Position numbers and translations under genes: made by a program. A DNA stretch of 64,000 bases from an uncultured Flavobacteriaceae bacterium (lineage in GTDB: Bacteria; Bacteroidota; Bacteroidia; Flavobacteriales; Flavobacteriaceae): contig CANLUH010000020.1 in the NCBI GenBank assembly GCA_947494205.1, forward strand, positions 1-64,000. Direction: 5' to 3'. Position 1 is the first letter of the stretch, and each line of letters opens with the position of its first letter. Below are positions 1 through 64,000 of the stretch, one piece after another. The notes beneath the pieces are model-generated. The model searched no databases. It saw only the letters and a program-made list of their open reading frames with translations, and had not been told where the DNA came from.

Positions 1-2924
1 ACGCCGTTTGTAAAGGTTGGTGTCCCTGTATAATCTACACCGGCTGCTGCTGTAACATCGGTTACTGAGAATGGATAAGTTTGACTAACAGTACTTGAGT
101 CATTTAATGTTACTGTATGTGTTAGGTCGGTTCCTTCTACTTCAGTAGCGTCTGTGATTGTTGTTACTGCTAAATTTATATTAAGCGTCGCACAATTTAC
201 TTCACTTATACATACATTATCATCATGCGTTATTAAGACACAATATTCTGTTGCATCTAATCCAGAGACATCAACTATATTTAATGTTGCAGATGTAAAC
301 CCTGTATAGTTAGTATCTGTTCCGTCAATAATTGTTCCTGTAGCAGGATTTCCTATATACCATTGATAATTAATTCCTCCACTTGCATTATTAGGAGTTC
401 CATAATTGGGTGTTCCTGATGTATAACTTGTAGCTGACTCTGCTGATGCAACTATACTAAAACTTGTTCCTCCTCCTGTATTTAATGTTTGATTAACTAA
501 TCCCGAAGCGTCTACAGTTACTCGTACTGCTTCTGTTTCATTACCATTTGTACCATCGTAACCATCTGTTATTGTTCCTCCTGTAGTTACTTGTCCATCT
601 GCATTAAAGCCATTTCCGTCTAAAACACCATCATCATTACTATCAGTTCCTCCTGATTCCAAAACATCATTACATCCATCATTATCACTATCTTCGTCTT
701 GATAATCTGGATCCCCATCCATATCTGTATCTGTAGCTTGACAGATACCTAAGTTTGTTATTGCAGTAGTAACATTTCCACTATTACCGTTATTTTTATA
801 TGCTTTTATTTCTACTCTAGTAACTTCTTCTGCTATGGTTGTTGTAAACAAGTTATTATCTACCGCAACACTATTGTCAAAATTATTTCCAACTATTTTT
901 ACAGTATTTCCTATCGTTGAAACCGTAAAGTCTGCTGCAGCTGGTAAAAACCCTGATAAATCGGCTCCTGTTAATGCAATTGGCGTAGCCCCATTAAAAG
1001 CTGAGATTTCGAAAGCATCTGCATTGTTTAGACCTGAAGACACAAATGAGAAACTAGATAATTCTACATTAAAATCTATTACATAAAATGCAAAATTAGC
1101 AGCTGCACTAGTTGCATTATTAGGTTGTGTGTATATATAATCTCCTATAGCCGCACCAGCATTATCTCTTATTTCAACTCCTCCAACCCAAACTGTTGTT
1201 CCTGGAACGGATGCTGTAAAGTTAAAGACTCCATCACTTAAATTATTAATGGTAACCGTATCATTATTACCTGTATTGATATCTGTATTTACTGTAACTA
1301 CTGCTGGGTCGTTAATACTATTTGTACTTGAATCTGTACATTCACTTTCTTCTGTATCTAAAATACCATCGTTATCATCATCTAAATCATCTCCATTATC
1401 AACATTATCTCCATCATAATCTGTTGGAGAGCTTGGCGGTCTTGCAACTATATTCCTAGATACTATATCATTAGCTCCACCGAATGAGTTTGCTCCTACA
1501 TTAACAGTATTAGTCGCCGTAGTCCCCTCTGTACCAGAGTTTACCGTCACCTCTAAAATGACTCTTAAAATTTCGGTAGGTTCTATTCTTATGTTATCTC
1601 CTGAAACAATCATATTGCTAGGAGCGTTTACAGGATTAGTTACCAATACTCTATTATTTATTTCATAATTTATAGTAAATGATGCTGAATTTACTGTATT
1701 ACCAGCTGGATCATTTGCATCATCCCATACAAAAGTATACGTTCCTAATGCAGATGTGTTTCCTGATACTGGAATTGTTCCTGTTCTATTTACGTTAGTA
1801 CCTGCTCCATTTCCACCAAATGTACCATTTCCAAGGTTTATATTATTTCCTGGAAATGTCCCATTTAAAGATATCTCAGATAACCAATCTGTAGTACTTA
1901 CAGTAACATCATAATCTAAAGATGTTATTATTGCTTCTGCTGGAATATCAGATGTTGATATAGTTACGGACTGTGTTAATCCAGCTGTGTCGAAATTTTG
2001 ATTGGCAGGCGTAAAAGTATGTGTGTAAGAGCCCGTAGTTATATTATCTTCAAAATATGTTGCTGAGGCTGTACCTGCTGTATATGTTACGTTTGAAGGT
2101 AAAATATCCTCTATAGTAATATTATTTGCATTTACTGTTCCTGTGTTTTCAACTTCTATTGCATATTGTACTGTATCCCCTGGGCTTACATCTCCAAAAG
2201 GAACAGCTGTTTTATCTACAGTTAAAGTTGGTGGTACTTCTGGGCAACAAATATTATAGTTACCAGATAACCAAATAAATTGATCTGCACCTGCTCTGTC
2301 TATACCTGCCCTGTAGCTTATTACTAATCGATTTATAAGTGTACTTCCTGAACTTACTAAAACGGCTCCATTAGCATCTGTACTTATCGCATTATTTGTT
2401 TGCCCGTTAGCTGTTTGTGTTGCTGTAACAATAGTAAATGATGGAGTCGCTCCTGCCGCAGTTAGCGTTAGTGGTACATTAGTCCCACCGTTAGATGCAG
2501 AAAAAGAAACATCATCATCAAAAGTCCCATCATTATCAATATCATCTACTCTAAAGTTTTCTAAAACCACAGGTGTAGTAAAATTAATAGTATATGTCAC
2601 TTCATCTCCCGCAGTAACATCTATCATTGTTAGTTGGTACCTAACACCATCTATTTGAGTCGTTGCATTATTTAATACGTTGTCTGGATCCTGTATTGTT
2701 GCTGTTAAAGTTGTTGGCACTGTACAACTTGTAGTTGTATAAGATGCTGATGTAACAGTCGATTCGTCCCAAGGATTAGGGTTTAACAAACTCCAGTCGA
2801 AAGTTTGAGAAGGCCCAGGACACTGTGCATTTGCATTAAAAATAACAACACTAAATAGTATTATCATCATATACAGTCGTTTTAAAACAGGAGTATACAA
2901 TGAGAAACGTGTAGAGTTTTTCAT
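1..2924 (-). CDS. Large secreted multidomain surface protein, C-terminus outside window (partial)
   Basis: This reading frame stays open from an ATG at 2924 to the left edge, giving at least 974 residues; the 3' end is missing. The N-terminus has a signal peptide (basic n-region, hydrophobic MMIILFSVVIF, cleavage after NANA at about residue 33). About residues 228-295 look like a DUF11 repeat (VDKTAVPFGDVSPGDTVQY). Two Asp-rich thrombospondin-type-3-like calcium-binding stretches lie near residues 498-530 (DYDGDNVDNGDDLDDDNDG) and 729-775 (DTDMDGDPDYQDEDSDNDG). A Calx-beta-like segment starts near 921 and is cut by the window. Such architecture is typical of large Bacteroidota adhesins, often secreted by type IX secretion, but the sorting domain cannot be seen here. 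The frame stays open upstream to another ATG at 3077, which would add 51 residues before the signal peptide; the true start is uncertain. Confidence 0.8.
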   Translation of the reverse strand, partial: MKNSTRFSLYTPVLKRLYMMIILFSVVIFNANAQCPGPSQTFDWSLLNPNPWDESTVTSASYTTTSCTVPTTLTATIQDPDNVLNNATTQIDGVRYQLTMIDVTAGDEVTYTINFTTPVVLENFRVDDIDNDGTFDDDVSFSASNGGTNVPLTLTAAGATPSFTIVTATQTANGQTNNAISTDANGAVLVSSGSTLINRLVISYRAGIDRAGADQFIWLSGNYNICCPEVPPTLTVDKTAVPFGDVSPGDTVQYAIEVENTGTVNANNITIEDILPSNVTYTAGTASATYFEDNITTGSYTHTFTPANQNFDTAGLTQSVTISTSDIPAEAIITSLDYDVTVSTTDWLSEISLNGTFPGNNINLGNGTFGGNGAGTNVNRTGTIPVSGNTSALGTYTFVWDDANDPAGNTVNSASFTINYEINNRVLVTNPVNAPSNMIVSGDNIRIEPTEILRVILEVTVNSGTEGTTATNTVNVGANSFGGANDIVSRNIVARPPSSPTDYDGDNVDNGDDLDDDNDGILDTEESECTDSSTNSINDPAVVTVNTDINTGNNDTVTINNLSDGVFNFTASVPGTTVWVGGVEIRDNAGAAIGDYIYTQPNNATSAAANFAFYVIDFNVELSSFSFVSSGLNNADAFEISAFNGATPIALTGADLSGFLPAAADFTVSTIGNTVKIVGNNFDNSVAVDNNLFTTTIAEEVTRVEIKAYKNNGNSGNVTTAITNLGICQATDTDMDGDPDYQDEDSDNDGCNDVLESGGTDSNDDGVLDGNGFNADGQVTTGGTITDGYDGTNGNETEAVRVTVDASGLVNQTLNTGGGTSFSIVASAESATSYTSGTPNYGTPNNASGGINYQWYIGNPATGTIIDGTDTNYTGFTSATLNIVDVSGLDATEYCVLITHDDNVCISEVNCATLNINLAVTTITDATEVEGTDLTHTVTLNDSSTVSQTYPFSVTDVTAAAGVDYTGTPTFTNG

Positions 2925-3413
2925 ATTGGAAGAAATAAGGTTGGAATATTCTTTAGATTTACTGAAAGATTCAGCAGTTAAGGGGTTCAATAAAGATTTG
3001 TAATCTTTATTAACAATGCGAGCATTACAGCCAATATCATTATTGGATGCGATACCATACTGTGTAGAGTTATTCATATTCGGGAGAAAATATTTATACT
3101 ATATACTTGTTATCTATCTGTATGTAATGCAAATTGTATGATTATAATCAACAATCAATTTATTTACAATAAACTCAAAAATACTATTTTAAAGGTCACG
3201 ATCTTAAGTTCTAGTTCTACAAAATCTTACAAAAAAGATTAAGTGTTAAAAAAAATCGACGAAATACGCTTTTGTTAAAAAAAAGATTATTCTTACAAAG
3301 AAAATGTTAATTTTTATAAAAAATAAAATAAAAGCTTACATCGTTTTTAGGTTTTATATGAAAAATTTAAAGAGTTGTATTTATTACATTTATATTTGCC
3401 AAAATTTAATTTT
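2925..3413. other. Region between the divergent large surface protein gene and prfC
   Basis: On the minus strand 2925-3077 is an open in-frame extension of the surface protein gene. The rest is AT-rich with homopolymer A/T runs. A minus-strand -7-like motif (TACAATTTG, near 3138-3146) sits about 60 bases above the ATG at 3077, so a transcript from it would include that ATG. The plus-strand prfC promoter is at the right end. No other gene or RNA structure was recognised. Confidence 0.5.
3375..3398 (+). promoter_or_regulatory. Candidate Bacteroidota promoter of prfC
   Basis: The -7 element TATATTTG at 3391-3398 matches the Bacteroidota consensus TAnnTTTG. A TTG at 3375 may be the -33 element, though the spacing is short. 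Transcription would begin only a few bases before the ATG at 3414. This argues against using the in-frame TTG at 3375 as a start codon. Confidence 0.5.
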
Positions 3414-5003
3414 ATGAAATTTACAGACGAAATTAAGCGAAGAAGAACCTTCGGTATAATCTCTCACCCCGATGCAGGAAAAACAACACTTACAGAGAAG
3501 CTTTTACTTTTTGGAGGCGCTATACAAGAAGCTGGAGCTGTAAAGAGTAATAAGATAAAAAAAGGGGCTACCAGTGATTTTATGGAAATTGAACGCCAGA
3601 GAGGAATTTCTGTTGCAACTTCTGTTCTTGCTTTTGAATACAATGGTATTAAAATTAATATTTTAGATACACCGGGACACAAGGATTTTGCTGAAGACAC
3701 CTTTAGAACATTAACTGCTGTAGATAGTGTTATTGTTGTGATTGATGTTGCAAAAGGTGTAGAGGAGCAGACTGAAAAATTGGTTGAAGTTTGTAGAATG
3801 CGAAATATACCTATGATTGTTTTTATAAACAAAATGGATCGTGAAGGTAAAGATGCTTTTGAATTACTTGATGAAATAGAACAGAAATTAGGTTTAAAAG
3901 TTACTCCTTTAAGTTTCCCTATTGGCATGGGATACGATTTTAAAGGTATTTATAATTTATGGGAAAAGAACATCAATTTATTTAGTGGTGATAGTAGAAA
4001 AGATATTGAAGAAACTATAGAAGTTTCAGATTTAAACTCGGATGAGTTAGATACCTTAATAGGAGATACTGCTGCCGATACTTTAAGAGAAGAATTAGAA
4101 CTTGTTGAAGGTATTTATCCTACTTTTAGCAATGAAGACTATCTTAAAGGTGACTTACAGCCTGTGTTTTTTGGTTCTGCATTAAATAATTTTGGTGTAA
4201 GAGAATTATTAGATTGCTTCGTTGATATTGCTCCTAAACCTAGACCTAAACAAAGTGAAGAGCGTTTAGTTGAACCAGATGAAGAAAAATTTACTGGATT
4301 TGTATTTAAAATTCATGCCAACATGGATCCTAATCATAGAAACAGATTGGCCTTTGTTAAAATTGTTTCTGGAGAGTTTAAGCGTAATGCGCCTTATTTA
4401 CACGTTAGGAATAAGAAAAAAGTAAAATTTTCTAGTCCTAATGCTTTTTTTGCTGAAAAGAAAGAGATTGTAGACATCTCATATCCTGGTGATATTGTTG
4501 GATTACAAGATACTGGTAATTTTAAAATTGGTGACACACTAACTGAAGGTGAAATATTAAACTACAAAGGAGTGCCTAGTTTTTCTCCTGAACATTTTAG
4601 ATATATTAATAATGCCGACCCACTAAAATCTAAGCAATTATATAAAGGTATTGATCAGTTAATGGATGAAGGTGTAGCCCAGTTATTTACATTGGAATTG
4701 AATGGCAGAAAAGTAATTGGTACTGTTGGTGCTTTACAATATGAAGTTATACAATATAGATTAGAGCACGAATATGGTGCAAAATGTACTTATGAAAATT
4801 TAAATGTACATAAAGCATGTTGGGTGGATCCTGAAGATCCTAAAAATGATGAGTACAAAGATTTTTTAAGAGTAAAACAACGTTTCTTAGCAAAAGACAA
4901 ACATGGACAGCTTGTATTTTTAGCTGATTCGTCTTTTTCATTACAAATGACACAACAAAAGTACCCAAGTGTTAAATTTCATTATGTTTCGGAGTTTGAA
5001 TAA
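3414..5003 (+). CDS. prfC: Peptide chain release factor 3 (RF3)
   Basis: This 529-residue translational GTPase recycles RF1/RF2 from the ribosome after peptide release. GTPase motifs are complete: P-loop HPDAGKTT (18-25), switch I RGIS (63-66), DTPGH (85-89) and NKMD (139-142). The opening EIKRRRTFGIISHPDAGKTT is characteristic of RF3, and length and C-terminal domains fit the family. The start is placed at ATG 3414 rather than the in-frame TTG 3375: the extra 13 residues have no family counterpart and overlap the promoter. The gene is monocistronic and followed by a strong hairpin terminator. Confidence 0.96.
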   Translation: MKFTDEIKRRRTFGIISHPDAGKTTLTEKLLLFGGAIQEAGAVKSNKIKKGATSDFMEIERQRGISVATSVLAFEYNGIKINILDTPGHKDFAEDTFRTLTAVDSVIVVIDVAKGVEEQTEKLVEVCRMRNIPMIVFINKMDREGKDAFELLDEIEQKLGLKVTPLSFPIGMGYDFKGIYNLWEKNINLFSGDSRKDIEETIEVSDLNSDELDTLIGDTAADTLREELELVEGIYPTFSNEDYLKGDLQPVFFGSALNNFGVRELLDCFVDIAPKPRPKQSEERLVEPDEEKFTGFVFKIHANMDPNHRNRLAFVKIVSGEFKRNAPYLHVRNKKKVKFSSPNAFFAEKKEIVDISYPGDIVGLQDTGNFKIGDTLTEGEILNYKGVPSFSPEHFRYINNADPLKSKQLYKGIDQLMDEGVAQLFTLELNGRKVIGTVGALQYEVIQYRLEHEYGAKCTYENLNVHKACWVDPEDPKNDEYKDFLRVKQRFLAKDKHGQLVFLADSSFSLQMTQQKYPSVKFHYVSEFE

Positions 5004-5073
5004 CAAATTAACGTTTAAACATGTTATAAATCTATTATATTAACATCTAATAGGCTTTTGTATTACTTAAATT

Positions 5074-5111
5074 AAAAACGGCTTTAAAATTGATTTTTTA
5101 AAGCCGTTTTT
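5074..5111. terminator. Bidirectional intrinsic terminator between prfC and the secreted-protein operon
   Basis: An inverted repeat (AAAAACGGCTTTA at left, TAAAGCCGTTTTT at right) with a short loop is flanked by A and T runs. It can therefore stop the converging transcripts from prfC (+) and from the minus-strand operon ending at 5169. Confidence 0.85.
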
Positions 5112-5168
5112 ACACCTTCAATAATTTAAAATTATGACAAATAAAATATCTATAATTAAATGTTATAA

Positions 5169-6023
5169 TTAATTATAGTAATGTGCTATAATTTGTAAAT
5201 CGTCATTTCCTGATCCCAAATACATTTTTACAGCTCCTGTCCCCCCGGTATCTCCAACAGCTAATTGAGCTGCAAACATTACACAATAAGTTCCTGGGCC
5301 TAATTTTACATAATCTGAACCTGTATTATGAAAGTCTCTATATTCCCCATTATTATTACTTCCGTTATTATAAAATTGACCATTAATAGCCATAAGTCCT
5401 CCAACTTCCTGACAATTAGTTCCCGAAGAATTAACATCTATACACCATGGGCCATCATTAATAGGATTACCATCTACATCATTAATAACTGCAGCACCTA
5501 AATAATTATTATATCTAAAATATAAACCTGTTTGAACTATTCTAGCATGCTCATCTGCTATCCTTCCTGTTGGGCTTGCATTTTTGTAAACAGACCATGA
5601 AACCGAATAGTTAACTTCTACAATAGCATTTTTAGTTAAAGTAAAAGAGGCTGCGACTCCATCTATTGGAGTTCCTGCTGTAGTATATCCGAACGCATTA
5701 CCTGTTTGATTTACTAATGTTGTAGGATCTTCTACGTCTTCTAAATAATTTTCATAATCTATTAGTATTTCTATATTATCTGAGGTTTCACCTAAAACCA
5801 TGTCTCCTTTATCATCAACATAAACTCTAGTTGTTGCTCCATTTCCTAAATTATTTACATTGTTTGTTTCACTTAAGCCATCTACTCTTACCGTACTAGT
5901 GCTTCCTCCTACATCTAGAGCTTGTTGTGGGGTATTGGTATCTATACCAACTTGTGCCATACTATTACTAATACATAATAATAACATTACTAATTGTAAT
6001 CTTTTTAACATAATCTCTCTCAT
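5169..6023 (-). CDS. Secreted paralogous protein, third gene of a three-gene tandem family
   Basis: This predicted exported protein has 284 residues. A signal peptide ends at SMA (residue 23), and the mature protein begins QVGIDTNTPQQALDVGG, a common flavobacterial N-terminal motif of secreted fibre-like proteins. The rest is rich in Gly, Asn, Thr and Tyr and predicted mostly beta. It shares with the two genes upstream the head motif, a following VRVDGL/IRIESL segment, a YVDDKGDMVL-type segment and a C-terminal LGPGTY...GSGNDDLQI pattern. The ATG at 6023 directly follows the stop of the upstream gene. An ATG at 6011 (MLKRLQL), preceded by AGAGAGAT, gives a more normal signal peptide and may be the real start. 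Function unknown; no catalytic motif seen. Confidence 0.75.
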   Translation of the reverse strand: MREIMLKRLQLVMLLLCISNSMAQVGIDTNTPQQALDVGGSTSTVRVDGLSETNNVNNLGNGATTRVYVDDKGDMVLGETSDNIEILIDYENYLEDVEDPTTLVNQTGNAFGYTTAGTPIDGVAASFTLTKNAIVEVNYSVSWSVYKNASPTGRIADEHARIVQTGLYFRYNNYLGAAVINDVDGNPINDGPWCIDVNSSGTNCQEVGGLMAINGQFYNNGSNNNGEYRDFHNTGSDYVKLGPGTYCVMFAAQLAVGDTGGTGAVKMYLGSGNDDLQIIAHYYN

Positions 6024-6797
6024 TTAGTTGTATACTCTAATCTTTAAATAGTCTTTATCTCCACCAAAGCCTATACTAGTATAATTTGATGCATCATCAT
6101 TAACAACACCAAAAAAATATAATTCGTGTGTTCCCGCTGGTAAGGTTAAGTACCCTTGACTATTCATATAAGGATAGCCTATACTCCCCCCATAATTAGT
6201 CTCATAACATTGCCCTTTATACCCATGCCTTCTCGCTTTTTCTGTTGCATCTAGACCATTACTATCTATATCTACACTAAAATAAGTTTGCATGCTAACT
6301 GCTTCATCATAAACAACATATGCTAAAGCTCCAGTAGTTATATCTACTCCTGAAACTAGTAGCGTAATTCCATACTTTACTTCTACTGTTGCGTCTTGTG
6401 GAACACTTAAGGTTACTCTTGCTATTTCTCCTTCTACCAATGTTTCTCCTGAATCATTACTATTAACAACTGTACCTGACCCAAAACCTAAACCATATGG
6501 GTCGTCATCTATAAAATTAGGAACATCTATTAAAAAATTTAAAGGTTCAGCACTAGACGTTCCAAAGCCGTTTCCTGCTAAACTAATATCTCCATTACCT
6601 GTAACATATAAGGGAGCTATTTTAACCCCATCATTAAGTGTTGGACTGTTTACTGCATCGAGGCTTTCTATTCTAATAGTAGAATTTGCACCAGCGACAT
6701 GTAATGTTGCTTGTGGAGTTAATGTCCCTATTCCTACTTGTGCAAATGATATTGCGGTGGTTAAGCCCATAGCTAGATTAAGTAATTTAGCTTTCAT
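6024..6797 (-). CDS. Secreted paralogous protein, second gene of the tandem family
   Basis: A 257-residue exported protein with signal peptide MKAKLLNLAMGLTTAISFA and mature N-terminus QVGIGTLTPQATLHVAG. It resembles both neighbours: an IRIESLDAVN segment follows the head motif, then YVTGNGDISL, and the C-terminus has LPAGTHELYFFG then FGGDKDYLKI. It lies between its two paralogs in one minus-strand operon, 41 bases after the first gene, and its stop abuts the next start. No domain with known activity was recognised; a surface-exposed or filament role is only a guess. Confidence 0.75.
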   Translation of the reverse strand: MKAKLLNLAMGLTTAISFAQVGIGTLTPQATLHVAGANSTIRIESLDAVNSPTLNDGVKIAPLYVTGNGDISLAGNGFGTSSAEPLNFLIDVPNFIDDDPYGLGFGSGTVVNSNDSGETLVEGEIARVTLSVPQDATVEVKYGITLLVSGVDITTGALAYVVYDEAVSMQTYFSVDIDSNGLDATEKARRHGYKGQCYETNYGGSIGYPYMNSQGYLTLPAGTHELYFFGVVNDDASNYTSIGFGGDKDYLKIRVYN

Positions 6798-6838
6798 AAT
6801 TAATATAGATTAGTTAGTTGGTGTATGTAATTATAATT

Positions 6839-7675
6839 TTAGTGTAGCGTAAGAAAAATAGAATCATGTCCTTTTACAAATTCTACATAAGCAGCTTTAG
6901 AAGTTGTTCCTCCTCCTGATCCTTTTACATTTGAAGATACTTCACCGTAAAACTGTATATGGTAATCACCTGCTGCTGGCAATTGTATGTATGCTGTAGA
7001 AGCATTATACATTGTACCATTAACACTAGATGTTGAACCACTTGAATAACATTTTGATACCGGTCCGTACTTTCTAGTTCCTACTCCACTTAAAATAAAA
7101 TAAGTACTTATACGCCTTGCATAGTTATCTGAAATTGTTGCTTTACCAGAGTTTAAATACACATCAAAGCTTAAGTTGTATTTTACTTCTAATATAGATG
7201 GTCTATTTACTGTAACTGTAAATAATGTTATTTGTACATCTGCTTTTCCATCTGTATCGTTTGCTAATAGAGTAACTGAGTTTGTTGGTAAACTTGCATC
7301 ATCAATGGCATCGTAACCATCACTATTGTATACTGGTTTATACTCTAATGTAAGTTCTCCATTTTCATCTACATATAAAGGAAAGGTGTCATTTGTTAAA
7401 TCTAAATCCCCGTTTACATCTCCTCCATTGTATGCATTGTTAGCAGCATCTAAACTTTGTACTCTAATAGTTTCTGTTCCAACATCTGAAGCAATGTGCA
7501 ATTGTTGCTGTGGGCTTGAGGTATTAATACCTACTTGTGCATTAGTATCTATGTTAAACAATAATAGCATAAACACCATTACACATTTAACAATTATAAA
7601 CTTATTACTACATTTAAGTTTAACAAAATTTTTGGTTAGGGAATTTTCTTCTCCTTTTTCACATTTACTAATCAT
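6839..7675 (-). CDS. Secreted paralogous protein, first gene of the tandem family
   Basis: A 278-residue exported protein. The hydrophobic segment IIVKCVMVFMLLLF precedes a signal peptidase site after DTNA (residue 46); the mature part begins QVGINTSSPQQQLHIA. The unusually long, charged n-region suggests the true start could be an internal Met (Met33 or Met36). It shares IRVQSLDAANN, YVDENGELTL and a C-terminal LPAAGDYHIQFYGEV...GHDSIFL pattern with the two downstream genes. First gene of the operon. Function unknown. Confidence 0.72.
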   Translation of the reverse strand: MISKCEKGEENSLTKNFVKLKCSNKFIIVKCVMVFMLLLFNIDTNAQVGINTSSPQQQLHIASDVGTETIRVQSLDAANNAYNGGDVNGDLDLTNDTFPLYVDENGELTLEYKPVYNSDGYDAIDDASLPTNSVTLLANDTDGKADVQITLFTVTVNRPSILEVKYNLSFDVYLNSGKATISDNYARRISTYFILSGVGTRKYGPVSKCYSSGSTSSVNGTMYNASTAYIQLPAAGDYHIQFYGEVSSNVKGSGGGTTSKAAYVEFVKGHDSIFLTLH

Positions 7676-7986
7676 AATGATTGTGTCTTACGATTAAACT
7701 TCTACTTCTTTAATGATAAAACCTATTTCTAGTTGTCTGTTCTTTAAATGTTTTAAGGGGAAGGGGAGATAGCGATATATCTTAAAAAACATTTTATCAA
7801 TGTTCTAATATAAAAAAAAATAGACACATAATCGACATAAAAGCACATTTCATCGAAAAAATATTTTATTATACGGTTAAAAACAATAAAGTATACTGAT
7901 TTAATAGGCTATTACAGTTATTTCTTTGTTAATAAAATTTTTAATAATTATTCGCTTTTAATTTTTAATTAATCGGTATATGACGT
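7676..7986. other. AT-rich leader region of the secreted-protein operon
   Basis: This gene-free stretch should hold the promoter of the minus-strand operon that starts at 7675. A small palindrome, AACATTTTATCAATGTT near 7789-7806, could be an operator. I did not find a convincing -33/-7 pair, and nothing else was recognised. Confidence 0.35.
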
Positions 7987-8021
7987 AAAAAAGCCATTTT
8001 GAAAATTTCAAAATGGCTTTT
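7987..8021 (-). terminator. Intrinsic terminator after the DUF3467 gene and its repeat array
   Basis: A nearly perfect inverted repeat (AAAAGCCATTTTGAAA with TTTCAAAATGGCTTTT) is flanked by A/T runs. On the minus strand it lies directly beyond the last 87-bp repeat, so the DUF3467 transcript probably spans the whole array. The start of each repeat spacer (AATTGTAAAGGCATTTTG) resembles its first arm, suggesting the spacers derive from the original 3' flank. Confidence 0.8.
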
Positions 8022-8024
8022 AAT

Positions 8025-8458
8025 TATGCTTGTTCTATTGGCCCGAAGTTTAATGGCATTGGTGGTTGCTCTCCATAAAATGTCGAGCTACAACAAAATG
8101 CCTTTACAATTTATGCTTGTCCTGTTGGCCCGAAATTTAATGGCATTGGCGGTTACTCGCCATAAAATGTCGAGCTACAACAAAATGCCTTTACAATTTA
8201 TGCTTGTCCTGTTGGCCCGAAATTTAATGGCATTGGTGGTTGCTCTCCATAAAATGTCGAGCTACAACAAAATGCCTTTACAATTTATGCTTGTCCCGTA
8301 GGTCCAAAATTTAATGGCATTGGTGGTTGCTCTCCATAAAATGTCGAGCTACAACAAAATGCCTTTACAATTTATGCTTGTCCCGTAGGTCCAAAATTTA
8401 ATGGCATTGGTGGTTGCTCTCCATAAAATGTCGAGCTACAACAAATACCTTCAAAATT
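8025..8458 (-). repeat. Tandem array of five copies of the 3' end of the DUF3467 gene (period 87 bp)
   Basis: Units begin at 8025, 8112, 8199, 8286 and 8373; the next equivalent position is 8459, inside the stop codon of the DUF3467 gene. Four units are 87 bp and the gene-proximal one is 86. Read on the minus strand, each unit carries about 47 bases matching the last 15 codons plus stop of the gene (EQPPMPLNFGPTGQA), then about 40 bases of spacer. The spacer is nearly invariant except in the gene-proximal unit. The unit at 8112 has a CAA to TAA change and the one at 8025 has two amino-acid changes; all other differences in the copied codons are synonymous. The units adjoin directly, so this is not CRISPR. 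Confidence 0.95.
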
Positions 8459-8778
8459 TATGCTTGTCCAGTTGGTCCAAAGTTTAATGGCATTGGTGGT
8501 TGCTCGTAATCTTTGATTTCACCATGGGCTTTTTCAAAACGTTTTATATTATCGTTCAATGCTTTTAGTAATCTTTTAGCGTGTTGCGGTGTTAATATAA
8601 TTCTAGATTTAACTTTACTCTTTGGAGCACCTGGCATGATGCTAACAAAGTCTACAACAAACTCTGATACTGAGTGGTTTATAATTGCTAAATTAGAGTA
8701 AATACCTTCTGCTATTTTCTCATCTAATTCTATATTTATTTGCCCTTGTTTTGGCTTTTCATCTTTTTTATCTGCCAT
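8458..8778 (-). CDS. DUF3467 family protein
   Basis: A 106-residue protein matching the DUF3467 pattern: INIELDEKIAEGIYSNLAII, then SEFVVDFVSIMPGAPKSKVK and SRIILTPQHAKRLLKALNDN. The biochemical role of the family is unknown; a gene of this type commonly sits next to rpoC in Bacteroidota, as here. The N-terminus is charged (MADKKDEKPKQ) and the protein is probably cytosolic. It has its own leader after the rpoC terminator, with a small TTCCG/CGGAA inverted repeat at 8796-8811. The last 15 codons are the parent of the tandem array that follows the stop codon, which is exceptional. Confidence 0.9.
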   Translation of the reverse strand: MADKKDEKPKQGQINIELDEKIAEGIYSNLAIINHSVSEFVVDFVSIMPGAPKSKVKSRIILTPQHAKRLLKALNDNIKRFEKAHGEIKDYEQPPMPLNFGPTGQA

Positions 8779-8869
8779 CGTAAATGTGTTTATGTTTCCG
8801 CAAAAACGGAAGTCTTATTAATAGTATTCATTTATGCTTTCTTGTAGTAATGAAAGCCTTTATTAATAA

Positions 8870-8899
8870 AAAAATCCTGCTTTAAAAGCAGGATTTTTT
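8870..8899 (-). terminator. Intrinsic terminator of the rpoBC operon
   Basis: AAAAATCCTGC pairs with GCAGGATTTTT around a short AT loop, followed on the minus strand by a T run, 51 bases after the rpoC stop codon. Confidence 0.9.
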
Positions 8900-8950
8900 A
8901 GTTTATTTTAATTGTTGATGAAATTCCTACCTGCGCAGGAAATACAATTG

Positions 8951-11900
8951 TTAATTGTAATTAACTTCTTGTTTTGCTTTCATCATTTCATCAAATTCTT
9001 CTTTTGATCCTACAATAATGTTATCATAAGAGCGCATTCCTGTTCCTGCTGGAATTCTATGCCCTACAATTACATTCTCCTTAAGACCTTCTAGTGAATC
9101 TACTTTACCTGCTACTGCAGCTTCATTAAGTACTTTCGTTGTCTCTTGGAACGATGCCGCAGAGATAAACGATTTAGTTTGTAATGATGCTCTTGTAATA
9201 CCTTGTAAGATTGGTGTTGCTGTTGCTGGTCTTGCATCACGAGCTTCAACTAACTTTTTATCTTCACGACGTAATAAAGAGTTTTCATCTCTTAATTCGA
9301 ATGACGTTATAATTTGTCCTTCTTTTAAGTTTGAAGAATCTCCTGCATTTTCAACTACTTTTTTACCAAAAATATTGTCATTTTCTTCAATAAAGTCAGC
9401 TTTATGTGCTAATTGATCTTCTAAGAAAATAGTATCTCCAGAGTCGATAATTCTTACTTTACGCATCATTTGTCTTACAACAACTTCAAAGTGCTTATCG
9501 TTAATCTTCACTCCTTGTAAACGGTATACTTCTTGAACTTCGTTAACTAAGTATTGTTGTACAGCTGCTGGGCCTTTTATATTTAAGATATCGTTTGGTG
9601 TTATAGAACCATCTGATAAAGGCATACCTGCTTTTACGAAATCATTTTCTTGTACAAGAATCTGACTTGATAATTTTACTAGGTATTTCTTAATATCTCC
9701 TAATTTAGATTCTATAATAATCTCACGATTACCTCTCTTAATTTTTCCAAAAGATACAACTCCATCAATAGCACTTACTACTGCAGGGTTAGACGGGTTA
9801 CGTGCTTCAAATAATTCTGTTACTCTTGGTAAACCACCTGTAATATCACCTGCTTTAGAAGATTTACGAGGGATTTTAACTAAGACTTTACCAATCTTAA
9901 CTTTCTCTCCATCGTCTATCATTATGTGTGCTCCAACTGGTAAGTTATACGAACGAATTGCTTCGCCTTTACCGTCTTCTACAATAAGCGTTGGTATTAA
10001 CTTCTTATTTCTAGATTCTGAAATTACTTTTTCTTGGAATCCTGTTTGTTCATCTATTTCTACTTGGTAAGTTACACCTTGTTCAATATTTTCATATCTC
10101 ACTTTTCCTGCAAACTCAGAAATAATTACACCGTTGTATGGATCCCATTCACAAACTACATCTCCTGCCTTTAACTTATCTCCGTTATTAACAAAAATAG
10201 TAGAACCGTAAGGGATATTATTTGTACTTAAAGTAATTCCTGTTTTCTTATCTATAAGTTTAATTTCTGAAGTACGAGAAATTACAATATCAATTTCATT
10301 TCCTTCTTTATCTTCACCTTTAACTGTTTTAAGTTCTTCAATTTCGGCTACTCCATCAAACTTAACTGCTAATTTATTCTCTTCAGAAATGTTTCCTGCA
10401 ATACCACCTACGTGGAATGTACGTAGTGTTAACTGCGTACCAGGTTCTCCAATAGATTGTGCTGCTACAACACCTACTGCTTCACCACGTTGTACCATTT
10501 TGTTTGTTGCTAAGTTTCTTCCGTAACACTGTGCACAGATTCCTTTTTTAGCTTCACAACTTAATGGTGAACGTACTTCTACTGCATCTACTGGTGAATT
10601 TTCAATTTTTGCAGCTATTTCATCATCTATTAACTTTCCAGATTCTACTAATAATTCTTCTGTTAATGGATTGTATACATCATTAAGGGCTACACGTCCT
10701 AAAATACGCGCTCCTAATTTTTCTACTACTTCGTCATTTTTCTTAAGTGCAGAAACTTCTACTCCTCTTAATGTACCACAGTCTACACTGTTTACTATTA
10801 CATCTTGAGATACATCTACTAAACGACGTGTTAAATATCCTGCATCGGCTGTTTTTAATGCTGTATCGGCAAGACCTTTACGTGCACCGTGCGTAGAAAT
10901 AAAGTATTCTAAAATTGAAAGTCCTTCTTTAAAATTAGACAGAATTGGATTTTCAATAATAGATCCTCCTCCTGCAGTAGATTTTTTAGGCTTAGCCATT
11001 AATCCACGCATTCCTGTTAACTGACGAATCTGTTCTTTAGATCCACGTGCTCCAGAATCAAGCATCATATACACTGAGTTAAACCCTTGTTGATCTTCGC
11101 GAATACGCTTCATAGACAACTCTGTTAACTCTGCATTTGTTGATGTCCAGATATCAATAACTTGGTTGTAACGTTCGTTATTTGTTATAAGTCCCATGTT
11201 ATAGTTACCAGTAATACCGTCTACTTGCTTATTAGCGGCATCAATCATAGATTGCTTTTCTGGTGGGATAATGATATCTCCTAAACTAAATGATAATCCT
11301 CCTCTAAAGGCGAAATTATATCCTAATGTTTTAATTTCATCTAAGAAAGCTGCTGTTTCTGGTACACTTGTTACCTTTAAGATATCTCCAATGATATCTC
11401 TAAGCGATTTCTTAGTTAAAACTTGGTTGATATACCCTGCTGCAGCTGGTACTTTTTCATTGAAAAGTACACGCCCCACAGTTGTTTCTATAATTTGTGG
11501 TACTAATTCTCCCGCTTCATTAAAGTCAATAGTTCTAACTTTGATTTGTGCATTTAAATCTACACGTTTCTCATTATAAGCTATTGTTACTTCTTCTGCA
11601 GAATAGAATGTTAAGCCTTCGCCTTTTACTATTAATTCTGGTGTAGACTTACGTAACTTAGTCATATAATACAGACCAAGTACCATATCCTGAGATGGTA
11701 CCGTTACTGGTGATCCATTTGCAGGGTTTAAGATATTGTGAGAAGCCAACATTAATAATTGACATTCTAAAATAGCTTCTGGTCCTAATGGTAAGTGTAC
11801 CGCCATTTGATCCCCATCGAAATCGGCATTAAAGGCCGTACATACTAATGGGTGTAATTGTATTGCTTTACCTTCAATTAATTTTGGCTGGAATGCTTGA

Positions 11901-13252
11901 ATTCCAAGACGGTGAAGCGTAGGCGCACGGTTTAGTAACACTGGATGTCCTTTAAGAACATTTTCCAAGATATCCCAAACCACTGGCTCTCTTTTATCTA
12001 TAATTTTCTTAGCAGATTTTACTGTTTTTACAATGCCTCTTTCTATTAGTTTTCTAATAATAAAAGGCTTGTAAAGTTCTGCCGCCATGTTTTTAGGTAA
12101 ACCACACTCAAATAACTTTAATTCTGGTCCCACAACAATTACAGAACGTGCTGAATAATCTACACGCTTACCAAGTAAGTTTTGACGGAAACGTCCTTGC
12201 TTACCTTTAAGTGAATCTGATAATGATTTTAATGGTCTATTTGAATCTGTTTTTACTGCAGATGACTTACGTGTGTTATCGAATAATGAATCTACAGATT
12301 CTTGTAACATACGTTTCTCGTTACGTAAGATTACTTCTGGAGCTTTAATCTCCACTAATCTCTTTAAACGGTTATTACGTATAATTACACGACGGTATAA
12401 ATCATTTAAATCCGACGTTGCAAAACGTCCTCCATCTAATGGTACTAATGGACGTAATTCTGGCGGAATGATTGGCACAACCTTCATAATCATCCATTCT
12501 GGACGATTCTCTCTGTTGTTATTAGATTCACGTAATGCTTCAACTACTTGTAATCGTTTTAAAGCTTCAGTTTTACGTTGTTTAGACGTTTCTGTATTAG
12601 CTTTATGACGTAATTGGTATGATAATGCATCTAAGTCTATTCTAGATAATAACTCGATAAGACACTCTGCTCCCATTTTAGCAATAAACTTCTCTGGGTC
12701 TGTATCTTCTAAGTATTGATTATCTTGAGGAAGACTTTCTAATACGTTTAAGTATTCTTCTTCTGTTAAGAAGTCCATTTTTTGTAATGGCTCTCCTTCT
12801 TCATTTTTAGCATTACCTGCTTGTATTACTACATAACGTTCGTAGTAAATAATCATATCTAATTTCTTAGATGGTAATCCTAATAAGTATCCTATTTTAT
12901 TTGGTAAAGAACGGAAGTACCAGATGTGAGCTACTGGCACAACAAGGTTGATGTGTCCTACTCTATCTCTACGTACTTTCTTTTCTGTTACTTCAACTCC
13001 ACAACGGTCACAAACAATACCTTTGTATCGTATTCTTTTATATTTACCACAAGCACATTCGTAGTCTTTTACAGGACCAAAAATACGCTCACAGAATAAA
13101 CCATCTCTTTCTGGTTTATGTGTTCGATAATTGATAGTTTCTGGCTTTAAAACCTCTCCTCTTGATTCTGCTAAAATAGACTCTGGAGATGCTAAACCAA
13201 TTGAGATTTTATTAAATCTCTTTACTGTATTCTTATCTTGCTTTCTTGCCAT
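8951..13252 (-). CDS. rpoC: DNA-directed RNA polymerase subunit beta'
   Basis: The catalytic large subunit of RNA polymerase, 1433 residues, normal for Bacteroidota. The N-terminal zinc site is visible (Cys66, Cys68, Cys81 and Cys84 in [20 protein letters not shown]). The absolutely conserved active-site loop [12 protein letters not shown] is near residues 475-486 and holds the three Mg-binding Asp. The second zinc cluster [16 protein letters not shown] and the trigger-loop region [16 protein letters not shown] follow. It lies 72 bases after rpoB in the same operon, with an extended hairpin in between, and ends at a strong terminator. Confidence 0.98.
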
Positions 13253-13274
13253 TTCTTTATAGTTTTCAGTATTA

Positions 13275-13311
13275 AGTATTCAGTCGCAGTGCTTACTGCT
13301 GACTGAATACT
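13275..13311 (-). other. Long hairpin between rpoB and rpoC
   Basis: AGTATTCAGTC and GACTGAATACT form an 11-bp perfect stem enclosing a second stem (GCAGT with ACTGC) and a GCTT loop. There is no T run, so it is unlikely to be a simple terminator. It could be an mRNA processing or stability site, or a copy of a dispersed palindromic repeat. Confidence 0.7.
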
Positions 13312-13324
13312 GTAAACTATTTTT

Positions 13325-16300
13325 TTATTCCTCTAATCTAATGTCTAATCCTAAACCTTTCAATTCGTGCATAAGTACGTTGAATGATTCTGGTAATCCT
13401 GGATCTGGCATTGGCTCACCTTTTACGATAGACTCGTAAGTTTTGGCTCTACCAACTACATCATCAGATTTTACAGTTAAGATTTCTCTTAATGTTGCAG
13501 ATGCTCCATAGGCTTCCAATGCCCATACTTCCATCTCTCCAAAACGCTGTCCACCAAATTGTGCTTTACCACCAAGAGGTTGTTGTGTAATTAAAGAGTA
13601 TGGTCCTATAGAACGTGCGTGCATCTTATCATCTACCATGTGACCAAGTTTTAACATGTAAATCACACCAACTGTTGCTGGTTGATCGAAACGTTCTCCT
13701 GTTCCACCATCGTATAAATAAGTATGTCCGTATCTTGGAATTCCAGCTTCGTCTGTAAATCCGTTGATTTGCTCTATTGTAGCACCATCGAAAATAGGAG
13801 TTGCATAAGTACGACCTAAGTCTTGTCCTGCCCAACCTAATACTGTTTCATATATCTGTCCAATGTTCATACGCGATGGTACTCCTAATGGGTTTAATAC
13901 GATATCTACTGGTGTTCCATCTTCTAAGAATGGCATATCTTCTTGACGAACAATACGTGCAACAATACCTTTGTTACCGTGACGTCCTGCCATTTTATCT
14001 CCTACTTTAAGTTTACGTTTTTTAGCAATGTAAACTTTAGCTAATTTTATAATACCTGCTGGTAATTCATCTCCTACAGAAATTGTAAACTTCTCACGAC
14101 GTAATGAACCTTGTAAGTCGTTTTCTTTAATCTTGTAGTTGTGAATTAAATCTGCAACTAATTTATTTGTATGCTCGTCTGTAGTCCAAGTTCCTGTTGT
14201 TAAGTGTGTATAATCATCTACTGCATTTAACATTTTTAATGTAAACTTCTTTCCTTTTGGTAATACTTCTTCTCCTAAATCGTTGAAGATACCTTGAGAT
14301 GTTTTTCCGTTTACTATTGTAAATAATTTATCTACTAATACAGATTGTAACTCTTCGAACTTAGCATTATAGATACCTTCTAATTGAGAGATATCTTCTT
14401 TGTCTTGCGCTCTTTTACGTTTATCTTTTATGGCACGAGAGAATAATTTTTTATTAATTACTACACCGTGTAAAGATGGCGATGCTTTTAAAGAAGCATC
14501 TTTTACATCTCCAGCTTTGTCACCAAAAATAGCACGTAATAACTTTTCTTCTGGTGTTGGATCGCTTTCCCCTTTAGGTGTGATTTTTCCGATAAGGATA
14601 TCACCAGGTTTTACTTCCGCACCAATACGAATCATTCCGTTTTCATCTAAATCTTTTGTAGCTTCTTCAGATACATTAGGAATATCATTAGTTAACTCTT
14701 CGTTACCTAATTTTGTATCTCTAACGTCTAATGAATACTCATCGATGTGGATAGATGTAAATATGTCTTCACGTACAACTTTTTCTGAAATTACAATCGC
14801 ATCCTCAAAGTTATACCCTTTCCAAGGCATAAAGGCTACTTTCATATTTCTACCTAAAGCTAATTCTCCTTTTTGAGTTGCGTAACCTTCAGATAATACT
14901 TGTCCTTTAGATACTTTATCTCCCTTTTTAACGATAGGCTTAAGGTTGATAGATGTTCCTTGGTTTGTTTTTCTGAATTTCACTAAAGGATATGTCTTGA
15001 TATCACTATCGAAACTTACTTTAGCCTGATCTTCTGTACGATCGTATTTTATAACAATCTCGTTAGCATCTACATATTGTACAACACCTTCTCCTTCTGC
15101 ATTAATTAATACACGAGAATCTGATGCTACTTGGCGTTCTAATCCTGTTCCTACAATTGGAGCTTGTGGACGTAATAATGGTACGGCTTGACGCATCATG
15201 TTAGATCCCATTAATGCACGGTTGGCATCATCATGCTCTAAGAACGGAATTAAAGAAGCCGAAATAGATGATATCTGGTTTGGTGCAACATCTGTATAAT
15301 GAATCTCTTTTGGATCCATTACAGGGAAATCACCTTCCATACGAGCAATTACTTTATCGTGAAGGATTTTTCCAGTATCATCAACTTTTACAGTTGCTTG
15401 CGCTATTAACTTTTCTTCTTCTTCTTCTGCACTTAAATATGTAGGTGCACTATTAATATCTACAACACCGTCTGTTACTTTTCTATATGGCGTTTCGATG
15501 AATCCCATAGAATTCACTTTCGCGTATACAGATAAAGAAGATATTAAACCAATGTTTGGTCCTTCTGGTGTTTCAATAGGACATAAACGTCCGTAGTGTG
15601 TATAGTGTACATCACGAACCTCGAATCCTGCTCTTTCTCTAGATAAACCTCCAGGTCCTAATGCAGATAAACGACGTTTGTGTGTTATCTCTGCTAATGG
15701 ATTTGTTTGATCCATAAATTGAGATAACTGGTTTGTACCAAAGAAAGAATTAATTACAGAAGATAAGGTCTTCGCATTAATTAAATCTATTGGTGTAAAT
15801 ACTTCATTGTCACGAACATTCATACGTTCACGAATAGTACGTGCCATACGTGCTAAACCAACTCCAAACTGTTGAGATAACTGTTCTCCTACTGTACGTA
15901 CACGACGGTTAGATAAGTGATCAATATCATCAATCTCTGCTTTAGAATTAATAAGCTCGATTAAGTATTTTATAATTGTAATGATATCTTCTTTGGTAAG
16001 TACTTGCTTATCCATTCCGATATCTAACTGTAGTTTCTTGTTCATTCTATAACGTCCAACTTCTCCTAAAGAGTAACGTTGATCACTAAAGAATAACTTA
16101 TCTATAATACCACGTGCTGTTTCCTCATCTGGCGGCTCAGCATTACGTAATTGTCTATAAATATGTTCTACTGCTTCTTTCTCCGAGTTTGTTGGATCTT
16201 TTTGAAGCGTATTATGTATAATAGCATAATCACCTTGTTCTGAAGTTTCTTTATGTAAAAGAATTGTTTTTACTCCAACTTCGATGATTTCTTCTATATT

Positions 16301-17137
16301 TTCTTTGTCTAATTCAGTATCACGATCTAATACAATTTCGTTTCTTTCTATAGAAACTACTTCTCCTGTATCTTCATCTACGAAATCTTCATGCCATGTA
16401 TTTAATACACGTGCAGCAAGTTTTCTTCCTTGATACTTTTTTAATCCTGATTTTGATACTTTAACTTCTTCAGCTAAATCAAAAATTTCAAGAATATCTT
16501 TATCACGCTCAAAACCGATAGCTCTAAATAAAGTCGTTACAGGTAACTTCTTTTTTCTATCAATGTAAGCGTACATTACTTGATTAATATCTGTAGCAAA
16601 TTCAATCCAAGATCCTTTAAAAGGTATTACTCTTGCTGAATATAATTTTGTTCCATTGGCATGGAAAGATTGTCCAAAGAATACCCCTGGAGATCTGTGT
16701 AATTGTGATACAACTACACGTTCTGCACCGTTGATACAAAACGTACCACTAGGTGTCATATAAGGTATAGTACCTAAGTACACATCTTGAACAATAGTTT
16801 CGAAATCCTCGTGTTCAGGGTCTGTACAATATAATTTTAACCTTGCTTTAAGCGGAACGCTGTATGTAAGTCCTCTTTCTATACATTCTTCAATTGCATA
16901 TCTTGGTGGATCTATGAAGTAATCTAAAAATTCTAATACGAATTGATTACGGGTATCTGTAATTGGAAAATTTTCCATGAAGGTGTTGTATAACCCTTCA
17001 TCACCTCTTTCTTCAGATTTTGTTTCTAGTTGGAAAAAATCCTGGAAGGATTTTATTTGAATATCCATAAAATCAGGATATTCGGTTCTATTGACTATAG
17101 ACGAGAAATTTAATCTTTCAGCTTGTGTTACTAACAT
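13325..17137 (-). CDS. rpoB: DNA-directed RNA polymerase subunit beta
   Basis: Second-largest RNA polymerase subunit, 1270 residues from the ATG at 17137; a TTG one codon upstream is not needed. It contains the rifampicin-pocket region ([38 protein letters not shown]), [14 protein letters not shown], and the C-terminal clamp segment [20 protein letters not shown]. It follows rplL by about 125 bases, with an attenuator-like hairpin between, and precedes rpoC. At the rifampicin-contact positions seen here the residues are the usual ones. Confidence 0.98.
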
Positions 17138-17202
17138 CAATGGACGAAATTTTGATTAAAAAAAATATGATTGTATATAGGTTGTCGCTATATACGACAA
17201 AT

Positions 17203-17239
17203 GGTCTAGGTCTTAGAGACTACTCTCCAGACCTAAACC
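17203..17239 (-). promoter_or_regulatory. Hairpin between rplL and rpoB, likely attenuator or processing site
   Basis: On the minus strand GGTTTAGGTC pairs with GACCTAGACC (10 bp, one G-U), with a further GAGA/TCTC stem inside the loop. A second small stem (GTCGTATATAGCGAC) follows at about 17183-17197. In other bacteria partial termination or RNA processing between rplL and rpoB lowers polymerase subunit expression relative to L7/L12; the same role is inferred here. Confidence 0.6.
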
Positions 17240-17262
17240 TTTGTAATGTTTTAGAGTAAAGC

Positions 17263-17634
17263 TTACTTAAGCTCAACCTCTGCTCCAGCTTCTTCTAAAG
17301 AAGATTTTAAACCTTCTGCTTCATCTTTAGAAACACCTTCTTTGATTGCACTTGGTGCATCATCAACTAATCCTTTAGCTTCTTTTAATCCTAATCCTGT
17401 TAATTCTTTAACTAATTTTACAACAGCTAACTTAGCGCTACCTGCAGCTTTAAGGATTACATCAAATTCAGTTTTTTCTTCAGCAGCTTCTCCACCACCA
17501 GCAGCAGGTCCAGCAACTACAGCAGCTGCTGCAGGCTCAATACCGTACTCATCTTTTAATATGTTTGCTAATTCGTTAACGTCTTTTACTGTTAAGTTAA
17601 CTAATTGTTCTGCGAATTCTTTTAAATCTGCCAT
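17263..17634 (-). CDS. rplL: 50S ribosomal protein L7/L12
   Basis: The 123-residue stalk protein that recruits translation factors. It has the N-terminal dimerisation domain, an Ala/Gly-rich hinge ([20 protein letters not shown]) and the conserved C-terminal domain ([28 protein letters not shown]). It follows rplJ in the L10-L12 pair, as is usual. Confidence 0.98.
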
Positions 17635-17695
17635 TTTCTATCGTTTTAATAATTTTTGTAATAATATAATTGTAATAAAGTGCGTACTATTTAGA

Positions 17696-18217
17696 TTATC
17701 CTTCTTTTTCGGATAATGTTTTAAGAATACCTGCTAATGTTCCTCCACTAGATTTAAGTGCAGAAATAACATTCTTAGCTGGCGATTGAAGTAATCCTAT
17801 GATGTCTCCAATTAATTCTTCTTTAGACTTAATGTTAACTAACATGTCTAATTGCTCATCACCAATGTAAACAGCCTCCTCAATAAAAGCTCCTTTTAAT
17901 AAAGGCTTTTCTGATTTCTTACGGAATGCTTTAATTACTTTAGCTGGTGCGTTACCAGTTTCAGAATACATTACTGATGTATTTCCTTTAAGCGTTGATG
18001 GTAAATCTCCAAAATCTTTATCTGAAGCTTCCATTGCTTTTTCAAGTAATGTATTTTTAACTACTGCTAATTTTACGTTAGCTTTAAAACAAGCACGACG
18101 TAAATCTGAAGTAATACCTGCATCTAATCCTGAGATATCTGCTAAGTAAATATTAGTATTTTCAGCTAGCTGTCCAGTTAATTCTTCAATAACTTGTGAT
18201 TTTTCTTCTCTTGTCAT
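17696..18217 (-). CDS. rplJ: 50S ribosomal protein L10
   Basis: A 173-residue protein that anchors L7/L12 dimers to the ribosome. It starts MTREEKSQVIEELTGQL and has the family segment VKLAVVKNTLLEKAME; the C-terminal helix that binds L7/L12 is present. It lies 21 bases after rplA and 61 before rplL. In many bacteria L10 autoregulates this pair; no clear leader structure was identified here. Confidence 0.97.
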   Translation of the reverse strand: MTREEKSQVIEELTGQLAENTNIYLADISGLDAGITSDLRRACFKANVKLAVVKNTLLEKAMEASDKDFGDLPSTLKGNTSVMYSETGNAPAKVIKAFRKKSEKPLLKGAFIEEAVYIGDEQLDMLVNIKSKEELIGDIIGLLQSPAKNVISALKSSGGTLAGILKTLSEKEG

Positions 18218-18238
18218 AATAATAAGTTATTTAAACTA

Positions 18239-18928
18239 CTAACCGATTTTAGTATCAACTGCAATACTAGGACTCATTGTACTTGACATGTGAATGCTCT
18301 TTACATAAGTTCCTTTTGCCGCAGTTGGCTTCAGTTTCATTAATGTTGTTAATAATTCGTTTGCGTTTCCTGCAATTTTATCAGCACTAAAAGATGCTTT
18401 ACCTATTGCCGCGTGTACGATACCTGTTTTATCAACTTTAAAGTCAATTTTACCAGCTTTTACTTCTGTTACTGCTTTAGCAACATCCATAGTTACTGTT
18501 CCTGTCTTTGGGTTAGGCATTAATCCACGAGGTCCTAAAACACGTCCTAGAGGTCCTAATTTACCCATTACACTAGGCATAGTAATAATTACGTCTACAT
18601 CTGTCCATCCTGATTTAATTTTATCAAGATATTCTTGTAATCCAACGTAATCTGCTCCAGCTGCTTTTGCTTCATCTTCTTTATCTGGAGTAACTAATGC
18701 TAATACTTTTACATCTTTACCAGTACCATGAGGAAGAGATACAACTCCTCTCACCATTTGATTTGCTTTTCTTGGATCTACTCCAAGACGTACAGCGATA
18801 TCTACTGATGCATCAAATTTTGTATTGGTTATTTCTTTTACTAATGCTGAAGCTTCTTCTAAAGAATATACTTTATCCTTTACGATTTTTGCTTGAGCTT
18901 CTTTCTGTTTCTTTGTTAATCTTGCCAT
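18239..18928 (-). CDS. rplA: 50S ribosomal protein L1
   Basis: A 229-residue L1-stalk protein that binds 23S rRNA. Diagnostic segments are [30 protein letters not shown] and [20 protein letters not shown]. It is 17 bases after rplK, the usual L11-L1 pair; L1 often represses this pair in other bacteria. Confidence 0.98.
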
Positions 18929-18945
18929 TTTAAAATCTTTTTAGG

Positions 18946-19386
18946 TTAATTAGGTGCTTCACCACCTTTAACAGTTATACCCATAGATCTTGCAGTTCCA
19001 GCAATCATAGACATTGCTGAATCAATAGTAAAGGCATTTAAATCTACCATTTTATCTTCTGCGATTGTTCTGATTTGATCCCAAGAAACTTTTGCTACTT
19101 TCTTTACGTGAGGTTCACCTGATCCTTTTTTTACTTTGGCCGCTTCTAATAATTGTACTGCAGCTGGAGGGGTTTTAATAACAAACTCGAAAGATTTGTC
19201 TTTGTAAACCGAGATAACAACTGGTAATACTTTACCAGATTTGTCCTGTGTTCTAGCATTAAATTGCTTACAGAACTCCATGATGTTAACTCCAGCAGCA
19301 CCTAAAGCGGGTCCAACCGGTGGCGACGGATTCGCAGCACCTCCCCTTACTTGTAACTTAACTACTTTACTTAATTCTTTTGCCAT
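18946..19386 (-). CDS. rplK: 50S ribosomal protein L11
   Basis: A 146-residue protein of the GTPase-associated centre. The sequence [20 protein letters not shown] and the C-terminal rRNA-binding domain ([14 protein letters not shown]) are characteristic. It follows nusG in the conserved secE-nusG-rplK-rplA order. Confidence 0.98.
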
Positions 19387-19458
19387 TTTTAATAATTTAG
19401 TTCGGTATCAATTTATATTTTGGAAGCATAAATTAATCCCATCTTTATGTAACAATTA

Positions 19459-20013
19459 TTATATCTTTTCAACTTGCATATAGCTTAGCTCTAATGGTGT
19501 TTTTCTTCCAAAAATCTTTACCATTACTTCTAGCTTACGCTTTTCTTCGTTTATGTTTTCTATAGTACCATCAAATCCATTGAATGGTCCATCTATAACT
19601 TTTACAGTTTCTCCTTTTGTATAAGGGATTGCTACGTTAGTATCTGTCTCTACTGTTAATTCATCTACTTTACCTAACATCCTGTTTACTTCAGATTGTC
19701 TTAATGGTAATGGATCACCTCCTTTTGTAGCTCCTAAGAAACCTATAACGTTTGTTATTGATTTTATTACGTGAGGTATCTCTCCTGTTAAATTAGCTTT
19801 AATCATTATATAACCACTGAAATATACTTTTTCTTTGGTTATTTTCTTTCCGTTTCTTATTTGTACTACGTTTTCTGTAGGAACTAATACTTGCTCAACA
19901 TAATCTTGATATCCTAAACGAGCTATTTCATTCTCGATATAGGTCTTAATCTTATTTTCTTGACCACTTACTGCTCTTACAACGTACCACTTTTTTTCTC
20001 CTACTTCAGCCAT
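19459..20013 (-). CDS. nusG: Transcription termination/antitermination factor NusG
   Basis: A 184-residue protein with an N-terminal NGN domain (KKWYVVRAVSGQENKIKTYI) that binds RNA polymerase and a C-terminal KOW domain (KGETVKVIDGPFNGFDGTIE). It starts 12 bases after secE. It is a core elongation factor that couples transcription to translation or Rho. Confidence 0.97.
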   Translation of the reverse strand: MAEVGEKKWYVVRAVSGQENKIKTYIENEIARLGYQDYVEQVLVPTENVVQIRNGKKITKEKVYFSGYIMIKANLTGEIPHVIKSITNVIGFLGATKGGDPLPLRQSEVNRMLGKVDELTVETDTNVAIPYTKGETVKVIDGPFNGFDGTIENINEEKRKLEVMVKIFGRKTPLELSYMQVEKI

Positions 20014-20025
20014 CGAATCTTAACT

Positions 20026-20220
20026 TTAAGATATTAAATTAAAATATTGACTTATAACTTTACTGAAAACAGTATCTATTCCCCAAATAACTAAAGAGAA
20101 TATAATTGAAAATACAGCAACTAAAATAGTTAAACTTTGTGTTTCAGACCAAGGTGTCCAAGTCACATTATTTTTTAATTCACCGAATGATTCTTTTATG
20201 TAATTTACTATTCCAGCCAT
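20026..20220 (-). CDS. secE: Preprotein translocase subunit SecE
   Basis: A 64-residue single-pass membrane protein with the family motif SFGELKNNVTWTPWSETQSL before one transmembrane helix (ILVAVFSIIFSLVIWGIDTVF). It is the clamp subunit of the SecYEG channel. The short one-helix form is typical outside enterics. It lies between tRNA-Trp and nusG. Confidence 0.95.
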   Translation of the reverse strand: MAGIVNYIKESFGELKNNVTWTPWSETQSLTILVAVFSIIFSLVIWGIDTVFSKVISQYFNLIS

Positions 20221-20322
20221 TTATATTTCTTTTTTCAAGGTTAGCACTTAAACATGCATTCCTTTGTAATTTTAATTTAACGTCTGAAAAACAAAACTCA
20301 AAAGACTTTATTTTTCACTAAG

Positions 20323-20395
20323 CACGGGTTGAGAGACTCGAACTCCCGACACCTGGTTTTGGAGACCAGTGCTCTACCAACTGAGCTAAACCCGT
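20323..20395 (-). tRNA. tRNA-Trp (CCA anticodon)
   Basis: The minus strand folds as a 73-base tRNA. ACGGGTT pairs with AACCCGT, the D-arm is AGCTCAGTTGGTAGAGC, the anticodon loop CTCCAAA has anticodon CCA, and the T-arm holds GTTCGAGTC. The discriminator is G and CCA is not encoded. It lies between tuf and secE and is probably cotranscribed with them. Confidence 0.97.
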
Positions 20396-20462
20396 AGATA
20401 AAAGTCAAGGCGCTTCAAAAAAGAAACACCTTAACTTTGTATTATTTAATAAACTACGTTTA

Positions 20463-21647
20463 TTATAAAATTTCAGTTACCTGACCAGCTCCAACTGTTC
20501 TACCTCCTTCACGGATAGCGAAACGTAAACCTACGTTCATTGCAATTGGTTGGATTAAATCAACAGTAATTGTTAAGTTATCTCCAGGCATTACCATCTC
20601 TACTCCATCAGGTAAAGCAATGTTCCCTGTTACGTCAGTTGTACGTACGTAAAACTGTGGACGGTAGTTATTATGGAATGGAGTGTGACGTCCACCTTCT
20701 TCTTTCTTAAGGATATAAACCTCAGCTTTGAATTTGTTGTGTGGTGTTACAGAACCTGGCTTACAGATTACCATACCTCTAGAAATATCTTCTTTTGCTA
20801 TACCTCTTAATAAGATACCTGCATTATCTCCAGCTTCACCTCTATCTAATATTTGACGGAACATTTCGATTCCTGTAATAGTAGATGTTAATTTTTCAGC
20901 TCCCATACCAATGATATCTACAGCGTCTCCTGTGTTAGCAATACCAGTTTCAATACGACCAGTTGCTACAGTACCACGTCCTGTAATAGAGAATACATCT
21001 TCGATTGGCATTAAGAAATCTTTATCAACTTCTCTTAATGGCTCTTCAATCCATGCATCAACCTCCTTCATTAATTCCATTACAGTATCAACCCATTTTT
21101 GCTCACCGTTAAGTGCACCTAAAGCTGAACCTGAAACTACAGGACCATTATCTCCATCGTACTCATAGAAAGATAATAATTCTCTAACTTCCATATCTAC
21201 TAATTCTAAAAGCTCCTCATCATCAACCATATCCACTTTGTTTAAGAATACTACTATTCTTGGGATACCTACCTGACGACCTAATAAGATGTGCTCACGA
21301 GTTTGTGGCATAGGACCATCTGTCGCAGCAACAACTAATATAGCACCATCCATTTGAGCAGCACCAGTTACCATGTTCTTTACGTAATCGGCGTGACCTG
21401 GACAATCAACGTGAGCATAGTGACGATTTTCTGTTTGATACTCTACGTGAGATGTATTAATTGTAATACCTCTTTCTTTTTCTTCAGGAGCGTTATCGAT
21501 TTGATCGAAATCTCTAGCTTCTGATAAACCTGCGTCAGCTAATACTTTAGTAATAGCAGCAGTTAACGTTGTTTTCCCGTGATCTACGTGTCCAATTGTA
21601 CCGATATTTAAGTGTGGTTTTGAACGATCGAAAGTTCCCTTTGCCAT
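20463..21647 (-). CDS. tuf: Elongation factor Tu
   Basis: The 394-residue GTPase that delivers aminoacyl-tRNA to the ribosome. It contains [10 protein letters not shown], the switch I region [23 protein letters not shown] and NKVDMVD. It sits after four tRNA genes and before tRNA-Trp and secE, so the transcript mixes tRNA and protein-coding segments. No second tuf copy is in the window. Confidence 0.98.
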
Positions 21648-21713
21648 GCTTTTAATAATTTAATCTTAGTTATATAATAATATTAGTGTTCTAATTTGTT
21701 GTCTTTAAAATTG

Positions 21714-21785
21714 AGCCAATGACGGGATTTGAACCCGTGACCTCTTCCTTACCAAGGAAACGCTCTACCCCTGAGCTACACCGGC
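21714..21785 (-). tRNA. tRNA-Thr (GGT anticodon)
   Basis: A 72-base cloverleaf on the minus strand: acceptor GCCGGTG with CATTGGC (two G-U pairs), D-arm AGCTCAGGGGTAGAGC, anticodon loop TTGGTAA with GGT, and T-loop GTTCAAATC. It is the last tRNA before tuf. Confidence 0.96.
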
Positions 21786-21796
21786 TTAAATATTAG

Positions 21797-21869
21797 AGCG
21801 AGAGACCGGGTTCGAACCGGCGACATTCAGCTTGGAAGGCTGACGCTCTACCAACTGAGCTACTCTCGC
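21797..21869 (-). tRNA. tRNA-Gly (TCC anticodon)
   Basis: A 73-base cloverleaf on the minus strand: acceptor GCGAGAG with CTCTCGC, anticodon stem TCAGC/GCTGA around loop CTTCCAA (anticodon TCC), and T-arm GGTTCGAACC. Confidence 0.97.
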
Positions 21870-21913
21870 AATTATTTAAAATCCTTTCAATTTAAAATCT
21901 ATTTAAAAAATAG

Positions 21914-21995
<82 letters not shown>

Positions 21996-22067
21996 TATTT
22001 TAAATTTATCACTCTTTTAAAGAACTTTTAAACTTCAGTTTAAATTAAAACTTCAGTTTAATTTTTG

Positions 22068-22141
22068 AGCCGATGGAGGGACTCGAACCCACGACCTGCT
22101 GATTACAAATCAGCTGCTCTAGCCAGCTGAGCTACATCGGC
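22068..22141 (-). tRNA. tRNA-Thr (TGT anticodon)
   Basis: A 74-base cloverleaf on the minus strand: acceptor GCCGATG with CATCGGC, anticodon stem GCTGA/TCAGC around loop TTTGTAA (anticodon TGT), and T-arm GGGTTCGAGTCCC. It is the first gene of the tRNA-tuf-secE-nusG-ribosomal transcript. Between it and tRNA-Tyr is a direct repeat of AACTTCAGTTTAA. Confidence 0.97.
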
Positions 22142-22162
22142 TTTTTTTCTGCAATTTTAATC

Positions 22163-22192
22163 ATAAAAAAAGCCCGCTATTTCTAACGGACT
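22163..22192 (-). terminator. Intrinsic terminator after hpf, overlapping the next transcript start
   Basis: On the minus strand AGTCCGTT pairs with AGCGGGCT around loop AGAAAT, followed by seven or more T. It ends the xerC-hpf transcript. The predicted start of the tRNA/tuf transcript falls inside the hairpin, so the new RNA would lack its 5' arm. Confidence 0.75.
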
Positions 22193-22193
22193 G

Positions 22194-22224
22194 CAAATGT
22201 ATATATTTATTCTTTTATTCAAAA
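22194..22224 (-). promoter_or_regulatory. Strong Bacteroidota-type promoter of the tRNA-tuf-rpo block
   Basis: On the minus strand TTTTG (22224-22220) is followed after 18 bases by TACATTTG (22201-22194), a full match to the TAnnTTTG consensus with proper spacing. It lies 52 bases above the first tRNA. I found no equally good promoter between it and rplK, so it may drive the whole block. Confidence 0.75.
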
Positions 22225-22254
22225 CATTTTTTCAAAATATTTTAAATATTTTTT

Positions 22255-22557
22255 CTACATGTGTGTTCTAAGCTTTTCTTTTCGCTTTTTTAATTGTCTT
22301 TCTAATGATGCAATTGCACTGTCTGCTCCTTCTTCAAATGTTTTACATTGTTTCTTAACGACGAAACTATCTCCTGGAACGCTTACTCTGGCTTCAAATA
22401 TTTTATTTTCTTTATCACTTGTGTTCTGCACTTTTAAAAATACATCTGATTTTATGACCTTATCATAAAACAATTCCAATTTATCCATTCGTTTTTGAAT
22501 GAAATCCAATAGTTTTTGATCTGCATTGAAATTTACTGATTGTGTGTTCACCTTCAT
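22255..22557 (-). CDS. hpf: Ribosome hibernation-promoting factor, short form
   Basis: A 100-residue HPF/RaiA family protein that binds the 30S subunit in slow growth and stabilises inactive ribosomes. The family features are VNFNADQKLLDFIQKRMDKL, a central beta region with KIFEARVSVPGD, and a basic C-terminal helix (LERQLKKRKEKLRTHM). The dimerising tail of long HPF is absent. It lies 37 bases after the Xer recombinase gene and is probably cotranscribed with it. Confidence 0.92.
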   Translation of the reverse strand: MKVNTQSVNFNADQKLLDFIQKRMDKLELFYDKVIKSDVFLKVQNTSDKENKIFEARVSVPGDSFVVKKQCKTFEEGADSAIASLERQLKKRKEKLRTHM

Positions 22558-22594
22558 ACTCTTCTTTTTATTGGTTAAACAATGGGTTGCTGTT

Positions 22595-23485
22595 TTATTT
22601 TTTGCTTCTAGGGTGTGCTTTTGAATACACTTTCTTTAACTCTGTTATACTATTATGTGTATAAACTTGAGTAGCTGCCAAACTAGAATGTCCTAAAAGT
22701 TCTTTTACAGCATTTAAATCTGCACCTTGGTTTAGTAAGTGAGTCGCAAAAGAATGCCTTAATATATGCGGGCTCTTTTTCACCTTTAATGATGCCATAC
22801 TAAAATACTCATTTATTATTCTATAAACAAGTGTTTCGTATATTTTAACCCCTTTTTTTGTTAAAAAAAGAAATTCAAAATCTGTTATATTGCTTAGTTC
22901 CTGTCTTTGAGTTTTATACAGTTTAATAGTTTCTATTACCGAATGTAATAAAGGGACATAACGCTCCTTATTTCGCTTTCCTAAGACCTTTAATGTATTA
23001 TTTGCAAGATCTAAATCGGAAAGTTTTATTTCTATTAACTCTATTCTTCTTATTCCAGTTGAATAAAATAGTTCTATAATGAGTTTATTTCTTAAACCTT
23101 CAAACGTATTATTATGTGCTATGACATCTAAAACATTATTCACTTCTTTTTCCGAAAAAGGCACTTGTACTTTTTTACTAGTTTTTAGTGCTTTGTGTTT
23201 AGCTAAAGGATTTATTTCTATGTCTCCTATTTTTATTAAGAATTTATAATAGGTATTTAAGGCTGAAATTTTTCTATTAATACTTCTATTGGATATTTTT
23301 TGTTCCACTAGTATAATTATCCATCGTCTTATCTGCGCATAATTTACTGTCCCTAAAACAGAATCGTCGTATTCTAGCTCTAAAAACTTCTGAAAAGCTT
23401 CTATATCTTTTTTGTATGCATTTACGGTTAGCTTAGAATAGTTCTTCTCTAATAATAAGTATTCTGTAAATGATAATATGGACAT
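22595..23485 (-). CDS. Tyrosine recombinase of the XerC/XerD family
   Basis: A 296-residue site-specific recombinase with an N-terminal SAM-like core-binding domain (about 1-85) and a catalytic domain with the complete active site: Arg146 (TGIRRIEL), Lys170 (LGKRNKERYVPL), His240 and Arg243 (HILRHSFATHLL), His266 (LGHSSLAATQ) and nucleophile Tyr275 (QVYTH). Length and motifs fit chromosome-dimer-resolution recombinases. It sits beside hpf and has no phage or transposon genes around, so a housekeeping role is more likely than a mobile-element integrase. XerC and XerD cannot be told apart from the sequence alone. Confidence 0.92.
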   Translation of the reverse strand: MSILSFTEYLLLEKNYSKLTVNAYKKDIEAFQKFLELEYDDSVLGTVNYAQIRRWIIILVEQKISNRSINRKISALNTYYKFLIKIGDIEINPLAKHKALKTSKKVQVPFSEKEVNNVLDVIAHNNTFEGLRNKLIIELFYSTGIRRIELIEIKLSDLDLANNTLKVLGKRNKERYVPLLHSVIETIKLYKTQRQELSNITDFEFLFLTKKGVKIYETLVYRIINEYFSMASLKVKKSPHILRHSFATHLLNQGADLNAVKELLGHSSLAATQVYTHNSITELKKVYSKAHPRSKK

Positions 23486-23560
23486 ATAATAAGTATAAGG
23501 ACTTTATAGTAGTAAATATATAAACTTTTACATTGAATTTATATTCAATTGGCAAAACTA

Positions 23561-23593
23561 ATAATCCCACCTTAAGTTTTAAGATGGGATTAT
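23561..23593 (-). terminator. Intrinsic terminator of the carboxypeptidase-regulatory-like gene
   Basis: ATAATCCCACCTTAA and TTAAGATGGGATTAT form a long, nearly perfect stem just after the stop at 23620. It may act in both directions. A second small palindrome (TTGAATTTATATTCAA) lies at about 23533-23548, above the xerC start. Confidence 0.75.
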
Positions 23594-23619
23594 TATATAT
23601 GTTCTTATTTATATTAACG

Positions 23620-25047
23620 CTATTCTTTAAATAACGAAGCGCGTTGTGTTAAATCTTCTATTAATTTTTCGTCTTCTTCACTTTCTAGTAATACATTGTA
23701 AGTATCCCAGAATTCTTTATTATAAGGTTTAGGCGAAAAGATATCTTTATCCCATTTTCCTTGTAGCGCTTCTTTTATTTTATCTTTATCTAAGATAACT
23801 TCAGAAAATAATATTTCTTGAATGGTATAATAATAACGTTCTTCTTTTTTATAGCGTGCTTCCTCTTCCTCTGTTAGTCCATCTTTTGCTTTACCTACAT
23901 TAACCAATTTTGGCGTTTCGTAATATATATAATTAGGATACATTTTGTCTTCGTATTCTTTATATGATATTACTAACTTGTGGTTAATTTGGGTATCGAA
24001 TAAACGTTTACTTCTTATTTTCTGAGATTTAGAGGCTGCTATCAACTCATATTCTATCTTTTTAATGGCATAATTATCCCAATAGATATAAACCCATCCA
24101 TTAGCTTCAAAGCCTTCGTTATAAATACCTTTAGTATCTAGCCCAACAAAATCTGTACTTTTAAGAATCTTTATTTTGTACAATTTTCTTTCGTTATCAA
24201 CTAAAACGGTATCTAATTCAAATTGATGCTTGTCTAGCATATTTTCTCCAAATAGCGCTTTTGCATTATTTGCATTACGAAGTAAGTTTAGTTTACCTTT
24301 AAAGATATTTTGTAAACCATTTACTCTGTTATCGTTCCATTTTATAGATTTTACTAAATCTGAAGTTTTAACTTGATCTCTTCTAATATCTTTTTTACCG
24401 TAACGTCTTTTGTTATTTTGATTTAAATAAGCTTGATAAGTAAATAGACTATCTACATCTCTTAAATCGTAACTTTTCCGAACTTGATCTACGTTTATTT
24501 TAAGGAAATTTTTAGATGTTGGTACTGTATACCCAGAATCGTAAACTGTAATAGCGCTTTCTATAAGCCACTTAAATTCGTTTTTATTGCGCTCCTTATG
24601 TCTTAAGAACCCTTTTTGCAGGTATGATGAATCAGGCATGTTTCTAGGTAATCGTTCTATAGCCCTTACCATAATATCATTACCTGTTTTAGGCCTTGGC
24701 TCTCCTACAATTAATACTTCTTCTAATGATGCTACTTCTTCTTCTAGAAAGATTTCGAAATCTGCATCATATTCAGAGATTGGAATTTTATAGGTAGAAT
24801 ATCCTATAGAAGATATTACTAACGAATCGTTTTCATGCCTTTTTGGTACTTGAAGAGAAAACTTACCATCTGCGTTAGTTATAGTTCCTATAGTTGTATT
24901 TTTAATATATACACTGGCACTTTCTATGCCTTCTCCTTTATTAAAGTCTACTACTTTATTCTTCAATTCTATTTGTGCAAATAGTGTGGAAGAACATATA
25001 CACAGTAGAATTAAAACTAGATATTTTTTGTAATTAGTTTTAAACAT
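23620..25047 (-). CDS. Exported carboxypeptidase-regulatory-like domain protein
   Basis: A 475-residue protein with signal peptide ending STLFA (residue 24), then a CarboxypepD_reg-like beta-sandwich at about 26-110 (NKVVDFNKGEGIESASVYIK, TNADGKFSL, VISSIGYSTYKI). The remaining 360 residues resemble the cell-envelope proteins that carry this domain in Bacteroidota without a TonB receptor barrel. Probably a periplasmic or outer-membrane protein of unknown function. It is monocistronic and ends at a hairpin terminator. Confidence 0.8.
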   Translation of the reverse strand: MFKTNYKKYLVLILLCICSSTLFAQIELKNKVVDFNKGEGIESASVYIKNTTIGTITNADGKFSLQVPKRHENDSLVISSIGYSTYKIPISEYDADFEIFLEEEVASLEEVLIVGEPRPKTGNDIMVRAIERLPRNMPDSSYLQKGFLRHKERNKNEFKWLIESAITVYDSGYTVPTSKNFLKINVDQVRKSYDLRDVDSLFTYQAYLNQNNKRRYGKKDIRRDQVKTSDLVKSIKWNDNRVNGLQNIFKGKLNLLRNANNAKALFGENMLDKHQFELDTVLVDNERKLYKIKILKSTDFVGLDTKGIYNEGFEANGWVYIYWDNYAIKKIEYELIAASKSQKIRSKRLFDTQINHKLVISYKEYEDKMYPNYIYYETPKLVNVGKAKDGLTEEEEARYKKEERYYYTIQEILFSEVILDKDKIKEALQGKWDKDIFSPKPYNKEFWDTYNVLLESEEDEKLIEDLTQRASLFKE

Positions 25048-25170
25048 TTTAAATGAGGTTTAATTTATTTAGAAACTATCAAGAGTGATGCCAATATAAA
25101 TGTTTTGTTTTAACTAACGCATTTTAAGCTTAATTATTGCATCATAAAAAGTTAGTATTTCTATCTCTAA

Positions 25171-25440
25171 ATTAATGTTTTACTGCTGACTTATACTCTT
25201 TTTTATCAATTACCATTTTGGCGATAATTTTTGGGTATTTTCGCCAAAACACTAATTCTTATTAATGTTTTACAGCTGGCTTATACTCTTTTTTGTCTAT
25301 TACCATTTTGGCGATAATTTTTGGATATTTCCGCCAAAACTCTAATTCCAATTAGTGTTTTACAGCTGGTTTATACTCTTTTTTATCAATTACCATTTTG
25401 GCGATAATTTTTGGATATTTCCGCCAAAACGTTAATTCCA
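25171..25440 (-). repeat. Tandem array of three copies of the 3' end of the acyl-CoA dehydrogenase gene (period 90 bp)
   Basis: Units start at 25171, 25261 and 25351, and the parent segment begins at 25441 in the gene; the period is exactly 90 bp. Each minus-strand unit holds about 60 bases matching the last 19 codons and the stop of the gene (end MVIDKKEYKPAVKH), plus a 30-base spacer with TTTTGGCG that can pair with CGCCAAAA of the copied part. The copy next to the gene is identical to it in the copied codons. The two distal ones differ at six sites, five of them synonymous; the spacers also vary mostly at third positions of the same frame. The stretch 25048-25170 to the left holds only the leader of the next gene. 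Confidence 0.95.
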
Positions 25441-25441
25441 A

Positions 25442-26614
25442 TTAGTGTTTTACAGCTGGTTTATACTCTTTTTTATCAATTACCATTTTGGCGATAATTT
25501 CTCTTAAAATTTCAGATGTTCCGCCTCCTATTGGTCCTAAACGACTATCTCTAAGTAGTCTTGCCATTGGATATTCTTCCATATAGCCATAACCTCCTAA
25601 CATTTGAAGACATTGGTAAATAACATCATCTGCCATTTTAGTAGAACGTAGTTTAGAAATTGTTGCTTCTTTAACTACATACTCTCCTTTATCTAATCTT
25701 GCAGTAACTGAATAATTAAACTCTTTACAAACTTCCATATCTGCATAAGCATCTGCCATAGTATGGCGTAGTGCTTGGAATGTATTTATAGATTTCCCAA
25801 AGGCATGACGTTCGGACATGTATTGCACAGCATATTCTAATGCAAATTCAGCTCTTGCGTGGGCATTTACCCCCATAATTAGGCGTTCTAATGCAAAGTG
25901 CTGCATAATGTATGGAAAGCCTTTATTTTCTTCACCCATTAAATTATCAGCTGGAATAATAACATTATCGAAAGCGATTTCTCCTGTATCTGATGCTCTC
26001 CATCCTAATTTATCTAATTTTGTTGCAGAAACTCCTGGTGTGTCTCTATCTATAATAAACATACTTATTCCCTTGTTTCCAAGTTCTGGATTCGTTTTAG
26101 CAGCTACAACTATGTAGTCACTGTATACACCGTTTGTTATAAAGGTTTTAGAACCGTTTATAACATATGTATCTCCTTTTTTAACTGCTGTTGTACGCAT
26201 TCCAGCAACATCACTTCCTCCAAAAGGTTCAGTAACAGCCATAGATCCTATTAATTCTCCTGTAATACTTTTGGTTAGGTATTTTTGTTTAATAGCTTCC
26301 CCTCCTTCTGCGTTAACGTGTGTCATTGCTAAATAGGCGTGTGCCCACATTGCCGCAGCAAAACCTCCAGAATTTATTTTTTGTAATTCTTCAAGAAAAA
26401 TTACTGTATAAAATAAATCTAAATCTAGACCTCCATAGGCTTCAGGATAAGCGATACCAAAGAATCCCATCTCTCCAAACTTCTCCCATATAAAACGTTC
26501 TATTACGCCCGTTTCTTCCCATTTTTCAATGTGTGGTACAACTTCTTTTTTTAAGAAATCTTGTAAACTCTCTCTAAATAATTGATGTTCTTCTGTGAAG
26601 TATCTGCTATCCAT
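25442..26614 (-). CDS. Acyl-CoA dehydrogenase, long-chain/isovaleryl type
   Basis: A 390-residue FAD enzyme that introduces the alpha-beta double bond in acyl-CoA, in beta-oxidation or branched amino-acid breakdown. FAD/substrate motifs are present (AVTEPFGGSDVAGMRTTA, TFITNG, GWRASDTGEIAFDNV, QMLGGYGYMEEYP). The usual catalytic Glu of the medium-chain type is replaced (IGGGTSEI instead of YEGT). A Glu in FALERLIMG is placed as in long-chain and isovaleryl dehydrogenases, so that specificity is inferred. It is followed by the unusual tandem copies of its own 3' end. It starts 21 bases after the helix-hairpin-helix gene, probably in the same operon. Confidence 0.92.
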   Translation of the reverse strand: MDSRYFTEEHQLFRESLQDFLKKEVVPHIEKWEETGVIERFIWEKFGEMGFFGIAYPEAYGGLDLDLFYTVIFLEELQKINSGGFAAAMWAHAYLAMTHVNAEGGEAIKQKYLTKSITGELIGSMAVTEPFGGSDVAGMRTTAVKKGDTYVINGSKTFITNGVYSDYIVVAAKTNPELGNKGISMFIIDRDTPGVSATKLDKLGWRASDTGEIAFDNVIIPADNLMGEENKGFPYIMQHFALERLIMGVNAHARAEFALEYAVQYMSERHAFGKSINTFQALRHTMADAYADMEVCKEFNYSVTARLDKGEYVVKEATISKLRSTKMADDVIYQCLQMLGGYGYMEEYPMARLLRDSRLGPIGGGTSEILREIIAKMVIDKKEYKPAVKH

Positions 26615-26635
26615 TTATGCTATAATTGGTTATTT

Positions 26636-27508
26636 CTAATTAATTGTCAAAGATAATCTAATTATCTCTATTTTTTTAACCGGAAAGCCCTTTACTTTTG
26701 TTAATTCGTCAATAGACTTAAAGCCTTCTCTTAGCGTTCTTTCCTCTATAATGTTAAATGCTATTTCGTAATCTATGTATTTAATAGTTACTAATTGGTC
26801 TCTTGTAGCTGTATTAATGTTTATTTTTTCAACCTTTTTAGGATTCTTAATAATACAACGTTCTTTTACATTTTCAATGACTTCTGGAGACAGACCATAA
26901 ATATCTTGCAATTCTACTAAAGCTATAAATCCTTTATTTCTAGTTCGATATTTCACAATACGTTCAGATAGTTTTTCGCCAATTCCATATATTTTTTGAA
27001 GTTCGATTGGCGTCGCCGTATTTAAGTCTATCTTTTCTTCATTCTTTTTTGAGAATGAATATTCTGTTTTTGAAAAATTAGTTTTAGGTTTTGGGTTTGT
27101 AACCCAATCTGGAAATTTAAAATGTGGAGACATTGTGGCAAGCAGTGAATCTGAAACTTTTGTAACCTGCTGAAATTCTTTTGCAGAATTAACCCACTTA
27201 TTTTTTGATCTAAACTTTAATAAGCGATCAATCTCTTCAGTAGTCATACCCAAAAATGAACCTTTATAGTCTGTTATAAAATTAGGGTTAAAAGGATAGA
27301 TTTTAGGCTTCCTATTTTCTATTTCAACGTTACGGAGTGAATCTATTTCAGATTTAAATTGTTCTAATCCTTTTGTATTAAAAGCAATATCTTTTGAAGG
27401 AAATTCTACAAAGGCATAGACACATTGTAGCACAACGATAAGTAGTAGTAATAAAAAAATCCCTTTTCGTTGTTGTTTAGTTGTAACGAAAAGGGATTTT
27501 AAATTCAT
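26636..27508 (-). CDS. Membrane-anchored helix-hairpin-helix (ComEA-like) protein
   Basis: A 290-residue protein with one N-terminal transmembrane segment (GIFLLLLLIVVLQCVYAFV) and a C-terminal half of ComEA-type helix-hairpin-helix repeats: IDLNTATPIELQKIYGIGEK, then ININTATRDQLVTIKYID. Earlier residues (FLGMTTEEIDRLLKFRSKN) look like a degenerate third unit. Such proteins bind DNA without sequence specificity; a role in DNA uptake is known for ComEA but not established for this family. It lies between the symporter gene (11 bases) and the acyl-CoA dehydrogenase. Confidence 0.82.
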   Translation of the reverse strand: MNLKSLFVTTKQQRKGIFLLLLLIVVLQCVYAFVEFPSKDIAFNTKGLEQFKSEIDSLRNVEIENRKPKIYPFNPNFITDYKGSFLGMTTEEIDRLLKFRSKNKWVNSAKEFQQVTKVSDSLLATMSPHFKFPDWVTNPKPKTNFSKTEYSFSKKNEEKIDLNTATPIELQKIYGIGEKLSERIVKYRTRNKGFIALVELQDIYGLSPEVIENVKERCIIKNPKKVEKININTATRDQLVTIKYIDYEIAFNIIEERTLREGFKSIDELTKVKGFPVKKIEIIRLSLTIN

Positions 27509-27519
27509 ATATCTTGTTT

Positions 27520-29136
27520 TTATTCTTTCATTGTTTTAATAGCGTCTAGATAACGCTGTAATTGCTTCTTAACTACTGGGAACAGGAAGAATAGTCCTAT
27601 CATGTTAGGGAATACCATTGCAAAAATCATAGCATCTGAGAACGCCCAAATTGATCCCATACTTGCCGCTGCACCAATAATTACGAATGTTAAAAATAAT
27701 AATTTATAAGTTAAATCTGCTGCTTTACCTCTTCCAAATAAAAACTTCCAAGATTGTAAACCATAGTAAGACCATGAAATCATTGTAGATACAGCAAATA
27801 ATACTACTGCAATTGTTAAGAACACATCTGAGAAAGGAATATATTGAGCAAATGCTTTAGATGTTATTCCTGCACCTTCATACGAAGCTCCATCGATTAA
27901 AACAGCTCCTGTTCCATCTCCTCCATATTGAAATATTGCTCCTTCTCCTCCACCAAAGTTAAAGATAATAATTACTAAAGCTGTCATTGTACAAATTACA
28001 ACTGTATCTATAAATGGTTCTAATAATGCAACTAATCCTTCTGATGCAGAATATTTTGTCTTAACTGCAGAGTGCGCAATAGATGCCGATCCTGCTCCTG
28101 CTTCATTTGAGAACGCTGCCCTTTTAAATCCTACTAACAATACACCTATAATACTACCCACTCCAATTGCAGTTGGGTTAAATGCTTCTTTAAATATTAA
28201 AGCTATAGCGTCGTCAATTAAAGAAAAGTTACTTAATATAATATATAAACAAGCTACTAAGTACATTACTGCCATAAGTGGCACTACTTTCTCTGTTACT
28301 TGAGCAATACGTTTTATACCTCCAATAATAATGATTCCTACTAAAATAGCTAAGACTACTCCAATCCAGAATCCTGCTCCAGCATTTTCAAGTCCCATTA
28401 ATTCTTTTAATACAATAGTTGCTTGGTTAGATTGTGCAGCGTTACCACCACCAAAAGAACCTCCTATACAAAAGATTGCAAAAAACACGGCTGCTATTTT
28501 ACCTAACGTAGCAAATCCTTTTTCTTTAAGCCCCTTACTTATATAATACATTGGTCCTCCATAAACAGTACCATCTTCTCCTACATCTCTATATTGTACT
28601 CCTAATGTACATTCTACAAACTTTGTAGACATCCCTAGTAATCCACAAACAATCATCCAAAAAGTTGCTCCTGGTCCACCAAGTGCAATTGCTAATGCTA
28701 CACCAGCGATATTACCATTTCCTACTGTACCAGAAACTGCTGTTGCTAAGGCTTGGAAGTGCGTTACTTCTCCTTCTTGACTCTCATCTCTTATTGTTTC
28801 TATAGCATCTCCTCCTGGTGTAGAATCCCCATACATTGGTTCTGAAACTGGTTTGTCTAACTCATCATACTTTCCTCGAACGACGTTAATGGCCATTGGA
28901 AATCTTCTAATATTAATGAACCCAAAATATATAGTAAAAAATACTGCACTACCTACTAATAGCATAAGTACGATTGGAACTCCTAATATATCATAGAAAA
29001 CATATTTAGATACAGTATCTGAAAACGGTTTAAATGCTTCATCGATTTTTTGATCTATTCCTTTTTCTGTAGCTTCCTGTGCGAAAGTTATCAGCGGTAA
29101 AATTAAAGTAAGTATTGCAAGAAGATATTTCTTCAT
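27520..29136 (-). CDS. Sodium:alanine symporter family (AGCS) transporter
   Basis: A 538-residue multi-pass inner-membrane transporter that imports amino acids, typically alanine or glycine, with Na+. The AGCS signature is present (VSGTVGNGNIAGVALAIALG) with GGPMYYISKGL and RAAFSNEAGAGSASIAHSA. A hydrophobic N-terminus ending LITFA may be a signal-like extension before the first core helix. Probably the first gene of an operon with the helix-hairpin-helix protein and the acyl-CoA dehydrogenase. Confidence 0.93.
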   Translation of the reverse strand: MKKYLLAILTLILPLITFAQEATEKGIDQKIDEAFKPFSDTVSKYVFYDILGVPIVLMLLVGSAVFFTIYFGFINIRRFPMAINVVRGKYDELDKPVSEPMYGDSTPGGDAIETIRDESQEGEVTHFQALATAVSGTVGNGNIAGVALAIALGGPGATFWMIVCGLLGMSTKFVECTLGVQYRDVGEDGTVYGGPMYYISKGLKEKGFATLGKIAAVFFAIFCIGGSFGGGNAAQSNQATIVLKELMGLENAGAGFWIGVVLAILVGIIIIGGIKRIAQVTEKVVPLMAVMYLVACLYIILSNFSLIDDAIALIFKEAFNPTAIGVGSIIGVLLVGFKRAAFSNEAGAGSASIAHSAVKTKYSASEGLVALLEPFIDTVVICTMTALVIIIFNFGGGEGAIFQYGGDGTGAVLIDGASYEGAGITSKAFAQYIPFSDVFLTIAVVLFAVSTMISWSYYGLQSWKFLFGRGKAADLTYKLLFLTFVIIGAAASMGSIWAFSDAMIFAMVFPNMIGLFFLFPVVKKQLQRYLDAIKTMKE

Positions 29137-29262
29137 AATATATTTTAGTTAGTTAATATTTATTTTAAGATTAGCAAGATGCAAAAAAATGATGACTTTT
29201 TAAAAGTATACTATTAAATTATATCTGCTACGGATTCATTTTAACAGGTTTCGTGTTAAAAT

Positions 29263-30285
29263 CTAGTCTAAATTGTAAAGAGAGTTTAGCTTTTGTATTT
29301 GTTCTGGGCGCCCAAGTACTATAATTTTAGAATCTGGCACCAGTTTTTGTTCTGCTTCAGGGTTAACTAGATATTCACCATCTTTTCCTTTAAAACCTAT
29401 AACTGTACAGCCGGTTTTATTACGCAAATCTAAATCTCTAATTGTGCGCACATTAGTTGTGTTATATAGTTTATCTACACTAACTTCTTCTATATTAATA
29501 TTATCTTCCCCTACTATCCCTAAATTGTCTATAAATTCTATTAAATCTGGCACTACAACTAAAGAAGCCATGTGATCCCCACCTATTCTGTCTGGTAAGA
29601 TTACATTATTAGCTCCCGCTAGCTTCAATTTATTATAAGACGTTTCTTGAGACGCTCTACTAATAATTCGCATTTTATTATTTATTTGTCTTGCAGAAAG
29701 TACTACAAATAAATTATCAGCATCATTAGGTAGCGCAGAAATTAGTGTACTTGCACGGTCTATTCCTGCTTCTATTAATGTATCGTCTTCATTAGCATTG
29801 CCGTATACAAAAGCAATATCGTCTTCTTGAAACTTTTCTATAATTTCTTTATCTTTTTCTATAATAACAAATGGCTTATTATGTACTAGTAGTTTTTTTG
29901 CAGCTTGTTTTCCATTACGTCCGTAGCCACAAATAATGATGTGATTAGAAAGGTTATCTATTTTCTTTTTCATCTTCTTTTGTTTTAATTCTTCTAGGCT
30001 ATTTCTACTTATAATGTGTTCTGTTATCACAGTTAATGCATAACCTACTACGACAACACTTGTTAATATTAAAAATATTGTAAATAGTTTTGCATTAGCA
30101 TCTAAAGGAACCACTTCTCCAAAACCAACTGTGGTTATTGTAATAACTGTCATATACAATGCATCTATGATAGAGACACCAGAAAGGGATATAAAGCCTA
30201 CAACACCAATAAGTAATAGCGCAAAAACTTGCATTATTGCTCTATATATTTTTACTTTAAAAATCTCGTTTAATGGATTATTCAT
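29263..30285 (-). CDS. Potassium channel with RCK (TrkA-N/TrkA-C) domains
   Basis: A 340-residue two-helix channel: a first transmembrane helix (AIMQVFALLLIGVVGFISL), a pore loop with the K+ filter (TVITITTVGFGEVVP) and a second helix (LFTIFLILTSVVVVGYALTV). A Rossmann TrkA-N domain follows (HIIICGYGRNGKQAAKKLL, the NAD-binding glycine motif), then a C-terminal TrkA-C domain. It should gate K+ flow in response to a nucleotide or Ca2+. Its ATG overlaps the stop of the PspC gene by four bases (ATGA), indicating translational coupling. Confidence 0.92.
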   Translation of the reverse strand: MNNPLNEIFKVKIYRAIMQVFALLLIGVVGFISLSGVSIIDALYMTVITITTVGFGEVVPLDANAKLFTIFLILTSVVVVGYALTVITEHIISRNSLEELKQKKMKKKIDNLSNHIIICGYGRNGKQAAKKLLVHNKPFVIIEKDKEIIEKFQEDDIAFVYGNANEDDTLIEAGIDRASTLISALPNDADNLFVVLSARQINNKMRIISRASQETSYNKLKLAGANNVILPDRIGGDHMASLVVVPDLIEFIDNLGIVGEDNINIEEVSVDKLYNTTNVRTIRDLDLRNKTGCTVIGFKGKDGEYLVNPEAEQKLVPDSKIIVLGRPEQIQKLNSLYNLD

Positions 30286-30509
30286 AAATCGAAAACTGAA
30301 GAACGTTTTGTATACAATATGTCTTTAATACGCATCCAAAAGGCAAGAAATAGGTAAAGTGCAAAACCAAAGCCAACGGTTACAAATGTAAGATACATGA
30401 AGGATGTTCTTACTACTTTTGCTCTAATTCCTAAACGATCTGCTATACGCTGACATACATGGTAACCATGTTTTTGAAAATATAATAATGGTTTGTAAAG
30501 CACTTTCAT
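30282..30509 (-). CDS. PspC domain protein
   Basis: A 75-residue small membrane protein with the PspC domain: VCQRIADRLGIRAKVVRTSF followed by one hydrophobic helix (YLTFVTVGFGFALYLFLAF). PspC proteins are linked to envelope stress sensing, but stand-alone Bacteroidota members are uncharacterised. It is translationally coupled to the K+ channel gene. Confidence 0.88.
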   Translation of the reverse strand: MKVLYKPLLYFQKHGYHVCQRIADRLGIRAKVVRTSFMYLTFVTVGFGFALYLFLAFWMRIKDILYTKRSSVFDL

Positions 30510-30610
30510 TATACGTAGTGTATTATTTGTAGTATAATCTCTTTATAGATTGCAAGTTAAATAAAAATGTTTAATTATCGCTTACTATTAGTGGTATTAC
30601 GTGCTTTTAT

Positions 30611-31882
30611 TTACTGCGTTAATAATGCATTACCAACAACGCATTGTAAACATTTGTTTTTATCGCAATATTCTGTTTTTAGCTGAATTAATGCTTGTGA
30701 TTGTAATGCAGATTTAGAAACTGGTTTTAAACTATTAAACTTATTGACAATGTTATTCTTTTCTGACGCTATCTGTTGCATAATGTTTAGTATATTCTCT
30801 TCAACAGATTTTCCTTGATATTTAGCATAACTAAACTGCAACGGAATAATTGTATTTATAATTAATAAGTCTATAAATGATTTAGCCACTCGTTTTGTTA
30901 CGGGTTTAGATTCTTTTTTAAAAGTATAATGCGTTTTCCAAAATGGTGAGGTTTCTACAGAGAATAATGTATAAAACTCTTCTAGTGATTTTGCTGCTAT
31001 AATTTTAGAAAACAGATTTTGATGTAAATGATATAAATTAGCTAACTGAGATAACCTAATGGTTGGAAAATTAATTGGGCGCAATCTAAAAAATTGCAAT
31101 GGCACTACGTTAGCATTAGAGAGTTTAAATTTTTGCTGTAAAAATTGATATTCTTTTTGAAGGTTTTTCACATATACATCCTCAACATCTTCGTCTAGTG
31201 TTTTCCCTTGCCCTAAAAACAAAGCTTCCAAGCTTAATAATTTAGATTGTTGTTTTCTTACAATGGTAAAATCGAAAGAGTTGGCTATACTAGAAAAGGA
31301 ATCTCCATTAACTTTAAGCCCAAAGTTTTTTGCTAATAATTTAAACAATACAGCTTCCCAATCGTTGGTCGAGTTTGTTAAAATCGTTTCAATAGTTTTA
31401 GATTTACGTTCTAGCCTTTCAAAAAACAAACGATCTAACCAATGGTCAATTTTAAAGGAATCAATGGTATTAAACTCATGTTCACAATTAATCCATGCTT
31501 TAGAAGCTCCAAATAATTTTTCGTAATTAGTAAGTGCTTCTTTAGGGACATAATGTTTAAGTTCCAATGTTTCAATAGTACTATTATCTTTTCTAAACAC
31601 TTCTGTATCATGTTCCCAAACCACATGTAGTATTACATTATCGTAGTTACTATCGGTTTCATGATTATGTAAAAACCAATCACTAGATTTTGTATGGATT
31701 TCTACATTTCCTGCCCATAATTGTTCTCCAATTTTAAGTCTAGCATTAAAAAAATCTGGTCCCGTATTTAAATTGTGTTCTCCTACGTTGGTTATTGAAA
31801 TAACTTGATTGGTTGTTGTTTTTAGATTTGCTATGTCAACCTTTTTATGTTTCCATAGATAGTGTAGAAAGTCTTCTTGCAT
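30611..31882 (-). CDS. DUF2851 family protein
   Basis: A 423-residue protein matching DUF2851, conserved in Bacteroidota: QEDFLHYLWKHKKVD, NLNTGPDFFNARLKI, WAGNVEIHTKSSDW and NVILHVVWEHD. The C-terminus has a Cys cluster (YCDKNKCLQCVVGNALL) that may bind metal. The start is the ATG at 31882; a TTG two codons upstream is less likely. Function unknown. It is followed after about 100 bases by PspC and the K+ channel. Confidence 0.88.
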   Translation of the reverse strand: MQEDFLHYLWKHKKVDIANLKTTTNQVISITNVGEHNLNTGPDFFNARLKIGEQLWAGNVEIHTKSSDWFLHNHETDSNYDNVILHVVWEHDTEVFRKDNSTIETLELKHYVPKEALTNYEKLFGASKAWINCEHEFNTIDSFKIDHWLDRLFFERLERKSKTIETILTNSTNDWEAVLFKLLAKNFGLKVNGDSFSSIANSFDFTIVRKQQSKLLSLEALFLGQGKTLDEDVEDVYVKNLQKEYQFLQQKFKLSNANVVPLQFFRLRPINFPTIRLSQLANLYHLHQNLFSKIIAAKSLEEFYTLFSVETSPFWKTHYTFKKESKPVTKRVAKSFIDLLIINTIIPLQFSYAKYQGKSVEENILNIMQQIASEKNNIVNKFNSLKPVSKSALQSQALIQLKTEYCDKNKCLQCVVGNALLTQ

Positions 31883-32026
31883 AAGCAATGAAAATACAAT
31901 TTTATTTATAATCTTATTAAAATAATATTCAAAAAATTAAAAACACGTAGTTATACGGGTTTACACACTAAAAAGATTTTTTACATTCGTTTTATACATA
32001 TTAATTAATTTTCGACATTACTTTTT

Positions 32027-33313
32027 ATGACATCTCCCTCAAACAATAAAAGCTCTTTTTGTAATGTAAACAGCTACCTTTTTATGTCCTGTTTACTTCT
32101 ATTAGTTATTCTAAATTCTTGTACAAAAACAACTAAAAAACCTATAAACGATTTTCATTCTGTTTATAATACTACTATTAGTGATTCTATAACTAAAATA
32201 TTACAGCCCCTTGCCAACAATAATTTTAAAGCCAACGATAGTGGTATGATTGCTGTCGCTGTGCTTTTAAAAGAAAATGATAGTGTACTTATTGATACTT
32301 CTTATTTTTTTAGCAATGCTAACATGCCATTACCAAATGACAGCACTATATTTCAATTAGGATCGGTGACCAAAACTTTTACTGCTGCGCTTATTGCTAA
32401 ACAAGTAAATGCTGGAAGAATGCAACTAAATGAAGCTGCCCAGAATTACTTACCACAAAAGGCACCTGTACTACCATCTACCTTTAATGGGCAAAACGTA
32501 GTAATAACTTTAGGAGAACTTACTACTATGAGTGCTGGGTTAAACAGAAATGCTCCTATAAACTTATCTACAAAAAGTACGCCTTACCCATTTGCATTTA
32601 ATTATTTAACCAATAATGCTAAACTATTGTATACACCTGGAAGCACCTGCAATATTTATAGTAATTTAGGGTATGGAATTGCTGGCCTAACTATAAGTCA
32701 TCTTGCCTATCCCAATACAAAAGACTATTATAATTATTACGAGCAAGTTGCTATAGATTCTTTATTGAGACCTTTAGAAATGAACGACACTCGCATAACA
32801 TTAACGCCATCTCAGTTAAAAAGGAAAGCAATCCCTTATGCCAAAGATGGAACTATATCGAGTTACAATAATCCTAACTGGCCTTTTAATCTAGCAGCTG
32901 GCGGATTATATTCTACTATCTCCGATATGCAGAAATATGCTAAAAGTATGATTGGAGAGCACCCTTTTTTAACTCCTAAAGATATTGACACTTTATTATT
33001 TAGCAGAGGTAAAGTCTGGGCAGATACCTGTATGGTTCGTAAAGACTTTTACAAAGCTAAACAAGCCATGGCTTGGGTAACAAATAGAGATATGAAGACT
33101 TATAATGATATTAGTTTTAATAGACATTCTAAAGATGGAGGTCTCGCTGGTTTTAGTACTTACATTACGTTTTCTACACCTACCATAGACAATAAGCAGT
33201 ACAAAGCTTATGTTGTTACATTGGTTAATAGAAATAAATTTCCTGTTGGTAATAATAGTGCATCTATTCTTCAATTGTTATTTGATGTTCTAGCAGAAAG
33301 AAACAGCTATTAA
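32027..33313 (+). CDS. Serine hydrolase of the beta-lactamase class C / PBP family, lipoprotein
   Basis: A 428-residue predicted lipoprotein (lipobox ILNSC, Cys32). It has the SxxK motif with nucleophile Ser113 (GSVTK), the Tyr-x-Asn motif at Tyr211 (YSN), and a Gly-rich third motif in SKDGGLAGFS. The family includes peptidases, esterases and beta-lactamases; the substrate cannot be deduced. The region between the second and third motifs (PFNLAAGGLYSTISDMQKYA) is typical. The gene is divergent from DUF2851 and followed by a TlpA-like gene on the same strand. Confidence 0.9.
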   Translation: MTSPSNNKSSFCNVNSYLFMSCLLLLVILNSCTKTTKKPINDFHSVYNTTISDSITKILQPLANNNFKANDSGMIAVAVLLKENDSVLIDTSYFFSNANMPLPNDSTIFQLGSVTKTFTAALIAKQVNAGRMQLNEAAQNYLPQKAPVLPSTFNGQNVVITLGELTTMSAGLNRNAPINLSTKSTPYPFAFNYLTNNAKLLYTPGSTCNIYSNLGYGIAGLTISHLAYPNTKDYYNYYEQVAIDSLLRPLEMNDTRITLTPSQLKRKAIPYAKDGTISSYNNPNWPFNLAAGGLYSTISDMQKYAKSMIGEHPFLTPKDIDTLLFSRGKVWADTCMVRKDFYKAKQAMAWVTNRDMKTYNDISFNRHSKDGGLAGFSTYITFSTPTIDNKQYKAYVVTLVNRNKFPVGNNSASILQLLFDVLAERNSY

Positions 33314-33386
33314 CAGTGATTAACACTAGTTAACTATAATTTATAAAGTTAAGCCACATATTTGTTTCATAAAAAAATAAAACATT

Positions 33387-34106
33387 ATGAAACATTTAGT
33401 TTACACTACATTATTATTCTTATTCAGCATTATACAATTTGCAAACTCTCAAACTCCAGAAACGGAAATGAACAAGCAAATAATGATTGATGAGAACACA
33501 ATTATTAAGGATGAAAAAGGAAAAAAGGTAGATATGATGACCTTTATGGATTTAATGAATTCTGGTAATTGGATGGTGGATTCTAAAAAGGACGAAAACG
33601 GAACCGATTACATTCAACTTAGAAAAGCAACTGATGCTGAAAAAGTAATGGTTAAACAAATGTCTAACAGTTTTGAGGAATCTTCTAAACTAAAAGGCAC
33701 AAAAGTTCCAGACTTTAAAATGACAGATAGTAAAGGAAACCTAATAACTTCTGAAAACACAAAAGGTAAAATTGTTGTTTTAAATTTTTGGTTTACAACT
33801 TGCAAACCTTGTATTATGGAGATTCCCGAACTTAATGCTATTTACGAAAAATACAAAAACAATAAAGATGTTGTATTCGCTTCAATAACTTTTAATACTC
33901 AAAAAGAAATAGATGCTTTTTTACTTAAACATCCTTTAAAATATCCTATAATCCCAAATTCGGAAGCTGTAATAAACACTTTCAATATTAACAGTTATCC
34001 AACAAATATTGTTATTGATAAAAAAGGAAACTACTCAGATATAATATCTGGAGGTTTTCCAGAAATTGGAGATCATATAGAACATGCTATCAAAGAAGCG
34101 CTGTAA
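33387..34106 (+). CDS. TlpA-family thioredoxin-like protein, exported
   Basis: A 239-residue protein with an N-terminal signal peptide ending near FANS (residue 21), an extra domain at 25-95, and a C-terminal thioredoxin fold with active-site Cys139-Lys-Pro-Cys142 (FWFTTCKPCIMEIPEL). It probably reduces disulfides or cytochrome c apoprotein in the periplasm. The cis-Pro loop (NSYPTNIVIDKKG) is intact. A hairpin terminator follows. Confidence 0.9.
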   Translation: MKHLVYTTLLFLFSIIQFANSQTPETEMNKQIMIDENTIIKDEKGKKVDMMTFMDLMNSGNWMVDSKKDENGTDYIQLRKATDAEKVMVKQMSNSFEESSKLKGTKVPDFKMTDSKGNLITSENTKGKIVVLNFWFTTCKPCIMEIPELNAIYEKYKNNKDVVFASITFNTQKEIDAFLLKHPLKYPIIPNSEAVINTFNINSYPTNIVIDKKGNYSDIISGGFPEIGDHIEHAIKEAL

Positions 34107-34156
34107 TCACTAGAACTGACGGTTAATTATATTTTAAATAAAATATACTATAAAAC

Positions 34157-34190
34157 AAAAAGCGGTAACACTATTTAGTATTACCGCTTT
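34157..34190. terminator. Bidirectional terminator between the TlpA-like and cysteine synthase genes
   Basis: AAAGCGGTAA pairs with TTACCGCTTT (inner ACTA/TAGT extension), flanked by A and T runs, between converging genes. Confidence 0.85.
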
Positions 34191-34213
34191 CTATATATTA
34201 AATATTTAATTAC

Positions 34214-35194
34214 TTACTCAATATATCCCATATCTCTCATCCAATCGTCATTAAACATTTTTCCTACATAACGACTTCCATGATCATGGAATAATACCAC
34301 TACTACATCATCTTTAGTAAAATGTTCTTTAAGTTGTAGTACTCCTTTTATAGCAGACCCAGCACTGTTTCCTAAAAACATACCTTCTTCTTTAGATAGA
34401 CGTTGTGTATAAACACAAGCATCTTTGTCTGTTACCTTTGTAAATCCATCTATAATATCGAAATCTACATTTTTAGGTAATATGTCTTCTCCAATTCCTT
34501 CCGTTACATAAGGGTAAATTTCATTCTCATCGAAAATACCTGTCTCATGATACTTTTTAAATACAGATCCATAAGTATCTACTCCCCATACTTTAACATT
34601 AGGGTTTTGTTCTTTTAAGTACTTACCAACTCCAGATATCGTTCCTCCAGTTCCAACACCAACAACAAAGTGTGTTATTTTACCTTCCGTTTGTTTCCAA
34701 ATTTCTGGTCCTGTGCTTTGGTAATGTGCTTTAGCATTACTAGGGTTATCATATTGATTAACGTACCAAGAGTTAGGTGTTTCTTCTCCTAATCGTTTAG
34801 ATACTGAATAATATGAACGTGGATCATCTGGCTCTACTGCTGTAGGGCATACAACTACCTCTGCTCCTACTGCTTTTAAGATATCTACTTTCTCTTTAGA
34901 TTGTTTATCTGCCATTACAAAAATACACTTGTAGCCTTTAACAATAGCTGCTAATGCTAAGCCCATTCCTGTATTTCCAGAAGTTCCTTCTATAATAGTT
35001 CCTCCTGGTTTTAAACGTCCGTCTGCTTCTGCATCTTCTATCATCTGTAAAGCCATACGGTCTTTTACAGAGTTCCCAGGATTAAATGTTTCGTACTTAG
35101 CCAATACTAAACATGGTAATTCTTCTGTTAATTTATTAAGCTTTACTAAAGGTGTATTTCCTATAGTTTCTAATATATTATTTGCGTAATTCAT
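34214..35194 (-). CDS. PLP-dependent cysteine synthase / cystathionine beta-synthase family enzyme
   Basis: A 326-residue fold-type II PLP enzyme. The PLP lysine is Lys44 (NPGNSVKDRMA), the phosphate/substrate loop GTSGNTG is at 70-76, and the Gly-rich loop is VGVGTGGTISGVGKYL. Family members make cysteine from O-acetylserine and sulfide, or cystathionine from homocysteine and serine. It lacks a C-terminal CBS domain and has the C-terminal block LFHDHGSRYVGKMFNDDWM, typical of the cystathionine beta-synthase branch; the exact substrate is not settled. Confidence 0.9.
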   Translation of the reverse strand: MNYANNILETIGNTPLVKLNKLTEELPCLVLAKYETFNPGNSVKDRMALQMIEDAEADGRLKPGGTIIEGTSGNTGMGLALAAIVKGYKCIFVMADKQSKEKVDILKAVGAEVVVCPTAVEPDDPRSYYSVSKRLGEETPNSWYVNQYDNPSNAKAHYQSTGPEIWKQTEGKITHFVVGVGTGGTISGVGKYLKEQNPNVKVWGVDTYGSVFKKYHETGIFDENEIYPYVTEGIGEDILPKNVDFDIIDGFTKVTDKDACVYTQRLSKEEGMFLGNSAGSAIKGVLQLKEHFTKDDVVVVLFHDHGSRYVGKMFNDDWMRDMGYIE

Positions 35195-35212
35195 ATCGTT
35201 TTTTTACTGGTG

Positions 35213-35241
35213 CAAAAGTAGGTAATTCTTATAGTTTACAA
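35213..35241 (-). promoter_or_regulatory. Bacteroidota-type promoter of the cysteine synthase family gene
   Basis: On the minus strand TTG (35241-35239) is followed after 18 bases by TACTTTTG (35220-35213), matching TAnnTTTG. It lies 18 bases above the ATG at 35194, giving a very short leader. Confidence 0.65.
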
Positions 35242-35287
35242 CATACTCTTTTAAACTTTTTCAGTTTAACGCAACTTATAGAGTTTC

Positions 35288-36523
35288 TTAGTCAAAACGA
35301 ATCGCTTTTACAGGAGAGATACGAGTAATAATGTAAGATGGAATTAATAACATTAATAAACATAAAATAAATGTCCCAATGTTTAATAGTATTATATAAC
35401 CAAAATTAATATAAACGGGTACTGTAGCCACATGATACGTATCTGGATTTAAAGGAAATAGTCCGAAGTGTTTTTGCGCAAAAAGCAACCCTAATCCTAT
35501 TAAATTTCCCCAAAAGAGTCCTAATAATATTAAATACGTTGCATTGTATATAAAGATTTTTCTTATTCCTAAACTACTAGTGCCTAACGCTTTTAAAATT
35601 CCTATCATTTGTGTACGCTCTAATATAAGTACCAACAATGCAGTAATCATATTAATACCTGCAACCAAAATCATAATACCAATAATACCATAAATATTTT
35701 TATCGAAAATGCCTATCCACTCAAACACCAAAGGGTATTTATTAGTTACTGTAATAGAGTTTAATACTGAAGGGATGTTTTGAAAGATTTCAACACCTTT
35801 TCGATCTAACTCATCATAATTGTCTATAAAGACTTCAAAATTGCCTATTTCGTCTTTTTTCCACTTATTTAAACGTCGAATGTGCCTTATATCTCCTATT
35901 ATATATAATTCGTCAAATTCCTTAAATCCCGAATTATAAATACCGACTACTTTATAAGCCATAGGTCTTGGCATTTTGTTCATATCAGAACTCACAAAAA
36001 ACGTATTAATCTTATCACCTACTGCTATTTGTAGTCTTTTAGATATATATTCAGAAATTAATATGTCTTCATTTCTTGGTTTGGTGTAATCTGGTAATAC
36101 GCCTTCAATTAAATAGTCTTTAAAATAATCCCAATTATAATCTGCGCCAACGCCTTTTACTATAATATATTCAAAATCGTTTTCTTTTCTTATAATCGCT
36201 GATTTTGAAGCAACTGCTTGTATATGTTTTATCCCTTCTACAGCAGTAAAATTGGGATAAAACTCTTGATTTATAGATATTGGTGTTTGGCTTTCTTGCG
36301 AATTGTTGGTATCGTATTTGGCTATAGATGCATGCCCATTAAACGCAACTACTTTATCTCGTATTTTTTCCTGTAAACCAATACCTGTTGCAATGGCAAT
36401 CATCATTACAATTATACCAATAGCAATTGCTACGATTCCAATTTTTATTATTGGCGCCGAAATACTACTTTTATACGCTTTACTATCAATAATGCGTTTA
36501 GCTATAAAATATTCGAAATTCAA
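35288..36523 (-). CDS. LolE/FtsX-type ABC transporter permease
   Basis: A 411-residue inner-membrane protein with a first transmembrane helix (IIKIGIVAIAIGIIVMMIAIA), a large periplasmic domain, and three C-terminal helices with an FtsX domain (ILERTQMIGILKALGTSSLGIRKIF). It resembles lipoprotein-releasing (LolC/E) permeases, which pass lipoproteins to LolA using a separate ATPase. No such ATPase is adjacent. The start is placed at TTG 36523 (fMet-NFEYFIAKR), matching the usual N-terminus of this family. A longer frame to 36793 would read antisense through the signal region of the divergent gene and is rejected. Confidence 0.85.
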   Translation of the reverse strand: MNFEYFIAKRIIDSKAYKSSISAPIIKIGIVAIAIGIIVMMIAIATGIGLQEKIRDKVVAFNGHASIAKYDTNNSQESQTPISINQEFYPNFTAVEGIKHIQAVASKSAIIRKENDFEYIIVKGVGADYNWDYFKDYLIEGVLPDYTKPRNEDILISEYISKRLQIAVGDKINTFFVSSDMNKMPRPMAYKVVGIYNSGFKEFDELYIIGDIRHIRRLNKWKKDEIGNFEVFIDNYDELDRKGVEIFQNIPSVLNSITVTNKYPLVFEWIGIFDKNIYGIIGIMILVAGINMITALLVLILERTQMIGILKALGTSSLGIRKIFIYNATYLILLGLFWGNLIGLGLLFAQKHFGLFPLNPDTYHVATVPVYINFGYIILLNIGTFILCLLMLLIPSYIITRISPVKAIRFD

Positions 36524-36527
36524 TTTA

Positions 36528-37787
36528 ATGCTTATGCGATTTACTTTGCTCAAAAATACAGTTTTATTATTTATCTTTTTAGTATTTTCTTGCGGAAGTA
36601 CAACCAAATCTGATGTTGGAAATAATAGTACCACTAAAGCCCTTTCTAATACTAAAAAGGATACCACTCCTAAAATAAAGCCGCAAATTATTGTTGGCGC
36701 AAACCAAACACAAGAGTATCTCTCGAAGTTAAAAGATAAACGTGTAGGTATTGTTGCCAACCAAACATCTGTTATTTTTAAGAAAAACGACACGCATACA
36801 CATTTAGTAGATTCATTAGTATCTTTAAATGTAAATGTAAAAAAAGTCTTCGCTCCAGAGCATGGGTTTCGTGGTAATGCAGATGCTGGAGAACTAGTTA
36901 AAGATGGAGTAGATACTAAAACAGGTTTACCAATTATATCCCTTTACGGTAAAAACAAGAAACCGTCGCAAGAGCAATTACAAGGTTTAGATCTTTTGGT
37001 TTTCGATATTCAAGATGTGGGTGCTAGGTTTTATACTTATATTTCTTCACTGCATTATATTATGGAAGCTTGTGCCGAACAGAATATACCTATACTTATT
37101 TTAGATAGACCTAACCCAAACGGCCATTATATAGATGGGCCTATTTTAGAAAAAGAGCATAAAAGTTTTATTGGTATGCATCCTATTCCTGTAGTACACG
37201 GCATGACTATTGCCGAATATGCTCAGATGATAAACGGTGAAGGTTGGTTGACTAATAAAGTAAATTGCGACATAACTATTATTCCTGTAAAAAACTATAC
37301 ACATGAAAGCACTTATAGTTTACCTATTAAACCTTCTCCTAATTTACCTAACGATATAGCTATTAACCTATATCCAAGTTTATGCTTTTTAGAGGGTACT
37401 AATGTTAGTGTTGGTCGTGGCACATCTTTACAGTTTCAAATTTATGGTGCACCGACATTTCCAAAAACGGATTATACGTTTACACCACAACCTAATGTTG
37501 GGTCAAAATATCCTAAACATAAAAATGAGTCTTGTAATGGTTATAATCTTACTAACGTTTCGCCTTTAAAGAGTCTAGATTTAAGCTACTTAATAAACGC
37601 CTATACTATTACAGAGGATAAGTCTTCTTTTTTTATGTCTAATGGTTTCTTTACTAAACTTGCAGGAACAAAGACATTACAACAACAGGTTGAAAATGGG
37701 TTAACTGAAGCGCAAATAAAAGCCACTTGGGTAAGTGGCTTAGATAATTTTAAAACAATTAGAAAATCGTATTTGTTATATAATTAA
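36528..37787 (+). CDS. DUF1343 / NamZ-like exo-beta-N-acetylmuramidase, lipoprotein
   Basis: A 419-residue predicted lipoprotein (lipobox VFSC). The DUF1343 domain begins near residue 55 (NQTQEYLSKLKDKRVGIVANQTS) and contains VFAPEHGFRGNADAGE, DIQDVGARFYTYISSLHYIM, LDRPNPNGHYIDGP and FLEGTNVSVGRGT. Characterised NamZ enzymes release MurNAc from muropeptide chains, so a role in cell-wall recycling is inferred. The start is ATG 36528 (or 36534); the longer frame from 36303 overlaps the divergent permease and is rejected. The two start codons are only a few bases apart. It converges on the next gene with a 3-base gap. Confidence 0.87.
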   Translation: MLMRFTLLKNTVLLFIFLVFSCGSTTKSDVGNNSTTKALSNTKKDTTPKIKPQIIVGANQTQEYLSKLKDKRVGIVANQTSVIFKKNDTHTHLVDSLVSLNVNVKKVFAPEHGFRGNADAGELVKDGVDTKTGLPIISLYGKNKKPSQEQLQGLDLLVFDIQDVGARFYTYISSLHYIMEACAEQNIPILILDRPNPNGHYIDGPILEKEHKSFIGMHPIPVVHGMTIAEYAQMINGEGWLTNKVNCDITIIPVKNYTHESTYSLPIKPSPNLPNDIAINLYPSLCFLEGTNVSVGRGTSLQFQIYGAPTFPKTDYTFTPQPNVGSKYPKHKNESCNGYNLTNVSPLKSLDLSYLINAYTITEDKSSFFMSNGFFTKLAGTKTLQQQVENGLTEAQIKATWVSGLDNFKTIRKSYLLYN

Positions 37788-37790
37788 ACT

Positions 37791-38618
37791 TTAATCGTCG
37801 TCGTATTTTTTACCATTAGGTCTTAAATGCGTACGTCTGTATTCTTCTCTTGTTTGTTTTATTACTGTAGTATCGTTTGCTACAGAAATATTATAACTGT
37901 ATTTTTTTTGCGTTATAGGTCTTAAATTAGAGGAGTCTCTTTCTTTTTTTGCTGTCGGCTTTTTGTTTAAAAGGTTGGATCTAGACTTTTTAGTATTTAA
38001 TGCTAAAAGTTGTTTTCTTCTTCTTAATCTATCTTCTAGAATATTCTTTTTCTTTTCAGTACGCTCTCTTTTTACTTGTTCTAAAGCAACTAATCGATCT
38101 TCTCTAATATTGTCTCTAAGAACTCTATCTGCTTTTTTACGTACTTTTTTAGGTCTAGCTTCTGCAATAACTGGCTCTTTAGTTTTTGTTGCAATACCTC
38201 TAGATTCTTTTTCATCGTCTGACAAACTTGCTTGTAGAATACTCGTCTCTAAATCTGTCGAGGCGTCTTTTGGAATAGGTATCTCTAATGCTCTTGTCAT
38301 TCCTACAATAACAATATCTCCATCTACATACACAGGAACAGTATAACGTCCCACTTCAAAATGATATAAAGGAATTTTAACTTCTTTAGAAACAACATCT
38401 ATTATTGTTTCTTTATCATCTATATGATTAATAAATGTAACTCTTAAAATTTCAGTTTCATTTCTAAGTATTAACGTATCTTTAGTACTATTTAATTCTT
38501 GATAAAGATTTGCTCTAGATATATTCTTTTTTAAAATAGTTGCGGGTTGCTGTGCGTTACCATTATAATGTAATGCAAGGGTAAATAATAGTAGAATTGC
38601 AATTTTAAGGGAGTTCAT
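37791..38618 (-). CDS. Exported protein of unknown function, basic C-terminus
   Basis: A 275-residue protein with a signal peptide ending GNAQ (residue 22-23), a predicted beta-rich N-terminal half (TLILRNETEILRVTFINH, VPVYVDGDIVIVGM) and a highly basic, coiled second half (REDRLVALEQVKRERTEKKK and ILEDRLRRRKQLLALNTKK). I recognise no family. The basic tail may bind an acidic surface polymer or peptidoglycan, but this is a guess. It is convergent with the NamZ-like gene. Confidence 0.7.
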   Translation of the reverse strand: MNSLKIAILLLFTLALHYNGNAQQPATILKKNISRANLYQELNSTKDTLILRNETEILRVTFINHIDDKETIIDVVSKEVKIPLYHFEVGRYTVPVYVDGDIVIVGMTRALEIPIPKDASTDLETSILQASLSDDEKESRGIATKTKEPVIAEARPKKVRKKADRVLRDNIREDRLVALEQVKRERTEKKKNILEDRLRRRKQLLALNTKKSRSNLLNKKPTAKKERDSSNLRPITQKKYSYNISVANDTTVIKQTREEYRRTHLRPNGKKYDDD

Positions 38619-38738
38619 TGCTAATGTTTTTTTTTTAAAATTAATTGATTGTTGGGGTAATTTAAAAGGTTTTGATTACAGTGTGTAAAAAAATCGCCAA
38701 AACGCTTTTTTTAGTGATAATCGACTATATAGAAACAA

Positions 38739-38780
38739 AAAGACACAGTAAACTTATTATTTTAAATCTATTGTGTCTTG
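38739..38780 (-). terminator. Likely terminator of the outer-membrane protein gene
   Basis: On the minus strand AAGACACA pairs with TGTGTCTT across an AT-rich loop with inner complementarity, then a T run, 33 bases beyond the stop at 38813. Confidence 0.6.
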
Positions 38781-38812
38781 TTGTAAAACTGTATTAACTT
38801 CTTAGTTATAGA

Positions 38813-40030
38813 CTATTTTAGCCTATAACTAACCATTAAGCCTAAATGACTTATATTCATTGTAGAAATTGATCCTTTTGCAATTTTCTCACTTCTGTTA
38901 TATCTTAACTCAAATGAGAATTTATTATATATAGCACCTACTCCTATAGCGTTTGTAAAATACCCTGTTCTTGTTTCAAATTTTCTTGTTGTTAATCGAT
39001 TGTTAAATACATCAATTCTATCTACGGTATTATCCATAGAAAATGTAAAGCTTCTCCCTAATCCTATGTTAGCGAAAGGTGTTACTTTTTGCCCTTCTTT
39101 ATGAAATTTATATCTAAAAAAGACATTCAAATTTATTACACTGTATTTAACATTGAAATTATCGTATAAAATTGTTGTATTAGTTACATCATTACTTTCT
39201 TTATAATCAATATTACTATAAGTTAACTCATTATACATAGACCATTTAGACCTATTTTTAGAAAACATAATTTCATAACCTACACCAATTGTTGGAGAAG
39301 AAAAATTACCCCCTTCAAAGTTTCTTATAAAAGGGCTAGTTCCACTCATAGATACACTAGAACTTGAGTATCCTGCTGTTACATAAAATCTACTTTTTTG
39401 TGTATTTAAGTTTTTAGCATAAACAGCATCTCCATCTTTATTTACGCAAGCATTATAGTTATTTACAAGCTTTGACAACTCTTTTCTTTTATACGCTAGA
39501 GTCTCTTTAATATTAACTGTATTACAATCGTTTAAAAACACGCGTAATTGCCCAATATACTTTCTATTTATTATTAAGTCTCTGTTATTTTCAGCAAAAG
39601 ATTCTCTCTTAATTAATTCCTGAAATTCGCTTCCTTTCTCTGCAAAATAATGAGGTCTTATACCATAAAATTCGTATAAATTCACTGTTCCTTCTGCTAA
39701 TACATTAAGAAAAATGTAACGATCTTCGAACTTCGTCTTTAGACTTTTATCCATCTTTTGAAGTCTTTGTTCTGTAACATCTAAAGTCACTTTACGTGCT
39801 ATAAATTTATCGGACTCCACTTGAAAACTCTTTACATCTCCTGGCAAATATTCTTTTACTGTTCCTCCTACTTTAAACTCTATTTTTTCTGGTGTTTTTT
39901 TCCAATCTTGGTAGTTTAATTCTCCTTTAATTTCATCTCCATTAATAGTTGTTAGTGTTGCTGGAATAAAATTGTCTTGAGAATAAGCACTGATCGTTAG
40001 TAGAATAAAAAGGGCTTTAATTAATTTCAT
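38813..40030 (-). CDS. Exported outer-membrane beta-barrel protein
   Basis: A 405-residue protein with a signal peptide (MKLIKALFILLTISAYS). The N-terminal half is unknown (EIKGELNYQDWKKTPEKIEF, VTLDVTEQRLQKMDKSLK). The C-terminal ~190 residues are amphipathic beta strands (YVTAGYSSSSVSM, INLNVFFRYKF, ANIGLGRSFTFSMDN) ending in LGLMVSYRLK, like an 8-stranded outer-membrane barrel. Function unknown. Monocistronic. Confidence 0.75.
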   Translation of the reverse strand: MKLIKALFILLTISAYSQDNFIPATLTTINGDEIKGELNYQDWKKTPEKIEFKVGGTVKEYLPGDVKSFQVESDKFIARKVTLDVTEQRLQKMDKSLKTKFEDRYIFLNVLAEGTVNLYEFYGIRPHYFAEKGSEFQELIKRESFAENNRDLIINRKYIGQLRVFLNDCNTVNIKETLAYKRKELSKLVNNYNACVNKDGDAVYAKNLNTQKSRFYVTAGYSSSSVSMSGTSPFIRNFEGGNFSSPTIGVGYEIMFSKNRSKWSMYNELTYSNIDYKESNDVTNTTILYDNFNVKYSVINLNVFFRYKFHKEGQKVTPFANIGLGRSFTFSMDNTVDRIDVFNNRLTTRKFETRTGYFTNAIGVGAIYNKFSFELRYNRSEKIAKGSISTMNISHLGLMVSYRLK

Positions 40031-40103
40031 AATAATTATTGATTGTTTTTGTTATTAGAAGCGCGAAGATAGTTCTAATCTGTAAAATAATTCTTAATAA
40101 AAA

Positions 40104-40916
40104 TCATTTCTTAACAAAAGGTTGTTTCAACAATAAATACTTAAGACTGCTATTTTTAGATTCGTCTGGAAAAGTGTCTATTCCATAATTAATTTTTGTT
40201 CTATCTAACATCATAAACGTACCAAATAGACGATCCCAAATAGAGAAAATATTGCCATAATTAGAGTCTGTATAAGGCAACACATTATGGTGATGTACTT
40301 TGTGTACATCTGGAGATATAAAAAGATAGCTTAAAACTGTGTCTAACTTTTTAGGCAATTTAATGTTGGCATGTGTAAATTGAGTTGCGACTACAGATAG
40401 AGATTGATATAGCATAATTACTGCTATCGGTGCGCCTATTATAAAAACACCAACCAAAGTAAATATAAATCTAATAACACTCTCTAAAGGATGATGTCTG
40501 TTTCCTGTCGTGGTATCCACTTTATGATCGGAATGATGTACAAGATGTATACGCCACAATATACTTACCTTATGTTCTGTATAATGTGCTAAATAAGCGC
40601 CTATAAAATCTAATAGTAAAACACCTACAATAGTATATAACCATAAGGGCATTTCTGGCAGCCAATTAATAATTCCAAAATTATTAACTACTGCCCAATC
40701 AGATGTATGTAATAGTACAAAGGCTAATAGAAAGTTAATTATAATTGTTGTTAGTGTAAAGAATAGATTAGGTAATGCATGCTTCCATTTCTTATAATTA
40801 AATTTAAAAAGTGGTAGTATTCCTTCTAACAGCCAAAAAAACGTAATACCCAATACTAGAATAAGACTTCTATGTAGTGATGGTATAGTTTCAAAATAGT
40901 TATAAATGGCTTCCAT
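40104..40916 (-). CDS. Sterol desaturase / fatty acid hydroxylase family protein
   Basis: A 270-residue integral membrane di-iron enzyme with the family histidine clusters: HYTEH (111-115), HLVHHSDHKVD (124-134), NRHHPLE (140-145) and HKVHHH near 205-210. Several transmembrane helices precede and separate them. It probably hydroxylates or desaturates a lipid; the substrate is unknown. No partner gene is evident. Confidence 0.9.
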   Translation of the reverse strand: MEAIYNYFETIPSLHRSLILVLGITFFWLLEGILPLFKFNYKKWKHALPNLFFTLTTIIINFLLAFVLLHTSDWAVVNNFGIINWLPEMPLWLYTIVGVLLLDFIGAYLAHYTEHKVSILWRIHLVHHSDHKVDTTTGNRHHPLESVIRFIFTLVGVFIIGAPIAVIMLYQSLSVVATQFTHANIKLPKKLDTVLSYLFISPDVHKVHHHNVLPYTDSNYGNIFSIWDRLFGTFMMLDRTKINYGIDTFPDESKNSSLKYLLLKQPFVKK

Positions 40917-41049
40917 TGTTCTTTTTTATAAAGTTAATAAAAAGTTCTTACTATTTATTACCTAAATTACTTCCTTTATTTATAATGTAAAATATATTCT
41001 ATACTAATTAACTTCTTTAATTTCTCAACTCACGACTTATAACTTACAG

Positions 41050-41541
41050 CTACTTAATACGTTTTTTCATAGCTTCTACTATATTAAATGCTGCTGGACA
41101 AATCGCTACATTTTTAAGTGTTAAATTAGATATTTGTTGAAACTTCTTTCTATCGGTATGCGGGAATTCTCTACAAGCTTTTGGCCTCACCTCATAAATA
41201 GAGCAATAATTATCTGCTCCTAAAAAAGTACAGGGTACACTTTGCAATACATAATCGTTATCCTCATCTACTCGTAAAAACTGCTCTATAAATTGCTGTG
41301 TTTTCATCTTAAAGTGTTTCGCTATACGGTCTACATCTTTATCTGTAAACAAAGGGCCTGTTGTTTTACAACAATTGGCACACTCTAAACAGTCTGTACG
41401 TTCAAACTCTTCTTCATGTAACTCTTGCATTAAATAATCTAATTGCTTTGGTGGCTTTTTTTTAAGCTTTGCAAAAAAAGTTTTATTTTCCTTATGCTTA
41501 TCTTTGGCGAGCTTTGGCAGATTGTTTAATTGGTCTTGCAT
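41050..41541 (-). CDS. YkgJ family cysteine-cluster protein
   Basis: A 163-residue cytosolic protein with the UPF0153 pattern of eight cysteines, probably a zinc or iron-sulfur site: CLECANCC, then CTFLGADNYCSIYEVRPKAC and a final Cys near IAICP. Function unknown. It is divergent from the methyltransferase gene with 38 bases between. Confidence 0.88.
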   Translation of the reverse strand: MQDQLNNLPKLAKDKHKENKTFFAKLKKKPPKQLDYLMQELHEEEFERTDCLECANCCKTTGPLFTDKDVDRIAKHFKMKTQQFIEQFLRVDEDNDYVLQSVPCTFLGADNYCSIYEVRPKACREFPHTDRKKFQQISNLTLKNVAICPAAFNIVEAMKKRIK

Positions 41542-41562
41542 GTAGCAAAAATAAATAATAGA

Positions 41563-41580
41563 TTTCCGTTTTCACGGAAA
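41563..41580. promoter_or_regulatory. Palindrome in the divergent YkgJ/methyltransferase leader
   Basis: TTTCCGT and ACGGAAA flank a TTTC loop; the last A is the first base of the methyltransferase ATG. It could sequester that start codon or be an operator. A shorter relative (TTCCG/CGGAA) lies before the DUF3467 gene at 8796-8811. Confidence 0.45.
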
Positions 41581-42296
41581 TGAAAATTAAATTTTCAATG
41601 AAAGATATATTCGGGAAGGCTTTATTAGATTATCAAAACGGAAATTACACAGAGGACATTATAACAGCAACAAGTATTTCTGAAGATGATATTTTACCGC
41701 TTGATTATTTATTTAGAAGCTACTCAGACATGCCTAAACTTGAACAAAAGGCTTTACAATTAGCTAAAGGTTCCGTTTTAGATGTTGGCGCTGGAACAGG
41801 AAGCCATAGTTTATATTTACAAGGCAAAGGATTTTCTGTAAAAGCTATAGATAGCTCTGAAGGTGCTATTACTGTTTGTAAATTAAGAGGTGTGCAGCAT
41901 GCTAAACTACTACCGATTCTTGAAGAAACTGAGACTTTTGATACTATTTTATTATTAATGAATGGTACTGGAATCTTTCAAACTCTACAGGAGCTACCTA
42001 ATTATTTGAAGCATTTAAAGACTCTACTAAATCCTAACGGGCAAATTTTAATAGATTCTAGTGATATTAAATACATGTATCAAGATGAAGATGGCGGGTA
42101 TTGGCACGATGCAAATGCTAACTATTATGGTGAGTTAGATTACTTTTTAAGTTACAAGAATGAAAAAGAAATACCTTTAAAATGGTTATATCTAGATTTT
42201 AATACGTTAGCTATCGCTGCGGCTTCCATAGGGCTTACCTGTGAAAAAATATTAGATGGTGAGCACTTTGATTATTTGGCTAAGCTTAGTGTTTAA
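41580..42296 (+). CDS. Class I SAM-dependent methyltransferase
   Basis: A 238-residue protein with motif I VLDVGAGTGSHSLYL (66-80), acidic motif II (VKAIDSSEGAI) and a following FDTILLLMNGTGIF segment. The substrate is unknown. The ATG at 41580 lies at the end of a palindrome; Met7 is an alternative. Its last 11 bases overlap the convergent gene at 42286. Confidence 0.88.
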   Translation: MKIKFSMKDIFGKALLDYQNGNYTEDIITATSISEDDILPLDYLFRSYSDMPKLEQKALQLAKGSVLDVGAGTGSHSLYLQGKGFSVKAIDSSEGAITVCKLRGVQHAKLLPILEETETFDTILLLMNGTGIFQTLQELPNYLKHLKTLLNPNGQILIDSSDIKYMYQDEDGGYWHDANANYYGELDYFLSYKNEKEIPLKWLYLDFNTLAIAAASIGLTCEKILDGEHFDYLAKLSV

Positions 42297-42687
42297 GCTT
42301 CTTATATTCAACTTCTACATTGCCTTCTTCAATAAGAATCATTTTAGTTTTACTTAAATATTTCATATTACTTACGCTAGTTCCTAACATATAAGTATAT
42401 TCTAGTTGGAATCCTTTTTCTGTTTTTAAAACAGTAACTCTTGGCTCACAAGACACGATAATCTCGACAATATTTTCATCTGTTGGCGCTTCATAAGTTT
42501 CTAAATTCCCATAATATTTACCTTCAAACTCATAATTATAGATCTGATTAGATTCTGTATTTACTTGCTTCCATTTACCTGCAAGTATTTCTTTAACGTC
42601 TTCAATAGTATTACAACATTTTAACTGTTGCGCAAAAAGAACATTAATAGTTACAAAGAATAAAATACAAAAGAGATTTTGTTTCAT
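42286..42687 (-). CDS. Small exported protein of unknown function
   Basis: A 133-residue protein with signal peptide MKQNLFCILFFVTINVLFA, then KCCNTIEDVKEILAGKWKQV and a beta-rich remainder resembling lipocalin-like small domains (YEFEGKYYGNLETYE). I recognise no family with certainty. The start overlaps the stop of the DUF2059 gene by one base (TAATG), so the two are translationally coupled. Confidence 0.7.
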   Translation of the reverse strand: MKQNLFCILFFVTINVLFAQQLKCCNTIEDVKEILAGKWKQVNTESNQIYNYEFEGKYYGNLETYEAPTDENIVEIIVSCEPRVTVLKTEKGFQLEYTYMLGTSVSNMKYLSKTKMILIEEGNVEVEYKKLKH

Positions 42688-43214
42688 TATAAATTGTATC
42701 CTTTCTCAGATAAAAATTCAATAACACCTTTATACAAACCTCCACTCCAAGACTCGGAGATTTTACTCATAGAAGCATTCATATCGGTTTGAGAACTCAC
42801 GATTTTCTGCCCAGTTTCACTTTGATAAAATTCGTTTAAAATAATTTTATCTCCTTCGGATAAAGCCTCTTTTTTAAACATATTCTTTCCTGCTTCGGTT
42901 GCATACAATGCATTCATTTTTTTTACATCTGCTAATGTAAAATAGCCTTGATAAGCAGAAACAATCTGATTAGATAAATCTGTCATCGCCTGCCCTTTAC
43001 CTTGTCTTATTTCTTTCCAAACCGAAGCTGGCACATTTTGAGCTTCGAAACGTTCTTCTATCATCGTATACATTTGGTCTACCACATTCTCGTAATAGGC
43101 TATTGTGCCATTACTTTGTATGCATTTCTTTACTGCATTGCTATAGGCTTTTGTTTGCGCAAAAGCGGTTGTTGATAGTGTTATAAAACAAATAATGGTT
43201 AGTATTTTTTTCAT
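42687..43214 (-). CDS. DUF2059 family exported protein
   Basis: A 175-residue protein with signal peptide ending TTAFA (residue 19). The DUF2059 core is visible: YFTLADVKKMNALYATEAGK, then ILNEFYQSETGQKIV. Function unknown. It is followed by the small exported protein with a TAATG overlap and preceded by the amidohydrolase gene stop, 33 bases upstream. Confidence 0.85.
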   Translation of the reverse strand: MKKILTIICFITLSTTAFAQTKAYSNAVKKCIQSNGTIAYYENVVDQMYTMIEERFEAQNVPASVWKEIRQGKGQAMTDLSNQIVSAYQGYFTLADVKKMNALYATEAGKNMFKKEALSEGDKIILNEFYQSETGQKIVSSQTDMNASMSKISESWSGGLYKGVIEFLSEKGYNL

Positions 43215-43247
43215 ATGTATTTATTTATATCCCTAATGCGTTTTCAA

Positions 43248-44870
43248 TTATTGTGCCACACCATTTATATACGTTTCTTTTACTTTTATATATGGTATTT
43301 GTCGCTCTGGCACCGTCATAATATCTTTATCTAGTATAACATAATCGGCAAGCTTTCCTGCTTCTATACTTCCTTTTTCTTTGTCTTCGAAATTAGAATA
43401 AGCTGCCCAAATAGTCATCCCTTTTAAAGTTTGTTCCCTAGTTAATCCATTTTCTTTTTGAAACCCATTCTGCGGAAAGTTTTTTAAATCTTTTCGAGCA
43501 ACTGCAGCATAAAACGTTAAAAAGGGACTTACTTTCTCTACAGGAAAATCTGTTCCTAAAGCGACTCTCCCGCTTTTTTCTAATAATGTTTTGTATGCAT
43601 AAGCGCCTTTTACGCGTTCTGCTCCTACACGTTCTTCTGCCCAATACATATCGCTAGTTGCATGTGTTGGTTGAATGGATGGAACTATATTTTCGTTTTT
43701 AAAATACTCGAAATCATTATCTGTAATCACTTGTGCATGTTCTACTCTCCAACGTCTATCGGTTTCTTTTTCTAACACTTTAGTATACGTTTGTAATACA
43801 AAACGAATTGCAGAATCACCTATAGCATGCGTATTCATTTGGTAATCGGCTGCTTCAATTCGCTTAGCTAGATTTTCATAATCATCTGTACCAATTACCA
43901 TTGCTCCAAAATGATTATGCTCGTCTGTATATGGTGCTTTTAGTGCAGCTCCTCTAGAACCTAAAGCACCATCTGCATATACTTTTACAGATTGCACGTT
44001 TAAGCGCTCTGTTTTTAATTTTCCTTGTTTTAAGTAATAGTCTAAATTTTCTTTTTTATTACTTATCATAGCGTAAACACGTGTCTTTAACTTTCCTGCT
44101 TGTTGTAAACTGTCTATAAGTTCTATTACTTGTTTATCTAAACCAGCATCGGACACTGTTGTTAAACCTAATCCTGTACAAATGTCTTGCGCTTCCATTA
44201 ATGCATTTATTTGCTGTTTCTTTGTTGGCTTCGGAAAGATAGCTTCTACCAACTCCATAGGATTATCTATTAAAACACCTGTTAGTTCTCCATTTTCTTT
44301 TTTAATTTCTCCACCTTCAATTTTAGTATCTTTGGTAATATTAGCTAAATCTAATGCGGCTTGATTACATAACATGGCATGTCCATCTATTCGCGTTAAT
44401 GCTACCGGAACAGCAGGGTATAATTGATCTAAAAGCTTTTTATCTGGATAGTTTTTGTCTTCCCAATCGTTTTGATCCCAACCACGACCAATAATAAAGT
44501 TGGTTTTCTTATCGTTTTGAAATCTAATAACACGTTTCATCATGTCATCGAAACTTCTGGTGCCTACTAAATTTACATTTAGTTTACTTAATCCTAAGTT
44601 ATAAAAATGGCAATGTGCATCTATTAATCCAGGCACAATAGTTTGTCCTTTTGCATCTGTTACTGTTACTGCTTCGTATTCATTTTGAATGTCTAAAGTG
44701 TTACCTACAGCAACAAATTTACCGTCTTTAACAGCAAAGGCTTCAGCTTTTCCGAAGTCATTATTAACAGTATAAATATTCGCATTAATAACTATAGTAT
44801 CTACAGTAGTTTTTCCTTTTTCACAAGAAAAAACGACAAGTAACAATAGGCTTAAGTATAAGGTTTTCAT
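43248..44870 (-). CDS. Amidohydrolase family lipoprotein (YtcJ-like)
   Basis: A 540-residue metal-dependent hydrolase with lipobox VVFSC (Cys16). Metal ligands are visible in DAHCHFYNLG, then a conserved VKVYADGALGSRGAAL segment, HAIGDSA, EHAQVI and the final Asp in ALGTDFPVE. Homologs hydrolyse amides or formamides; the substrate is unknown. Probably in one operon with DUF2059 and the small exported protein. Confidence 0.9.
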   Translation of the reverse strand: MKTLYLSLLLLVVFSCEKGKTTVDTIVINANIYTVNNDFGKAEAFAVKDGKFVAVGNTLDIQNEYEAVTVTDAKGQTIVPGLIDAHCHFYNLGLSKLNVNLVGTRSFDDMMKRVIRFQNDKKTNFIIGRGWDQNDWEDKNYPDKKLLDQLYPAVPVALTRIDGHAMLCNQAALDLANITKDTKIEGGEIKKENGELTGVLIDNPMELVEAIFPKPTKKQQINALMEAQDICTGLGLTTVSDAGLDKQVIELIDSLQQAGKLKTRVYAMISNKKENLDYYLKQGKLKTERLNVQSVKVYADGALGSRGAALKAPYTDEHNHFGAMVIGTDDYENLAKRIEAADYQMNTHAIGDSAIRFVLQTYTKVLEKETDRRWRVEHAQVITDNDFEYFKNENIVPSIQPTHATSDMYWAEERVGAERVKGAYAYKTLLEKSGRVALGTDFPVEKVSPFLTFYAAVARKDLKNFPQNGFQKENGLTREQTLKGMTIWAAYSNFEDKEKGSIEAGKLADYVILDKDIMTVPERQIPYIKVKETYINGVAQ

Positions 44871-44902
44871 TGGCTAGAATTTTGAGTATAAATATAGCCA
44901 TA

Positions 44903-44930
44903 AAAAAACGTCCTCTAAATGAGGACGCTT
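44903..44930 (-). terminator. Terminator of the outer-membrane barrel gene
   Basis: A CGTCCTC/GAGGACG stem with a TAAAT loop is followed on the minus strand by seven T. It lies between the barrel gene stop (44983) and the amidohydrolase start. Confidence 0.9.
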
Positions 44931-44982
44931 CAATTTATTTTCTTTTGAAAAGATTTTTATTCTTTTAAGATATATTTTTTTA

Positions 44983-46731
44983 TTAAAAATCGAACTTATA
45001 AGTTGCTCCTGCTAAAAACTGAATACCTTGAACTGGCGTATTTTGCCATTTAGCATATTCTTCTCCAAATAAGTTATTTCCTTTTACAAATACCGAAAAT
45101 CTGTCGTTTATGTGGTACCCTACATTTGCGCTAACATCGAAATAACTATCTAATGTTACTATTGTTTCTGGTACATTAATAGGTAGTATAATTATGTTTT
45201 CTCTAAACACATCTTTACGTTCTCCTACAAAAAACAAATTAGCACCCGCAAACCATTGGTTTGTTATTTGGTAATCTAAAAATACAGAAGCTTTAATGTC
45301 TGGTAAATTCCAAGCCTCTTCTTCGGTCTTAGTATTATACACAAAATAATCGCCCTTAATACCTAGTGTGAAATTTCTATTTACATCTACATTTAATTCT
45401 CCTCCAACACTAAGAGTTGATACGTTATCGTAAACAACATCAAAAGAGTTCCCATAAGAATAGCTTGTAGTTTCTGGTACATCTGGGTTAATCGTATTAT
45501 TAATGTATAATGGTTTTGCTCTTTCCGATTGATATCCTCCATGCACACTATAACTCATGGTGTTAGATAATTTTCCTTTTAGCCCCAACTCTGCATTATA
45601 TTGTTGATCTGTTGGTGTAATAAATAGTGTTGGAGATACAAATGGATTCTCTTGTGCAAATCCATAGTACGAGTTTTGTAACAGTCCTCCTTTTACGCCT
45701 CCAAAAGCTATTAATACCTCATCTACTAAACGATATGTTGCGCTAATTTTTGGGTATATAAAAAACTTACTCTTGCTTGCTTCAGTATCATTTAAATAAG
45801 TTGCAGTAAACCCAACGTCTACCGTTAAATCATCTTGTTTTAATTGATACGTTGGTGAAATACCTATTTGAAAGTTTCCATATTTTAATTCTTCTAATGA
45901 AAAATAGCTTCTATCGAAAGCGCCTCCTAAATAATCTATATTAACCGTTGTAGATACTAATTCCCCTTTTACAGGAACATCTACTACTGTTTTAGCTTTA
46001 AACCTATTTTCTCCTGACCCTAAATTATCTCCAAATCGTCTAAACAATACACTTCCAGAATTTATATAACCATCTTCAAAATCGATATCTCCAGAAACAT
46101 AACCATTAGTATAGGTATGCCCTACATCTAAACCATCTACATCTGTTTGAATAAATCTAGGCTGTGCCACACCGTACCAATTGTAAGATTGTAATTGAAA
46201 ACCTCCGCCTATTGTCCAAGTTAAATCACGACCTCTTTTACTATAGCTTAAATTCAATTTAGAATCTAAAAAATCGTCATCTAATAATACATCCTCTATA
46301 CCGCCTCCAGAAGAATGGTGCCCTAAATAAGCACTTACGCTTTCTCCTCTTCCTAGTTCGTGGTTTAAGTATACTTCTCCAAGAATAGTGGTATAAGTTC
46401 CTACACCTAATGTTGCATAGTTATCGAACAATCTTGCTTTTTCTGTTTTATCAACAACTGCAGCTTTACCTTTTGCAGGTGTAAATGTCGAAGCTACTGG
46501 AAACGAAAAAATATTGTATTTAACTTCTTTTTTAACAGCTGTTTCATCATCATCTAGCGTTGGTGTTTCTTTTACCTTAAAAGCATCAGAAATTGTAGGC
46601 TTATATGGCTTTATAACATTAATAACATCTGTTTTAATGGTATCTTGCTGTTGCTCGTCCTCTTGTGCAAATAGTAACGTTGTTATTAAAGACAAGATTA
46701 ATAATAGTATTTGCTTTTTTTTATTAAACAT
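44983..46731 (-). CDS. TonB-receptor-like outer-membrane barrel protein
   Basis: A 582-residue protein with signal peptide (FNKKKQILLLILSLITTLLFA). After a short charged N-terminal part (TDVINVIKPYKPTISDAFKV) it is mostly amphipathic beta strands and ends VQGIQFLAGATYKFDF, a barrel C-terminus. A full plug domain and carboxypeptidase-like domain are not obvious, so it is a short or atypical TonB-receptor-like protein. The start is the ATG at 46731; a TTG three codons upstream is weaker. It lies downstream of the TPR gene, a pairing seen in flavobacteria, so the two probably act together at the outer membrane. Confidence 0.78.
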   Translation of the reverse strand: MFNKKKQILLLILSLITTLLFAQEDEQQQDTIKTDVINVIKPYKPTISDAFKVKETPTLDDDETAVKKEVKYNIFSFPVASTFTPAKGKAAVVDKTEKARLFDNYATLGVGTYTTILGEVYLNHELGRGESVSAYLGHHSSGGGIEDVLLDDDFLDSKLNLSYSKRGRDLTWTIGGGFQLQSYNWYGVAQPRFIQTDVDGLDVGHTYTNGYVSGDIDFEDGYINSGSVLFRRFGDNLGSGENRFKAKTVVDVPVKGELVSTTVNIDYLGGAFDRSYFSLEELKYGNFQIGISPTYQLKQDDLTVDVGFTATYLNDTEASKSKFFIYPKISATYRLVDEVLIAFGGVKGGLLQNSYYGFAQENPFVSPTLFITPTDQQYNAELGLKGKLSNTMSYSVHGGYQSERAKPLYINNTINPDVPETTSYSYGNSFDVVYDNVSTLSVGGELNVDVNRNFTLGIKGDYFVYNTKTEEEAWNLPDIKASVFLDYQITNQWFAGANLFFVGERKDVFRENIIILPINVPETIVTLDSYFDVSANVGYHINDRFSVFVKGNNLFGEEYAKWQNTPVQGIQFLAGATYKFDF

Positions 46732-46815
46732 AATTTTCAATTACTAATTATGATTGTTGTTTTGTTTTTTATTTACGATTCAGTAAGTCTCAATTTTAGA
46801 CTTATTAAGGTCTCT

Positions 46816-46878
46816 ACTGCGCTCAACCAGACAACGACTTACTACTTTCTGCTAACTGCTAACTGCTAACTGCTAACT
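46816..46878. repeat. Dispersed ACTGCGCTCAACC element and a 7-bp tandem repeat
   Basis: Between the TPR and barrel genes lie a copy of the ACTGCGCTCAACC(A/T)GACA element (46816-46833; another at 59838-59855) and four perfect tandem copies of GCTAACT (46851-46878). Both look like non-coding interspersed sequence. Confidence 0.8.
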
Positions 46879-46881
46879 AAA

Positions 46882-49800
46882 TTAATCCTCTTCTTCTACC
46901 GAGGCATTCGTTTTTGCTTGTTCTGCTTTTATTTTAGCTAACTCTGCTTTTGCTTCTTCTACCACATCTTCATAGTCTGTGAAATTTTTAGTAACACTTT
47001 CTAAAATATAAGTGGCCTGAAATGCATCTCCTAAAGCATTAAAGTTTTTAGCCATAATAATTAAACCTTTAGCTCCATAATATTTATATCCTGAATAGTC
47101 TTTAGCTAAACGTTGAACCGTTTTATTAGAAGCTTCATATTGCTCTTCTTTATTCTTAAAGTAGGCATTATAATACAATGCTTCTGCAGCAGTTTCTCCC
47201 GTTGCAGTTTTCTCCACTTCTGCATAAGCCGTTTTAGCTTTTGCTTCATCTCCTGTTTTTATAGCCGAACGTGCTATAATAACTTGTGCATCACTTTTTA
47301 CTTTGGCATCTATATTTTTTTGAAGCAATACTTTGTCTGCATACGTAACTGCCTCATCATATTGTGACAATTGATAATACGCTTGCATTAAGTTAGATTG
47401 CGCAAATACAGTATTCTGTGGAAAATTCGCCTCTGCTTCTAATCGTTTTAAAACAGGAATGGCCTCTTGCCAATTTTTAGCTTCTAAAGTAATTTGAGAT
47501 AAGCGTAATAAGGCTTCTTCTGTAAATTCACTTTGCGACGCGTCTACTACATATTTAAAATGTGGAGCTGCATTATCTTTTAAATCCTTTTTAAAGTACA
47601 ATTGTGCTAAATAGAAATGCGATTGTAAAGCATGCAATCCGTTAGGGAACTGATTAATGTAACCATTAAATTGCTTAATGGCTTTGTCTGTATTATTATC
47701 TAGGAACTGCTTCTCTGCTGCTTCATAGGTTGTGTTATCTAAATCGGCATCCGTGATTTCAACATAATCTAATGTTTTTACCCAAGCTGCATAATCTTCT
47801 ACTTGCCCTAAATCTATATAAATTAAACGTGCAGTAGCAACCGCTTGATTTGCTTCTGGTGTTCCTGGGTAATCTCCTGCTACTTTTTTAAATTTAGTTA
47901 AAGCGTCTTGGTTTTCGCTAGCATTGTAATACACTAAACCTTGACGTAGTAATGATTTAGACACAAATGGACTTTCTACATATTCAGAATTTAAGCGATC
48001 ATAAATACTAATAGCTTTGTTATTATCTCCTGCTTTTACATAAGCATTTCCTAAAGCGTACATGGCATCATCTCTAAGTTTAGATGTTGAATATTCTGAA
48101 AGAAATTGTTCCAATTCTTTAATCTTACGAGCCGGTTGTCCAACATAGCCATAACTTAATGCCTTTTGAAAAAAGGCGTAGTCTGATTCTATCTCTCCTA
48201 CTGCAATCGCTTTTTCGTAAGTAGCAATAGCTTCATTATACTTAGTAGATACAAAATAACCGTCTGCTAAACGTAAATATGCATCGTTCAATCTTACTTT
48301 ATCATCTTTATGGGTGTTTATAAATGTATTGAAATGCTCTGTTGCTTTAGCGTAGTTTTTCTGTTTAAAATAAGTGTAGGCTAAATTATAGTCTAAGTTT
48401 TTAAATTCTTTAGTCTCTCCTGAAGCTGTTTGTTGCTGAAATTGTTTAAACCCAATTAAGGCTTCTTCGTAATCTGTTAAATTATAATCGGCTTCTGCCT
48501 TCCAAAATGTAGCTCTTGCTGTAAATCTTGAATCTTGTTGCTCTTTTAAGGAAGCGTCAAACATATTTTCTGCTTCTTTATAATTACTCTCGTTATATAA
48601 TTCTATTCCTCTGTAAAACGCAACTTTCTGATATGCTTTTTTACTTTCAAAACTTTTCTTCCCTTTTAATAAAACAAAGGCTTCCTTGTAATTTTTAGAG
48701 GTAATATACGAGTCTATTAATAAACCTTCTATTTCCTCTTTATAACTTGTTTTTGGGTATTTCTCTATATAAGCAGCCAATACTTGTGGAACAGATTGAT
48801 AAGGGTTCCCAATTTCGTAACTAATTTTAGCATAGTTTAACCAAGCATCTTCCTGAATTTTTAAATCGTAATCCATTTGCGATGCATTTCTAAAAGCATT
48901 TAATGCTTCCTGTTTTTTATCTACATTAACATAGCTTTCCCCTAAATGATAGTATGCATTTTGTGCTACACTATTATTACCATCTACTATTTTATTAAAT
49001 TCTGAAATAGCTTTCTCGTAATCACCTTGCTTGTAATGCGCATAACCTAATTGGTAATAATCGGTATTATTCCATTTTCCGTTTTTACCTTGATAAGCTG
49101 TTAAAAAAGGAATAGCTTCGGCGTATTGTTCTAAATTGAAATAACTCTCCCCTATAATTTTAGACAATTCTGAAACTTCTTCGTCGCTACTACTGTCTAG
49201 TTTACTTTTTGCAAGCTCTATAGCTTTTTCAAACTTCCCTAATTTAAAATTTAAGTCTGCTTGATAATACGATAGTTTTTCTTTGTATTTGTCTTGGTCA
49301 CTTACTTGATCAAAATATTCATTTGCTTTATCGTAATCATCCCCTTCATAAGCCATAAAACCTATATAATATTTTGCTTGTGCGCCATATTTCTCAGACG
49401 TTTCAACACGTGTTAAGTATTTTTTAGCGTCTTTATAGTTCTTTGTTGAAAACGAAACGTAACCGTTATTAAAGTTATACTTTTCTTGCTCTGTTCTACT
49501 TAAAGATTCTTCATCAACTTTCTCGTACCATTTCTGCGCGTAGGCGTATTTTTCATTTTCAAAGTAATAATCGGCAACATCTACAAATGCCGTATTTCGT
49601 TTTGTACTTGTTGGATATTGCTCCACGAATTGTTCTACTAACTGATCGGCGTTTTGCTGATTTAATCGCACGGCACAATTGGCAATATAAAAAGTACAAT
49701 CTGAAGCAATATTATCGGTCTCCGCCGATTTTTTTACTTGCGTAAATAAAGCTTGTGCTGCTAAGTATTGCTGATTATTATATAATGATAATGCCTTTTG

Positions 49801-49902
49801 ATAGTCTTCTAAAGCACTCGTATAAACAGCAGATTGCTGTGCATACATTTGAATACTAAAGGCAATTAATAATAGACTCGATAAAATATGTTTTCTAGTC
49901 AT
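46882..49902 (-). CDS. Large exported tetratricopeptide-repeat protein
   Basis: A 1006-residue protein with a signal peptide ending QMYAQ (residue 21-22). Almost the whole mature part is TPR units (ALSLYNNQQYLAAQALFTQV, DYYQLGYAHYKQGDYEKAIS, DAYLRLADGYFVSTKYNEAI), with an acidic end NASVEEED. It probably acts as a periplasmic or outer-membrane scaffold. It is followed by the TonB-receptor-like barrel gene, its likely partner. Confidence 0.85.
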   Translation of the reverse strand: MTRKHILSSLLLIAFSIQMYAQQSAVYTSALEDYQKALSLYNNQQYLAAQALFTQVKKSAETDNIASDCTFYIANCAVRLNQQNADQLVEQFVEQYPTSTKRNTAFVDVADYYFENEKYAYAQKWYEKVDEESLSRTEQEKYNFNNGYVSFSTKNYKDAKKYLTRVETSEKYGAQAKYYIGFMAYEGDDYDKANEYFDQVSDQDKYKEKLSYYQADLNFKLGKFEKAIELAKSKLDSSSDEEVSELSKIIGESYFNLEQYAEAIPFLTAYQGKNGKWNNTDYYQLGYAHYKQGDYEKAISEFNKIVDGNNSVAQNAYYHLGESYVNVDKKQEALNAFRNASQMDYDLKIQEDAWLNYAKISYEIGNPYQSVPQVLAAYIEKYPKTSYKEEIEGLLIDSYITSKNYKEAFVLLKGKKSFESKKAYQKVAFYRGIELYNESNYKEAENMFDASLKEQQDSRFTARATFWKAEADYNLTDYEEALIGFKQFQQQTASGETKEFKNLDYNLAYTYFKQKNYAKATEHFNTFINTHKDDKVRLNDAYLRLADGYFVSTKYNEAIATYEKAIAVGEIESDYAFFQKALSYGYVGQPARKIKELEQFLSEYSTSKLRDDAMYALGNAYVKAGDNNKAISIYDRLNSEYVESPFVSKSLLRQGLVYYNASENQDALTKFKKVAGDYPGTPEANQAVATARLIYIDLGQVEDYAAWVKTLDYVEITDADLDNTTYEAAEKQFLDNNTDKAIKQFNGYINQFPNGLHALQSHFYLAQLYFKKDLKDNAAPHFKYVVDASQSEFTEEALLRLSQITLEAKNWQEAIPVLKRLEAEANFPQNTVFAQSNLMQAYYQLSQYDEAVTYADKVLLQKNIDAKVKSDAQVIIARSAIKTGDEAKAKTAYAEVEKTATGETAAEALYYNAYFKNKEEQYEASNKTVQRLAKDYSGYKYYGAKGLIIMAKNFNALGDAFQATYILESVTKNFTDYEDVVEEAKAELAKIKAEQAKTNASVEEED

Positions 49903-49927
49903 TAAACTACGTATTTTAATTTACACC

Positions 49928-49935
49928 CAAAGATA
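49928..49935 (-). promoter_or_regulatory. Candidate -7 element of the TPR gene promoter
   Basis: On the minus strand TATCTTTG matches TAnnTTTG, 26 bases above the ATG at 49902. A matching -33 TTG is weak. It sits in an AGATAAA/TTTATCT palindrome. Confidence 0.45.
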
Positions 49936-50041
49936 AAATTTATCTTTACCTGATAACGAAAGAATTCAATTATAATTATAGTTGAATAGATTATTTTTAA
50001 ACACATACCATGCCATTATTTTAATTTTAAAGGCTTCAGTT

Positions 50042-50072
50042 TTTGTCTTTTTACTTTTTAATGATACATTTA
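50042..50072 (+). promoter_or_regulatory. Candidate promoter of ftsE
   Basis: TTTG (50042-50045) is followed after 19 bases by TACATTTA (50065-50072), one mismatch from TAnnTTTG. It would give a leader of about 47 bases before the ATG at 50126. Confidence 0.5.
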
Positions 50073-50125
50073 CCATGTGTTAAGTAAGTACTATTTATCT
50101 TAACATTTTTAAAATAATATTACTT

Positions 50126-50809
50126 ATGTCTAAGACCATTTTAGAATTTAAAAACGCCTCTATTTATCAAAGTGAAAGTTTAGTACTTTCTAATGTTAAT
50201 GTACAAGTAGACAAAGGTGATTTTGTATACTTAATTGGTAAAACGGGTTCTGGTAAAAGTAGTTTTATGAAAACACTTTATGCCGATTTACCTTTAAAAG
50301 AAGGAGATGGTAGTATTGTAGATTTTAATTTAAAAACATTAAAAGAAAAAGACATTCCTTTTTTACGTCGTAAACTAGGTGTTGTTTTTCAGGATTTTAA
50401 ATTGTTAACGGACCGTACTATAAATGATAATTTATTATTTGTTTTAAAAGCAACAGGTTGGAAAGACAAAAATGCTATGAGTTCTAGAATTGAAGCGGTT
50501 TTAGATAAAGTAGGCATGAAAACCACTGGTTTTAAATTCCCTCATGAGTTATCTGGTGGAGAGCAGCAACGTATTGCTATTGCCCGTGCATTATTAAACG
50601 AGCCAGAGCTTATTTTAGCAGATGAGCCAACAGGAAACCTAGATCCCCAAACTAGTGTTGAAATCATGGAAGTATTACAGGAAATTAATAAAAATGGTAA
50701 TACTATTTTAATGGCAACGCATGATTATGCTTTGTTGTTAAAATATCCTAGCAAGACATTAAAGTGCGACGAGAACCAAGTGTTTGAAGTGGTACAAAGA
50801 CGTAGTTAA
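50126..50809 (+). CDS. ftsE: Cell division ABC transporter ATP-binding protein FtsE
   Basis: A 227-residue ABC ATPase with Walker [10 protein letters not shown] (38-46), Q-loop VVFQDFKLL, signature LSGGEQQR (142-149) and Walker B ELILADEP (161-168). Length and sequence fit FtsE, which with FtsX links septal-wall hydrolases to division. ftsX is not adjacent; an identity as a LolD-like ATPase is possible. It converges on the glycosyltransferase gene with a 3-base gap. Confidence 0.85.
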
Positions 50810-50812
50810 ATC

Positions 50813-52279
50813 TTACTTGTTTAATTCTATTAAATAACCATCACTTTTAACACTATTAATAGAATCTTTTACAATTCCGCCATTCGCTTTTAAGTAATTT
50901 AAAATGTACTCTTGTTCAGAGATTTTATCATGTTTAAACTTGTAGTTATGAGCAAAAATAAACCACACATTTCCTTTAAGTCTATCTAACTCAGCATCGT
51001 TATTTTTAAAGTTTTTTCTATTAATTCCACCAAGTATTGTTTCATTTTTAAAATTTAAATACCCAATTTTATTATAAAAATCGAAGACATCTTGATTTTT
51101 AGCATAAACGAATATCTTATCTTCTGGTTTTATGTTGTCTATTATATAATTGTACACGGGTTTAATTTCTTCTCGCTTTATAGGCATTCGTTTCCATAAC
51201 AAACCTGCGGATATAACTATTGGAAATAATGTTGCCACTAATACTATATTATAATTAAACTTTTGTTTGCCATAATCTAGTATGCTATTTAAACCATAAC
51301 CTATGGTTATAAGATATAAAGGTACTTGATACAATACTAATCTAGAGGCAAATGGATAGAGTTTTAATGCCGACAATATTAAATGTAATACAATAGGAAA
51401 TACAACTAAAAAACAGAGTTTATAGGCTCGTTTTTTTAACATAGCAGCTACACTAAACACATACAAGCCTAACATTAGCATATATATGTAATAATGTGCT
51501 ACAAACCCCAGTAAGTAAGTAAAAATAGTTTTAAACGTTTGCCATAACCAACTCCAAAAATCTACCGAAAATGGATTACTAGGCATAAAAGCAAATTGCC
51601 AGTACCGCGTCATTAACTCCGCACTTGGATGTTTATAAATAAATAATACATAATATGCAATAAAGGCAGTTACCCAAAATAGACTTGGCAATACTAAGCT
51701 TTTAATCTTTTCTTTTTCGAAAACTAAAGTATAACAGCCTAATACAAATAAAACAAGAACGGTAATATTAGAAATAAATAGACTTAGCACACCAACTGTA
51801 ATTAACACTAAATGTTTTGTGCTTTTTGTTTTATAAGGTTTAAAAAACACATAGTACAGTAATAGTATTACCATAACATCTATGCTGTATTGTTTTACTT
51901 CGGATGCGTAATAAATTAAGCGTGGAGACAAACAAAATAAGGCTGTTGTGTACCAAGTAAACATGTTATTATTAGTTAGCAGTTTTGTTACTTTTACAAC
52001 AAGTATTATGGCTAATAAAAAGGCTATTAACGGGAGCAATCGCAATGTTAATTCGTTAGCTCCAAATAACTGAATACTAAGCTTCTCTATCCATAAAAAC
52101 AAAACAGGAGCGACCTGTCCGCTATCTAATGGCTGTGTTAACCCTAAATAATCTCGATCTAAAATATTTAATGCCAATTTAGCTTCATCTAACCAAATAC
52201 TTCTATTAAATAAGTATTGATATGATGCTATTGAAAAACCAATAACTGTAGTTATAATAATGGCTAGGTTTTTTTTCAA
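50813..52279 (-). CDS. GT39/GT-C type membrane glycosyltransferase
   Basis: A 488-residue multi-pass membrane protein. A first transmembrane helix is followed by a conserved acidic loop (SIWLDEAKLALNILDRDY) typical of GT-C glycosyltransferases that use polyprenyl-phosphate sugars, then about ten hydrophobic segments and a short soluble C-terminus. It uses a TTG start one base after the stop of the upstream gene, with no nearby ATG. It probably decorates a surface glycan or protein. Confidence 0.78.
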   Translation of the reverse strand: MKKNLAIIITTVIGFSIASYQYLFNRSIWLDEAKLALNILDRDYLGLTQPLDSGQVAPVLFLWIEKLSIQLFGANELTLRLLPLIAFLLAIILVVKVTKLLTNNNMFTWYTTALFCLSPRLIYYASEVKQYSIDVMVILLLYYVFFKPYKTKSTKHLVLITVGVLSLFISNITVLVLFVLGCYTLVFEKEKIKSLVLPSLFWVTAFIAYYVLFIYKHPSAELMTRYWQFAFMPSNPFSVDFWSWLWQTFKTIFTYLLGFVAHYYIYMLMLGLYVFSVAAMLKKRAYKLCFLVVFPIVLHLILSALKLYPFASRLVLYQVPLYLITIGYGLNSILDYGKQKFNYNIVLVATLFPIVISAGLLWKRMPIKREEIKPVYNYIIDNIKPEDKIFVYAKNQDVFDFYNKIGYLNFKNETILGGINRKNFKNNDAELDRLKGNVWFIFAHNYKFKHDKISEQEYILNYLKANGGIVKDSINSVKSDGYLIELNK

Positions 52280-52280
52280 T

Positions 52281-53711
52281 TTAAAGCGATTTTAATTTAA
52301 TTTTTAAAGTACTATATATTTTATGAAGCTTCCATTTTTTAATTTTTAAATATCTATTCTTAGAAACACTTGGATTAATCGGTAATTTCATAACAGCTTC
52401 ATTATTGTCACTTAAATATGCTATTATCGCGTTATACAATTCATTATCCAAACGATCACGTTTAGATCTATTTACACCAAGCATTATATCTAGTAATACT
52501 CTTGAGTTATATGGACTCATTACGGTTACACCTAAAGCTTTATTTTGCGACTTTGCTTTACCATGTACAATGCCCATAAATTGTTCCCATAAAAAAACAT
52601 CTAGTAGACTATATTTTAAGCGTTCTAATCTTTTTTTATTGTGCTTTAACCATGAATTGTATTGCTTTGTTATAAAAGGATTTAATTCGAAGAAATTAAC
52701 AATATTAAGATTCTTAGCAGTAATCCATTTTAAATAATAAAACCCGTTACGACCAATTTCGCTAATATTCCCATTTATAATCACACGCCCTTCCACCTGA
52801 TCTGGGGTTAAAAAAAGAGGGAAATCTAAACTCTTTTCGTAACTAGAATCAAAATCCTCTTTTTTAAGTTCGTGGTCTTCTACTATACTAAATCCTTTAT
52901 TATAGATACCTACTAATTCTTTAGAGATTACTAAATCGTTGTCATCTGCCTTCATACTACTAAAACGTGTTACAAAGTAATTACAATCTAGACCTAGACT
53001 TGCTAAAAACAATACTCTACTGTCGTAACCAGCAGTTACAGGCAAACATATTTTATGGCGTAATGCAATAGCTTTTAAATATCCTTTTAGCATTGTAGCT
53101 ACCTTAACAGCCGCATCGTCTACACCAATTGCACTAACTTTTTTATTGGGATAAAACCGCTTAACTGATTTTTTTTTAAGATTTATATAATGATTGGCAT
53201 ATAAGTGTTTTACGTTTTTTACATGTGTTGTATTATCTATAAATAACTTCAACTTGTTAAACTCTTTAGAGTTGTAATACCCAATGGCTTCTGGATTATC
53301 GTGAGGAATTAAAGGTGTATTACGTTCTAATAATTTTACTTGAGAACCAAAGGCTGTGTAATCTGTAGTATAGTAAATTTCAGATTGTGCACAGGCATCA
53401 TTAAACAGAATACAATGCTCTGTATCCTTATATATAAAAACATACTGCCCATAATACTTAGAGACTTCTATTAAAAGCTCCTCTATAGTTTCTGTTTTTA
53501 ATAATGCATCTAATATCTCTTGGTTTGACAATTCTGGAGTCTCAAAACTAAAAACTTCTCCTAAAAGGTAACATGTTTTTTCTGCCCTTGAACTTGTAGT
53601 AAATTGTAATAGATTACTGTATTGCAAAAAGTAGCCACCGATGTTAACTTCTTTAAAGTTTTCGATTAACTGAAATTGCAAACTAGTAAGTAAAAACTGC
53701 TTCTTAAACAT
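52281..53711 (-). CDS. Asparagine synthase-like protein in polysaccharide locus
   Basis: A 476-residue protein. The first ~180 residues keep a remnant of the glutaminase-like fold (YYGQYVFIYKDTEHCILFND) but lack the N-terminal catalytic Cys. The rest is the ATP-pyrophosphatase (adenylating) domain, with the PP-loop LPVTAGYDSRVL near residue 225 in place of the usual SGGLDS. Such proteins in surface-polysaccharide loci are thought to add an amine or form an amide, but no activity is established. It is translated just before the GT39 gene. Confidence 0.78.
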   Translation of the reverse strand: MFKKQFLLTSLQFQLIENFKEVNIGGYFLQYSNLLQFTTSSRAEKTCYLLGEVFSFETPELSNQEILDALLKTETIEELLIEVSKYYGQYVFIYKDTEHCILFNDACAQSEIYYTTDYTAFGSQVKLLERNTPLIPHDNPEAIGYYNSKEFNKLKLFIDNTTHVKNVKHLYANHYINLKKKSVKRFYPNKKVSAIGVDDAAVKVATMLKGYLKAIALRHKICLPVTAGYDSRVLFLASLGLDCNYFVTRFSSMKADDNDLVISKELVGIYNKGFSIVEDHELKKEDFDSSYEKSLDFPLFLTPDQVEGRVIINGNISEIGRNGFYYLKWITAKNLNIVNFFELNPFITKQYNSWLKHNKKRLERLKYSLLDVFLWEQFMGIVHGKAKSQNKALGVTVMSPYNSRVLLDIMLGVNRSKRDRLDNELYNAIIAYLSDNNEAVMKLPINPSVSKNRYLKIKKWKLHKIYSTLKIKLKSL

Positions 53712-54107
53712 CGACTATTACTTTGCGCTCTAAATCATTTTTGCGTCTATGAGTATTATGGGCTTTATACTGTCGCAATTTACTATTTTAACATGAATAA
53801 TAGACTACATCAATATGTTCTTATTTTAAGAATAAAATTGTAGATTTATAACAATATTCAAAGTGGATAGAATGGTTATTTATAGTTTTCGTTTTAATAT
53901 AGTTTTCACTTTTTTAATAGTTTTATTAAATATAATTTATTTTTTTATATAAAAGCACTCAATAAAAGAGATTAAAAGTTTAAATATCCGCTGAAAAATA
54001 TTTTTGTAAGAAATGTCAAACAAGCCTAACATCTATTTGTAAAAAAAGTGATTTTTATGTTGCTTTTCACATTATAAAAAATGTACTTTTATCGCATATA
54101 TAATGGT
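53712..54107. other. AT-rich intergenic region between divergent polysaccharide genes
   Basis: This is about 400 bases with long A/T runs and one small hairpin (TTCTTATTTTAAGAA near 53818-53832). At its right end a TTG (54060-54062) and TACTTTTA (54084-54091) could form the promoter of the GT2 gene. No gene or structured RNA was recognised. Confidence 0.4.
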
Positions 54108-54983
54108 ATGATTTCTGTATTGATCCCCACATATAACTACGACATTAGTATACTTATACAAGCGGTGCATAAGCAATTAACTGCTAACATTACTGATTTT
54201 GAAATTATTGTACTCGAAGATGGTAGTAAAAAATCTATAAACACAGATAGCCATTTAACAAATACTCAAGTTTTAATTCATAAAGAAAATATAGGTCGTG
54301 TAAGTGCTAGACAATTCTTGGCAAGTAAAGCCAAGTATGATTGGCTTTTGTTTTTAGATGCCGATGTTATTCCTAAAAAGACATCTTTTATTCATGATTA
54401 CTTACTACAAACAAAACTAGGGTACGATGTTATTTTTGGTGGATTCGCATACTACAAAACTAAACCTAAAAAAAATTATGTTTTACGTTGGAAGTATGGT
54501 AAAACAAAAGAACAAGTTCCTGCTGTTATAAGAAATGATAATCCTTATAAAGTTATTATTTCTGCTAATTATTTAATAAAAAAAACTGTTTTCGAAACTA
54601 TTAACGCAAACATGAAAGGTAAAGGTTATGGTTACGATAACTACTTTGGAGCCTTATTAAAGCGTCATCGTATTAAAGTATTACATACAGATAACGAAGT
54701 ATACCATTTAGGTATTGAAAGGAGTAGCGATTATTTAAAGAAAAAAGAACAAGCCGCCGAAACTTTAATTAAACTTCACCGTTCTAACACCATAACATCT
54801 CATAGTAATGATTTACTATCTTTATATATAAAGTTGAAACGCTATCATTTAATTTCACTTTTTAGTGTATTATATAAAGTATTAAAACCAATAATGCGTT
54901 TTAATTTAACAAGTGGTTATCCTATAATTGAAGTGTTACAGTTTTATAAAATTTCTTATATGTGTTATGCTTCTAAAAAATAG
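54108..54983 (+). CDS. Glycosyltransferase family 2
   Basis: A 291-residue GT-A enzyme. It begins MISVLIPTYNYDISILIQAV, with ILEDGSK-like acidic residues and the metal-binding DADVIP (DxD). The start is ATG 54108, which gives the canonical GT2 N-terminus; an ATG at 54081 lies in the likely promoter. It transfers an activated sugar to a surface-glycan intermediate; donor and acceptor are unknown. Confidence 0.87.
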   Translation: MISVLIPTYNYDISILIQAVHKQLTANITDFEIIVLEDGSKKSINTDSHLTNTQVLIHKENIGRVSARQFLASKAKYDWLLFLDADVIPKKTSFIHDYLLQTKLGYDVIFGGFAYYKTKPKKNYVLRWKYGKTKEQVPAVIRNDNPYKVIISANYLIKKTVFETINANMKGKGYGYDNYFGALLKRHRIKVLHTDNEVYHLGIERSSDYLKKKEQAAETLIKLHRSNTITSHSNDLLSLYIKLKRYHLISLFSVLYKVLKPIMRFNLTSGYPIIEVLQFYKISYMCYASKK

Positions 54984-55000
54984 ACCTCAACAATTTTAAT

Positions 55001-55426
55001 TTATTCTGTACTCTTTTTTGCGATTACAAAATCTTGAAAATCTCTAATATAATCGTCTTCATTATAAACCTCTGAAGCTAATACTAAACAAACAGCTCCC
55101 GAAGAAAAATTTTCTAACTCACGCCAAATACCTGGTACAATTAAAAGGCCTTTATTAGGTTTATTAAGCGTTACTGTTTTTGTATTTTTTCCGTCTTTTA
55201 ATATCACATCAAAACTACCACTTAATGGCACTAAAAATTGTTTTAAGTTTTTATGTGCATGTCCACCTCGATAGGCATCGATAGGAACATCGTATAAGTA
55301 ATATACACGCTCTATTTTAAACGGTATACAGTCTTTTTCTATAACCGACAAATTTCCTCTTCCGCCCTCATCTACTATTCTTGGTATGTCTATAACTCTA
55401 GTAGAATCGATTGTATTCTTTTTCAT
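55001..55426 (-). CDS. dTDP-sugar 3,4-ketoisomerase (FdtA/QdtA family)
   Basis: A 141-residue cupin. The family block is clear: RGNLSVIEKD, PFKIERVYYLYDVP and RGGHAHKNLKQFLVPLSGSF, with the active-site His residues. The enzyme converts dTDP-4-keto-6-deoxyglucose to the 3-keto isomer, the step before transamination by an FdtB/QdtB enzyme. That partner is 7 kb away at 62.2 kb, while FdtA lies 23 bases after a GT4 gene. Whether the product is of the Fuc3N or Qui3N series cannot be told. Confidence 0.9.
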   Translation of the reverse strand: MKKNTIDSTRVIDIPRIVDEGGRGNLSVIEKDCIPFKIERVYYLYDVPIDAYRGGHAHKNLKQFLVPLSGSFDVILKDGKNTKTVTLNKPNKGLLIVPGIWRELENFSSGAVCLVLASEVYNEDDYIRDFQDFVIAKKSTE

Positions 55427-55449
55427 TTACATTACTATTTTTTCTTATT

Positions 55450-56556
55450 CTAAAGCGCTTCTATATAGTGTTTCCAATCTTTAGCTATACTATCCATAGA
55501 AAAGCGCGCAATACTTTGTTTAGCATTTTGTTTACAGGTTTGGTATAATTGCTCATCTTCTACCAACCTATTCATAGCTTCTGCAAAAGCATTAGCATTA
55601 TAATTTTCTACAAGTAAACCATTTCCCCCATTAACAATTACTTCTTTTGGTCCCGATTTACAATCTACAGCAACAACTGGTGTTTCAAGCGATAATGATT
55701 CTATTAAAACCATAGGAAACCCTTCATGCCTACTCGTTAACACTGTAAATCTAGCATTTCTTACTAAATTAGAAGGGTTAACAACGTAACTTTTAAAAAC
55801 AACGTCTGTTTTTAAATTTAATTGCTCTGCATAATCCTTTATTTCTTCTATATTTTCGCCGTCTCCCAATATAAGTAACTTATAATGTAATGAAGATAAT
55901 TTAGACTGTTTGTAAGCTTCTAATAACAGTTTTAAATTCTTGTGTTTATCATTTATTCTTCCAAAAAAGATAATGTATTGATCTAAATTTAAAGTGTCTG
56001 GCGTAGCACTATCATTTTTAGCATTCGCAGCTTCAGTATCGAAAGCATTATAAATGGTATCAATAGTGTTTAATTTAAATTTATGCTTAAACTTATCTCG
56101 TGCTTCTTTAGAAACAGCAACCATATTTTCGTTCTTGTACAACCATCTACTTAACCAATTATACTTAGAGAATACATGGCTCGTTTTATAATTATGAATA
56201 GCATAAATTACTCGTACATTTTTATACACAAATTTACTCACTAAAAAGGCTCTGTAAGCAGAAACTCTTGCACGATTATCTATAACACAATCAAATTGAT
56301 GTTGCTTTAAATATTGTTTAAATTTACGAAGCCTGTCTATTCTTCCTAAAAAAGTATCATTACTATCTTTTAAAGCACCCAAATTAAAAAGTGTTCCTCT
56401 ATAATCGTATTCCACTTTATTTAAAACACTAACAATATGCACATTATAACCTAAACCATGTAACATTTTAGACAGTGTTGCCGATGCTTTTTGCGCACCA
56501 CCTCTTCCTAATGAAGAAACGACTATACATATCTTTTTTTTATTGTTACTTTGCAT
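55450..56556 (-). CDS. Glycosyltransferase family 4
   Basis: A 368-residue GT-B enzyme with the N-terminal Gly-rich loop (SLGRGGAQKASATLSKML), a C-terminal nucleotide-binding domain (IIFFGRINDKHKNLKLLLEA) and the EX7E-type motif (SRHEGFPMVLIESLSLETPV). It is upstream of fdtA in the same operon. A TAAGTTTG motif (56570-56577, minus) is a possible -7 element, in the 47-base region shared with the divergent next gene. Confidence 0.9.
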   Translation of the reverse strand: MQSNNKKKICIVVSSLGRGGAQKASATLSKMLHGLGYNVHIVSVLNKVEYDYRGTLFNLGALKDSNDTFLGRIDRLRKFKQYLKQHQFDCVIDNRARVSAYRAFLVSKFVYKNVRVIYAIHNYKTSHVFSKYNWLSRWLYKNENMVAVSKEARDKFKHKFKLNTIDTIYNAFDTEAANAKNDSATPDTLNLDQYIIFFGRINDKHKNLKLLLEAYKQSKLSSLHYKLLILGDGENIEEIKDYAEQLNLKTDVVFKSYVVNPSNLVRNARFTVLTSRHEGFPMVLIESLSLETPVVAVDCKSGPKEVIVNGGNGLLVENYNANAFAEAMNRLVEDEQLYQTCKQNAKQSIARFSMDSIAKDWKHYIEAL

Positions 56557-56603
56557 TGGTTATTTTTAGCAAACTTATTTAATATTTGCAACAAATATAG
56601 TGA

Positions 56604-57746
56604 ATGAAGATTTTATTAATAGGAGAATATAATTCCTCTCATTATACATTAAAAGAAGGTTTAGAAGCCTTAGGACACGATGTTCTTGTTGTGGGTAATG
56701 GTGATGGGTTTAAAAACAGAACTGTAGATATTAATTTTAAAGTTAGATTTACTGAAGGATTCTCTTTCTACATTAAAAGAGCACTTTATAAGTTGTTTAA
56801 AATTGACCTGACCTCGTTAGATATTAAACGACAGTTTAACACCTATAAATCTCAATTTAAAGGATTCGATATTGTTCAGTTAATTAACGAAAGTCCTTTT
56901 AAGGCTAACCCGTCTATTGAAACTAAATTATTACAATACATTTTTAATAATAATCCCAATGTATTCCTTTTATCCTGTGGTACCGATTACGTAAGTGTTA
57001 AGTATGCGAGCGAACGTAAATTTAGATACTCTATTCTGGATCCTTATTACGAAGGCAGGGGAACAAAAAAAATGTTTTGGCACGCTTTAATGTACTTAAC
57101 ACCGCCTTATGTTAAGCTGCATCAATTTGTTTATAATAATATAAAAGGGGTTTTGGCTTCAGACTTTGATTACGATATTCCTCTAGTAAATCACAATAAA
57201 TACTTAGGTCTTGTGCCTAACCCGATTAATATAGAAACCATTAAATATATTGATTTAGAAGTTACTGGTAAGATTGTTATTTTTCATGGTATTAATGAAA
57301 AAAACTATTACAAAAAAGGGAATGATATTTTTGAAGATGCTCTAAATATTATAAGTAAAAAGTATAGTGATCGTATTGAAATTATTACCGTAAGAAGTGT
57401 GCCTTATAACGAGTATATAAATGCTTATAATAAAGCACATATTTTATTAGATCAAGTATTTGCTTACGACCAAGGTTTTAATGCGCTTGAAGCTATGGCA
57501 AAAGGTAAAGTTGTCTTTACTGGTGCTGAGCAAGAATGGTTAGATTATTATAACGTTAAAGCAGACACTATAGCTATTAACGCACTCCCAGATGCTGAAA
57601 GTATCGCCCAAAAATTAGAATGGCTAATCTTAAACCCTCATAAAATTTTAGAGATTTCTAAAAATGCTCGTGCTTTTGTTGAAAGAGAGCACAACTATGT
57701 TAAGTGTGCGCAACTGTATTTGGATAAGTGGATTGAGAAAATTTAG
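56604..57746 (+). CDS. GT-B fold glycosyltransferase
   Basis: A 380-residue protein starting MKILLIGEYNSSHYTLKEGL. It resembles family 1/4 transferases with HEGINEKNYYKKGND-like nucleotide loop (FHGINEKNYYKKGNDIFE) and a C-terminal acidic region (AYDQGFNALEAMAKGKVV). The canonical EX7E is only partly matched. It is divergent from the GT4 gene and followed by the OLD-family ATPase on the other strand. Confidence 0.82.
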   Translation: MKILLIGEYNSSHYTLKEGLEALGHDVLVVGNGDGFKNRTVDINFKVRFTEGFSFYIKRALYKLFKIDLTSLDIKRQFNTYKSQFKGFDIVQLINESPFKANPSIETKLLQYIFNNNPNVFLLSCGTDYVSVKYASERKFRYSILDPYYEGRGTKKMFWHALMYLTPPYVKLHQFVYNNIKGVLASDFDYDIPLVNHNKYLGLVPNPINIETIKYIDLEVTGKIVIFHGINEKNYYKKGNDIFEDALNIISKKYSDRIEIITVRSVPYNEYINAYNKAHILLDQVFAYDQGFNALEAMAKGKVVFTGAEQEWLDYYNVKADTIAINALPDAESIAQKLEWLILNPHKILEISKNARAFVEREHNYVKCAQLYLDKWIEKI

Positions 57747-57866
57747 ATTATAAGTTTTTTTTTAGAATAGGTATAAAATCACAAAAAGCATATATAGAAA
57801 TGTATAGACTTTTGTTTATTCCTTACTCATATCTGTTCTTATTTCTAAACTAGAATTAGCGTTTTT

Positions 57867-59600
57867 TTATTTATTCGATATTTCTTCTATACTATCAAGC
57901 TCCAAAAATGAAGCTAATTTAATAGGAAAGAAAGACTCATCAAAATTGTCAATCTCGTTTAATTTTGTCCAAATCCCAATACTATTTTTGTCATTACTCT
58001 CATATCCTATAACCGCTTCAAGTTTTGGTATATTGAAGTGCAAATTATCTAAGTGAGCATTTTTGATTAAATTCCAATTAATTGTTATCATACCTCGACT
58101 ATTTGAACTTCTAGCATCTCCATTTTCATTAAGATACAAATCACTTTCTTTCAAATCTTCTATTGTTTCGAAATTATTTAATTGACCAATAAAATTTTCG
58201 GTAAAATCTAAATCGTTAATAACAAAGTATTCTAATCCAAAATGCTTACATAAATCGATAAGCAACAAAGCTGTAGCTTTACCGTGATGAGGAACTATGC
58301 TTATATTTCTAAAATTCAAATATGATTTTGAATAATTCACGTCATCAATAATACTTTTTACCAATTTTTCAATTACAAAGTTATATGCAAGTAAGTCATT
58401 AGCTCCTTCAACAAGAATAACTTTTCTGCTAAATAAAATCTTATTTAAATTCGGTTCAATTGATTTTATATAACTATTGTAATTTTCTAAAGAAATTATG
58501 GGTTCTACATTAGGGCTAAAATCGTCTAGTTCATTGTACTTATTAATTGTTCTTTTTTCCGTTTCATCAAATTCTAATCGTATGATACTTTTGGTGTCAA
58601 AAATATCTATCATTTTATCTGAATGAGTCGTATAAATAACTTGATGACCTTTTAAAGCTAAAGGACACAAAACCATTTTGTAGAAATAATCTTGATGATT
58701 TTCATGTAAAAAACTTTCAGGTTCTTCGAATAAGAACAAACACTTATCTTCAGTATTTGATTCAGCTATTGCTTGAATTACAGCCATAACAAACATTGAA
58801 ATATAACCATCTCCAAATTGACTAAGAGGAATTTGTTTTTCATCATCACCGTTTAAGCCTATTTTAAAAACCATTTGAAGAAATATATCTTCGTAATTAG
58901 GTAACCCGAATTCAACGTGACAATTATTATTTCTTAAATTATTAATATAGTTTAATTTTATTTTTGATATAAATTCTTTTAAATCAGAATTCTCAAGAAC
59001 GGTTTCAGTTGCTCTTTTTGTCTCTGAATTAAAAACATCTTTTTTTGCAGACATTTCAGAATCACCTTCAACAAGTTTTTTTATGTGTTTAGCCAAGAAA
59101 GATGTTAAATTTCCCCAACTAGTCTTCTTAGTTGAAATCTCTTCCTTAATATTATGAAAGTTAATATAGAAGATATTAAAATATTTATTTGCTCCGAATG
59201 CATCCCAATTAGTGTCTTCATAATTTGGTTTTAGGTAAATAAATTTAGCGTTCTCAATTTCTCTCCCATCTGTATGTATTTCAAGTTTACTATAACCACT
59301 TAAATCAGCTAATTTTCCATTATATTTTGGTTCACGAGAACTTTCTGTTAGTACTATAATTTCTGGGATATTATTTATATCTCGATTATAGAAATCATTA
59401 ATAGTGAAAGTATCTTTTGTTGTGTATTTATTACCAACACCATAAAGTATTGAATTCATTAAATTTGTTTTTCCTGAATTATTATAACCAATGATAGATA
59501 TTGGTTTTAGGTAATTTTTATCAGGAAACCTAAAAACCTGACGTTCTTTAAAAGACCTATAATTTTCTATTGAAATTGTATTTATTCTTATCTCAGACAT
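57867..59600 (-). CDS. OLD-family AAA ATPase with TOPRIM nuclease domain
   Basis: A 577-residue protein with an N-terminal AAA ATPase (Walker A GYNNSGKT at 38-45; a LSQFGDGYISMF signature-like segment; Walker B LFLFEEPESFLHENH near 287) and a C-terminal TOPRIM domain (LVEGANDLLAYNF near 393, NDLDF near 462). This is the class 1 OLD architecture, linked to phage exclusion and DNA cleavage. No UvrD-like helicase (as in Gabija) or other partner lies next to it. It is a single gene in a polysaccharide locus, probably acquired by transfer. Confidence 0.87.
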   Translation of the reverse strand: MSEIRINTISIENYRSFKERQVFRFPDKNYLKPISIIGYNNSGKTNLMNSILYGVGNKYTTKDTFTINDFYNRDINNIPEIIVLTESSREPKYNGKLADLSGYSKLEIHTDGREIENAKFIYLKPNYEDTNWDAFGANKYFNIFYINFHNIKEEISTKKTSWGNLTSFLAKHIKKLVEGDSEMSAKKDVFNSETKRATETVLENSDLKEFISKIKLNYINNLRNNNCHVEFGLPNYEDIFLQMVFKIGLNGDDEKQIPLSQFGDGYISMFVMAVIQAIAESNTEDKCLFLFEEPESFLHENHQDYFYKMVLCPLALKGHQVIYTTHSDKMIDIFDTKSIIRLEFDETEKRTINKYNELDDFSPNVEPIISLENYNSYIKSIEPNLNKILFSRKVILVEGANDLLAYNFVIEKLVKSIIDDVNYSKSYLNFRNISIVPHHGKATALLLIDLCKHFGLEYFVINDLDFTENFIGQLNNFETIEDLKESDLYLNENGDARSSNSRGMITINWNLIKNAHLDNLHFNIPKLEAVIGYESNDKNSIGIWTKLNEIDNFDESFFPIKLASFLELDSIEEISNK

Positions 59601-59874
59601 TAGTTAATTAAATTTTATTAATTCAGCTTTATTCAGAAATACAATAAAGAATAAACAATACTAAATCCATTACGGAAATCCGCAACAACATTAATTTATC
59701 TTGTAGGGAAGAATGATTTAAATATAAACCTTTTATAACGTAGATAAAGAAGAATACGACAACTATTAGTTAATCGGGTACAAACACCTGATAACCTTCA
59801 GTTTATTAAATAAAAATTGTAATTTAATTGGGTTTCGACTGCGCTCAACCTGACAGCCTCGTTTCTTTATTATA
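59601..59874. other. Gene-free region upstream of the OLD-family gene
   Basis: These AT-rich bases hold the leader of the OLD-family gene and, at 59838-59855, a copy of the dispersed ACTGCGCTCAACCTGACA element also found at 46816. No gene or terminator was recognised. It may be a junction left by insertion. Confidence 0.45.
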
Positions 59875-60708
59875 TTACTTCACCTTAGGAAATCGCAACT
59901 CCAAAGACACTCTAGTTGTATCTTGTGTTTGATTAACCGCTGCGCCATGAATTAAATACGGTGTAAATAATAATGCTTCGCCTGCTTTTGGGTTTGGACG
60001 TTCCATAGCAATAGCACCGGCTTTAATTTCTAATATACACGGTACATAATACACGTTGCCATTTATTTTTGCGCCTTTGCTTTCTGTTCTAAGGATATCG
60101 TTTTCTGGTATTAAATGGCTACCAGAACACACAGGTAAAGAGGTCGATTCATTACAGCCTTCAATAGGAATCCATACATTAATAATGTCTTCCCAATAGC
60201 TTAAATAACCATCGCGATGTGGTGGGTTTATGTCTAGAGAATTTGGTCTACTTATTCTAATTTGTATGTGGGATTTCTTTAATTCTTCTACCCAAGACGT
60301 TAGTTCGTAACCTAAAATGTTGCCAAAACGTTCGGTTAGTAAATCTATATTAAAATCGAAATCTTCGTTTTCAAGATTTCTGGTAATGTCTATAATATTA
60401 AAATGTTGTTCGTCTGTAGTAACGACGGTATGGTACTTTGCTAAAGTAAATTCAGCTTCATTAACAGGAATATTATTTGCTTTAATAGCTTTTACAATCT
60501 GTTTTGTAATCGATGCTTTTAAAGCTAAAAATTCGGCTTCTAAAAATGCATTTACAACCTTGTAACCTTTATCTTTCCAATCCATCTTAGAAATTACATT
60601 ATCTTCTGGTTTAAAGAGCAGTTCCTCTTCCCCCCAGAAAAAATTACCATCGACTTCAAAACTATAAGGTTCTTTATCTATGTATAAATTACAGGTCTTA
60701 TTCGGCAT
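59875..60708 (-). CDS. Phytanoyl-CoA dioxygenase (PhyH) family oxygenase
   Basis: A 277-residue Fe(II)/2-oxoglutarate-type enzyme. The iron ligands are visible: HRD in NPPHRDGYLSYW (near 160) and a distal His in LIHGAAVNQ (near 253), with the 2-oxoglutarate Arg in TTRVSLELRF. It probably hydroxylates a sugar or small metabolite made for the surface polysaccharide, an inference from its neighbours. Confidence 0.85.
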   Translation of the reverse strand: MPNKTCNLYIDKEPYSFEVDGNFFWGEEELLFKPEDNVISKMDWKDKGYKVVNAFLEAEFLALKASITKQIVKAIKANNIPVNEAEFTLAKYHTVVTTDEQHFNIIDITRNLENEDFDFNIDLLTERFGNILGYELTSWVEELKKSHIQIRISRPNSLDINPPHRDGYLSYWEDIINVWIPIEGCNESTSLPVCSGSHLIPENDILRTESKGAKINGNVYYVPCILEIKAGAIAMERPNPKAGEALLFTPYLIHGAAVNQTQDTTRVSLELRFPKVK

Positions 60709-60905
60709 ATTTCTTTTTATCTGCTAAATTACTAAAAAGTGTTTGCTTTTAGCGTCTTGAAAAAGAGAAAGTAAAGAGGCCCTTAATATCTTGTTCTCAA
60801 TACAAGTTTCACTCATTTTAATCGTAAAACCCACTCGAACTGACAAACTCCTTCAAAAAACACATAACAAATATAAAAATTATGTTTTTACAAGGTTCTT
60901 TTTAA

Positions 60906-62210
60906 TTACTCTGTTTCTTCAATATTTTTCTTAGTTTTAAAATGATACCAAACGGCTATTACTACAATAAAAAGATACACAATATAACGGTATAAATGTG
61001 CCATAGTTACACCTTCTGTTCCGTATTCATCTACTAAATAAAGTGATAAAAAATAAAACAAACCTAAAGACACTATTTCGGTAACAACAAAGCTTACCAA
61101 CATCTTTTTAGCAATAAACTGATAGGATAATACTACTGCAATTAGTTTTACAAAATCGCCTAATAATTGCCATTTAAATAACGGCTCCATAGCTTCAAAG
61201 CCTGGATAGACTATGGCTATTAAAAAGCTTCTAAAGATGTAAATAAACAACATACCTAAGCCAAACAATGGTAATAGTGTTTTATAAATATGAATCACTT
61301 GATTTTTAAAGGCTTTACCATCGTGTATTCCTGCAAATTTTGGCATAACATATAATGTAAACAGGCCCGTTGAAAATACCATGTAGTTTTTAGAAATAAA
61401 TAGCATAGCCGTCCAATATCCCGCTTCTGCTTCATTTATTTTATTCGAGATTTGCGCTCTAACATCTATTTCTATGTAGTTTAATAATACCGTAGAAATT
61501 ACAGACATTATTGTAAATGTTAATAGTGCTTTGGCAAATGGTGTATTCCATTTTATACTTGTAATATTTATATGTTGTTTTAGTGTTTTTCCAAATACCA
61601 CTACAATAACTAATAGTTGCAATGCAGGTGTTATAGCTATGGCTATTAAAACACCTAACATGCTAAATTTTAATAAAGAAATAATTAATAAAGCACTAGA
61701 TAGTAAATACGATACTAATTCTATTTTAGCATATTTCTTATAAGCTGTTAACCCGTTTAAAACGCCTTTAAAAAGGACTGTTAATGCAATAGCAGGAACA
61801 ACAAATGCTAATATTTTTATAACACTATTATACGCTGCACTATTAAAAAGGTATACAGAAATAGTTTCCGAAAAAAAGAATAATATTGATGATGACAATA
61901 CGACTCCAAACAGTAGAAATATAAATGCTGTAGAAAACATTTTTTGTAACTGTTCTTTTTCATCTTTTAGCTCGGCAGTGTATTTTACAATCCCATTAAA
62001 AATGCCAAACGAAGACGAACTCATTAGCATCGCTAAAACGTTTCTAATCTGCCCTACTTTCGCTATCCCTGCCGGCCCAATAGTTTCTGCTAATAAATTC
62101 TGAATGAAAAAAGAAATCACCAAACGTATCGCAATAACTATAGAATTAAGAGAAGTAATCTTAAGTAAGGTATGCTGTTTAAAATACGTAAGTAGTTTTT
62201 TAAAGTCCAT
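60906..62210 (-). CDS. O-antigen/polysaccharide flippase (Wzx-like)
   Basis: A 434-residue multi-pass membrane protein of the MATE/MOP polysaccharide-transporter group, with about 12 hydrophobic helices and the N-terminal pattern SLNSIVIAIRLVISFFIQNL and VGQIRNVLAML. It should move lipid-linked repeat units across the inner membrane. Its ATG overlaps the stop of the FdtB-like gene by one base (TAATG). Confidence 0.88.
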   Translation of the reverse strand: MDFKKLLTYFKQHTLLKITSLNSIVIAIRLVISFFIQNLLAETIGPAGIAKVGQIRNVLAMLMSSSSFGIFNGIVKYTAELKDEKEQLQKMFSTAFIFLLFGVVLSSSILFFFSETISVYLFNSAAYNSVIKILAFVVPAIALTVLFKGVLNGLTAYKKYAKIELVSYLLSSALLIISLLKFSMLGVLIAIAITPALQLLVIVVVFGKTLKQHINITSIKWNTPFAKALLTFTIMSVISTVLLNYIEIDVRAQISNKINEAEAGYWTAMLFISKNYMVFSTGLFTLYVMPKFAGIHDGKAFKNQVIHIYKTLLPLFGLGMLFIYIFRSFLIAIVYPGFEAMEPLFKWQLLGDFVKLIAVVLSYQFIAKKMLVSFVVTEIVSLGLFYFLSLYLVDEYGTEGVTMAHLYRYIVYLFIVVIAVWYHFKTKKNIEETE

Positions 62211-63310
62211 TAAAAATCATTAATTACGTTAACAATATTGGTAGCATCGTTTAACGATAACACAGGACTAATAGGCAAACTTACACAGTGTTTATGAATG
62301 TGTTCTGTAATAGGTAATTTTAAATTGTTGTACTGCTGTAATGCTTTTTGTTTATGTGGTGCTATAGGGTAATGTATAGAAGCTTCTACGCCTTCCTTTT
62401 TTAAATAGTCTATAAAAGCTGTTCTATCCTCTACTAAAACAACAAATTGATGGAACACATGATTGTTAGAGTCATCGTAAAATGGTAATGTTATTTTATC
62501 GTTTACAATACCTTTTAAATAGCCTTTTGCTATGGTTTGCCGTCTAGTATTATCTGTATCTAATTGCTTTAATTTTACATCTAAAAATAGAGCTTGTATT
62601 TCGTCTAAACGATTATTAACTCCCAAGCGTTCGTTTTCGTATTTAGAAACCGTTCCGTAGTTACGCAATTGTTTTATAATGGTTGCTAGCGCTTCATTAT
62701 TTGTTGTTATGGCGCCTCCATCTCCTAACGCTCCTAAGTTTTTTGCAGGATAAAAACTAAACGCAGCACTATCGCCTAAATCACCAGCACGTTTGCCTTT
62801 TATGTTTTCAGCACCATGTGCTTGTGCTGCATCTTCTATTAATAATAGATTATGTGAATTAGCGATGGTTTGAATAGCTTCCATTTCTGCCAATTGGCCG
62901 TACAAATGTACTACTAGTATTGCTTTTGTTTTTGTAGAAACATGTTGTTCTATTTCTGAAGGGTTTATATTAAAGGTGTCTACATCGGGTTCTACAAAAA
63001 CAGGAACTAATCCTGCTTCTAAAATGGCTAAAACCGAAGCGATAAAAGTGTTTGCTGGCACAATAACTTCATCTCCTTTTTTTAATAGCTCTAATGCGAT
63101 ATAGCCTTTAAAGATTAACACCAAAGCATCAAAACCATTACTAACTCCAATACAGTGTTTGGTTCCACAATAGTTAGCATAATTGGTTTCAAATGTAGAT
63201 ACACCTTTTCCAAGAATGTAATATCCGGAGTCTAAAAATTGCTGAAACTGATTTTTAAATTCAGCTTCAAAACGCGCATTGACTTTATGTAAATCTAGAA
63301 ACTTTATCAT
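62210..63310 (-). CDS. DegT/DnrJ/EryC1/StrS sugar aminotransferase (FdtB/QdtB-like)
   Basis: A 366-residue PLP aminotransferase. The PLP lysine lies in [16 protein letters not shown], and the fold motifs [27 protein letters not shown] and EDAAQAHGA are present. With FdtA at 55 kb it should make a dTDP-3-amino-3,6-dideoxyhexose. It is translationally coupled to genes on both sides: ATGA overlap upstream, TAATG overlap downstream. Confidence 0.9.
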
Positions 63311-64000
63311 AGCAATACAGCATCTAAAAGGTTATGGTTAGCAGTATCTAAACTATAAAAATCTTGTGTTATTGTTCTAGCGCCGAAGCTTTCTTTCCAA
63401 TATAATAAGCCTTCGTTTATATTCTTCCCTTGGTTTTCGTTAGAGATTCCAAAATCGAAGTAATGTTTCTCTTTAAAAACTGTATGTATTAAATGATGAA
63501 ATAATACATCTAAACTTCCTAATTCTTGTTTATTTTCGATTGCCGAAATGTATTGCGCGTGTGCAACTGTCTTTGTTTCAAAAATAGTTGTTCCTGCGAC
63601 AATAGTGTTATTATAATAGACATTAAATTGTCTTATTTTATTAGGAAATTGTTGATGTAATTGTTTAATTTCTGCTAAACTATGTACTGGTTTTTTATTG
63701 AATCGTTTTTCTAAATTCGGAATTAAAACTGTATTCCAAAATCCTTCAAAATTAGATTCTTCTTTTATTATTAAACCATGCTTTTCAGCGCGTTTCAAAC
63801 CGCGTTTACGAACTTTAGATAGCGTTTTCGGAACCGCTTTATAATCGATAACCGATAATACATCTTTTCTAAACAAATCGCTTTTCAGAATAAACAATAA
63901 ATAGTCTAATCCTTCACTTGGCGCTGTTGTATAAATAGATGGTAATACTTTTATAACACACGTTTTAACTCCTTCAGTTTCTAAAAATTGTAGTACACTG
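63307..64000 (-). CDS. FemAB/GNAT-like acyltransferase, 5' end outside window (partial)
   Basis: The frame is open to the right edge, so the N-terminus is missing; an internal TTG at 63897 is not the start. The visible 230 residues contain [37 protein letters not shown] and [20 protein letters not shown] then [20 protein letters not shown], which fit the FemAB/GNAT fold. Next to a 3-amino-sugar transaminase it may acylate the amino group. Its last four bases overlap the FdtB-like ATG. Confidence 0.8.

Follow-up and report, generated by a model that had tools for sequence, protein, structure and literature searches.

Why should a gene be followed by copies of its own last codons? The question is raised by an acyl-CoA dehydrogenase (ACAD) gene in a 64,000-nucleotide stretch of DNA (the window) from an uncultured member of the Flavobacteriaceae. 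The ACAD product matches PF02771, PF02770, and PF00441, all above cut-off. Past the stop codon lie three 90-bp units, each consisting of a spacer and a copy of the gene's tail; the array's last unit ends in a tail copy (Table 1). Tandem Repeats Finder delimits the repeat at 25170-25500 (period 90, 3.7 copies, score 557). On the minus strand, tails start at 25498 (within the gene), 25408, 25318, and 25228, exactly 90 bp apart, and the tail-copy score was reached in none of 200 shuffles.

An initial annotation, made from the sequence alone, had recognized this tandem array, and its presence holds. The "three exact 90-bp units" are indeed equal in length; in sequence, the three full units show 2 to 10 differences over 90 sites. 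The extent of the copied portion, given as the last 19 codons, was about right: the tail comprises 18 codons plus stop (57 nt), and 59 nt of the gene match. The spacer measures 33 nt rather than 30. The gene-proximal copy is identical to the gene over the copied codons, and the other two copies contain six variable sites as described, five synonymous and one changing Pro to Ser.

An assembly artefact is an unlikely source of the array, because arrays in relatives differ in sequence and copy number. Three genomes of the genus carry 3, 1, and 2 units, and relatives with arrays include Gelidibacter salicanalis and Lacinutrix neustonica, the record of the latter being titled a complete genome. Within its own genome, the array DNA matches a single place. 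The contigs of three other loci (L086, L095, and L118) stop 14-49 nt past the ACAD stop codon, the pattern that breakage of short-read assemblies at the array would produce; the L086 contig ends inside the hairpin described below, as does that of L025. Elsewhere in the window, positions 46849-46878 hold a perfect heptanucleotide repeat, CTGCTAA, in 4.3 copies.

Table 1. Coordinates of the two host genes, their tail copies, and the associated hairpins in the window
Feature	Position	Strand	Remarks
ACAD gene, array host	25442..26614	-	ORF, 390 aa
ACAD gene's own tail, source of copies	25442..25498	-	18 codons plus stop
ACAD hairpin 1	25388..25437	-	5' arm, spacer; 3' arm, tail copy 1
Tail copy 1	25352..25408	-	Identical to ACAD gene tail
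ACAD hairpin 2	25298..25347	-	Model R1
Tail copy 2	25262..25318	-	Four synonymous differences
ACAD hairpin 3	25208..25257	-	Model R1
Tail copy 3, last	25172..25228	-	Three synonymous differences, one nonsynonymous; then single-copy DNA
DUF3467 gene, host of second array	8458..8778	-	106 aa; PF11950, E 8.8e-35
Second array	8024..8505	-	Own 48-nt tail (8458-8505) plus five copies
First of five DUF3467 hairpins	8403..8448	-	Model R2 (own sequences in model)
Other DUF3467 hairpins	8316-8361, 8229-8274, 8142-8187, 8055-8100	-	Model R2
Terminator-like hairpin with T run, after last tail copy	7987..8021	-	Read from sequence

A second array of like design, absent from the initial annotation's finding on ACAD, follows a DUF3467 gene, unrelated to ACAD, in the same window. 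Tandem Repeats Finder delimits it at 8009-8505, with 5.7 copies of an 87-bp unit (five units of 86/87 bp). As at ACAD, the unit joins a gene tail, here the last 48 nt, to a spacer, here of about 39 nt, and does so five times; the copies start with the stop at 8372, 8285, 8198, 8111, and 8024. Directly upstream of the DUF3467 gene is what we take, from its translation, to be rpoC. ACAD and DUF3467 occupy opposite ends of one minus-strand gene cluster, whose members presumably include, again by translation, hpf, tuf, secE, nusG, rplK, rplA, rplJ, rplL, rpoB, and rpoC. The cluster also holds a CarbopepD_reg_2-domain protein, a XerC-type recombinase, and tRNAs.

What do the units have in common beyond the copied codons? 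The initial annotation had noted that the spacer can pair with the copied part. It does: TTTTGGCG and CGCCAAAA form the core of a longer stem, in which the spacer provides a 5' arm whose partner is the initial 16-22 nt of the following tail copy. Among the conserved features, this pairing is the principal one. It was evaluated between post-stop sequence and tail at 112 ACAD loci, four cut-off ones having been dropped and some genomes being present under two ids. Of 38 array loci, 32 pair at p<=0.05 (mean z -3.3); only 9 of 70 array-less loci do so (mean z -0.13), figures on which an ancestral arm lacking a tail copy was rejected. At DUF3467 the counts at the same threshold are 4/5 with tail copies versus 3/25 without. 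Because pairing is frequent with an array and rare without one, arm and tail copy evidently travel together.

Covariation supports the stem. Across 28 hand-chosen ACAD hairpins, 90.1% of the cells in 16 pairs can pair; this alignment omits the weakest and the shifted hairpins, and an earlier mixed alignment of 36 hairpins was set aside since its DUF3467 arms were misaligned. Double changes fill 30 cells, against 10.6 in shuffled alignments (0/500 as high), and eight pairs are changed on both sides, against a shuffled mean of 4.9 (12/500 as high). Sliding the partner by 1-3 columns lowers pairing to 36-60%. The noncoding arm tracks changes in the coding arm, as at columns 13 and 40, where G-C, A-U, and U-A all occur. 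Part of the noncoding 5' arm hardly varies, and some decayed copies (L119; the second copy of L122) keep their pairing through changes in both arms. In two Kordia loci (L105 and L116) the junction has shifted within the ACAD tail and the arm fits the new place, a pattern pointing to either an independent event or an arm templated anew. The model built on the ACAD hairpins, R1, recovers hairpin 1 with an E-value of 1.5e-8, its own sequence being included in the model.

Which strand folds? In 27 aligned ACAD rows, G-T and T-G combinations number 53 and A-C and C-A combinations 2, with 205 and 225 pairs at risk; related rows in this count are non-independent, and one row per clade gives 28 wobbles and 1 A-C. 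Since wobbles so outnumber A-C mismatches, the sense strand appears to be under selection to fold at ACAD. For 24 of 28 ACAD hairpins, the predicted stability of sense RNA also exceeds that of antisense (mean -4.1 kcal/mol). The ACAD hairpins thereby display the two marks of a structured RNA, covariation and a one-strand excess of G-U over A-C. To judge from sequence, the folding strand is probably mRNA; single-stranded DNA of the sense strand would be expected to show a wobble bias of the same sign. The one-strand preference is absent at DUF3467, where 7 wobbles stand against 9 A-C mismatches (eight of the nine in two outer columns) and sense is more stable in 9/20 hairpins. The claim for RNA rests on ACAD, because the DUF3467 hairpins lack strand bias.

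Are the copies, or the spacers, translated? The initial annotation had pointed to an open spacer frame in line with the copied codons and had hinted at a coding role. The frame is open as stated (LELTFWRKYPK, LELEFWRKYPK, *ELVFWRKYPK), except that the third spacer opens with a second stop. The hint itself fails. The first ACAD unit is a multiple of three in 13/30 loci, as are 24/65 units overall, about the chance level; extra stops stand at the start of some relatives' spacers; and conservation tracks the hairpin. Because unit lengths do not keep frame, the open frame is to be read as noncoding, and an in-frame coding spacer is ruled out by lengths and stops together. The codon bias within the tail copies is nevertheless supported. 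Among 68 of 73 distinct gene-copy pairs (five degenerate ones were dropped), 157 of 232 differences are synonymous and 75 nonsynonymous, with about 54 synonymous expected, although copies within one array are non-independent, so that a p-value on these counts exaggerates their weight; 161 of the 232 fall at third positions. Overall, the reading offered by the initial annotation is partly supported.

How widespread are the arrays? ACAD tail copies were found by gapped alignment in 28 of 77 named loci (80 in all, three of which end <50 nt past the stop), at a threshold score of >=36 that no shuffle in 200 reached; the next lower scores were 25. A gapless version of the test gave 25/80. Units measure 74 to 109 bp and number 1 to 7 per array. 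DUF3467 tail copies occur in 11 of 90 loci examined, drawn from 141 genomes with the gene (5/30 in one set; 6/60 in a second, 0/100 shuffles each); units in five of these loci measure 80 to 106 bp. On a tree of the 77 ACAD genes, built without the tail, the array label requires 15 changes, against a shuffled mean of 24, and well supported branches force 12. Array presence is therefore clustered, yet often gained or lost. The window's own ACAD gene groups with those of Lacinutrix and Bizionia. Because 49 of the 77 named loci have no detected array and the label changes at least 12 to 15 times, any function of the array must be dispensable. Presence is undercounted, since one locus scored as lacking an array (L107) holds a decayed unit visible by eye. 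Seven pairs with array-less sisters were aligned across the flanks in search of clean contraction, and most proved too diverged.

Among the genes sampled, the arrays also appear restricted to two hosts. No third host gene was found in 2.05 Mb (41%) of the window's own genome, comprising 987 and 690 genes, about 1,677 in all. Beyond the two arrays, two weak tail matches turned up in the 987 and one in the 690, and all three, on reading, were short or different repeats; controls with gene heads gave 6 and 1 matches. Nor did 330 same-cluster genes in 20 relatives yield a third host: of eight matches, seven lie at ACAD or DUF3467, and one is a reverse-strand ORF inside a DUF3467 array. The head controls also scored a group of short ORFs with repeated starts at C2:110066-113604 of the own genome (in L018), in a tandem unit of about 190 bp (MKKQILNLGKALNKAEQSEINGG...); these we take, from their appearance, to be double-glycine leader peptides of a bacteriocin family.

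How might such a unit arise and persist? The recurring hairpins suggest a small structured element living on gene ends. In the model that we favor, and to which we give about an even chance on the sequence patterns, template switching during replication would make an inverted copy of the first part of the gene tail, followed by a further copy of the tail itself, yielding gene, inverted arm, and second tail. Units could then be gained and lost when the direct copies slip or recombine unequally. Through deletion, a copy may occasionally take over as the true end of the gene; protein selection would therefore act on the copies with no coding role for the array. The junction hairpin would be retained as a 3'-UTR element because the sense strand, likely post-stop mRNA, must fold; the simplest predicted role is in mRNA 3'-end formation or stability. 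One feature expected of a template-switch hairpin is present: one arm is the reverse complement of a nearby stretch, as the pairing and covariation of the arms indicate. Direct copies of the gene end, the mark of a tandem 3'-end duplication, stand past the stop at both ACAD and DUF3467. Template switching has been described as both creating and maintaining hairpin arms (PMC8794818, PMC8604942).

Mutation might suffice by itself, with template switching making and re-perfecting the arms, slippage making the copies, and selection confined to the gene end, a possibility that we regard as doubtful. Much of the evidence is compatible with it. The freshest copies adjoin the gene (in 16 of 20 arrays the gene is matched more closely by the first copy than by the last, with the opposite in 4), and presence is patchy, as turnover predicts; the arm is gained and lost along with the tail copy; the DUF3467 hairpins lack strand bias; and both the creation of hairpins and the restoration of their pairing are known effects of template switching (PMC8794818). 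Strand-symmetric mutation, however, does not give the wobble excess at ACAD, nor does mutation account for pairing kept through two-arm changes in decayed copies or for the near-invariance of part of the noncoding arm. It also leaves unexplained why only two of about 1,677 own genes are hosts, both with relatives of like design in many genera. Purely mutational origin and upkeep thus explain most of the observations, except for the wobble bias, the two-gene restriction in the sample, and the pairing of decayed copies.

The feature explained least by chance template switching, and not predicted by template switching, is a shared motif. GA[AC]AT occupies the 5' shoulder in 20/20 aligned DUF3467 hairpins and GAA[AC]AT does so in 23/28 ACAD hairpins, with a like A/C alternation in both. 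By eye, the hairpins of both genes deviate from perfect gene complement opposite ATTA; the junctions of both arrays lie at ATTA in the gene, and the two shifted Kordia junctions, with their matching arm, at GATTA. These features would fit a sequence-specific element, in which an enzyme recognizes hairpins bearing the GA(A)[A/C]AT shoulder, works near the 3' ends of particular genes at (G)ATTA(T)CG-like sites, and copies tail and hairpin, a scenario that seems to us improbable. We hold it just as improbable that host codons are borrowed as the 3' arm, leaving the protein intact, and that the two hosts reflect independent colonizations. Against such an element, there are no dispersed copies, no cargo, and no match in phages or plasmids, and 1.26 Mb show no excess of hairpins of this type (6, versus 1 to 6 for control motifs). 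In 120 family genomes, strong matches of each model are restricted to its own host gene. Model R1 matches 11 of these at E<=0.01, ten at ACAD (for one, G095, the contig seems to continue the cluster) and one weakly (G057), at the end of another gene and unaccompanied by a tail copy. Among 148 genomes of the order, at E<=0.001, its three matches are the own locus, one beside ACAD (G133), and one (G229) dismissed as an unrelated perfect palindrome. Model R2 matches 26 of the 120 genomes at E<=0.05. Eleven of these matches have E below 1e-6, all at DUF3467, and the 15 weak ones (E 0.001 to 0.05) include G016, beside DUF3467, the single one whose position was read. A mobile element carrying the gene tail was likewise rejected, because no phage or plasmid matched and strong matches of both models lie at the hosts only. 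As for candidate enzymes, 14 genomes contain no integron integrase above cut-off, with weaker matches in 14/14 and equally in 14/14 control genomes; Y1 transposases occur in 5/14. Very unlikely, in our estimation, is that the hairpins form a cluster-type transcription terminator. ACAD hairpins do stand within about 10 nt of the stop in most loci, and are repeated; a terminator role has been proposed for clusters of hairpins (PMC8355165); and no intrinsic terminator (GC-rich stem plus T run) is found at 24900-25700. The stems, however, are followed by no T run, many relatives have no array, three DUF3467 loci start their hairpin 25-40 nt past the stop, and an ordinary terminator-like hairpin follows the DUF3467 arrays where these were read.

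Known systems share parts of this design. Integron attC arrays, too, line up hairpins in tandem, with covariation between the arms and with bases left unpaired on one side; the present loci differ in having no integron integrase above cut-off and no cassettes with differing cargo. REP/BIME and other palindromic repeats are extragenic imperfect palindromes, at times in tandem; the present units, in contrast, are not dispersed, their arms differ by host gene, and they include coding sequence. Phage and ICE attachment sites in gene 3' ends likewise duplicate a gene tail and leave the protein whole, but here no element lies between the copies, and the whole unit is about 90 bp. Rfam offers no family at gathering score for the array (best RF01823, on the other strand, 20.6 bits versus 37). 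Template-switch (quasipalindrome) hairpins resemble those described here in the inverted nearby copy, in arms that are kept alike, and in multi-base compensatory change; the gene-tail copy, tandem array, and codon-made arm are not described in the available parts of those reports (PMC8794818, PMC8604942). Post-stop hairpin clusters, in the available part of PMC8355165, are alike in placing several hairpins shortly after the stop codon, whereas here the 3' arm copies the gene's own codons and DUF3467 has a separate terminator. In the literature searched, most subscription journals lying outside it, no account was found of hairpins at gene 3' ends that draw on the codons of the gene itself. Such hairpins provide a natural setting for tracing, across many genera, how a template-switch hairpin arises and is later kept up when protein coding constrains one arm and leaves the other free to vary. 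If an enzyme underlies the shared motif, this would represent a new way for an element to occupy gene ends harmlessly.

Two further observations concern repeats. In Kordia sp. TARA_039_SRF (L129), the 108/109-bp units also take in about 40 nt similar to what lies downstream in an array-less Kordia locus (L146), which bears on how units form. Finally, a palindromic repeat, GTCA.TTCGAGT...TATCGAGAA, occurs in several places, including C2:236845-237064 of the window's own genome (in L184), and also downstream of ACAD in both of these Kordia loci; it is possibly a dispersed flavobacterial repeat.
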